The notes beneath the pieces were generated by a model. That model did not search any database. It was not told the origin of the DNA and was given only the letters and a program-made list of their open reading frames with translations. Positions 1 through 37,404 of a stretch of 37,404 nt of DNA are shown here, one piece after another. Source of the stretch: Candidatus Hydrogenedentota bacterium (GTDB taxonomy: Bacteria > Hydrogenedentota > Hydrogenedentia > Hydrogenedentales > SLHB01). The DNA lies in NCBI GenBank assembly GCA_019695095.1, contig JAIBAQ010000043.1, forward strand, positions 1 to 37,404, in the 5' to 3' direction. A program made the position numbers and the translations under genes. Positions within the stretch are counted from its first letter, which is position 1. Every line of letters begins with the position of its first letter.

Positions 1-46
1 TCCGTACGGAGAAGATCGGTTGCGGCGGACCCTCCTCCGAAATCGG

Positions 47-619
47 TTACGGCGCCATGGCGGACGCCACTTCGACTAAATGCAGCAACTCGCGAGCGAC
101 CACTTGCCTATCGCTGTCCGCTGCGTAAAGCGCAGAGACTTTGGCGCGCGCGGCAGCCACGTCGCCGCAGGCCTTCCCTCGCGAAATGAGCTCCCGGCAT
201 ACCGCCGGCATGGGTCCCCAGTTGCCGCACTCCACGAACTGGTCGTTCAGAAACACAAACTTGGGGATTGCCTCGCCGCCATTCGTGAGAAAACGGACGA
301 AGACTTCCTTGCTTTGCTCGCGCGCGACGAATCGCACGCGAAGCAACTCGCGCCCCTCCTCGGCCATTCGTTGAAGCACCGGAACATGGCGTACGACGTC
401 GCCGCACCAGTCCTCGGCAATCGCGACGACGTGCACGGGCCGGGGTAGCGCGCGCAACATGGCGATAACGCACGGTTCCAGCCGCTGCGCCTTGCGCAAT
501 TCTTCCATGGATGCCGCGTGGTCTTTGTTCTCCGCGCTCGCAATCCAAGCGGCGTAGTCCTTGCCCATTTCAAAAACACGCTTCCAGTCAATCAACGGCA
601 ACACAGGGGGTCGTGGCAT
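47..619 (-). CDS. thioredoxin-fold protein with a single-Cys active site
   Basis: A 190-residue protein of the thioredoxin superfamily, closest in look to the Thioredoxin_9 type. The active-site segment is EDWCGDV (Cys72 to Val75), so the usual CxxC is reduced to one cysteine. The cis-proline loop is visible as EAIPKFVFL. No signal peptide or membrane segment is seen, so it is probably cytoplasmic. The ATG at 619 was chosen over an upstream in-frame start because AAAGGAAAGG precedes it and it lies 17 bases beyond the pntB stop. The gene is therefore probably the last gene of the pnt operon. With one cysteine it is unlikely to be a normal dithiol reductase; a monothiol or bacilliredoxin-like role is possible but not shown. 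Confidence 0.8.
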   Translation of the reverse strand: MPRPPVLPLIDWKRVFEMGKDYAAWIASAENKDHAASMEELRKAQRLEPCVIAMLRALPRPVHVVAIAEDWCGDVVRHVPVLQRMAEEGRELLRVRFVAREQSKEVFVRFLTNGGEAIPKFVFLNDQFVECGNWGPMPAVCRELISRGKACGDVAAARAKVSALYAADSDRQVVARELLHLVEVASAMAP

Positions 620-635
620 GAGAAAGACCTTTCCT

Positions 636-2117
636 TTACGAGGCTTTGAATTCGGCGACCAACGCCTGAATGGTGGCCTTGGCGTCGCCAAAGATCATCC
701 GCGTATTCTCCTTGAAGAAGAGCGGATTGTCGATTCCAGCAAAACCAGACGCCATGGAACGCTTGAGCACGTAGACGGTTCTCGCATGGTCGACGTTGAT
801 GATTGGCATTCCGTAAATAGGGCTCGACTCATCGTCGCGCGCCGCGGGATTCACCACGTCGTTCGCGCCAATGACGATCGCGACGTCCACCGTGTTCATC
901 GTCGGATTGATGGCATCCATTTCCACGAGCTTCTCGTAGGGGACATTCGCCTCCGCGAGCAACACATTCATGTGACCGGGCATGCGCCCGGCGACCGGGT
1001 GAATGGCGTAACAGACTTCCGCGCCGTTCTTCTCGATCAACTCGCCCAACTCGCGGACGACGTGTTGCGCCTGAGCGACTGCCATGCCGTAGCCGGGGAC
1101 AAACACGACCGACCCCGCGGCTTCCAGTACATAGTACGCCTCCTCCGGAGACGCGGCTTTCGCCTCGCCGTGTGCGCCGCTCGGGCCACTACCGGCGGTC
1201 GCGCCGAATCCTCCGAACAACACGTTGGCGAAGGATCGGTTCATGGCCTTGCACATGATGATCGAGAGCACAATACCGCTGGCGCCAACCAGGGACCCCG
1301 CAACGATCAGCACAGGGTTGAGAATCACAAAGCCCGCTGCCGCGCCTGCCAGCCCCGAGTAGCTGTTCAGAAGGCAAATGACAACCGGCATATCCGCGCC
1401 GCCGATGGGGATCGTGATCAGAATTCCCAACAGCAGGGAAAGAACGATTGCGACGGCAAAGAGTGCATAGGTGACTTGTCCGCCCGGATGAACCGCGAAC
1501 GCCGCGCCTATGAGCAAAACGACAAGGATAATTCCGAGATTCACTACATGCTGGCCCTTGTACAGGATAGGCTTGCCGCCGATCACCCGCTCGGCCAGTT
1601 TGCAGTAGGCCACCATGCTCCCCGAGAACGTCACGCCCCCAATCAGAATGGTCAGAAAACACGCGAGCGCGGTGAACCATATCGGCGCGGGACCTTCGGG
1701 CGCTCCGCCCACCGTCCATACCGGAGCGTTGTGATGATACTCGGCCCATCCAACCAGCAGACTGGCCAGACCGCCGAAACCGTTGTACAGGCCGACGAAT
1801 TCCGGCATCGACGTCATTGGAACGCGCATTGCCGATACGGCGCCGAGAACTGAACCGATAACAATTCCCGCGGCAATCCACTCGTAGGTCATACCGGGCG
1901 TGGCGAGTGTCGCCAGGACCACGACAGTCATGCCGAGCGCGGAAATCAGGTTGCCTTTGCGCGCGGTTTCCACGCGGCCCATCCACTTCAGTCCCATGAC
2001 GAACGCAATGGATGCGACGATGTAGCTTGAATTGATGAGAATGGTCAACGCGCCAGACGGTTCGGACGCTGCCGGCACGCTCGCGGCGAGGGCGATAAGC
2101 GAATTCACGCTGCTCAC
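636..2117 (-). CDS. pntB: NAD(P) transhydrogenase subunit beta
   Basis: Beta subunit of the proton-translocating transhydrogenase, which uses the proton gradient to reduce NADP+ with NADH. The 493-residue protein has the expected two parts: an N-terminal half of about eight or nine hydrophobic helices (domain II) and a C-terminal NADP(H)-binding domain III starting near GYGMAVAQAQH, with the VAGRMPGHMNVLLAEA, IGANDVVNPAA and VYVLKRSMASGFAGI stretches typical of the family. It is slightly longer than E. coli PntB (462). The start is GTG, and GTGA overlaps the pntAB stop by four bases, indicating translational coupling. It acts in the inner membrane with PntAA and PntAB. Confidence 0.96.
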   Translation of the reverse strand: MSSVNSLIALAASVPAASEPSGALTILINSSYIVASIAFVMGLKWMGRVETARKGNLISALGMTVVVLATLATPGMTYEWIAAGIVIGSVLGAVSAMRVPMTSMPEFVGLYNGFGGLASLLVGWAEYHHNAPVWTVGGAPEGPAPIWFTALACFLTILIGGVTFSGSMVAYCKLAERVIGGKPILYKGQHVVNLGIILVVLLIGAAFAVHPGGQVTYALFAVAIVLSLLLGILITIPIGGADMPVVICLLNSYSGLAGAAAGFVILNPVLIVAGSLVGASGIVLSIIMCKAMNRSFANVLFGGFGATAGSGPSGAHGEAKAASPEEAYYVLEAAGSVVFVPGYGMAVAQAQHVVRELGELIEKNGAEVCYAIHPVAGRMPGHMNVLLAEANVPYEKLVEMDAINPTMNTVDVAIVIGANDVVNPAARDDESSPIYGMPIINVDHARTVYVLKRSMASGFAGIDNPLFFKENTRMIFGDAKATIQALVAEFKAS

Positions 2118-2413
2118 GACTGGCCCCCCTTTTCCTTGCTCTTGAACATCGCCAACATGCGATTCGTGACGACATAACCTCCCACCACATTGATCATGGC
2201 AAAGACGATGGCCACGAACCCCAGTATCGTTCCAAACCGGCTGTCGTGCAGCGTGCCTGCCGCCACCAATGCGCCGACAACGGTGATGCCCGAAATGGCG
2301 TTGGAACCCGACGTAAGTGGCGTATGCAACATCGAAGGGACCTTCGAGATGAGTTCCAGTCCCAGGAAGATCGCCAACACAAAGGTAAAGACCAGCAACA
2401 TCATTTCAACCAT
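2114..2413 (-). CDS. pntAB: NAD(P) transhydrogenase subunit alpha, membrane part
   Basis: A 99-residue hydrophobic protein with three or four predicted membrane helices. It corresponds to the C-terminal membrane part of E. coli PntA, encoded here as a separate gene as in Rhodospirillum rubrum. The order pntAA-pntAB-pntB supports the assignment strongly. AAAGGCGG lies just before the ATG. It completes the proton channel (domain II) with PntB. Confidence 0.93.
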   Translation of the reverse strand: MVEMMLLVFTFVLAIFLGLELISKVPSMLHTPLTSGSNAISGITVVGALVAAGTLHDSRFGTILGFVAIVFAMINVVGGYVVTNRMLAMFKSKEKGGQS

Positions 2414-2486
2414 ATTCGCCGCCTTTCGCCAGACCCGCGCGACATACGGGATGCCTCATCCCCTCGCGCGTTCGTACACCCCGGTG

Positions 2487-3626
2487 CTACTTGCTTCCCG
2501 CTCTAACCTTCTTCAGAGTCTCATTTACCACAGCGCCCTCGTGAGTCACGAGGCACCCCTGGATAATTTCATCGCTCATGCGAAGCGCAAACGTTTTGGC
2601 CTCCTTGTCCCAGAAGTCTTCGACGAGGCTTCCAAGATTCGCCGAGTACATTTGACTTGCATGCACCGCAACGCGGCTCTCTAGATTCGACAGACCGACC
2701 AGTCTAACCCCGTCGACGATGACTTCCTTGTCGAGTTCGATCCCTTCCACATTGCCGCCCGACTCTACCGCCAGATCCACGACGACGCTCCCCGGCTTCA
2801 TTTGCGATAGCATCTCGCGCGTCACGATGACAGGCGCCTTCTTTCCAAACAGTTTCGCTGTCGTAATCACGACGTCCGCTTGCGCGCACACCTTCGCCAT
2901 CGCATCGCGCTGCAACTGCTGCTGCTCCGGGGTCAGTTCTTTGGCGTAGCCGTCTTTCGTCTGGCCCGTTTCGCCCAAGTCCACTTTCACGAACTTGGCG
3001 CCCAACGAAAGCACTTGTTCTTCCACAACGGGACGCGTATCGAACGCATCCACACGCGCGCCAAGGCGCTTGGCCGTGGCGATTGCCTGCAAGCCCGCCA
3101 CGCCCGCGCCGATCACGAATACGCGCGAAGGTTTGATGGTGCCCGCGGGCGTCATCATCATGGGGAAGGCCTGACGAAGGCGTTCCGCGGCAATAATCAC
3201 CGCCACATACCCGACGAGATTGGCTTGCGAGCTTAGCGCGTCCATCTTCTGTGCGCGCGTCGTGCGCGGAATCATCTCCATACTGATCGCCGACACACCG
3301 GCCTCAACCATGGCATCGATCAGAGTAGATTCGTTGAAGGGGTCGAGAAAGCTAATGTGAATGGCGCCACGCTTCATGAGCCGCACTTCGTCGATGGAAG
3401 GCTTTCGGATGCGCGCCACGAGATCGGCCTCGGACAACGCCGACCGGTCCGCGAGAACGGTCGCGCCTGCCGCGCGATACGCGTCGTCGGTATGTCCGGT
3501 CCCCGAGCCGACGCCTTGCTCGACACATACCTCCGCGCCCAACTTGACGAGCCGCGCCACCGTTTCAGGAATGAGCGGCGCGCGTAATTCTCCGGCCGAC
3601 GTTTCTCGCGGGACAAATAAGCGCAT
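2487..3626 (-). CDS. pntAA: NAD(P) transhydrogenase subunit alpha, NAD-binding part
   Basis: Soluble NAD(H)-binding domain I of the proton-translocating transhydrogenase, 379 residues. The N-terminus MRLFVPRETSAGE and the RxPLIPETV segment are those of the alanine dehydrogenase/PntA N-terminal domain. The Rossmann motif GAGVAGLQAIATAKRLGA is followed by the mobile-loop region KDGYAKELTPEQQ and the conserved VVVDLAVESGGN. The ATG at 3626 is preferred to a GTG six bases upstream because the protein then begins as the family does and CGGGGG lies about seven bases before it. First gene of the pnt operon; 73 bases separate it from pntAB. Confidence 0.95.
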   Translation of the reverse strand: MRLFVPRETSAGELRAPLIPETVARLVKLGAEVCVEQGVGSGTGHTDDAYRAAGATVLADRSALSEADLVARIRKPSIDEVRLMKRGAIHISFLDPFNESTLIDAMVEAGVSAISMEMIPRTTRAQKMDALSSQANLVGYVAVIIAAERLRQAFPMMMTPAGTIKPSRVFVIGAGVAGLQAIATAKRLGARVDAFDTRPVVEEQVLSLGAKFVKVDLGETGQTKDGYAKELTPEQQQLQRDAMAKVCAQADVVITTAKLFGKKAPVIVTREMLSQMKPGSVVVDLAVESGGNVEGIELDKEVIVDGVRLVGLSNLESRVAVHASQMYSANLGSLVEDFWDKEAKTFALRMSDEIIQGCLVTHEGAVVNETLKKVRAGSK

Positions 3627-3986
3627 AGACACCCCCGGCGTTGCAGTCTACGTAATACACGGTCTGCTGCATCGGTCTGCGCAAGTGGAAAGCAAACGGT
3701 CCCGGCGCAATCGTACGCCGTACGCGAATAAACCCATTTCTTGCTGTCACCAATCCAGCCAGAGAATTATAACGGTATTGCGCCGCAAACGCTACGGGTC
3801 CCTATTCCTCACGATCGCTAAACAGTCAGTCCGCAATTTGAATCGGCGCGATTGAGCGTAGTGCATAACTTGCGGCCAAGGGAGCCGTGCCGCCTACTGG
3901 ATTTGTCCATCGGAGTTCATCGGTGGTTGAGTCACTCTACTCGCGGCTGTGCTGCGCCAGGCTGAGCGGGCGCCTTCCGGTGGAAC
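3627..3986. other. intergenic region between the kinase pair and the pnt operon
   Basis: No credible gene lies in these 360 bases. The side near 3771 carries a candidate promoter for the pnt operon. A small dyad, CGTACG-C-CGTACG, occupies 3712-3724 in the transcribed leader of pntAA. No U-run terminator is visible after the kinase gene that ends at 3987. Confidence 0.7.
3766..3794 (-). promoter_or_regulatory. candidate promoter of the pnt operon
   Basis: On the minus strand a perfect TATAAT is at 3766-3771. The hexamer 17 bases upstream (TAGCGT, 3789-3794) is a poor -35. The predicted leader before pntAA would be about 130 bases. The call rests on the -10 alone. Confidence 0.35.
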
Positions 3987-6185
3987 TTACAGCGACACGC
4001 GCGACAGATCGATCAGGACAGCCGTGGGCTCGGGACCGCCTGTTGACGACAAGGCCCAGTGTCCATCCGGGGATACGGAGCAGAACGGTTCTACTCCATT
4101 CTCGAAATGCGTGAGCTGAAGTTGCTTACCACTGCCGTCAAGGACTTCGAGCGAGAGCTGCGGCACACCCTTTCGATCCGGGCGCACACCTATGACCGTG
4201 TTATGCGCCGGTTGCCACGTCCCGGCCCGTCCCTCGCCAAGGTCCGCGATGGACTGACCTGATTCGGAATTGCGGACCACAAGATGCGGAGCACCATCGG
4301 GGCCATTTTCCGTGCTGACGAGGTACTGACCGTCGAAACGTACGGCGCCTTCGTTAAGACGCGCGCCGCAATCCACAATGACGCGCTCGGCTACCCCATT
4401 TGCGTCCTCAGTCGCGACGCAAATTGAGCCGCCCTTTTCAGCGCCACGCACGTAATAGACCTTCGAACCATCCGGGGTGTATTGCAGGTCACGGACAAGG
4501 CTGCCGCTGGGTTCCAGGGCATACTTCAAGCGAAGCACGCCGGTCTCCGAAAGGTCCAGGAAGACTACGCGACTACCTTGGACTGAATTCACAACTGCCA
4601 CGGCGGCCTGACCGTTCGGATGGATTACAAGGCCGGTTACATCTGCCAGGCCCGCGTCCGCGGGTAGCCAGGCAATTGGCGCCGATTCCTCGTGGTTCGC
4701 GAGGATGGAACACGAGACAAAATGGGGAGCGGTCCTATCTGCCGCCAAGACTCGCACGAGAAAGCGGCCCGTTAGCCGCGAGGCAGGGTCCGTGGAAGGT
4801 GAGCAGGCCGGCGCGTCGTATTGGGGCGAGGTTCTGTCGGCGAAAGGAAGGGGGGGGCTTCCAATGGAGGCTCGCCGTACTAGGGGTTCTAATCCACACA
4901 CGACGCGTCGGCCCATGCGTGGGGAATCGCTCGTTGAATTCAAGAAGACGGCCGCGGCCACCGGTTTACCGGTCCAGCCGAACCCGGCAATTCGATATTC
5001 GGGGAGGTGAAGCCGAACAAGGGTGGTTCCCGGTGTCTCCTCCGTGAAGGTACACAGAGGTTGAGAATTTGTCCACGCTTGGACTGCAATCGTGGAACTG
5101 TCCGATTGCGCGCCTCCGGCCGATACTTGATGAAAGGCGAACGCGCCGAGACCTGTGGCCATCACTATTCCCGCCAATGCCCACAGCATCTTGCGCGACA
5201 CCAGCCGCGCGAAGAGACCCTTGCGCGAGTGTGCTTGCCGGGAAGCAGACCGCACGCCCGTCGTAGGTGTCTTGAGCTCGTTCATCGATTCACGAAAGTC
5301 CGCAATTGCCTCCCGCATCGAACTCGCGTTGACTTCGAGGGGTTTGCCCGCGCGAATGCGCTCAATGGCTTCGCATACGACGTCGCCGCTTTGCGGTCTG
5401 TGCTGCGGATTGCGTTCCAGCATCCACGCGATCAGGCGCTCCACGTCTTCCGGGATGCTCGCCGCAAAGGAGCGCGCGCGCGTAGGGGGCTCGTGGATAA
5501 TCTGGTTGATAAGGCTGACCGATGTGACCCCTTCGTGAGGTAAGTGACCGGTCACCATCTGGAACAACACAACGCCCAGCGAATACAGATCGCTCATCGG
5601 CGTCAGTTCACCGTTGGCGCAACGCTCGGGCGACATGTAGTGGGGCGTGCCCAACCGCGACCCGTCTATCGTGAGACCGTCATCGATGGTCAGGATCTTC
5701 GCGATGCCAAAATCCGTGATATACGCCTTGCCCGCCGAAGTAACCAGCACGTTGGAGGGCTTGATGTCGCGATGAATGATGTGGGCGCGATGCGCGCAAG
5801 CCAACGCCGACGCGATTTGCGCCGTGATGTCGAGGGCCGTCATCCACGGAACTTGCTTCGCGCATTGCGTAACCGCGCAAAGAGGCGTCCCGTTGACGTA
5901 TTCCATCGCAATATACGGCACGCGGTCTTCGCTTCCGACCGCGTAGATTTGCACGATATTCGGATGGTCCAGACTGGCTGCGGCGCGCGCCTCGCGGCCA
6001 AACCGGGCCACGATCTGCGGTTGTGTCCGCAGGTCGTCGCGCAGCACCTTGATGGCCACTACCCGGTCAAGTGAAAGATCCAAGGCGCGGTACACAATAC
6101 CCATGCCGCCACGGCCTAGCTCCTCAAAGACTTCATACGTGCCGAGAACATGCCTCGCCGGAAGTGCGCCGCCGTGTTCACGCAT
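3987..6185 (-). CDS. membrane Ser/Thr protein kinase with C-terminal beta-propeller-like domain
   Basis: Hanks-type (PknB-like) kinase of 732 residues. Kinase domain about 17-275: glycine loop GRGGMG (24-29), ATP lysine Lys46 in VVAIKVL, catalytic Asp140 in HRDIKPSN, Asp158 in DFG, and GTPHYMSPE in the activation segment. All catalytic residues are present. One membrane helix follows at about 333-353. The rest is exported, with repeated units such as LVIHPNGQAAVAVV, LQYTPDGSKVYYV and CSVSPDGHWALSS that look like a TolB/WD40-type propeller, probably a sensor. The start overlaps the end of the upstream kinase gene by eight bases, so the two are co-transcribed. Confidence 0.92.
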   Translation of the reverse strand: MREHGGALPARHVLGTYEVFEELGRGGMGIVYRALDLSLDRVVAIKVLRDDLRTQPQIVARFGREARAAASLDHPNIVQIYAVGSEDRVPYIAMEYVNGTPLCAVTQCAKQVPWMTALDITAQIASALACAHRAHIIHRDIKPSNVLVTSAGKAYITDFGIAKILTIDDGLTIDGSRLGTPHYMSPERCANGELTPMSDLYSLGVVLFQMVTGHLPHEGVTSVSLINQIIHEPPTRARSFAASIPEDVERLIAWMLERNPQHRPQSGDVVCEAIERIRAGKPLEVNASSMREAIADFRESMNELKTPTTGVRSASRQAHSRKGLFARLVSRKMLWALAGIVMATGLGAFAFHQVSAGGAQSDSSTIAVQAWTNSQPLCTFTEETPGTTLVRLHLPEYRIAGFGWTGKPVAAAVFLNSTSDSPRMGRRVVCGLEPLVRRASIGSPPLPFADRTSPQYDAPACSPSTDPASRLTGRFLVRVLAADRTAPHFVSCSILANHEESAPIAWLPADAGLADVTGLVIHPNGQAAVAVVNSVQGSRVVFLDLSETGVLRLKYALEPSGSLVRDLQYTPDGSKVYYVRGAEKGGSICVATEDANGVAERVIVDCGARLNEGAVRFDGQYLVSTENGPDGAPHLVVRNSESGQSIADLGEGRAGTWQPAHNTVIGVRPDRKGVPQLSLEVLDGSGKQLQLTHFENGVEPFCSVSPDGHWALSSTGGPEPTAVLIDLSRVSL

Positions 6186-8193
6186 GCGATGACCCCTCGC
6201 TGCCGCTTAATGACGCGGTCTGAGCTGGTACCGAGTTTCCTGCCTCGTTCAAGCGCACGAAAGCCACGCTCGCCTGCGCGTGCTGATTCGTAAGCACGGC
6301 CACCCAATCGCCTGCGGGCGACACGGCCAGCCGGCTACCGACACCTTCCGGCATCTCGGTGACGCGTTGTCTCTGGCCGCCATCAACTGGCACACGCCAC
6401 AATTGCCGCTTTTCACTGCCCGCCGCGCTACAGACGAGCAAATGCGTTCCAGACGGATGCCAGGACGTCATGTCGATGAATCCGGTACCCAGACGGTTCC
6501 GTATTTCGCCCCGTTCGGTCTCGATAACGTAGATGTCAGGTTCTTCCGATCCCGTTTCGGACGGGAGCATGATCGCCGCCAGGCTACCGTCGGGACTGAA
6601 GGCAAACCGGTCACCGGTCAAGCCGACAGATAACAGGGTCCCCTTTGTTGTGTCCGAAGCGCGATCGATCAGCCAGAATTCATGATTTGTTTCAATGCGG
6701 ACGTAGCCGATGCGCGCCCCGTCGGGCGTATACCGCACGCTTCCGGGTGCCAGGCGCACCCCTTGAATCAGATGCCGCGCTTGCGGGTCGGCGTGGTCGA
6801 GACTCGCAACATCCAGTTCGACCAAAGATTGTGTCCCGTTCTCGGCATTCACAACGGCGCAATGTGTCACGCCATTCGGATGGTACGCACAGCTCGCCGC
6901 GATGGGTTGGCCCGGCGAAACCACGCTGCGGCAAATGCGCTCCTGCGGGTCAACCGCCAGTACTCCGGATACCCCATACGCCAGCGTGTCCGCCCGCCCG
7001 TCCGCGCGAATCTCCACCGCCAGTTTATCTGGCATCCAATTCACATCCGCGAAACGATAGCTGGACGCGGGAAGCCCGCCCACGAGCGGCGATTCTCCCT
7101 CAAAGACAAAGGCATCCAATACCGGTGCCTCGTGGGGCTGTTGTGCGGCTGGCATCAATCCGAAAACCAAGGCCGTCAGAACCGTCACTCCAACAGCAAC
7201 CACGGCCATTGCTTGCATAACACGCTTTGTGCCAGAAGGCCGTGCCTTCGGTTTGCCGGGTGCCGTTTGTGGCAATGGCGTAAGCAGTCGCAGCGCTGGC
7301 GCGTTTGTCTGTTCCTTGACGTACGCCGACAAGGCGTCGGGAATTACCGAACGGCCGCCGTTCTCCTGTTGAAGGCGTTCTATACTGGCAACCACCGCCT
7401 CCGCCGACGCCGGACGATTCTCGGGCGACTTCTCCAGCAGCAACGCCACCAGGCGCGCGACATCGTCCGGGACGTCCGCTCTGAGCCGATTCAGTCGCGC
7501 GGGTTCTTCCGTCGTGATTCTGTTGATTAGAGCGACGGGTGTGTCCGCCTGAAACGGCGGTTTGCCTGCCATCATCTGGTACATCACCACGCCCAACGAG
7601 AATAGGTCCGTCGCGCAGGTCAGCTTGATTCCGCGCAATTGCTCCGGCGACATGTACTGCGGCGTTCCCACAACCCCTTGCGTTTCATGGGTCGCAGCGT
7701 TGGCAATACCGAAATCCGTCAAACGGACGCGGCCGGAGCGATCCAGCAGAATGTTCGCCGGTTTTACATCGCGATGGATAATCCCTGCCCGGTGTGCGCA
7801 CCCCAACGCCTCCGCCACCTGCCCGCCGATGTAAAGGGCCGTCTGCCACGTGACCTGCCCCTTACGGCGCAAGAACCTCTCCAGGGTTTCACCCGCCACG
7901 TATTCCATGGCGATGAAGGGCGTACCTGCTTGTATTCCCGCAGCATATACCCGGACGATGTTCGGATGCCGCAGAGGGGCTGCTGCCTGTGCTTCTCTGT
8001 GAAAACTGCGCACCATGGCCGGGTTGCGCGCAAGGCTGCCCAGCAGCACTTTCAGGGCGACGGCCCGGTTCAACGCGGTGTCTCGGGCCAGGTATACGGC
8101 CCCCATAGCCCCGCGTCCAATCAAGGCTTGCACCTCATACCCGCCAAAAGCGGTCCCTAGTAGGGAAGCGTGCCCTGAGGACTGACCTACCAT
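6178..8193 (-). CDS. membrane Ser/Thr protein kinase with C-terminal beta-propeller-like domain
   Basis: Second Hanks-type kinase, 671 residues, a paralogue of the downstream one. Kinase domain about 19-275: GRGAMG (26-31), Lys48 in AVALKVL, Asp142 in HRDVKPAN, DFG with Asp160, and GTPQYMSPEQ. A membrane helix lies at about 325-347, and the exported C-terminus has propeller-like units (VRYTPDGARIGYV, FAFSPDGSLAAIM, LAVSPAGDWVAVL). A receptor kinase with an outside sensor and a cytoplasmic kinase is the likely topology. First gene of a two-gene operon behind a good sigma-70 promoter. Substrates are unknown; the two FHA-domain proteins encoded elsewhere in the window are candidates by domain logic only. 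Confidence 0.92.
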   Translation of the reverse strand: MVGQSSGHASLLGTAFGGYEVQALIGRGAMGAVYLARDTALNRAVALKVLLGSLARNPAMVRSFHREAQAAAPLRHPNIVRVYAAGIQAGTPFIAMEYVAGETLERFLRRKGQVTWQTALYIGGQVAEALGCAHRAGIIHRDVKPANILLDRSGRVRLTDFGIANAATHETQGVVGTPQYMSPEQLRGIKLTCATDLFSLGVVMYQMMAGKPPFQADTPVALINRITTEEPARLNRLRADVPDDVARLVALLLEKSPENRPASAEAVVASIERLQQENGGRSVIPDALSAYVKEQTNAPALRLLTPLPQTAPGKPKARPSGTKRVMQAMAVVAVGVTVLTALVFGLMPAAQQPHEAPVLDAFVFEGESPLVGGLPASSYRFADVNWMPDKLAVEIRADGRADTLAYGVSGVLAVDPQERICRSVVSPGQPIAASCAYHPNGVTHCAVVNAENGTQSLVELDVASLDHADPQARHLIQGVRLAPGSVRYTPDGARIGYVRIETNHEFWLIDRASDTTKGTLLSVGLTGDRFAFSPDGSLAAIMLPSETGSEEPDIYVIETERGEIRNRLGTGFIDMTSWHPSGTHLLVCSAAGSEKRQLWRVPVDGGQRQRVTEMPEGVGSRLAVSPAGDWVAVLTNQHAQASVAFVRLNEAGNSVPAQTASLSGSEGSSHA

Positions 8194-8247
8194 ATCTGGT
8201 GTGAACCCCGGTGCGTAGAGGGAGCCATCTTGTATGTAAACAATATA

Positions 8248-8267
8248 CCCTGCGTAATCTAGCAGGG
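8248..8267. promoter_or_regulatory. operator-like dyad over the kinase promoter
   Basis: CCCTGC (8248-8253) and GCAGGG (8262-8267) form a perfect 6-base inverted repeat whose 8-base centre holds the -10 hexamer. The position suits a repressor site; alternatively part of it could form a hairpin at the start of the transcript. No regulator gene is next to it. Confidence 0.4.
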
Positions 8268-8284
8268 AAACGCACTCTTGTCAA
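8256..8284 (-). promoter_or_regulatory. sigma-70 promoter of the kinase operon
   Basis: On the minus strand: TTGACA at 8279-8284 (perfect -35), a 17-base spacer, and TAGATT at 8256-8261. Transcription would start near 8249, giving a leader of about 56 bases before the kinase ATG at 8193. Confidence 0.7.
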
Positions 8285-8869
8285 GTATTTATCAATTCCC
8301 GCCCCCTGCCCCCTTCTCGCGCCCAAAAACCGCCCTCCGGGAGTGCAATGAACTTGTTGTGGCGGTGTCTCCCGACCCAGCTACTCTCCTCGACCGAACG
8401 GTCTCCAATTCCGCCGGCTGATTCCTTTTCCCGGGAGTGCAACGAACTTGCCCGTATAAGTAGAGGCAACAACGAGGACATGACTATGGTCACTCGAATT
8501 CGCGCTGACCTACCTCCGTCTCAATGGCGCCAATCAAGGAGCCCCGACCACTGACTCACACAGGCTACCCTTGAATCGTCACATTACACCCCGGCTGTAC
8601 GCCCCCTGCGCCTTGGCGGCTCTGCGCGAATTGTCCTCGTCTTTTCGGGACACCCCCTTGTACCGTCAAATCACACGAGGACACCCCCCAGCTAAAAGGG
8701 ACGCGGAGGGCGAACTTTCCAGTTCGCCTTCCACGAGGTTTGAGCGATGTCATCTTCAGTCTGGCGGCTATTGTCTACCTGAAGTGATCAGTTGCAGCGG
8801 CGCTCATTGCGCGCTAGACTGGCCCGCACAATCATCATTACTTACAGATGGTTCAGAGGGAGCTGGGGA
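8285..8869. repeat. gene-free region with short dispersed repeats
   Basis: No ORF here looks coding. Three kinds of repeat are visible. First, a 20-base direct repeat with one mismatch at 8337-8356 and 8431-8450 (CCGGGAGTGCAAYGAACTTG). Second, two GGACACCCCC boxes near 8650 and 8680. Third, the palindrome GGCGAACTTTCCAGTTCGCC at 8709-8728, which recurs near 20970. This looks like an accumulation of small dispersed elements. Confidence 0.55.
8792..8820 (+). promoter_or_regulatory. weak candidate promoter of the sugar-binding lipoprotein gene
   Basis: TTGCAG (8792-8797), a 17-base spacer and TAGACT (8815-8820), about 50 bases before the ATG at 8870. Both hexamers are only partial matches. Confidence 0.3.
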
Positions 8870-9916
8870 ATGGATATTCATGAATCGCGGCGTTCGTTCA
8901 TAAAGTACTGGTCCGCTTCGGCGGCGGCCCTGGGCATGGGCTCAGTCCTGGGGTGCGTTCCGGCAAACCAAGGGGCAACGCCCGCGGAAGGCCAAGCGCC
9001 TGCCACACCTGGAGCCGCGCCTGCGAAGAAATTCCGCGCGGCATTTTCCAACGCCGGTCTTCAGTCGACCTGGTGTACCCACGGCATGGACACAGCCAAA
9101 TGGTGGGGCGAGAAGTTGGGCATCGAGGTGGTTGTCTACGATTCCCAGTTCAACATCGACAAGCAACGCCAAGACATCGAAGACATGGCTACCAAGCAAT
9201 GGGACTTCATCGCTATTCAAGCGTATGGAATCAAGACGCTGGAAGAGCCGGTAAAGCGCCTGATCGACAAAGGCATACCCGTCATCGACTTCGATACGCG
9301 CATTGTGCCGGAAGGCGAAGACATTGGACTCTGGACGTTCATATCTCCCGATCACGAATGGCTGGCCGGTCAAGTCACCGAGGCTATCGTCAAGCAGATC
9401 GGCGGGAAGGGCAAGATAGTCCACACCCAAGGGGCCTTAGCGCACTCCGGAGCGCAGCTTCGCGGTAAAGGCTTTCGAGATGTTATCTCCAAGTACCCCG
9501 AGATCGAAGTCATTGATGAACAACCCGCCGACTGGGACATCAACAAAGTCGGTCGTATCTGGGACGATCTCCTGGTCAAGTTTCCCCAAATCGATGCGGC
9601 CTTCTTCCATAACGACGACATGGCAATGGCGGCGGTTCAGGCCGTGCGCCGGACGGGTGCCGACCGCAAGATCGTCATAGGAAGTATCGACGCGCAAGAA
9701 CAAGGCCTGAACGGAGTATTGAACGGAGATATCATAGCCTCGGGTATGAACTCCGCCGGCCGTATCCATTGGACGGCCCTGATGATCGGATACTTTGCGT
9801 GCGCGCTCGGACAGAAGAAGTCCGACGTACCTCCGTTTATGCTGATCGACAATCCAATCGTGACGAAGGAAACGGCCACCGGTTACAAGTATCTAATGCA
9901 GAACATGCTCCTGTAG
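8870..9916 (+). CDS. Tat-exported sugar-binding lipoprotein (RbsB-like)
   Basis: A 348-residue solute-binding protein of the periplasmic binding protein type I (ribose/LacI-like) fold. The N-terminus has a twin-arginine motif (SRRSFIK, residues 6-12), a hydrophobic stretch and a lipobox ending VLGC with Cys29, so it is probably a Tat-exported lipoprotein. The mature part has family hallmarks: KFRAAFSNAG, the AIQAYGIKTLEEPVKRLIDKGIPVIDFDTR first lobe, GALAHSGAQLRGKGF, AAFFHNDDMAMAAVQAV and IGSIDAQEQGLNGVLNGDI. The ATG at 8870 has GAGGGAG eight bases upstream. No ABC permease or ATPase gene is next to it, so transport partners must be elsewhere, or the protein is a sensor. Confidence 0.88.
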   Translation: MDIHESRRSFIKYWSASAAALGMGSVLGCVPANQGATPAEGQAPATPGAAPAKKFRAAFSNAGLQSTWCTHGMDTAKWWGEKLGIEVVVYDSQFNIDKQRQDIEDMATKQWDFIAIQAYGIKTLEEPVKRLIDKGIPVIDFDTRIVPEGEDIGLWTFISPDHEWLAGQVTEAIVKQIGGKGKIVHTQGALAHSGAQLRGKGFRDVISKYPEIEVIDEQPADWDINKVGRIWDDLLVKFPQIDAAFFHNDDMAMAAVQAVRRTGADRKIVIGSIDAQEQGLNGVLNGDIIASGMNSAGRIHWTALMIGYFACALGQKKSDVPPFMLIDNPIVTKETATGYKYLMQNMLL

Positions 9917-9935
9917 TCCTTTCCCAAACGGCAGG

Positions 9936-11459
9936 TCACCCAAGTCGAGTAGAAGGACTTGGGGCAGGGCGGCGAAGGCGAGGTTCAGTGCGTGGCGGCA
10001 ACGGCACGATCGCAGCGGGTACCGCCTTGGGCTGTGCCCGTTGCGCGTACTCTTGAATAGCAAGATGCCGGGCAACGACCGCGAGGCTCACGAGAAACCA
10101 GTATGGCTCCATGATGCGCACGATCAGAAACGATATCGTCCCGAAAGAATGAACAATCAAAGCAGCCGTTGCCGTGAAAGTTCCAAGACCGAGGGCTTTG
10201 CCCACCCAGTCGCTTGCCCACAAATGACTCTCGCGTGTTGTCCGAAGTATTTGGAGTTGTAGAAAGACAAACGTGGCAAAACCGAACAGACCCGTTTCAA
10301 TGAGCACGCGCGCGTACTGGCTGTCCAAAACACGGTCCCACGAAACACCGCCGCCGAACCACGGCCACACCAGCAAATTGTAGTTAACCTTTTTCCACAC
10401 GTATATGCGCTCGTGCGTGGACTTATCCACCTGGAGACCCGTGTCCATGCCTCCAATCGCTACCGGTTCTCCACTCCCCTGCTGAAACGTGTAGTTGACG
10501 CGTTCGACAACTTCGGGTGGCATGATGGACTGAGAGAAGATCAAGACCAAAGCCGTTAGCAAGATCAGTATTGGTCTCTTACCCGCGATTCCCAGAACAA
10601 GCAGCCCCATCACCCACGCGAGGTAGGACGCGCGTGAAAGCGTAAACAAGAATGGCGTAAAAGCCAGGCCTGCCAAGCAGGCCATGACCACTTTCATTCT
10701 CTTTGTTGGAGCCTTGATATACATCGCCACAGCGATGCACATGACCAGCACCAAATAGCCGCCCAAAGTGTTAGGCTCCGTCCCGCCCGTTTCAAAGGGC
10801 GCACTTACGCGGTCAATTGAAGAAAAAAACTTCGAATACAGGCCATAGCAGGCAATGATAGCACCGACAACAAAGAACACCGCCAATTGCCACTTAATCT
10901 GCTGATATGTCCGTATAGCATTTCCTACGAGCACGAAAATCATGTAATACTCGGCAAGCTTGAGAAGGGTAAAGAACGCCTCACTCTGGTCGAACAACGG
11001 CAAGGACCTTCGAAACGCAAGCATCGAGCTGAATAAACATACAGAGTAATAGAGCACGATACCCTTGTTGATAGGCGACGGAAGCCAAAATGTGCCGCTT
11101 CCCTCAAACACCAGCTTCAAGAACACGCCCGCAAACACCACGATGATCAGGATATCGTCGTAACGCAACTGCAGCATGCGGTTCCCCATGCCGACCTTTT
11201 CGCTTGCGACTTCCGGCGAAAGAAGCATGGCAATAACCAGGAAACCAACGCCCCACTCCACGCGGAAGACCGTAACGCCGAAGAGAAATAGGCTGACGCC
11301 AAGAGCGATCGTCAGAGAAGGAATTTGAACGACGGAGTGGAAGATTAGCAGGCTGACTGCCGCAACTAGCACGAACCCGATAAGAAACGGGAACTCAACG
11401 CGGGCTTCGGAAACTTCACCGCGTCCGATCTGATACTCTGGTCTGCCGAAGAGCGCCAT
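9936..11459 (-). CDS. O-antigen ligase / polysaccharide polymerase-like membrane protein
   Basis: A 507-residue polytopic inner-membrane protein with about eleven hydrophobic helices and a large outside loop near residues 300-390. FTLSRASYLAWVMGLLVLG matches the conserved segment of the WaaL/Wzy superfamily. It probably joins or polymerises lipid-linked glycans on the outer face of the inner membrane. Last gene of the exopolysaccharide/secretin operon, 84 bases after the tyrosine kinase; TAAGG lies about nine bases before the ATG. Ligase and polymerase cannot be told apart from sequence alone. The basic, proline-rich tail (about residues 475-507) is unusual. Confidence 0.85.
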   Translation of the reverse strand: MALFGRPEYQIGRGEVSEARVEFPFLIGFVLVAAVSLLIFHSVVQIPSLTIALGVSLFLFGVTVFRVEWGVGFLVIAMLLSPEVASEKVGMGNRMLQLRYDDILIIVVFAGVFLKLVFEGSGTFWLPSPINKGIVLYYSVCLFSSMLAFRRSLPLFDQSEAFFTLLKLAEYYMIFVLVGNAIRTYQQIKWQLAVFFVVGAIIACYGLYSKFFSSIDRVSAPFETGGTEPNTLGGYLVLVMCIAVAMYIKAPTKRMKVVMACLAGLAFTPFLFTLSRASYLAWVMGLLVLGIAGKRPILILLTALVLIFSQSIMPPEVVERVNYTFQQGSGEPVAIGGMDTGLQVDKSTHERIYVWKKVNYNLLVWPWFGGGVSWDRVLDSQYARVLIETGLFGFATFVFLQLQILRTTRESHLWASDWVGKALGLGTFTATAALIVHSFGTISFLIVRIMEPYWFLVSLAVVARHLAIQEYAQRAQPKAVPAAIVPLPPRTEPRLRRPAPSPSTRLG

Positions 11460-11539
11460 GTGCGAACCTTACACCGCTCGCCCGAAATCTACAGGATCAC
11501 ACACGAACCTGCCTCGTAACCATTGCGGGCAAGACGATA

Positions 11540-11557
11540 GGTATCAGAAATGATACC
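11540..11557 (-). other. stem-loop across the tyrosine-kinase stop codon
   Basis: GGTATCA-N4-TGATACC is a perfect 7-base-pair stem; on the minus strand the 4-base loop is TTTC and the wzc-like stop codon at 11544-11546 lies in the 3' arm. There is no U-run, so it is more likely an mRNA-stabilising or attenuating hairpin before the ligase gene than a terminator. Confidence 0.4.
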
Positions 11558-13787
11558 ACCTTTTTCTGCGTCGCGGCGAAGCCTCATCGTAGTAATAGTA
11601 GTAGTAATAATAGTGCCTGCCGGTGGCTTCAAGCCCATTCAGCACTACCCCCGACAAATGCGCCCGCGCCGTTTCAAGCAACCTCTTCCCCCGGAGGATT
11701 GTCTGGCGGGCGGCGAACTTCACGGAGACCACAAGAATGGCCGTGTCCACTTCGGTAGCAAGAAGCACGGGGTCCGTTACTACCAGTACAGACGGGGCGT
11801 CACAAATGACCAAATCGAACTCGCCGGTCAGTTGCTCCATCACGCGGCGCATGCGATCCGATCCAATCAACTCGGAGGGATTCGGAGGCACGCGGCCGCT
11901 GGAAATCATCCACAGGTTATCGACGCGCGTGGGCCGGATTACCCGGTGCACGTCTTGACCCTCGCGAAGCACGTCCGCCAAGCCGGGGCCGCGTTCCATA
12001 CGCAGCACATGGTGAACGTGGGGACGTCGAAGGTCCGTATCGATGATGAGTATGCGCAATCCGCTATCGGCAAGCGTAACCGCCAGGTTTACGGCCGTGG
12101 TCGTCTTGCCCTCGCCGGGAACCGCGCTCGTAATCATGAGGCTGCGCGGGCGGGTTTGAATGGTCGCAAGCTGGAAGTTCGTGCGAAGCGTACGATAGGC
12201 CTCGGAAATCGGCGACTTCGGATCGTGTCGAGTCACGATACACGCATCCACCTGTCCTTCATCGGTGATGCTTACAAAGTCTCCACGGTGCCGTCCCCGC
12301 GCTTTCCCGAAGCGCATCTTCGGAATAGCGCCAATGACCTCCACTCCGATGTAGTCCGCCACATCTTCAATCGTACGAATCGTCGTGTCCATGTACTCGC
12401 CAAGCATCGCGAAACCAAAACCGGCGATGAGGCCGACAAATCCGCCGATAACAAAATTCATCCACGGCCGAACGCGCTGCGACGTAGGCACTTGACTGGA
12501 TACAACCGCATACTGCCGCTCGACAAACCCGCCTTCCCGATTAATGGCCGTCGAAATCTCGAACTCTTTGTCCAGGAGAGCGTCGAGTTGATCGCGCATC
12601 TTTCCGGTCTTGCGAACGAGATCCTGGTACTCCTTGTCCTTTTCGGCAAGCGAAGGCAGTGCGGCCTCCAGTTCGGAAACCAAACGCTGATTCGTAGCCG
12701 AGGCAATATCGAGCGACGTCAATTCGATTTGCAGCTTTACGTATTGGTCGCGTAACTGCTGCCGATCCTCGAACACACTCACGCCGCCTTCCGTTGCCCC
12801 ATCGAGCTCCTGCATTGCGATCAGGATAGCCTGCTCCTTTTCGCGAATTTCTTCTTGCAGGTCCTGTAAAGGCTGGAAGCCCGGCTCAAACACGACGGAC
12901 ATTGATATGCGCTTCTGATGAAGCTCGCTGAGTTCATTGATGAGCTTGACGACTACTTCGTCGCTAATCTGACCGATGGACAGCGGCAGCTTCTGGTTCT
13001 GCTCCCGAAGCTGCTGCTCGATGTTCTGCATCTTGAAGTGGATTTCGTCCTTCGTTGTTTCCGCGTTGCTGATCTCCCTGCTCAGCTTCTGCATCTCATC
13101 GGTGACCTGGTCTTTCGTGCGAAATCCCATGTCTTTTCGGTAATGCCACAATTCGCTGTCGGCCTTGTCCAGCTCCTGACGCAACTCGTCCAACTGCTTT
13201 ACGACGAAGTCGAGTGTGTTCTGCTCTTCCTCCACGAGAAACTGGCGATTAAGTCCGATGAAAGCGCGCGCGGCGAACTCCGTCAGGCGATTGGCTTCGT
13301 CTTGAGTCGCGGCCATGGCGGATACAACGATTGTTCCGTGCGAGTCGTCTGGTTCCAAGCGGAGCCGCATCTGAACGTCACTTGCAACTGCCGCCAGTTC
13401 CTTCTCGGTCGTGATGGCGCCATACGGCAAACCTTCCGCGACTCCTTGCTGTACCATCGCCTGGACGACCGCCTCCGCGACGGCTTCTTTGCTGATGCGC
13501 TCCACCAGGGCCGCGGGTGAATTCAAGAAGAGCGCTTTGCCGCCGACGTCCCTGAGGATGCCCTTCTCCCACATCGATTGGCGGACATTGAGCTTGGTGC
13601 TTGCTGAGTACGTCGCGACGGTTTTGAACTTGCTTAGTCCCCACACCCCGTAGACAGCACCGACGAGCACCGTGAAAAGCAAGATCAACGGCCAACGACG
13701 CTGAGCTACGGTCATCATAAACCGTAGCTGGTTCTCTCGCGTCGATTGGCTCGCGGCCTGAGCTAAAGCTGCTGTCTCGCTGGCCAT
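11544..13787 (-). CDS. Wzc-like polysaccharide co-polymerase / tyrosine autokinase
   Basis: A 747-residue bacterial tyrosine kinase. N-terminal Wzz-type part with a membrane helix at about 32-50, a long periplasmic coiled-coil region (about 190-420), and a second helix at about 438-458 (FVIGGFVGLIAGFGFAML). The cytoplasmic BY-kinase domain has Walker A VPGEGKTTT (Lys561), the Walker A' ILIIDTDLRRP, and VICDAPSVLVVTDPV. The C-terminal tail has eight tyrosines in a row (726-733), the cluster that is autophosphorylated in this family. It would control chain length and export with the outer-membrane channel encoded seven bases upstream. GGAGAG lies about 13 bases before the ATG. Confidence 0.94.
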   Translation of the reverse strand: MASETAALAQAASQSTRENQLRFMMTVAQRRWPLILLFTVLVGAVYGVWGLSKFKTVATYSASTKLNVRQSMWEKGILRDVGGKALFLNSPAALVERISKEAVAEAVVQAMVQQGVAEGLPYGAITTEKELAAVASDVQMRLRLEPDDSHGTIVVSAMAATQDEANRLTEFAARAFIGLNRQFLVEEEQNTLDFVVKQLDELRQELDKADSELWHYRKDMGFRTKDQVTDEMQKLSREISNAETTKDEIHFKMQNIEQQLREQNQKLPLSIGQISDEVVVKLINELSELHQKRISMSVVFEPGFQPLQDLQEEIREKEQAILIAMQELDGATEGGVSVFEDRQQLRDQYVKLQIELTSLDIASATNQRLVSELEAALPSLAEKDKEYQDLVRKTGKMRDQLDALLDKEFEISTAINREGGFVERQYAVVSSQVPTSQRVRPWMNFVIGGFVGLIAGFGFAMLGEYMDTTIRTIEDVADYIGVEVIGAIPKMRFGKARGRHRGDFVSITDEGQVDACIVTRHDPKSPISEAYRTLRTNFQLATIQTRPRSLMITSAVPGEGKTTTAVNLAVTLADSGLRILIIDTDLRRPHVHHVLRMERGPGLADVLREGQDVHRVIRPTRVDNLWMISSGRVPPNPSELIGSDRMRRVMEQLTGEFDLVICDAPSVLVVTDPVLLATEVDTAILVVSVKFAARQTILRGKRLLETARAHLSGVVLNGLEATGRHYYYYYYYYDEASPRRRKRWYHF

Positions 13788-13794
13788 CGCGGCG

Positions 13795-15300
13795 CTAATC
13801 TCTCCGTTTCTCCGCCTTCGTCTGCTGCTGCAACAGATTCGGGCCTACCATCTGCGAATTCTTCGTCACGTCCAGCATTCTGTCCCACGTGACGGTTTCG
13901 GGCGTTTCGTGGACAGTTGGCGTCAGAAATACCATCAACTCCGTTTGGATGCGAGCTTTCTCCGTGTGCTTAAAAACATTACCCAAAACAGGAATGCTGC
14001 CAAGACCCGGGACCTTTTGAACATTGTCGCGAAGGTCGTTTCGGTAAATTCCCCCCACCACAAGAGTCTGCCCGTCACGGACATTCGACTCTCCTTTGTA
14101 CTTTCTGACGGAACGGATCGGCACTCCTTGTGATTGACCAGCAGGATAAGACACCTCGGGTTCAAAGTCGAGCTTCACGTACGCTCCCTGATCGTCGCGA
14201 TACACGTGCGGCGTGACGGCCATCTTGATTCCCAGATCCAAGAACTGCACGGAGAAATTGGAGCGTCCGTTTGCTTCGGTTCCGAACTCGGTGTACGGGA
14301 CTTCGTCCACCATCGAGATTTCCGCCGGCTTATGGTTCACCGTCAATATGTTCGGATTTGCAAGTAGCTCCGCTTCATTGTTGGCGACCAGCGCATCCAA
14401 CAGTACGCCCAAATCGACGTTGCTGTTCATCAATCCGAAGAACATCTGCCCGACTTTTGGAATCTGCACGGGGACATTCAGGCGGCGATCGAATTTGGCC
14501 CCATTCAGGAATTGCCGCCCAATTGACGAAGCGTTGCTGGTTCCCGCCTCGCCGAGCGATTCGTTGTTGATGGGCGACGCCGATGATCCCTTCAGTCCGC
14601 TGATTCCAAAGTCCTGGTTGGGCATCGGGTAATAGCCGCCGTTGGCCTCGTCGCCCTGCACAAACCACCGGATGCCCAATTCCTTCATCGCGCCGACTTT
14701 CACTTCCGCGATCTTGGCCTCAATGCGAACTTGCGACAATTGGCTCCGCATCTGATCCAGGCGCGCCACCACCGACATCATATTCTGCATGGCCGCCGGT
14801 GTATCGGTAAGAATCAGTGTGTTCGTGTCCGGATCGAAACTTACGTTTCCTCCTTCCGACGTCATCCCCTGAAGCGCTGTGCTCAGCGATTCCGCGTTGG
14901 CGTTCTGCAGCGGAACCAGTTCCGTCTTCATTTCCGTTGTCCGGTAACCACCGCCCATGGTGGGCGCGCGGCGAGAGACCGTCACGCGGGGATTCTTCAA
15001 AATGGCTTTAAGAGCAGCCGATATGCGGGCCGATGCCTCCGGTTCCGACAAACCTCCAATGCTTACGTTGCCGATGTAGGGGACTTGAATACCCCCATTG
15101 GGATCCACTTGCGTGGTCGTACTTAGTTCGGGCCTCCGGTACACATCGACGAAGACAAGATCCCCGGGGCCTATCGACGGATTGGTTGAATTTGCAGAAG
15201 CCTGCTCTGCGGGCGCTGGCGATTCTTGTGCCCCCGCTAGTGTCAGGGCAATGCAAAACGCCCCAACCCACGCGACAGTCAATCGTGTTAGCGCTTTCAA
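13795..15300 (-). CDS. hybrid outer-membrane channel: polysaccharide-export domain fused to a secretin
   Basis: A 501-residue exported protein with a signal peptide ending near Ala24. Residues about 41-110 (IGPGDLVFVDVYRRPELS ... GGIQVPYIGNVSIGGLSEPEA) match the Poly_export domain of Wza-type channels. About 120-200 looks like secretin N-domains (ETKLVPLQNANAESLSTALQ, TLILTDTPAAMQNM). About 275-485 is a secretin core with VKLDFEPEVSY, VRDGQTLVVGGI and the hallmark VPGLGSIPVLGNVF. This joins capsule-export and type II/IV secretin modules in one chain. The start is TTG, overlapping the upstream stop by four bases (TTGA), with AAGGGAG upstream. No lipobox is seen. Confidence 0.88.
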   Translation of the reverse strand: MKALTRLTVAWVGAFCIALTLAGAQESPAPAEQASANSTNPSIGPGDLVFVDVYRRPELSTTTQVDPNGGIQVPYIGNVSIGGLSEPEASARISAALKAILKNPRVTVSRRAPTMGGGYRTTEMKTELVPLQNANAESLSTALQGMTSEGGNVSFDPDTNTLILTDTPAAMQNMMSVVARLDQMRSQLSQVRIEAKIAEVKVGAMKELGIRWFVQGDEANGGYYPMPNQDFGISGLKGSSASPINNESLGEAGTSNASSIGRQFLNGAKFDRRLNVPVQIPKVGQMFFGLMNSNVDLGVLLDALVANNEAELLANPNILTVNHKPAEISMVDEVPYTEFGTEANGRSNFSVQFLDLGIKMAVTPHVYRDDQGAYVKLDFEPEVSYPAGQSQGVPIRSVRKYKGESNVRDGQTLVVGGIYRNDLRDNVQKVPGLGSIPVLGNVFKHTEKARIQTELMVFLTPTVHETPETVTWDRMLDVTKNSQMVGPNLLQQQTKAEKRRD

Positions 15301-17432
15301 TGAGGTTCTCCCTTGGCCTCGGGTTGTGGCGATTGAACTTCTGCGGGATCAGCCACGACCGGTGCTTCCGGCAGCGGAAGGAAACCGGCCTCAGCGTCAT
15401 CCGCCGGCCGCTTCACGTGAAGACGATCACCCAATTTGATGACGTCATCTCGCAGCCCGTTCCATGCGCGAAGATTTTCGACGGTCGTATGGTAGGCCGT
15501 CGCCAATTTGCTCAGTGTGTCACCGGCCTTCACGATGTGCGTCGAGGACGCCTCTGCTTCGTTCTGGGGCGGCGCGGACTCCGGCGCAACAGATGCCGCC
15601 TGCTCCTGCGTAGGTTGCTCCGCCGCGGGTTGAGCCGGTGCTGGCTGCTCCGGTGCATTCTCCGGCGCATTCTCCGGCGCATGCTCCGGCGCCGCCTCGG
15701 CAGCATCGTTTGCGACCGGTTCCCCTGCCGGCTCCGAGGCCGGTTGAGGCTCCGACATTTCATCCGTTGCGACCGCCGGTTCACCCTCCACGCCGGGCGT
15801 CATCGCTTCGCCCTCCGTGGGTTCTACGTTTTCCCCTTCAGCGGGAGCCGTTTCCGGCGTACCTTCCTGACTCGGTACCTCCTGGGCGGCGTTTTCGCCT
15901 GCCTCAACCGGAGGCGCCGAAGTGATCTCCTCCGGCGATTTCCCCTTCAGCACTTCTACTTTGTTGCGGAGATTCGCCTTGCTCGCGGGATCGATGCCGG
16001 GAATCTGAGCGGCGCTTGACCAGTGCTGCAGGGCTTGCTGCACGTACTTCGCTTTCGCTTCGGGCTTTGTGGCGCGTTCGGCCAGCGAATGATACAGCAT
16101 GCCCAACTCTTCGAAGTCGACATCGGGCGTATGGTTGCCTGTCATACCCGCCGATTGAAGGTAGTAGGAGCGGGCGGATTCCTCGTCGCCCAGCTTGGCA
16201 TACGACCGCGCCAGCGTACGCAGCATCGGCACCGCCGCCACGGGGTCTTTGATCCGCAGATCGGGGTCTTGCAGCATTTCAATGGCCTGCTGATACTTGC
16301 CCAACTCAAACGAGAGAATTCCCATTAGGATCTGCGCACGGGCTGCTTTGGGATGCGTCGGGTTATCCTTAAGGAACTGCTCGAAGAGAGTAAGCGCGCG
16401 CTCGTACACGCGCGACGTCTCATCTTTGGATTCGGGCCTGCTTTCCTGCAACGCAAAAGCCGCCCCGAATTGCGCTTCCGGGCGTAGAGGACTATTGGGT
16501 TGACGCGCCGCAAACTGGAGATACGCTTCTGACGCTCCCATGTAGTCGCCATTGGTTGCCAACAGACCGGCCTGGTCGTACAACGTTTCGGGGCCTGCCC
16601 AGCGCGTTTTGTACAACTCGTACCCTTCGTACCCCACAAAACCCAGCATTCCGAGTATGATGCACGCTATCGTCACGCGCGCAATGAGCACACCCATCTG
16701 ATTGCGCGCGCGAGCGCGCCGTTTTCCGCGCCGTCTGCTCGGACCCGGCTCCTTCTTATCCGTATCGGGAGTGTTGTCCGATTCGTCGAAGTTCTCTGCG
16801 TCCGCGCCGGACTCCGCTGCGATTTCATCGGCTTCGGATATCGCCGGCGGCAGTGGCGCTTCCCCCTCCATTTCTTGAAGCAGTCTCTCCGCCGCTTTCA
16901 AATCGGGTGGCGGCAGGATCGGTTCCCTTTGTATCGAGTCCGCCTGAGACTCGTACAGATTCTGCGGCTCGGAGTCTGTGGGTACGTCCTTGTCCGGTGT
17001 ACCTGCAGCGCGGGACTTTTCCGAGAGATCCGCAATGATGTCCCGCAAGGGTGGCATCGATGTCGCCTGAGAAGTGGCTGGAGCCAAAGGCTTCTCGGTG
17101 TTTTCCTTGTCCAGGGTCCCGCCGGGAGCCATTTCGGCATCTACATCGCGGACGCCCTTTTCGAAGAAACTTAGCGGTTTGGTTGTATCGACATCGAACT
17201 TGTCTCCAAGCGGAGGAAGTATCTTGGGGGTTTCTTCCTCCTTTGAAGACGTCATGCCGCTCATCTGTATGAACGCCAGGTCGTCGCGGCGCTGGTCGGG
17301 AGGTATTCCGTTGGCCAGGCGTGGATCGTTCAACTGACCCAAAAGGCGCTCGTCGATCCGATCGAGTTCCTTCAGGATCTCGTCTTGTTCGCCCTTACGT
17401 TCATCGGGGGCATTATCTGAGTTCTGCGCCAT
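15297..17432 (-). CDS. TPR and LysM membrane protein
   Basis: A 711-residue protein with an acidic cytoplasmic N-terminus, one membrane helix at about 247-268 after a basic stretch, about five TPR-like helical repeats at about 275-500, an Ala/Pro/Glu-rich linker, and a C-terminal LysM domain at about 631-676 (HIVKAGDTLSKLATAYHTTVENLRAW). The periplasmic part could bind peptidoglycan and partner proteins, as a scaffold for the secretin encoded next. The linker includes APE(H/N) units made by a 12-base tandem repeat at 15648-15695. The ATG at 17432 overlaps the ATPase gene by 20 bases; an upstream in-frame ATG at 17483 lacks a ribosome site. Confidence 0.87.
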   Translation of the reverse strand: MAQNSDNAPDERKGEQDEILKELDRIDERLLGQLNDPRLANGIPPDQRRDDLAFIQMSGMTSSKEEETPKILPPLGDKFDVDTTKPLSFFEKGVRDVDAEMAPGGTLDKENTEKPLAPATSQATSMPPLRDIIADLSEKSRAAGTPDKDVPTDSEPQNLYESQADSIQREPILPPPDLKAAERLLQEMEGEAPLPPAISEADEIAAESGADAENFDESDNTPDTDKKEPGPSRRRGKRRARARNQMGVLIARVTIACIILGMLGFVGYEGYELYKTRWAGPETLYDQAGLLATNGDYMGASEAYLQFAARQPNSPLRPEAQFGAAFALQESRPESKDETSRVYERALTLFEQFLKDNPTHPKAARAQILMGILSFELGKYQQAIEMLQDPDLRIKDPVAAVPMLRTLARSYAKLGDEESARSYYLQSAGMTGNHTPDVDFEELGMLYHSLAERATKPEAKAKYVQQALQHWSSAAQIPGIDPASKANLRNKVEVLKGKSPEEITSAPPVEAGENAAQEVPSQEGTPETAPAEGENVEPTEGEAMTPGVEGEPAVATDEMSEPQPASEPAGEPVANDAAEAAPEHAPENAPENAPEQPAPAQPAAEQPTQEQAASVAPESAPPQNEAEASSTHIVKAGDTLSKLATAYHTTVENLRAWNGLRDDVIKLGDRLHVKRPADDAEAGFLPLPEAPVVADPAEVQSPQPEAKGEPH

Positions 17433-18477
17433 CGAATTCCGCGAATGCCCGTACGCCCATCTCCATTCCCCCTCGCGCCGCATTCAGGAGCATGCGATTT
17501 GCACGGGCGGTCTGAGGAGAAAACGTCCGCCGTCGAACTATACTGTCCATGCTTGAATCGTCACCGCCGAAATCGAACTCCGCGATGCTGGGAACTGGAG
17601 GCTCGGCAACCAAGGCCGCGACTCGAGAACGCCGATCATGATCGGGGAGTGTCGTCTTCTGAATCGTATGCAGGACTATTGCCTGGCCGATACGCCGTGT
17701 TCGTAGCTGATACGCCAGCAACAAGGCGTTTCTGCACAACGTAACCGTTACGCGTGGACTTCCCTCCGCATATGCATGGATGAGCCGCACGCCCGCGGCA
17801 TCAAACACCGGCGGCTGTATTCCCTGAATCGTGGCCTGACGCAACCGGAAATCAATCAGGTTTTGCGTTTCCTGCATGCTCAGAGAATCCAGGGTATACG
17901 TCATGCTGATGCGCTGTTCGAAGTTCGGCGCGGCTTGTAGCACGGCCGTCCATTCGAGCTGCGAAAAGAAGACCAGATTCAGCAGTTTGTGCTGAGGCGT
18001 CTCAAGGTTCTGGGCCAAACGCAACAATTCCAACTGGCCGCGCTTATTCAGGTTTTGCGCGTCGTCGATGATGAGCGTGTGGATCCGTCCGCGATTGGTT
18101 GCCAGATACTGGTAGAGCGCGTCCATGTAGGTTGCAAACGACCGGTCTTCCGGCCGCAACCCAAACTGATGGACTATCGCCTCCAACAATGAAAAACTGG
18201 TCCACGATGGAATCGGCGAGGCGATGACCGCGGTATTGTATTTCTCGGGGTTGGCTCGCATTCCCGCAATGAGCTTGCGCAGAAGGGTCGTCTTGCCCGT
18301 TCCATAATTGCCCAGCACGACCGAAATTCCGTGCCGCTCGTCCACGGCATGCCACAGGCGAAACAGGCATTCCTTGTGCGCGCTGGTCGCGTAGAAGTAG
18401 GCAGGATCAGCCGTGGCCGCAAAGGGTTGTTCGCTAAGCCCGAAAAAGCTTAAGAGGGATTCGGCGTTTTCTTCCAT
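17413..18477 (-). CDS. ExeA/GspA-like AAA ATPase
   Basis: A 354-residue AAA+ ATPase of the ExeA/GspA type, also found in XrtA/PEP-CTERM polysaccharide loci. It starts with the family segment FFGLSEQPFAATADPAYFY. Walker A is LGNYGTGKTT (Lys62) and Walker B is HTLIIDDAQNL; QRISMTYTLDSLSMQET is the usual sensor region. Unlike A. hydrophila ExeA no peptidoglycan-binding domain or membrane helix follows; the LysM function is in the next gene. First gene of the operon. The ATG at 18477 has GGGACGGGG upstream, and longer in-frame starts fall at or upstream of the promoter. Likely role: energy or regulation for secretin assembly. Confidence 0.9.
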   Translation of the reverse strand: MEENAESLLSFFGLSEQPFAATADPAYFYATSAHKECLFRLWHAVDERHGISVVLGNYGTGKTTLLRKLIAGMRANPEKYNTAVIASPIPSWTSFSLLEAIVHQFGLRPEDRSFATYMDALYQYLATNRGRIHTLIIDDAQNLNKRGQLELLRLAQNLETPQHKLLNLVFFSQLEWTAVLQAAPNFEQRISMTYTLDSLSMQETQNLIDFRLRQATIQGIQPPVFDAAGVRLIHAYAEGSPRVTVTLCRNALLLAYQLRTRRIGQAIVLHTIQKTTLPDHDRRSRVAALVAEPPVPSIAEFDFGGDDSSMDSIVRRRTFSPQTARANRMLLNAARGGMEMGVRAFAEFDGAELR

Positions 18478-18658
18478 AGACCCCGTCCCGCGCGAGACCC
18501 CGGCAGGCAAGCAGCACACCCCGGGTCCGCACAGCCATCTTGGCAGGCCTTCTATGAGCCTGTTGTACCGACGTTTGTGTTGAGCCGCCAATCCCTCCGT
18601 GTACCGGCGATACAGACACGCTCCATCGTGAATACCCAACACCTTGTGCCGCAGGCGT
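18478..18658 (-). other. long untranslated leader of the secretin/exopolysaccharide operon
   Basis: About 175 bases separate the predicted transcription start (near 18652) from the ATG at 18477. The region is GC-rich and could fold, but it does not resemble a riboswitch class known to me, including the GEMM cyclic-di-GMP type. An open frame runs through it without coding character. Confidence 0.45.
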
Positions 18659-18687
18659 ATTGTAGCCAACGCCCAACTAGGTGTCAA
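18659..18687 (-). promoter_or_regulatory. sigma-70 promoter of the secretin/exopolysaccharide operon
   Basis: On the minus strand TTGACA at 18682-18687, a 17-base spacer, then TACAAT at 18659-18664: eleven of twelve consensus positions at ideal spacing. This is the best promoter in the window and fixes the ExeA-like start downstream of it. Confidence 0.78.
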
Positions 18688-18789
18688 GCTAATTCGTCAA
18701 TTTGTTGTGTTTTAGATGAGGCCGCGCACTAAATATTGTGGTTTTGGGGTGCCCCGCAAATCCGGCACGGGCACAGATTGCGATTTCCC

Positions 18790-18819
18790 TTGGCAAGGAT
18801 TGGACTACTATGCTATATA
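18790..18819 (+). promoter_or_regulatory. promoter of the FHA-HD-GYP gene
   Basis: TTGGCA (18790-18795), an 18-base spacer and TATATA (18814-18819) with an extended TGC before it. The start would lie near 18826, about 53 bases before the ATG at 18879. It diverges from the secretin-operon promoter about 100 bases away. Confidence 0.5.
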
Positions 18820-18878
18820 CTGAACCAGCAATAAAGAAGTGCTTGCAATCACATGACTTGGGAAGGTGCGGCCCACTT

Positions 18879-20663
18879 ATGCAGCGCGAACGAGTCGTTC
18901 TACAATCCGGCCCTTTGGTGGGTACCCGGTACGACATAACCGGCTCGCTTACAATTGGACGTAGCCCTGATAACGGGTTGCAAATAAACGATTTGCAGGT
19001 GTCGCGCCGGCATGCCGTCATCCAACAGACCCAAGCGGGCACCATCATTCGCGACCTCGGTAGCGGCAATGGCACCTATGTTGGCGAGCGGCGGATTATC
19101 GAATACAGGCTTTCTCAAGGCGACCTCATCAGTATCGGCCCGGTGCAGATGCGCTACGAAACCTATGAGGGGGTCGCGCCCGCCACGCCTCGCCCTCTCT
19201 TTGTACAATCGGACAAAGCCCCCGAAGTCCGGTTGCAGCATGCCGATGACCGTCTGAGCAAGATTGAAGCGGTATCCACGGATAACGTCTTCAAGACCTT
19301 CTTTCAAGTGCCGCAGGATGTCGTCAACACTGAGCAACTTCGCGACACCCAGCGGCGGTTGGCGGCCGTTTACGAAGCGAATCAGGTCATATCAAGCGAG
19401 CGCGACCTAAACGAGCTGTTTCACCGGATCATGGACCAGATCTTTCTCCTGGTACCGGCGCACAACGGCGTAATACTGCTGAAAGACGAAAAGACCGGAG
19501 ACTTGGTGACCGAATACGTCAAGCAAGGTTCGCCGCAAGTCGAAGTTGCGATGAGTTCCAGCATCGTGTCGCGCGCGTACCACAACAATGAAGCCCTCAT
19601 TGTGTTCAACGCGGCCAGCGACGCACGGTTTGGCTCAGGGGCGAGCATCATCGCCCAGAACATCACTTCGGCCATGTGCGTTCCGTTGCGCCATCTCAAC
19701 GACACGCTGGGCATTATCTATGTCGATACCCGTGGCACGACCAATGCCTTCAACCAGAGCGACCTTGAACTTCTTGTGGCGCTCGCGGGTCCCGCCGCCA
19801 TCGCCATCAGCAATTCGCAGTACGTGGCCAAGTTGCAGCGGGCCTATCAGGACATGCTCATTTCCCTGGCCAACGCGATCGAATTGCGCGACCTGTACAC
19901 CGTTGGCCACACGTGGCGCGTCACCAATTTCGCCCTGGAAATCGCCCGCACCTTGGGTTGGCCTGAAGAGAAGCTCAAAGAGTGCGAGATGGGCGGTGTC
20001 CTTCACGACATCGGCAAGATATCGATCGACGACGCCATCTTGCGCAAACCAGGTCATCTCAGTAGCGAGGAATTCGAGCACATGAAGCTCCACCCCGAAC
20101 GGGGCGCAAAGCTCATGCAGGACAGCAGTTTCCTGGTGCCGCTTATTCCCTACTGCCTCTACCACCACGAGCGGTACGACGGCAAGGGCTATCCGTTCGG
20201 ATTAAAGGGCGAGCAGATTCCGATCGAGGGCCGTCTTCTGGCTGTTGCGGACACGCTCGACGCCATGACGAGCAATCGTCCCTATCGCAAGGGACTCGAT
20301 CCGGAATTCGCCATCGGCGAAATCGAAAAGGGCAAAGAGACGCAATTCGATCCGGCCATTGTGGAGGCCCTGGTCAAGTGCTACCGCGAAGGCAAGATCG
20401 ACCGTATCATTCAGGACTACCACAAGTACGATAAGAAGAGCGTGCCGTGCCCGTTCTGCAGCACCTACATGCGGCTGCCTGAAACCGTCACCACGGGCTT
20501 CGAGTTCCAGTGCGGCGTGTGTCACCGCCAGTTACGCGTCCGGACCAAAGACGATTCGTACTACGCGGAACTGGTTTCTCGCGGAGAGCTGCCGCAGGTT
20601 CACACGCCCTTGCCTATCGCCCCGGAATCGTCGATCAACGCCGCCAATTCATCCGGCGTATAG
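18879..20663 (+). CDS. FHA-GAF-HD-GYP signalling protein with zinc ribbon
   Basis: A 594-residue soluble protein. FHA domain about 5-95 with Gly27-Arg28, Ser42 and His45 and GSGNGTYV, all residues used to bind phosphothreonine. GAF domain about 135-300. HD-GYP phosphodiesterase domain about 325-500 with HDIGK (His376, Asp377) and HHERYDGKGYP (429-439), so it should be catalytically competent against cyclic-di-GMP. A C-terminal zinc ribbon follows (CPFC 524-527, CGVC 545-548), unusual for this class. The ATG at 18879 starts the protein at the FHA domain, has GGAAGG upstream and is downstream of the promoter. Divergent from the secretin operon, so it may control polysaccharide export. Confidence 0.92.
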   Translation: MQRERVVLQSGPLVGTRYDITGSLTIGRSPDNGLQINDLQVSRRHAVIQQTQAGTIIRDLGSGNGTYVGERRIIEYRLSQGDLISIGPVQMRYETYEGVAPATPRPLFVQSDKAPEVRLQHADDRLSKIEAVSTDNVFKTFFQVPQDVVNTEQLRDTQRRLAAVYEANQVISSERDLNELFHRIMDQIFLLVPAHNGVILLKDEKTGDLVTEYVKQGSPQVEVAMSSSIVSRAYHNNEALIVFNAASDARFGSGASIIAQNITSAMCVPLRHLNDTLGIIYVDTRGTTNAFNQSDLELLVALAGPAAIAISNSQYVAKLQRAYQDMLISLANAIELRDLYTVGHTWRVTNFALEIARTLGWPEEKLKECEMGGVLHDIGKISIDDAILRKPGHLSSEEFEHMKLHPERGAKLMQDSSFLVPLIPYCLYHHERYDGKGYPFGLKGEQIPIEGRLLAVADTLDAMTSNRPYRKGLDPEFAIGEIEKGKETQFDPAIVEALVKCYREGKIDRIIQDYHKYDKKSVPCPFCSTYMRLPETVTTGFEFQCGVCHRQLRVRTKDDSYYAELVSRGELPQVHTPLPIAPESSINAANSSGV

Positions 20664-21100
20664 AGTCAAAGCAACACGACCTTGGCGGTCGCGGCAGCGC
20701 AATCGGCGGACTACTTGCCTCCGCCGTGCGTCCTGAAGGGACGCCAGCGGTCCACCATTTTGGATCGGTACCGCCGGAATGCGGCGCACAGGAATCCAAA
20801 TATGGAATGTGGATGTACCGCACACGTGCAGCATCTCACGAGGGCGCGAAATGTGGGGAGCCATGAACCCGACCACTGGCACGCTTACAAACCAAGCGTA
20901 AGACGGGAGACCATTCGGTCGAGGTGAGTGGCTCGGTCGGGACCCCGCCACAACAGCGGTATAGCGGCGGACTGGAAAGTTCGCCCTCCGAGGGGTCTGT
21001 CTTTTGGCAACTTCGTATCGTATTTGACTTAGGCAGCCGCCATCTGCCATCATACATGCCGCTTTTTGGCGCTGATGCTTCAGATTGCCAATGAGTCCGC
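20664..21100. repeat. gene-free region with a dispersed palindromic repeat
   Basis: No ORF here is convincing; the longest minus-strand frame (20649-21053) overlaps the neighbouring gene end and has no family match known to me. At 20966-20990 lies a second copy (one mismatch in 25 bases) of the palindromic element seen at 8704-8728, with core ACTGGAAAGTTCGCCCTCCG. No terminator with a U-run is seen after the HD-GYP gene. Confidence 0.5.
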
Positions 21101-21178
21101 GTCCCCATCGTCTAGCCTGGCCTAGGACACCGCCCTTTCACGGCGGCGACAGGGGTTCAAATCCCCTTGGGGACGCCA
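21101..21178 (+). tRNA. tRNA-Glu (anticodon TTC)
   Basis: Full cloverleaf. Acceptor arms GTCCCCA and TGGGGAC, anticodon stem CCGCC/GGCGG with the seven-base loop CTTTCAC giving anticodon TTC, and a T arm with GGTTCAAAT. The CCA end is encoded (21176-21178). GTCTAGCCTGGCCTAGGAC in the D arm is typical of tRNA-Glu. Confidence 0.96.
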
Positions 21179-21202
21179 TTTTTGTTTCTGCGGCCGGCAA
21201 GG

Positions 21203-23725
21203 TCAGAACCGGATAGGCTCGGCCTCAACCGAGGGCACGCCCTTCTTGCGCAAGGGTTTCTGCATGGGGCCCACTTCCGCCCCGTACACGAAAACCGGGT
21301 CCAGTTTGACCGGCACCACCAAGCCCAAGTCATTGCGCGTGACGCGAATGGGCTCTCCCATGAGGTTCACGACTCGGGGCGTTCCTTTCTTCACCTTTAC
21401 CTGAACGCTGCGTTCCCCTTGGTCGCTCCAGAACGCCACCGTCTGGCCCGATTCCACAGCAAAGATGCCGTCGCCATACGCTTCGTTGAAGCGCGGCGTT
21501 CCCACGGCCATCGTGCGGCATACCGTTGCCAAGGCCCGGTACGCGGGTTTCGGCACCAGGTTGTGCCGCATAATCCCGAAATTGTCTTCGTTGTAGAAAG
21601 CGTTTGTGCCGTCGTCGCGGAAGTCGTACCAACTCATGTTCTGACAGCCGCCCGAACCCACCGCGGTCAGGTAGCTCCGCGCGATCAGTTGCGCCTGCGC
21701 CCGCTCGCTGGTGCCGCCAACCTGCGTACTCCAGCCCATTTCAGTGATCCACACTGGGCGGTTGTTCACTTGCTCGGCGACTCCCCGAAGTTCACGCGTG
21801 AACTGCCGCTCGTCCAGCGCGCGTCGATAGGGATGAATCGTCAGGATGTCGAACGGCGCGCCCGCGTCGAGGCACGTCTGAATGAACTTGCGATCGATTC
21901 CCGACGTGGAGATGGCCAGCACTTGCGCGGTGGGGTCTTCCGCTTTGATTTGCGCGTAGCACTTCTTCACCAATACCGGATACAACTCTTTCGGACCGCT
22001 CCAAAAGAAGATGTTGGGCTCGTTGTAGATTTCCCAATGCTTCACGCGGCCTTTGAAATGCTTCACCACGGCGCGTGCCCATCGGCAGTAGTCATCGATT
22101 CCCTGCTCGGTGTAAGGTTTCGTCCAGTTCGACCAATAGCACAGAAGCCCATACACGCTGATGCCGTGCCGGTTTGCCGCATTTACGACTTCGTCATAGA
22201 AATGAAAATCATATTGGCCCGGTTGAGGCTCCGTGGCCGCCCAACTGAACTCTTCCCGGCACCACTTCACGCCCGCAGCCTTTGCCAGACTCGCCTCCAC
22301 GTCCATAATCTTGTAGCCGAGCGCATTGTCGGGGTTGCGGTACAGGAACAGGCCCATCCCCCACGGCGAACTGGGCCGTAACGTGGCGTCGCCGGGACTG
22401 TTCATGGCGCTCGCGTAGCATGTCTGCGCGCTCGCCGCAGGTATGCCCTCGGCGGAAAATTGAAACTCCATCTCCGCAAAACTCAACGCGGCAGGAATCG
22501 TGGCTTGGACCGTATGGGTCTCCGCATGCCCTTCGCCTTCGAGCGTCAGCGGCGCGTCTTCCTGCCAAAGCGTGTCGCCGTCCCAACTCCGCGCAACCGC
22601 GTGAAGAGTTCCCGTCGTCTTCTGCTCCAACAGGCTCCAAGCTTTGCACGATGCCGACAACGTGCGCGTCGATCCCGACGCCCCATCATCACTGACAGAC
22701 GCCAGGATAATGACCGAACCGTCTCCAGCAACCTCGGTCTTGCACCGGAGATCGAGCATCAAGACTTCGGATTGAATCCGGGGAGCGCTACCTCGCTCGA
22801 TCGTTAAATGCGATAGACGCAACGGCATTCGCGAGACTCCGTCATTTTCTCCTCCGTAGTAGGACCAGCCGTCCGGCGGTGCGGGAAACGTGAAGGTCTG
22901 CTCGCCCCCATTCAGTGTGCCCAGCGTGCGCTCAAAAATCTGAAAATGCGACCCGAGGCCAATCTTCAGAACATTGCCTTGCACGCCTCCGCGCACACGC
23001 AACGTGAACTCCTTCGGTTTGCCGAACAGCGGCAGGGAATGAGAAAGATGCGTCGACTCTGTCTTATACAGATCGGCGGTCCACATGCCGTCGTGGAACG
23101 AACTCCCGCCGCCTTCACCGAAACCGGAGTCCGAGTCGAAAACGGTCACCATGTAATCGCGTACCGTCGGGGGCTCGGGTGCGGGCGCCGGGGCCACCGC
23201 CGCGCCAATCTTGCCCGATACTTCCGTGATGCTGATTTCGCCTTGCGCGCCGGGCACGCCGCCAGACTCGGCAAGGATTCCGATGGTCTTGATGGGTTGC
23301 CTCAATACGCCGTCGTTCGGCCCGCCGAAATGACCGTCCGTGCTTTCCACTTTGCATTCAAGCCGCTGCCAATCGGCGTTCGAGAACGAAACCGACTTCT
23401 GGAAGTTCTGCCCGGCGCTGTCCACCATGCGAACCGTCATCACGGTTCCCACCGGCTTCTTTGCCTTGAACAACACGCTTTCCAAGCACGCAGGTTGCGC
23501 CAAATCATGGTACGCAGCCACGTAGGCGCCACCCTTCGTGAAATCAAAGCGAAGCACCAGCGAACCATCCGCGCCATTGGTCACGCCACCGCTGGCACCC
23601 GGAAATTCTCCGCCATTGTCGAACCGCCACGAAGCCGCTTCGTTAGGTACTTGGACTTCCTCTGCAACAGAGGCAAAGAATCCACCGGCTATCACGAACA
23701 AGACTAGAAATCGAACTGCGCGCAT
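21203..23725 (-). CDS. secreted clan GH-A glycoside hydrolase with N-terminal beta-sandwich modules
   Basis: An 840-residue exported protein; signal peptide about 1-21. About 25-190 and 190-400 look like carbohydrate-binding-type beta-sandwich modules. The catalytic (beta/alpha)8 part is about 480-760: HWEIYNEPN places the acid/base at Glu569 and VWITEMGW the nucleophile at Glu662, the strand 4 / strand 7 arrangement of clan A (GH5/GH39-like). The substrate is not deducible; a plant or algal polysaccharide is plausible. The ATG at 23725 was chosen because GGAG lies eight bases before it and the signal peptide then starts at once. Convergent with the tRNA gene. Confidence 0.88.
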   Translation of the reverse strand: MRAVRFLVLFVIAGGFFASVAEEVQVPNEAASWRFDNGGEFPGASGGVTNGADGSLVLRFDFTKGGAYVAAYHDLAQPACLESVLFKAKKPVGTVMTVRMVDSAGQNFQKSVSFSNADWQRLECKVESTDGHFGGPNDGVLRQPIKTIGILAESGGVPGAQGEISITEVSGKIGAAVAPAPAPEPPTVRDYMVTVFDSDSGFGEGGGSSFHDGMWTADLYKTESTHLSHSLPLFGKPKEFTLRVRGGVQGNVLKIGLGSHFQIFERTLGTLNGGEQTFTFPAPPDGWSYYGGENDGVSRMPLRLSHLTIERGSAPRIQSEVLMLDLRCKTEVAGDGSVIILASVSDDGASGSTRTLSASCKAWSLLEQKTTGTLHAVARSWDGDTLWQEDAPLTLEGEGHAETHTVQATIPAALSFAEMEFQFSAEGIPAASAQTCYASAMNSPGDATLRPSSPWGMGLFLYRNPDNALGYKIMDVEASLAKAAGVKWCREEFSWAATEPQPGQYDFHFYDEVVNAANRHGISVYGLLCYWSNWTKPYTEQGIDDYCRWARAVVKHFKGRVKHWEIYNEPNIFFWSGPKELYPVLVKKCYAQIKAEDPTAQVLAISTSGIDRKFIQTCLDAGAPFDILTIHPYRRALDERQFTRELRGVAEQVNNRPVWITEMGWSTQVGGTSERAQAQLIARSYLTAVGSGGCQNMSWYDFRDDGTNAFYNEDNFGIMRHNLVPKPAYRALATVCRTMAVGTPRFNEAYGDGIFAVESGQTVAFWSDQGERSVQVKVKKGTPRVVNLMGEPIRVTRNDLGLVVPVKLDPVFVYGAEVGPMQKPLRKKGVPSVEAEPIRF

Positions 23726-23762
23726 AGTTGCTCCATTGAATGGTTGGCGTTTCCGCGTGCGG

Positions 23763-23791
23763 ATCATAGTCTGCGTTTTGCGCCGGCGCAA
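23763..23791 (-). promoter_or_regulatory. candidate promoter of the glycoside hydrolase gene
   Basis: On the minus strand TATGAT at 23763-23768 with a 17-base spacer to TTGCGC at 23786-23791. Transcription would begin about 30 bases before the ATG. The weak -35 lies inside the 18-base palindrome described next, which suggests regulation. Confidence 0.42.
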
Positions 23792-23793
23792 AA
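23776..23793. promoter_or_regulatory. perfect 18-base palindrome, putative operator
   Basis: TTTTGCGCCGGCGCAAAA is a perfect palindrome, and outside a mismatched pair the next two bases on each side (GC/GC) also pair. It sits between the divergent glycoside hydrolase and NUDIX genes, over the hydrolase -35. A dimeric repressor such as a LacI/GntR-type sugar regulator is the natural reader; no regulator gene is adjacent. Confidence 0.5.
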
Positions 23794-23879
23794 TGCGGCA
23801 TCAGCCTATTTCCCGCCGTGACGCCAACTCGCGTACACTGGGCTGTCGAACACGACATAGCTGAAAGGAACGTTTTCCC

Positions 23880-24368
23880 ATGCCCTACACTCCCATCCTG
23901 GCAACCTTGGGATTCGTGATGTCTCCCGACGGATCAGAGACGCTCATGGTCCATCGCAACAAACGTCCCGACGACCAGCACTACGGCAAATACAACGGAC
24001 TTGGGGGTAAACTCGATCCGTTGGAAGACGTGGTCGCGGGCATGCGCCGCGAGATACGCGAAGAAGCAGGCATCGAATGCGTCTCGCTTCAGCTTCGGGG
24101 AACGGTGAATTGGCCCGGCTTTGGCGCGCAAGGCGAACACTGGTTCGGGTTCATCTTTCGCATCGATCGTTTTGAAGGCACTCCCGCCGAGGAGAACCAC
24201 GAGGGATCCCTGGAGTGGATTGCTGTCGACCGCATTCTTGAACTTCCTCTTTGGGAAGGAGACCGGCACTTCCTCCCGCTCGTATTCGGCGACGATCCGC
24301 GTCCATTCCATGGCGTGATGCCCTACGAAGGGGGCCATCCCCTGCGATGGAGCTACTCCGTGACCTGA
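23880..24368 (+). CDS. NUDIX hydrolase, 8-oxo-dGTP diphosphatase-like
   Basis: A 162-residue MutT-type pyrophosphohydrolase. The Nudix box GKLDPLE-(x7)-REIREEAGI (about residues 43-65) has every consensus position. The first strand TLGFVMSPDGSETLMVHRNKR, the segment KYNGLGGK before the box, and the late WFGFIFRIDRFEG and LEWIAVDRILELPLWEGDRHFLP resemble MTH1-like 8-oxo-dGTP diphosphatases. Probable role: clearing oxidised nucleotides in the cytoplasm; other nucleoside triphosphates cannot be excluded. AAAGGAA lies about eleven bases before the ATG. A long hairpin starts six bases after the stop. Confidence 0.9.
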   Translation: MPYTPILATLGFVMSPDGSETLMVHRNKRPDDQHYGKYNGLGGKLDPLEDVVAGMRREIREEAGIECVSLQLRGTVNWPGFGAQGEHWFGFIFRIDRFEGTPAEENHEGSLEWIAVDRILELPLWEGDRHFLPLVFGDDPRPFHGVMPYEGGHPLRWSYSVT

Positions 24369-24373
24369 TTGGG

Positions 24374-24437
24374 GGCGGAAAACAGGGACTGACACAAGCG
24401 CAGCGAAGCGGAGACGTGTCTGTCCCTTTTTTCCGCC
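24374..24437. repeat. long hairpin repeat after the NUDIX gene (terminator-like)
   Basis: Outer arms GGCGGAAAA and TTTTTTCCGCC and inner arms GGGACTGACAC and GTGTCTGTCCC form a stem of about 22 base pairs with two mismatches around the loop AAGCGCAGCGAAGCGGAGAC. It begins six bases after the stop codon. A related copy, with GGGACTGACCCAAGCGAAGC, overlaps the stop of the URO-D-like gene at 32387, so this is a dispersed element that may also end transcription. Confidence 0.65.
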
Positions 24438-24519
24438 GCATTTGACTCTTCCAAACACGCCCGTTTGGACGTACCCAAGTTCCGCCCCATCGCCTCCATT
24501 CGCCTCTTCAACCCCCGAG

Positions 24520-24548
24520 TGGACACCCATCCGCCTTTCCGCTAGCAT
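24520..24548 (+). promoter_or_regulatory. weak candidate promoter of the TIM-barrel gene
   Basis: TGGACA (24520-24525), a 17-base spacer and TAGCAT (24543-24548), about 67 bases before the ATG at 24622. A 7-base-pair inverted repeat, TCCAAAC/GTTTGGA (24450-24469), lies about 50 bases further upstream. Confidence 0.33.
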
Positions 24549-24621
24549 GGTTCTCACTGCCCGGGCTTTGCTCCGCATCGGGAGTCAGCTTTTCCAACCG
24601 AACCCACTGAGGACACAGGAT

Positions 24622-25560
24622 ATGAAGCACAAACATTCGCGCAGGGAATTCATCAAGGTAGCCGGTTCCGGTGTAGCCGCGCTTAGCCTCGCCGCCACCG
24701 TCGGGGAGAAGGCGTTTGCCGCGCGTGAGTACAAGATCTCGCTCGCGGGCTGGTCGTTCCATCGCGCTATTCAGAAGGGCGAAATGCCCATGCTGGACAT
24801 GCCGAAGGTCTCCCGACAGGAGTTCGACATCGAAGGCATCGAGCTGGTAAATCAACTGCTCGAGCCGGTGAAGAAACCCTTCGCCGAAATGAAACCCTAT
24901 TTGGACACGCTTGCGAAGAACGCCGTCGACAACAACGTGAAGATACTTCTCATCATGGTAGATGGCGAAGGCAATATCGGCGGCCGCGACGAAGACCAGC
25001 GGAAAGAGGCCGTTGAGCGCCACAAGAAATGGCTCGACATCTGCGAGTATCTCGGTTGCCATTCGATGCGTATGAACTGGGCCGGCGCGCAGGCGGGCAC
25101 CGAGAACGACGAGAAGCTGCTGGACGAATTTATCAAACGTTCGACGCCGGGCTTCCATGAACTCTGCGAGTATGGCGACAAGAAAGGTCAGTTCGTGATC
25201 ATCGAGAATCACGGCGGGCCGTCGTCTTATCCGCATGCCGTCGAGAAGCTCATGGCTGCCGTGAATCATCCCCGCTTCGGGACCCTGCCCGATTTCGGAA
25301 ACTTCCCGCAGGGCGCCGACATCTATAGCGGCACTGACACGCTGATGAAGTATGCCCACAAGGCCGTGAGCGCCAAGTGCCATGACTTTGACGATACCAC
25401 CGGCGAAGAAACCAAGATGGACTACGCCAAGCTTATTGAAATTGTGGTCGATAAACATGGCTACAACGGTTTCATCGGAATCGAATACGAAGGAGACCGT
25501 TTGAGCGAGTCCGAAGGCGTGAAGCGCTGCAAAGCCCTTCTGGATAAGCTGAAGGCTTAA
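24622..25560 (+). CDS. Tat-exported xylose-isomerase-like TIM-barrel protein
   Basis: A 312-residue member of the sugar phosphate isomerase/epimerase (AP endonuclease 2) superfamily. The Tat signal SRREFIK (6-12) and hydrophobic stretch end near AFA at about 33. Barrel segments are clear: YKISLAGWSFHRAI, FDIEGIELVNQLL, NNVKILLIMVDGEG, CHSMRMNWAGAQ, FVIIENHGGPSSYP, FGTLPDFGNFP and YNGFIGIEYEGDR; the Glu, Asp and Glu at strand ends are likely metal ligands. It probably acts on a sugar or sugar acid in the periplasm, but substrate and reaction are unknown. Such exported paralogues are common in planctomycete-like genomes. Confidence 0.87.
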   Translation: MKHKHSRREFIKVAGSGVAALSLAATVGEKAFAAREYKISLAGWSFHRAIQKGEMPMLDMPKVSRQEFDIEGIELVNQLLEPVKKPFAEMKPYLDTLAKNAVDNNVKILLIMVDGEGNIGGRDEDQRKEAVERHKKWLDICEYLGCHSMRMNWAGAQAGTENDEKLLDEFIKRSTPGFHELCEYGDKKGQFVIIENHGGPSSYPHAVEKLMAAVNHPRFGTLPDFGNFPQGADIYSGTDTLMKYAHKAVSAKCHDFDDTTGEETKMDYAKLIEIVVDKHGYNGFIGIEYEGDRLSESEGVKRCKALLDKLKA

Positions 25561-25590
25561 AGACCTCTTTCGAATATGCTCTGAACGCTT

Positions 25591-25624
25591 GGCCCCGCAC
25601 GTGTTCCTCGACGCGTGCGGGGCC
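25591..25624 (+). terminator. strong GC-rich hairpin after the TIM-barrel gene
   Basis: GGCCCCGCACG (25591-25601) and CGTGCGGGGCC (25614-25624) pair perfectly over 11 bases with a 12-base loop. No U-run follows, so it may be only part of a terminator. It separates the TIM-barrel gene from the carbonic anhydrase gene. Confidence 0.5.
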
Positions 25625-25674
25625 ATCCTCTATACTAGTCACACTTATCACTGCAACGCATGCGAGGTTACGTC

Positions 25675-26313
25675 GTGCACGTTCTGCAGCACCTCCTGGA
25701 TAACAATGCCTCCTGGGCGGCACAAATGCACCAGAGCCGCCCCGATTTCTTTCATGCGCTCGCGCGCCAGCAGTCGCCCAAGTATTTGTGGATTGGCTGC
25801 GCCGACAGCCGCGTGCCAGCAAACGAAATCGTCGGACTGCTGCCGGGGGAATTGTTCGTACACCGAAACGTGGCCAACTTGGTCGTCCACTCCGATCTCA
25901 ACTGCCTCTCTGTCATTCAATACGCCGTGGATGTTCTTCGCGTCGAACACATCATTGTCTGCGGCCACTACGGATGCGGCGGCGTGGCGGCGTCGCTCGA
26001 AGACGATTCCCTTGGTTTGATCGATAATTGGCTGCGCCACTTGCGCGACCTTGCCCAGGTCCACTCCAATATCTTGTCGATGATTCCGGACAAACAGGCG
26101 CGCATCAATCGCCTCTGCGAGTTGAGCGTGGTGAAGCAGGCGCAGAACGTCGCCGCTACTACGATCGTACAGAAGGCGTGGCGGATTGGACGTCAGCTCA
26201 CTGTTCATGGGATGATTTACGGCATTGCGGATGGGCGGTTGAAAGATCTTGGGGTGGATCTTTCCGGGCCGGAAGCGCTTCCCGCGCCCCATCGCGTGAC
26301 CGTATTGCCGTAG
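25675..26313 (+). CDS. can: beta-class carbonic anhydrase, Can-like
   Basis: A 212-residue zinc enzyme interconverting CO2 and bicarbonate, very similar along its length to E. coli Can (LWIGCADSRVPANEI, GELFVHRNVANLV, DLNCLSVIQYAVDVL, HIIVCGHYGCGG). The GTG at 25675 was chosen over an ATG 15 bases upstream. From the GTG the zinc ligands fall at Cys42, Asp44, His98 and Cys101, the same numbers as in E. coli, and GCGAGG is then correctly spaced upstream; the ATG has no ribosome site. TATACT at 25631-25636 may be its -10. Confidence 0.94.
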   Translation: MHVLQHLLDNNASWAAQMHQSRPDFFHALARQQSPKYLWIGCADSRVPANEIVGLLPGELFVHRNVANLVVHSDLNCLSVIQYAVDVLRVEHIIVCGHYGCGGVAASLEDDSLGLIDNWLRHLRDLAQVHSNILSMIPDKQARINRLCELSVVKQAQNVAATTIVQKAWRIGRQLTVHGMIYGIADGRLKDLGVDLSGPEALPAPHRVTVLP

Positions 26314-26397
26314 TCGTGGTTGGTTTGGCATGTGAATGCCGGACGAGTCGTGGCGAGACGAGCAGGCGGGCTGTACTTTCTGAGCAGTGGGGGTGGT

Positions 26398-28350
26398 ATG
26401 CACGAGTACGTGGTCGTTGCCTTCAGGGAGGGCGAGCCTGATCGCTCTTTTCGTTTGTCAAACGGTTGTTGCGTCATCGGACGCGCTGTGGAATCGGATT
26501 TAGTACTGCCCGATCCCGCCATCTCGCGCCTCCACGCCATCATGCGCAGCGTCGATAGTTCCGTCACCATCGAAGACAACGATTCCACCAACGGCATCTT
26601 TCTCAATGGGCTTCGTGTTGGTAAGACACTTTTGTCCGAAGGAGACTTCGTATCGATAGGCCCGTATACGATTGTTATGCGATCTGCCGGCCGCGACGAT
26701 CTGGAAGCGGTGCCGCGAGGCAATACGGTTTGCATAACGCATGAGAACGCGCGTAAATCGCACGACAAGCTGCTTGAAGAGCAGAAGACGGATTTCTTCC
26801 CCGCGCTTTACCGGGCGACTCTCTTGATCGGCGCGCGCCTGCCGTTCTCCGATCTGCTCAACCAAATCCTTGCGCTCGCGCTGGAGGCGCTGCCCGCTCG
26901 CCGCGGCGCCATCGTGATTCAGTTCGACAAGAATCAGGAGCCTACGCTTTGCGCCAGCCTCTCTCTGGATGACGATCTGCACGCGCTTCCCTTGAGCAAG
27001 ACGCTTACCGACCACGTCATGCGATCGCGGACCGCGTTCTACACGGAGTGCGCCCAGTCCGATCCACGGTTCAGCGGTTCCGACACCCTGCTGCGCCATG
27101 CCATTGGCGCGGCCATGTGCGCGCCGTTGTGCGGCAACTCGCGCACGGTCGGCGCCATCTACGTCGACACGTTACCCCAGCAGACCCGCCATCCCGGTAA
27201 GGAACTCGAATTCCTGACCGCCATCGCGTACCTCATCGGCCTTGCGGTCGAAGGCAAACAACTCGACGAGCGCATGGTCGCCCAGGCGAGAATGGCCGCG
27301 CTCGGACAAGCGATCGCGGGAATCAGTCACGACATGCGCAACGTGCTCACGGGTGTCAAAGGCGGCGTCGAACTCATGGAGTCCGCCGCCGAGGAAGGCG
27401 ACTCCCCATCTCGGACCTTCCTGACCGCCCGGCGGATTATCCGGCGCTCCCTGGATACGATCGATGCGTACCTCAACGACTTGATCTCGTTTGTGCGCGA
27501 TACCGAAATCAAGCGAGCCCCAACCTACGTAAACGGGTTGGTGCAGGATGTCCTCGATATCGTGCGGCCGGCGGCAACCGACCAGAAAGTCGAACTCGCA
27601 TTCCAAGGCGGAGGATTCGAGCCCGCCAACATCGACGGCATCCAGGTTCATCGCGCCCTGCTGAACCTCGTCCGCAATGCGGTCGACGCGTGCAGCGCGC
27701 ACGAAGGCAAAGTCACGGTCTCTACGGGTTGGAAGGGCGATACTCTCATGCTCCAGGTGGCCGACAACGGAGTCGGCATCTCGGACGAGGATTTGGCCCG
27801 AATCTCGCAACCCTTCTACACGACCAAAGGCAGCCGGGGAACCGGCCTTGGCCTTGCGATAAGCTACCGTATCGTCGAAAGCCACGGCGGACGCATCGCT
27901 GTCTCCAGCAGATTGGGCAAGGGGTCCTCGTTCACCATTGTAATTCCGCAGTGCGCACTGACGAAGACCGTGCCTCAGGAAGCCCCCGCAACCGAGCCTG
28001 GTCTCGAAGGCCTTTACCGGAAGTGTCCCCATTGCGGCACGGTATGGTCCTCGCAGGATGCGCTGTTGTCCGATCCGTCCTTGGTGCTGGCGGGCTATCA
28101 AGTCCGGTTTGATGACCTTGGGGCCGGCCTTTTCCTTTTCAACCACTCCTGCGGCACGACCATGGCCATCACCGCGGACGACTTCAGGCATCTCTACAAC
28201 GGGCCCGTGTATCCCGAACCCCGGACGGGCTCGGATGTCTGCCCGCGCTATTGCCTGAACAAGGAAGAGCTCCGGCCCTGCGGCGCAGACTGCGAATGCG
28301 CCTACGTGCGCGAGGTGCTGCAGCTTATTAAGGGATGGAGTAAGAGTTAA
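26398..28350 (+). CDS. FHA-GAF sensor histidine kinase with Cys-rich C-terminus
   Basis: A 650-residue soluble histidine kinase. FHA domain about 5-95 (Gly28-Arg29, Ser43, His46, DSTNGIFLNG). GAF domain about 135-285. H-box ISHDMRNVLTG with His311. HATPase domain with N-box NLVRNAVDAC, DNGVGIS (Asp456) and GTGLGLAIS. About 540-650 is a cysteine-rich tail (CPHC at 543-546, then CPRYCLNKEELRPCGADCEC) that probably binds zinc. No receiver gene is adjacent; the sigma-54 activator further on is a possible but unproven partner. The ATG at 26398 follows GTGGGGGTGG and begins at the FHA domain. It shares the FHA-GAF front end and a metal-binding tail with the HD-GYP protein. Confidence 0.9.
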   Translation: MHEYVVVAFREGEPDRSFRLSNGCCVIGRAVESDLVLPDPAISRLHAIMRSVDSSVTIEDNDSTNGIFLNGLRVGKTLLSEGDFVSIGPYTIVMRSAGRDDLEAVPRGNTVCITHENARKSHDKLLEEQKTDFFPALYRATLLIGARLPFSDLLNQILALALEALPARRGAIVIQFDKNQEPTLCASLSLDDDLHALPLSKTLTDHVMRSRTAFYTECAQSDPRFSGSDTLLRHAIGAAMCAPLCGNSRTVGAIYVDTLPQQTRHPGKELEFLTAIAYLIGLAVEGKQLDERMVAQARMAALGQAIAGISHDMRNVLTGVKGGVELMESAAEEGDSPSRTFLTARRIIRRSLDTIDAYLNDLISFVRDTEIKRAPTYVNGLVQDVLDIVRPAATDQKVELAFQGGGFEPANIDGIQVHRALLNLVRNAVDACSAHEGKVTVSTGWKGDTLMLQVADNGVGISDEDLARISQPFYTTKGSRGTGLGLAISYRIVESHGGRIAVSSRLGKGSSFTIVIPQCALTKTVPQEAPATEPGLEGLYRKCPHCGTVWSSQDALLSDPSLVLAGYQVRFDDLGAGLFLFNHSCGTTMAITADDFRHLYNGPVYPEPRTGSDVCPRYCLNKEELRPCGADCECAYVREVLQLIKGWSKS

Positions 28351-28354
28351 GATC

Positions 28355-28966
28355 TCACCTCGATTTTCGGCGGCGCGTCTTTTGCGACACTTTCTTGGGT
28401 CTCGTCAATACCGTGAAAAGGTGGCGCAACATCGCCACTACCTTCGGCCACTTCGTTGGATTGAGCGCCGTGATAACCACAGCGGCAATCAACCATGGCG
28501 CAATTCGCACGAAGTACTTCCGCATGAACTTAAAGGCATACCGATCGGCAACGGTTTCTATTTGCCCATTCTCACGGTACTTCGTGAAATGAATATGATG
28601 GCCTACTTCATGAAAAAGGACGAAGGCAGTTTTCAGGGAGATCACCACGCGTGCGCCAAAGCTGCTACCTCTTCTCTTGACTATATTGTCGACGAAGAGT
28701 TCCACATGAGCATGACTTCCGTTCCGTGGCTGATGATAAAGACCCAGAGCTTCCTTTATCTGAACGTCCTTGCCACGACTTTTCGTCTTACTTCGTCTAC
28801 GTTCCCGAGACAGACCATCTGCATTGCGCAGGACTATTTGGCCCAGTCCCCCCAAATACCTGCCAGGTACGACACGAAGCGCCTTCTCAACGACGGGCAC
28901 AATGGGAAATGGTGGTTCATACCCGTTATAGATTTCGACAACTTCGACATGCGGCCTGTTATTCAT
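28355..28966 (-). CDS. small membrane-anchored HExxH metallopeptidase-like protein
   Basis: A 203-residue protein with a zincin motif, HEVGHH (His119, Glu120, His123), followed by ETVADRYAFKF with Glu137 placed as third ligand, the arrangement seen in ImmA/IrrE-type gluzincins. One membrane helix at about 155-172 and a very basic tail (KTRRRKSR) suggest inner-membrane anchoring. Base composition is clearly more AT-rich than its neighbours, which suggests recent transfer. I do not recognise the family of the N-terminal half. The ATG at 28966 follows GGAGTGAG; an ATG at 28990 is the alternative. Its stop faces the histidine kinase stop four bases away. Confidence 0.6.
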   Translation of the reverse strand: MNNRPHVEVVEIYNGYEPPFPIVPVVEKALRVVPGRYLGGLGQIVLRNADGLSRERRRSKTKSRGKDVQIKEALGLYHQPRNGSHAHVELFVDNIVKRRGSSFGARVVISLKTAFVLFHEVGHHIHFTKYRENGQIETVADRYAFKFMRKYFVRIAPWLIAAVVITALNPTKWPKVVAMLRHLFTVLTRPKKVSQKTRRRKSR

Positions 28967-29301
28967 TGCACATCTCACTCCGACGTACATCGCACTTCAT
29001 GAACTGTATGAGTCCAGCACACAACAATACTACCAGTTTCTAAGAGACGCCTCGCTTCGGTGGGGCGAGGTCGCATGAAGCTGGCCTGTGCCACGGGTGT
29101 GCGTCTGAAAAGCGGGGGCGATGGATTTCCGAGCGATTGTTATCTTGCTACCTCGAAGAGGTTTTGCCTCCTTAGCCCAACGGTTGGCCCGACGGAGCGA
29201 TAGCGTAGACGTGCCTACCTTGGGTCCAAGTCGCGCCCCAATGGACAAGCCTGTAGGGCTTGCGGCCTTGTATCGCGGGCCTCGAACCGCACAAGGCCGC
29301 A

Positions 29302-29407
29302 ACCCGTTCCGGGTAGACGACATGGAGAGTGTTCCCGATCCGTGGGTAGCTCTCCGCCTTCGGCGGATTCGCAACCCACGGCTAACGAGGCTCAACGCCT
29401 ACGGCGT
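29302..29407 (+). repeat. REP-like module of three hairpins
   Basis: Hairpin 1 ACCCG-TTC-CGGGT (29302-29314); hairpin 2 with outer arms CCGTGGGT (29340-29347) and ACCCACGG (29374-29381) and an inner TCCGCC-TTC-GGCGGA; CTA; hairpin 3 ACGCC-TAC-GGCGT (29395-29407). The same order, spacing and CTA are found in the module next to the RAYT gene at 36381-36509, with different stem sequences. Confidence 0.6.
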
Positions 29408-29560
29408 AAAGAGTGCCCGCAATAAGGGGGGGGTCTCGGGACCATAGTATCCGGGCGCGTGAATGAGCCTGTAAATGCACACGCACAAATACTCGCCCTG
29501 ATTCCGTCGTGAATCCGCTGTTCCTACTCTTCAGACGCACACCCCTGTGCCACCCTCCGG

Positions 29561-29590
29561 ATGACACCGGTCCCCTGCAACCTGTAAAAT
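29561..29590 (+). promoter_or_regulatory. candidate metG promoter
   Basis: ATGACA (29561-29566), an 18-base spacer and TAAAAT (29585-29590), each one base from consensus. The start would be near 29597, about 80 bases before the metG ATG. Confidence 0.45.
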
Positions 29591-29677
29591 GCGCCTTCGG
29601 ACCCCGCAATTCCCCCGCTGACCGCCGAGCGGTGAGCATAAGCCCGTGGAACGTAGACAAGGAGTATCAGGAGTACC

Positions 29678-31420
29678 ATGCCGGAAGATGCCGCTTTCAA
29701 ACGCACGTTGGTGACCAGCGCGTTGCCCTACGCGAATGGCCATATCCATTTGGGTCACATCGCCGGGGCCTATCTCCCTGCCGACATCTACGTGCGCTTC
29801 AAACGCCTCAAGGGCGATCCGATTCTGTACGTCTGCGGGTCCGACGAATACGGAGTGGCAATCATCCTCACCGCGATGAAAGAAGGCATCACGCCGCAAG
29901 ACGTGATCGACCGTTATCACACGGCCAACGCGGAGGCCTTCGCTCAACTCGGCATTTCTTTTGACATCTACGGCCGCACCTCGTGGCCGCTGCATATCGA
30001 CACCACGCAAGCCTTCTTCACCAAGCTGCACGAAGCCGGCAGCATCGACCAACAGTCCATGAAGCTATGGTACTCCGAGCAGTCGCAGAAGTTTCTCCCC
30101 GATCGCTACGTGAAGGGCACGTGTCCGAAATGCGGCTACGTCGATGCGTCCGGCGACGAATGCGAGAACTGCGGTGCGCAATATGCCGCGCAAGACCTCA
30201 TTGAGCCGCGAGTCAACATCCCCGGGGACACCTCGACGCCGATTCTCAAGGATTCCGCCCATTGGTTCCTGAGACTGCAGGATTTCACGGACCGTTTGAA
30301 AGCGTGGCTCGACAGCCATCCCGAATGGCGGACCAATGTGAAGGGCATTGCCTACGGTTGGGTAAACGATCTGCGCGCGCGCTGTATCACGCGCGACCTC
30401 GATTGGGGCGTGCCGATTCCGCTCGACGATCCCCAGGCGCAGGGCAAGCGCATCTACGTGTGGTTCGACGCGCCCATCGGCTACGTCACCAACACGCGCC
30501 AATGGGGCATCGACACAGGCCAAGGCGAGAACGCCTGGGTGCCGTGGTGGAAAGATGCCTCCACGCGCCTTGTGCACTTCATCGGCAAGGACAACGTACC
30601 GTTCCACGCCGTCATCTTCCCGGCCATGCTTATGGGGCAGGGCGACTACATCCTGCCGGACAACGTCGTCGGCAACGAATACCTCAACGTCATGAACCGG
30701 CAAACCGGCAAGGCCGAAAAGGGATCGAAGTCGAAGGGCAACATGATCAGCGTGCGCTGGTTTGCGTCGAAGTTCTCCCGAGACGCCATCCGCTACTACA
30801 TCGGCGCGATCATGCCCGAAGCCAAAGACGCCGCCTTCGATTGGGACGAGTTCCAGAACAAGTACAACGGCGAGTTGTGCGACATCGTCGGTAACTTCGT
30901 ACACCGCTCGCTTACGATGACCGTCAAGAACTTCGATCACAAAGTGCCCGAACCCGGAGCCTTCGATGACGAGGATCGCGCACTGCTCGATTCGCTGCCC
31001 GGCCTCATCGACAGCGTTGCCGAAGCCATCGAGAACTTCCGGTTCCGTCAGGCCGTCGAGCGGTTCATCGACATCGGCCGCAGGGCCAATGTCTATTTCG
31101 ACGCCAAGGCCCCGTGGGTCACGCGCAAGACCGACATGGTTCGCACGGCCACGACGCTGCACGTTTGCTGCCAGGTTGTTCGCGCGCTGTGCACCGTCAT
31201 GGCCCCCTTCACGCCCGACGGCGCGGCCATACTCGCGGAGACTCTCGGCGTGACATTGCCCGTTAACGGACCCAACGGCGGCGAAGACGCGTGGAACGCT
31301 GCCAAGAACGGTATGCCCGCAGGCGCGCCGCTTCAGACGCCGCAGGTCCTCTTCCCAAAACTCGATCCCGACGTTATCGCCGAGCTCGCCGCGCAACACG
31401 CCGCGGGACAGGCGGTGTAG
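29678..31420 (+). CDS. metG: methionyl-tRNA synthetase
   Basis: Class I aminoacyl-tRNA synthetase that charges tRNA-Met. 580 residues, shorter than E. coli MetRS (677): the C-terminal tRNA-binding/dimerisation domain is absent. LVTSALPYANGHIHLGHIAG carries the HIGH-type motif HLGH (24-27); the zinc knuckle is CPKC (149-152) with CENC (162-165); the KMSKS-type loop is KGSKSKGN (348-355). The anticodon-binding helical domain covers about 400-560. AGGAG sits six bases before the ATG. The next gene begins ten bases after the stop, so the two are probably co-transcribed. Confidence 0.97.
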   Translation: MPEDAAFKRTLVTSALPYANGHIHLGHIAGAYLPADIYVRFKRLKGDPILYVCGSDEYGVAIILTAMKEGITPQDVIDRYHTANAEAFAQLGISFDIYGRTSWPLHIDTTQAFFTKLHEAGSIDQQSMKLWYSEQSQKFLPDRYVKGTCPKCGYVDASGDECENCGAQYAAQDLIEPRVNIPGDTSTPILKDSAHWFLRLQDFTDRLKAWLDSHPEWRTNVKGIAYGWVNDLRARCITRDLDWGVPIPLDDPQAQGKRIYVWFDAPIGYVTNTRQWGIDTGQGENAWVPWWKDASTRLVHFIGKDNVPFHAVIFPAMLMGQGDYILPDNVVGNEYLNVMNRQTGKAEKGSKSKGNMISVRWFASKFSRDAIRYYIGAIMPEAKDAAFDWDEFQNKYNGELCDIVGNFVHRSLTMTVKNFDHKVPEPGAFDDEDRALLDSLPGLIDSVAEAIENFRFRQAVERFIDIGRRANVYFDAKAPWVTRKTDMVRTATTLHVCCQVVRALCTVMAPFTPDGAAILAETLGVTLPVNGPNGGEDAWNAAKNGMPAGAPLQTPQVLFPKLDPDVIAELAAQHAAGQAV

Positions 31421-31429
31421 CTTAGCGCC

Positions 31430-32395
31430 ATGACACACCGCGAACGATTCATTGCCGCGCTGGAGCGCCGTCCGATTGAGGGGCGCGTGCCGCATTTTGA
31501 GCTCGTGTTCTTTCTCACGATGGAGGCCTTCGGAAAGGTTCATCCGAGTCATCGCAACTACGCGCAGTGGGACCAGATGACCGATGCCGAGCGCGCGCTG
31601 CACCGCAACGAAATGGCCGACATCTTTGTCGAAACGGCGCGCCGCTACGAGCATAGCGCCATCTTCCTGCACCCGAATCCGTGGAATGAAGACGAAGCGT
31701 TGCGCACCATCGATCTCGTGCGCGAGAAATCCGGCGACGAGTATTTTCTCATGCTCCACGGCGACGCCACGTTTCCGATTCCCAACGGCGACGACATGAT
31801 GGACCAGACGGTTTGGTTCTACGAGCATTTCGACGAGGCCAAGGAGCAAGCGCAGCGGAAGGTGGACAAGCAACTCGCGTGGGCCGAGCGTCTCGCCAAG
31901 CACGGCGGCCTTGATGGATTTGCGCTCTGCGACGACTACTGTTTCAACCACGGCCCGTTCTTAAGCCCGGACATGTTCGCGGAACTCATCACGCCGTACC
32001 TGAAGCAAGTCATCGCGGGCGAGCGCGAACTCGGCTTCTATACAATCAAGCACACTGACGGCAACATCATGCCGATCGTCGATCAGCTTGTGGATGCGAA
32101 CCCGCACGCGTTGCATTCGCTCGATCCGCAAGGCGGCGTCGACATCGCGGAAGTGAAGCGCAGCTACGGCGACCGCGTGTGCCTTATCGGCAACGTGAAC
32201 TGCGGCCTGCTGACGTCCGGCACCGACGAGGAAGTCGTTGAATCCGCCCGCTACTGCATCCACCACGGCATGCCCGGCGGCGGTTACATCTTCTCCACAA
32301 GCAACTGCGCCTTCACCGGCCTTCCGCTCAGCCGCTACGAACTCATGTGGCGCGTCTGGCACGACGAAGCCATCTACAAGGAAATCGGGGACTGA
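31430..32395 (+). CDS. uroporphyrinogen decarboxylase (URO-D) family protein
   Basis: A 321-residue member of the URO-D/MtaA superfamily: MTHRERFIAALERRP at the start, FLSPDMFAELITPYLKQVI, FYTIKHTDGNIMPIVDQLVD, HSLDPQGGVDIAEVKRSYGDRVCLIGNVNCGLL and GGGYIFSTSNC are family segments. The N-terminal arginine-rich motif of true HemE (RQAGR) is missing, so haem synthesis is unlikely; a corrinoid-linked methyltransferase or demethylase role is more likely, but no corrinoid protein gene is adjacent. It follows metG by nine bases without a strong ribosome site. Its TGA lies inside a dispersed hairpin element. Confidence 0.85.
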   Translation: MTHRERFIAALERRPIEGRVPHFELVFFLTMEAFGKVHPSHRNYAQWDQMTDAERALHRNEMADIFVETARRYEHSAIFLHPNPWNEDEALRTIDLVREKSGDEYFLMLHGDATFPIPNGDDMMDQTVWFYEHFDEAKEQAQRKVDKQLAWAERLAKHGGLDGFALCDDYCFNHGPFLSPDMFAELITPYLKQVIAGERELGFYTIKHTDGNIMPIVDQLVDANPHALHSLDPQGGVDIAEVKRSYGDRVCLIGNVNCGLLTSGTDEEVVESARYCIHHGMPGGGYIFSTSNCAFTGLPLSRYELMWRVWHDEAIYKEIGD

Positions 32396-32424
32396 CCCAA
32401 GCGAAGCGAAGACAGGTCGGACCT
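32384..32424 (+). repeat. hairpin repeat overlapping the URO-D-like stop codon
   Basis: GGACTGACC and GGTCGGACC pair (one mismatch, one wobble) around CAAGCGAAGCGAAGACA. It shares GGGACTGAC, the following CAAGCG and GCGAAG with the element after the NUDIX gene. The stop codon of the URO-D-like gene is part of the 5' arm. Confidence 0.5.
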
Positions 32425-32429
32425 CCTGA

Positions 32430-32539
32430 GTGGACACTGTGGACTACGTGGACGAAATGGACGCCGTTTAAGCGGGCGGGATCTGGTATGTCCTACTGCC
32501 CATGAAGTCCATATCGTCCACACTGTCCATATCGTCCAC
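32430..32539. terminator. inverted repeat built of 9-base units between convergent genes
   Basis: The left arm (32430-32462) repeats a TGGAC-containing 9-base unit and the right arm (32507-32539) repeats GTCCA in the same 9-base rhythm. The arms are complementary at 26 of 33 positions, with mismatches falling in the spacers between boxes. Lying between the ends of the URO-D-like gene (32395) and the beta-helix gene (32554), it could stop transcription from both sides. No U-run is present. Confidence 0.5.
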
Positions 32540-32553
32540 AAAAGACCTCTACC

Positions 32554-34365
32554 CTACCTCGGCAAATCCCTCCACGCTTCTTCAAGTCCCGCGGCCTTCA
32601 CTACAGACTGCGCCGCGTCCGTGTTCGGGTCCGCATCGAACAAGTTATCGTGCTCGTTGCAGGTGTTGATGCGATCTTGGTTGCGGTTGTTGTAGTTCAT
32701 CGCCGTCTTCACGCCGTAGACAAGGTTGCCCGTGACTTCGATGAATCCGCTTCCTTCGTCGAGGTAGATGCCTCCCGGATTGTTCGTGCTGTCGTGGATA
32801 TGGTTGTTGCGAATGATCGTCCCGGGTTGGTTGCCCAGCGTATACACCGCGCCGCCGTCGTCGCGCTTCAGCATCACGTCGTGAATGTGATTAAATTCGA
32901 TCCGGTTGTCCTTCGCGGGCGTCGGCGCTTCGTACATGAACGGCGCCGGATACGAGCCGCCGCCGCTGTCCTGCTCGCCCCAACCCCAGCCGATCGATAT
33001 CGCGCTATACGGCAACTCCGCAAACTCGTTGTGCGCGATGACGGTCTCCTGGGTATATCCGCCAAACACGCCCACGCTGTCTTCGTACTCCGCGCCGATG
33101 TTTCGGAAGACGCAATTCTCCACGCGATTTCCCTTCACGATACGCCCTGGATCGTCGGGATGGTGGTCCTGTTTCTTCACGTCGCCGATCTGCACGCCGC
33201 TGCCCGAGATGTCTTGAAACACGCAACCGATCACGTGGTTCCCTTGCGAACCTTGCTCGATATCGAGTCCCGCGCCGCCCAGCCTCGTGAACGAGCATCG
33301 CTCGAAGCGTACGTTTCGCGAGGCAATCAATCGCACGTTCGCCGGGCTTTTCGTGTACTCGTTTTGCAGATTCACGACCCACCCGTCGCGTTCGAATAGC
33401 GCTTCCGGCGCAATCGTGCAATTCGCCTGCACGTCCGCGTGACCGATACGGTTCGGCGTCAACCACGTCGCTTCCGCGAACGTGAGTCCTTCAAACCGGA
33501 TGTTCTCCACGCCCTCAAGCGTCATCAACGTCTCTAGCACCGGCACAACCGCCTCGGTCTTCGTCATGTCTTCGCCGTCGCGCGGAAGGTAATAAAGCGT
33601 CTTCGCAGGTTTGTCGAAATACCACTCGCCCGGTTCATCCAGCAATTCGAAGGCGTTCTCGATGTACTCCGGCATCTCCGCCTGACGTCCTTCCTTGCGC
33701 GACGCCAGGAAGAACCCCGGCTGCTGCATGGCAATTTTCACGCCGCCCTGTCCGTCCGGCGTGATGCTCTTGACCTTGCAGATCATATGGCTCCACGAAC
33801 TGGGATACCCAAATTCGATATCGCCCTGGTTCCGCCAAGCTGCCATCGCCTCGCCCGGCGCGGTGTGTCCCGCATCCGCGTCGATGGCCTGCAACTCGCC
33901 GTAACGCCCACCGCCCTCGGGAAACGCGCCCCGCGCCCGTTGCGCGCGCGCGCCGTTCACGTAAAGTTGCCGCATATCGGCAACGTCCAGACGCGCCTTC
34001 CACCGCCCATCGGCATCCGGTGTCCACCCATCCACGACAATACCGCCGCTGATGACGGGCTTCTCGCCGTCGACGGCCTTCCACACAACCGAATGCCCGT
34101 TGCGGCCGGAGTCCTGCTTGGCAAAACGGAGCGGCGTCTTCAATCGGTAGGTCCCGCCGCCTACGTAGACGACGACGTCCTCGTTCATCGAGGCGGCCTT
34201 CTCGCGCACAAACGTCAGCGCACGATCCAAGGTCTTGAACGGGGCTTCTTTCGTACCGTTGTTTGCGTTCTCGCCGCCTAGCGACACGTAAAATGCAATT
34301 TCCCCGCGCGCGCAAACCGCCGCGACCAGACCGACAACGAACAAGCACATCAGCTTGCCTCGCAT
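32554..34365 (-). CDS. secreted right-handed parallel beta-helix protein
   Basis: A 603-residue exported protein; signal peptide about 1-20 (MCLFVVGLVAAVCARG). The mature N-terminus FYVSLGGENANNGTKEAPFKTLDRAL is the usual opening of DUF1565/pectate-lyase-like beta-helices. Coil repeats are plain from about 270 on: NIRFEGLTFAEATW, NVRFERCSFTRLGGAGLDI, NHVIGCVFQDISGSGVQIG, NRVENCVFRNIGAEY and NRIEFNHIHDVM. Likely a polysaccharide lyase or hydrolase, or an adhesive surface protein; the catalytic residues cannot be assigned. GGGAGGTGG before the ATG at 34365 fixes the start, 15 codons inside the longest frame. Confidence 0.86.
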   Translation of the reverse strand: MRGKLMCLFVVGLVAAVCARGEIAFYVSLGGENANNGTKEAPFKTLDRALTFVREKAASMNEDVVVYVGGGTYRLKTPLRFAKQDSGRNGHSVVWKAVDGEKPVISGGIVVDGWTPDADGRWKARLDVADMRQLYVNGARAQRARGAFPEGGGRYGELQAIDADAGHTAPGEAMAAWRNQGDIEFGYPSSWSHMICKVKSITPDGQGGVKIAMQQPGFFLASRKEGRQAEMPEYIENAFELLDEPGEWYFDKPAKTLYYLPRDGEDMTKTEAVVPVLETLMTLEGVENIRFEGLTFAEATWLTPNRIGHADVQANCTIAPEALFERDGWVVNLQNEYTKSPANVRLIASRNVRFERCSFTRLGGAGLDIEQGSQGNHVIGCVFQDISGSGVQIGDVKKQDHHPDDPGRIVKGNRVENCVFRNIGAEYEDSVGVFGGYTQETVIAHNEFAELPYSAISIGWGWGEQDSGGGSYPAPFMYEAPTPAKDNRIEFNHIHDVMLKRDDGGAVYTLGNQPGTIIRNNHIHDSTNNPGGIYLDEGSGFIEVTGNLVYGVKTAMNYNNRNQDRINTCNEHDNLFDADPNTDAAQSVVKAAGLEEAWRDLPR

Positions 34366-34401
34366 GAGCCACCTCCCAAATTTCGCGTCCCAAGAACGTG
34401 T

Positions 34402-34420
34402 GGCAGGCATCTTGCCTGCC
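34402..34420. terminator. 8-base-pair hairpin between the sigma-54 activator and beta-helix genes
   Basis: GGCAGGCA-TCT-TGCCTGCC is a perfect compact hairpin 54 bases after the end of the activator gene and 37 bases before the beta-helix start codon (both minus strand). There is no U-run, so it may be a dispersed palindrome that shapes the mRNA ends. Confidence 0.4.
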
Positions 34421-34473
34421 TCTTAGCTATCCCAATCGAAGCAAAACGGTCGACGGGTTGGATACCCCGCCTG

Positions 34474-35862
34474 TCACCCTAATCCATACTCACGCATCTT
34501 ACGCCACAACGTCGACCGCGAAATCCCCAAGCGCTTGGCCGCTTCCGTCTGATTTCCATTCAACCGTTCCAGCGTCGATCGGATCATCTGCGACTCCATG
34601 TCCGTCAATGTCGCTATCTCATCCCGCGCGTAATTCGGCAACGCCAGCCGCGGCCGGCTTCCCCGCACCACGCTGTCCGGCAGATCGCTCGCGCGGATGA
34701 CCTGTCCATCGCTCATGATGACCGCATGCGCGACAATGCTCTCCAGCTCGCGCACGTTGCCAGGAAAATCGTAGTTGCGTAGCAGTACCTGGGCCTGCTC
34801 GTCGAACCCCGTCACACTCCGTCCGTACTGCCGGTTAAACTGCGCGATGAAATGACTGGCCAGTTTTGGGAGCGCGTCCAGCCGATCGCGCAACGGCGGT
34901 ATCCGGATCTGAATCACGTTTAACCGGAAATACAGGTCCTCGCGAAACTCCTTCGCCGACACCGCCTGCTCCAGGTCGCGGTTCGTGGCGGCAATCACGC
35001 GCACGTCCACCCGCATGGATTTCGAACTGCCGACGGGGCGGATTTCGCCGTTTTGCAGCACGCGCAACAGCTTCGCCTGCGTCACCAGGGCCATGTCGCC
35101 AATCTCGTCCAGGAAGATGGTCCCGCCGTCGGCCTCCTCGAACAAGCCCCGCTTGTCCGACTCCGCGCCCGTGAACGCCCCCTTCACATGTCCAAACATC
35201 TCGCTCTCGAGAAGCTGGTCCGGCAGCGCCGCGCAGTTGATGGCGATGAACGGCATGTCCCGGCGCGGGCTCAGCCGGTGCACCGCGTTCGCCAGGACTT
35301 CCTTGCCCGTGCCGCTCTCGCCGAGGAGCAAAACCGTGCTGTCCGTGGGTGCGACCTTCGAGATGACCTCAATCACCCGCTTCATCGCCGCCGACTCGCC
35401 AACCATTTCCTCGAACATGTTCTGTTCGAGCCGGTCCGCTGCCGTCTCGTGGGCTAACCCCCGTAGTACCTTGTTTACGACGAGGCCCACGTCCGTCGGG
35501 TCGCACGTGTTGGGCAAATAGAAGGCCGCCCCCTTGCGCACCCCGTCCAGCGCCACGTCAATATGGGCGATATCGAATAGCAGAACGATGCGTGTGCGTG
35601 GACTTCCCCGGCGGACATACGACACCAAATCGACGCCCGCATCCGCAGAGAGGTCCATATCTAAAACCATTGCTTCGAAGGACTTGCGGCTGGTCAACCG
35701 CAGCACCCCCTTCGCATCATGGCACTGCTCTACCGCATACCCTACGCCCTGAAGATACCGGGCAAGGGTTGCCGCCCTCGGCACGTCCGCCATCGCCAGC
35801 AACACCGGCGTTCGGGGAGGAGGCTCTATGTTTCCAATCGAAGCGCGCTGTCTTGTGGTCAT
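34474..35862 (-). CDS. sigma-54-dependent transcriptional activator with degenerate receiver
   Basis: A 462-residue NtrC-family protein. The receiver-like domain (about 18-130) keeps the phospho-acceptor Asp68 (VLDMDLS) but lacks the acidic pair near residue 24, the Thr/Ser (here Phe96) and the Lys (here Asn118). The AAA+ domain (about 155-390) is intact: GESGTGKE (Lys187), GAFTGA (228-233), GGTIFLDEIGDM. The C-terminus is a Fis-type helix-turn-helix, NQTEAAKRLGISRSTLWRKM. It should activate sigma-54 promoters by contact with RpoN, probably without normal phosphorylation. The target is unknown; the beta-helix gene lies directly downstream. No clear ribosome site precedes the ATG. Confidence 0.92.
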   Translation of the reverse strand: MTTRQRASIGNIEPPPRTPVLLAMADVPRAATLARYLQGVGYAVEQCHDAKGVLRLTSRKSFEAMVLDMDLSADAGVDLVSYVRRGSPRTRIVLLFDIAHIDVALDGVRKGAAFYLPNTCDPTDVGLVVNKVLRGLAHETAADRLEQNMFEEMVGESAAMKRVIEVISKVAPTDSTVLLLGESGTGKEVLANAVHRLSPRRDMPFIAINCAALPDQLLESEMFGHVKGAFTGAESDKRGLFEEADGGTIFLDEIGDMALVTQAKLLRVLQNGEIRPVGSSKSMRVDVRVIAATNRDLEQAVSAKEFREDLYFRLNVIQIRIPPLRDRLDALPKLASHFIAQFNRQYGRSVTGFDEQAQVLLRNYDFPGNVRELESIVAHAVIMSDGQVIRASDLPDSVVRGSRPRLALPNYARDEIATLTDMESQMIRSTLERLNGNQTEAAKRLGISRSTLWRKMREYGLG

Positions 35863-35910
35863 GTGCTCATTGTATCAAAATGAAGCGAGAGGGGGAAGGG
35901 GGCAAGTTCC

Positions 35911-36363
35911 TCAATCCCAGATGTAGCGCTCGTCGAATTCAATCCTGTGTCTGCGTAGGAGAGCGCGGAATTCCTCCTGAAAATCCATTTTGCGGTGGTG
36001 TGCCATTTGGGAATTGATATAGCGCTGGACGGCGGGTCCGTTCGATTCGCTCACGCTGAATGCCCCATAACCGCGTTGCCAAAAGAAATCGCGAAAGCTC
36101 TCACCCTGCAACTTCATCCATTTGGAGGACTGTCGTTTAAGTTCTTCTATTAAATCAGCCACGGAAACAGCGCGTCCCAGGACACACAGGGCGTGTACAT
36201 GATCCAGGGTTCCGCCGATGCGAATCGCATGGCAATTGATCCCCGAGAGGATACCGAACATATAGCCGTACAACTTGGGCTGAACTTCGGGCGTGATGAC
36301 GGGAAGACGGTTCTTTGTGCTAAACACGACATGGACCATGACGTTAGAAAGGGACTGCGGCAT
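35911..36363 (-). CDS. REP-associated tyrosine transposase (RAYT, IS200-like fold)
   Basis: A 150-residue single-stranded-DNA transposase of the Y1 (TnpA_REP) type. Metal-binding HUH residues are His55 and His57 (DHVHALC); the nucleophile is Tyr115 in AVQRYINSQMAHH, with Gln119 one helical turn on, as in IS200/IS605 enzymes. WQRGYGAFSVSES and the ending FRALLRRHRIEFDERYIWD are typical of the family. It looks intact. The ATG at 36363 was preferred to a TTG six bases upstream because it gives the usual MPQSLSNV start and follows GGGGG. Hairpin repeats start 17 bases upstream of the gene. Confidence 0.92.
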   Translation of the reverse strand: MPQSLSNVMVHVVFSTKNRLPVITPEVQPKLYGYMFGILSGINCHAIRIGGTLDHVHALCVLGRAVSVADLIEELKRQSSKWMKLQGESFRDFFWQRGYGAFSVSESNGPAVQRYINSQMAHHRKMDFQEEFRALLRRHRIEFDERYIWD

Positions 36364-36380
36364 CGGCAAACCCCCGTGTT

Positions 36381-36509
36381 CCGCCCCTTCAGGGCGGTCT
36401 ATTCGCGTGATTCGTTACCTAGGGCGTCGTTTGAAGCCGCACGCCTCGCTTCGCGGGCGTACGTCTTCAAACTTTGCCCTAGGCTACTATGTCGGACCCC
36501 CTTGGGGTC
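36381..36509 (+). repeat. REP module A next to the RAYT gene
   Basis: Hairpin 1 CCGCCC...GGGCGG (36381-36396); hairpin 2 from 36414 to 36486 with outer arms CCTAGGGC/GCCCTAGG and GTTTGAA/TTCAAAC and an inner stem ACGCC/GGCGT; then CTACTATGTC and hairpin 3 GACCCC...GGGGTC (36495-36509). The module recurs inverted at 37278-37404. Confidence 0.75.
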
Positions 36510-36973
36510 AAATCCGGGCAACGGTCTTATTCGCGTTGGATTCGACAGATTGAGTATAGCGTTCGCACGCGTAAGAGATTTGCCTAGAGCGCTTTAGCCT
36601 TTCATACCTACGACATTCTCGTGAGCGCATTTTCACCAAGCGTTGGAAGGTTTCTGATTCGTAGCTGTAAGAAGTGAAAATGCGGTAGCTGTGCGCCTGC
36701 CAGAACATGAACCAACTGTACGGAGATTTTTGATTTAGAGCGCGGCACAGGGGCAGCAATTGGGGCAAGGTCAGATATCCGTTAGAACTTAGAGCAGCGT
36801 AGCCGAAACCAAATTGACTCAACCACCGATGAACACCGATAAACGCCGATAAGAGAAAGGATTCAGCCCGAATGACTTCAAACCACGGGGGATTTCGTGA
36901 AGCCTACCCAGACTTTTTCGGATAGTAGTACGAAAGGAAGACAGGACTTGTGCTTGCAGAATGCCGCAACGCC
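36510..36973. other. gene-free, AT-richer stretch with a short tandem repeat
   Basis: No convincing gene; a minus-strand frame of 104 codons (36508-36822) has no ribosome site or family match. At 36822-36851 lie three copies of a 10-base unit (CACCGATGAA, CACCGATAAA, CGCCGATAAG), a kind of short repeat common in intergenic DNA of many bacteria. Confidence 0.45.
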
Positions 36974-37297
36974 GCGCCGGAGGCGCTAGACATGATTCAT
37001 ACCGTGAGGAAGTGGCAATTGCCGAAAAGGATGAGGGGAAACGAGACGTACGCTCTCAAGGTGTGGAATCTTCCACGCTAATGTGCCGCACACGGACGAC
37101 TAGTCCTTTGGGACCGGAACAGACCGGAAGACGACACACGAAGACGTCACTTGTGCATCACACTCTATAGATTCTGCGCCGGAGGCGCTGGACATAACTC
37201 ACGATAGCTGTCGAAATTGAGTTTGCGAAAACGGCGTGCAGTAACGAAGTGCATACAAGCTCAGCGTCGCGAATTCCGCGCCGGAGGCGCTGGACAT
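36974..37297. repeat. three copies of the REP hairpin-3 box
   Basis: GCGCCGGAGGCGCTGGACAT occurs at 37176-37195 and 37278-37297 exactly, and at 36974-36993 with one change. Starts are 202 and 102 bases apart. The box is hairpin 3 plus the ATGTC linker of the REP module read on the other strand, so the first two copies are probably truncated modules. Nothing else is recognisable between them. Confidence 0.65.
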
Positions 37298-37404
37298 GCT
37301 AGCCTAGGGCAGAGTTTGGGATTGTTCGTTGCGGGCGAGCAACGAACAATTTCAAACGCCGCCCTAGGTAACCGTTACCCAGAAAGAGATGCGCCCTGAA
37401 GGGG
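37278..37404 (-). repeat. REP module B, inverted copy, cut by the window end
   Basis: Read on the minus strand it has hairpin 1 CCCCTTCAGGGCG, the motif GTTACCTAGGGCG, the long hairpin with a perfect 12-base inner stem ATTGTTCGTTGC/GCAACGAACAAT, GCCCTAGGCTA, ATGTC, and hairpin 3 AGCGCC-TCC-GGCGC. The outer arms match module A but the inner stem is wholly different while still paired. Confidence 0.75.

Follow-up and report, generated by a model that had tools for sequence, protein, structure and literature searches.

A low-copy Y1 transposase gene of subclass 1.2 and its three-hairpin repeats as a probable REPtron-like unit with a variable hairpin tip

Analysis of a window of 37,404 nucleotides, the whole stretch of Candidatus Hydrogenedentota contig JAIBAQ010000043.1 considered here, pointed to a REPtron-like unit. 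We propose, with a probability of about 0.8, that a low-copy Y1 gene of subclass 1.2 (tnpA) and an outward-facing pair of three-hairpin elements make up this unit, and that the apex of the large hairpin is free to vary. An initial annotation had described structured repeats beside a Y1 transposase gene, and the data reported below supported repeats that are dispersed, structured, covarying and tied to this gene. The following features were identified in the window.

35911 to 36369, minus strand: tnpA-like Y1 HUH gene, 152 aa, with the subclass 1.2 signature (Pfam, NCBIfam, motifs).
36362 to 36519, plus strand: element A, three hairpins on the 5' side of tnpA, 5'-end type (covariance model R1, 142.9 bits).
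36381 to 36397, plus strand: HP1 of A (CCGCCCCTTCAGGGCGG), gene-proximal (fold; covariation in relatives).
36418 to 36483, plus strand: HP2 of A, basal stem CCTAGGGC/GCCCTAGG and variable apex of the A type (fold, pattern, alignment, covariation).
36495 to 36509, plus strand: HP3 of A (GACCCCCTTGGGGTC), with ATGTC before it (fold, alignment).
36969 to 36993, minus strand: solo HP3-ATGTC module (GCGCCGGAGGCGCTAGACAT; repeat family D1).
37171 to 37195, minus strand: solo HP3-ATGTC module (GCGCCGGAGGCGCTGGACAT; repeat family D1).
37267 to 37404, minus strand: element B, 3'-end type, HP1 truncated by the contig end (R1, 107-120 bits; C179 overlap).
37278 to 37290, minus strand: HP3 of B (GCGCCTCCGGCGC read on B's own strand; repeat comparison, fold).
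37303 to 37368, minus strand: HP2 of B with a perfect 12-bp inner stem (repeat comparison, fold, pattern).

Modules A (36381-36509, plus strand) and B (37278-37404, minus strand) were both recovered as first annotated. They share the boxes GTTACCTAGGGCG, GTTTG/CAAAC, GCCCTAGGCTA, ATGTC and CCCCTTCAGGGC; B has the perfect 12-bp inner stem described earlier (ATTGTTCGTTGC/GCAACGAACAAT), and the inner stem of A is unlike it and broken by mismatches, also as described. Folded as single-stranded DNA, A reached z-scores of -7.2/-8.3 and B of -6.0/-5.5 against dinucleotide shuffles. The true extent of element A (~36362-36519) is larger than the module initially drawn, and its strand is opposite to that of tnpA. 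Element B is truncated where the assembly branches: window positions 37278-37404, at the contig end, are identical to positions 1-127 of another contig (C179), an overlap of 127 bases. The repeat itself most likely caused this branch. Only the 5' element (A) adjoins tnpA in the window, and the 3'-end-type copy B lies ~900 bp away. HP1 of A (36381-36397) is found just upstream of the tnpA start at 36363, with GAAGGGG on the tnpA strand, and could mask a ribosome-binding site at this start.

The complete element is ~130-160 nt long and is made of a small HP1, a large HP2 and a small HP3; A and B are both copies. Alignment of ten copies gave a consensus HP1 of GCGCTTTCAGCGC or GCCCCTTCAGGGC, then ~22 nt leading to HP2 (basal stem CCTAGGGC/GCCCTAGG, long apex), followed by CTAnnATGT and HP3 (GCGCCTTCGGCGC). 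In aligned copies, HP1 was preceded by TGT(T), HP3 by ATGT and HP2 mostly by GTTA or GGTA. The REP foot GT[AG]G (or CGTC) at one short hairpin was absent from these copies.

More copies than expected by chance were found in the window's own genome, as the initial annotation required. The pattern CCTAGGGC-N32-62-GCCCTAGGCT had 11 matches versus 0 for the reversed control, and a search with a shorter gap of 10-40 had none. A covariance model returned 110 matches in the genome at E up to 1, corresponding to ~97 distinct places when counted by hand from the table, with opposite-strand palindrome matches and contig overlap removed. One family, with CCTAGGGC/CCTGGGGC bases, accounted for ~26 copies and another, with CCTGGGGT, for ~60; a few other families made up the rest. 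The elements are intergenic and dispersed: across 18 loci, 7% of element bases fell inside ORFs of at least 200 aa, compared with 70% of flanking bases. No target duplication was found at the boundaries of the commonest family, which were mosaic, and a search of Rfam with the element matched no family. Among the matches listed, a literature search using HP1 words returned only medical, human and mouse studies with no relation to these repeats. Repeats of a similar kind may also be common in Planctomycetes and Verrucomicrobia.

The protein encoded next to element A matched Pfam Y1_Tnp (E=1.7e-22) and an NCBIfam IS200/IS605 model (59 bits), and its closest solved structures were ISDra2-type TnpA. 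Translation most likely begins at ATG 36363, since tnpA homologues begin there. In 25 aligned sequences, residues D56, H57, H59, W97, Q98, Y117, Q121, H124 and H125 were invariant, and the window protein showed the motifs DHVH, WQ and Y---Q--HH in this alignment of 25 homologues. DH[VI]H, WQ and Y---Q--HH define the signature of TnpA_Y1 subclass 1.2 (Quentin et al. 2018, PMC6006769). The window gene carries this signature and was assigned to the subclass by its motifs; the ~148 aa length, the low copy number and the low identity between copies are further traits in common. The genome contains two tnpA genes; the second, on contig C22, shares 47% identity with the first and carries a single internal TGA. 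Each of the two adjoins its own element family. The neighbour of tnpA in the window is an ordinary NtrC-type sigma-54 response regulator (34474-35862, minus strand).

The gene had initially been annotated as a RAYT (class 2), an assignment that we revise: the protein has Y117-I-N-S-Q121 and no Y---NP. A conventional RAYT with conventional REPs would account for the REPtron-like layout, the intergenic copies and the gene-less inverted pairs, but it is very improbable given Y---Q--HH in place of Y---NP, the absent GT[AG]G foot and three hairpins per unit rather than one. We consider it just as improbable that the locus is an ordinary IS200/IS605 insertion sequence with two subterminal hairpins. 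The NCBIfam name of the gene and the closest solved structure, an IS200/IS605-type TnpA, both suit this explanation; however, the flanking elements are inverted instead of lying on the same strand, the two tnpA genes are 47% identical with no near-identical copies, and elements outnumber the gene by ~50 to 1. An IS200/IS605 element would be expected in several near-identical copies whose hairpin ends are not inverted, which was not what we found.

Genes and elements were associated across genomes. In a set of 25 genomes made up of the own genome and relatives, tnpA was present in 14, each of which was also one of the 19 with elements. An adjacent element was detected at 29 of 31 tnpA genes. 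Of the 26 elements on the 5' side, 25 lay on the strand opposite to the gene and one on the same strand, whereas all 21 on the 3' side shared the strand of the gene. The unit in relatives was laid out as [HP3-HP2-HP1](-) tnpA(+) [HP1-HP2-HP3](+), inverted and outward-facing. In a hold-out set of 19 further tnpA loci, fetched after the orientation rule had been seen, an element was present at 19/19, on the opposite strand on the 5' side (18/18) and on the same strand on the 3' side (18/18). Inverted repeats flanking a gene, with more copies dispersed between genes, make up the layout of a REPtron, and this layout was observed here. Table 1 of PMC6006769 enters "no" under REP for subclass 1.2, a trait that fails here given the adjacent elements at 29/31 and 19/19 genes; we read this entry as a property missed by the survey and not as a defining feature. 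A literature search turned up no more recent study of this subclass.

Over 68 genomes of the window's phylum, 43 had both gene and elements, 14 had neither, 9 had elements only and 2 had tnpA only (Fisher p=5.7e-7, a value that overstates independence because these genomes are related). The 9 and 2 discordant genomes may be partly due to incomplete assemblies. One genome without a detected element (G088) encodes a full tnpA at C19:20144-20596. A single-protein scan of genome contigs matched only Emticicia, which gave a lead into a second phylum, Bacteroidota, where the tnpA gene was found in 27 of 38 genomes. Fifteen elements occur in the Emticicia genome, several of them as divergent pairs, and a plasmid of Persicobacter sp. 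JZB09 (CP012861.1) carries a full canonical unit with a gene-less dimer nearby. At other Bacteroidota loci, where the model is less sensitive, the 3' element was mixed in orientation (3 on the same versus 5 on the opposite strand).

The relationship between A and B could be read from another contig (C92), which carries one element of each type in divergent orientation. The sequence between them includes ATGGCGCAGTCCCTTTC, matching the start of the window tnpA, and GTGGGATTG, matching its last codons (W-D-stop), indicating that C92 represents a unit that lost the middle of its gene. From this arrangement, A is the 5'-end type and B the 3'-end type of one mobile unit. The initial annotation had explained the difference between A and B as one stem rewritten with its pairing kept; two end types of one unit is the simpler account. 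Gene-less close pairs, counted among the matches listed, were divergent in 17 cases and convergent in 3, and resemble REPINs. Vestiges of tnpA ends were rare in dispersed copies (6/207 by a loose word, ~2 of them convincing), which suggests that most of these copies are not simple gene deletions. As neither an empty/filled site pair nor a target duplication was found, we infer the movement of single elements from copy number and C92.

Covariation was strong in HP1, HP2 and HP3 alike. In the own genome, 21 of 38 pairs changed on both sides, the covariation score was 0.404 versus 0.120 in shuffled and at most 0.109 in slid controls, and 90.5% of cells were paired versus 74.7% in shuffles. The search pattern for this set demanded the HP2 outer stem, which partly explains why that stem was invariant; the inner stem was outside the pattern. 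Two-sided changes were seen at 30 of 38 pairs in relatives' elements retrieved by the model (score 0.228 versus 0.077), and at 16 of 19 pairs in matches from further genomes, taken at tnpA loci (0.375 versus 0.135). Alignments fitted to a covariance model lean towards that model, and the slid controls nonetheless collapsed (at most 0.074 versus 0.375 at the tnpA loci of further genomes). Variants of the HP2 base included CCCAGGG, CCCGGGG, CCTGGGG, CCAGGGG, CCGTGGG, CCGGGGG, CCCCAGG and more, each with its own complement.

Selection on a transcript could also produce covariation, if the elements acted as RNA (terminators, mRNA-stabilising or regulatory hairpins). Their intergenic position, strong folding and small G+C-rich hairpins are in keeping with such a role, as is the position of HP1 just upstream of the tnpA start. 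Against this, G-T (G-U) cells were rare (31 of ~2,660 in the own genome, 2 of ~800 in relatives) and changes were nearly always two-sided (164 cells versus a handful of one-sided ones in relatives). One-sided changes to wobble pairs being very rare, DNA hairpins fit better than RNA. As an indicator of which strand folds, the asymmetry between A-C and G-T cells was inconsistent, at 16 versus 2 in one set and 12 versus 7 and 22 versus 21 in others. The fixed geometry of the elements to tnpA genes on both flanks and the lack of a matching Rfam family further speak against an RNA function, which we regard as unlikely.

The inner stem of HP2 differed wholly between copies, as initially noted for A and B, and fell into 27 unrelated apex clusters. 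The initial annotation had also taken this stem to be the conserved feature, a view that the data did not support. Eighteen of the 27 apex types folded better than dinucleotide shuffles (about P<=0.05); the other nine, which include the apex most often found in CCTAGGGC/CCTGGGGC copies of the own genome, folded no better, and 44 of 104 elements from relatives (42%) had an apex of at most 6 nt. Selection on the inner stem as such was therefore not demonstrated, and the parts paired everywhere are HP1, the HP2 base and HP3.

Several copies recorded how the tip changes. A 21-nt hairpin-like insert between CTTCG repeats was gained or lost at the HP2 tip in otherwise alike copies (present or absent in L029 versus L040, L036 and L120), and the short form without it occurred in different backgrounds, which suggests repeated deletion. 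In three pairs, HP2 loops were exact reverse complements within identical arms (shuffle P=0.003, in a post hoc test chosen after the data were seen); these flip/flop-like pairs were L042/L044, L035/L101 and L103/L079. At locus L049 (G014 C653), two copies with shared surroundings had wholly different, perfectly paired 8-bp tips, GTGCGTCC/GGACGCAC versus GTCCCGCG/CGCGGGAC.

Mutational processes (template switching, palindrome conversion, indels of nested hairpins), and not selection for a folded strand, might have produced the inner-stem pairing, a possibility to which we give somewhat less than an even chance. The reverse-complemented loops, the nested CTTCG-flanked insert, the rarity of one-sided changes and the frequent absence or lack of pairing of the inner stem argue for it, but it leaves unexplained both the covariation of HP1, the HP2 base and HP3 across many genomes and the tie to tnpA. 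For the apex alone, such a mutational origin is compatible with the REPtron-like unit.

In the REPtron-like unit that we propose, TnpA likely acts on a folded single strand. The enzyme would recognise one DNA strand of the element when it is exposed, for example as lagging-strand template, through HP1, the HP2 base with flanking bases and HP3. It would cleave beside a hairpin, and copy or move single elements and gene-less dimers. The HP2 tip would be a tolerated spacer that diversifies by gain or loss of nested hairpins, loop inversion and replacement, often being left paired although pairing would not be required. This model draws on an analogy with TnpA enzymes of the superfamily, which cut one strand of folded ssDNA and read the foot, unpaired bases and the lower part of the stem; in the E. 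coli REP, the stem's upper half acts as non-specific structure (PMC8266576). By the same analogy, the window TnpA most likely recognises HP1, the HP2 base and HP3 of one strand.

Similarly to the subclass 1.2 genes surveyed in PMC6006769, the gene described here encodes ~150 aa with DH[VI]H, WQ, Y---Q--HH and a conserved C-terminal tail, is low in copy number and is present in Bacteroidota. Unlike in that survey, which lists no REP, covarying three-hairpin flanks accompany subclass 1.2 genes throughout one phylum and in at least a part of the Bacteroidota. RAYT/TnpA_REP systems with REP, BIME and REPIN (class 2) also combine a low-copy HUH-Y1 gene with inverted repeat flanks, many intergenic copies, gene-less inverted dimers and one repeat family per gene, and the HP2 tip has a parallel in the E. 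coli REP, whose stem is non-specific structure in its upper half (PMC8266576). They differ from the present unit, in which the enzyme belongs to class 1, the hairpins number three, the GTAG/CGTC foot is lacking and the HP2 apex ranges from ~5 to >50 nt. IS200/IS605 elements (TnpA subclass 1.1) share the class 1 HUH-Y1 core and hairpin substrates expected to be single-stranded; here, by contrast, the flanks are inverted, genes are few and elements many, and no tnpB was seen next to the window tnpA. Class 3 TnpA_Y1 (Planctomycetes, Acidobacteria) likewise has atypical high-copy hairpins near its gene, but carries NHVH/Y----Q where DHVH/Y---Q--HH is found here, and its reported foot (CnGA) is different.

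We consider it fairly probable that subclass 1.2 Y1 enzymes are a second, class-1 lineage of repeat-mobilising enzymes, present in several phyla, with an inverted element of three hairpins and a tip that changes freely through gain, loss and inversion of nested hairpins. The unit described here extends REPtron-like organisation beyond the RAYT lineage and gives a widespread HUH group, listed in the survey without IS or REP features, a candidate substrate and a testable unit. The many natural apex variants could be used to compare which hairpin features are read by a Y1 enzyme and to follow the evolution of DNA hairpins. At L122 (C225:1-1600), L213, L219 and L220, elements alternated or were repeated in tandem, in some cases around tnpA, and resembled BIMEs; at L139:1131-1305 and L056:1131-1305 (G017 contig C18) the HP2-ATGTCC unit (GAGGGCGTTGCCCTGGGCTATCATGTCC) was repeated several times in tandem.
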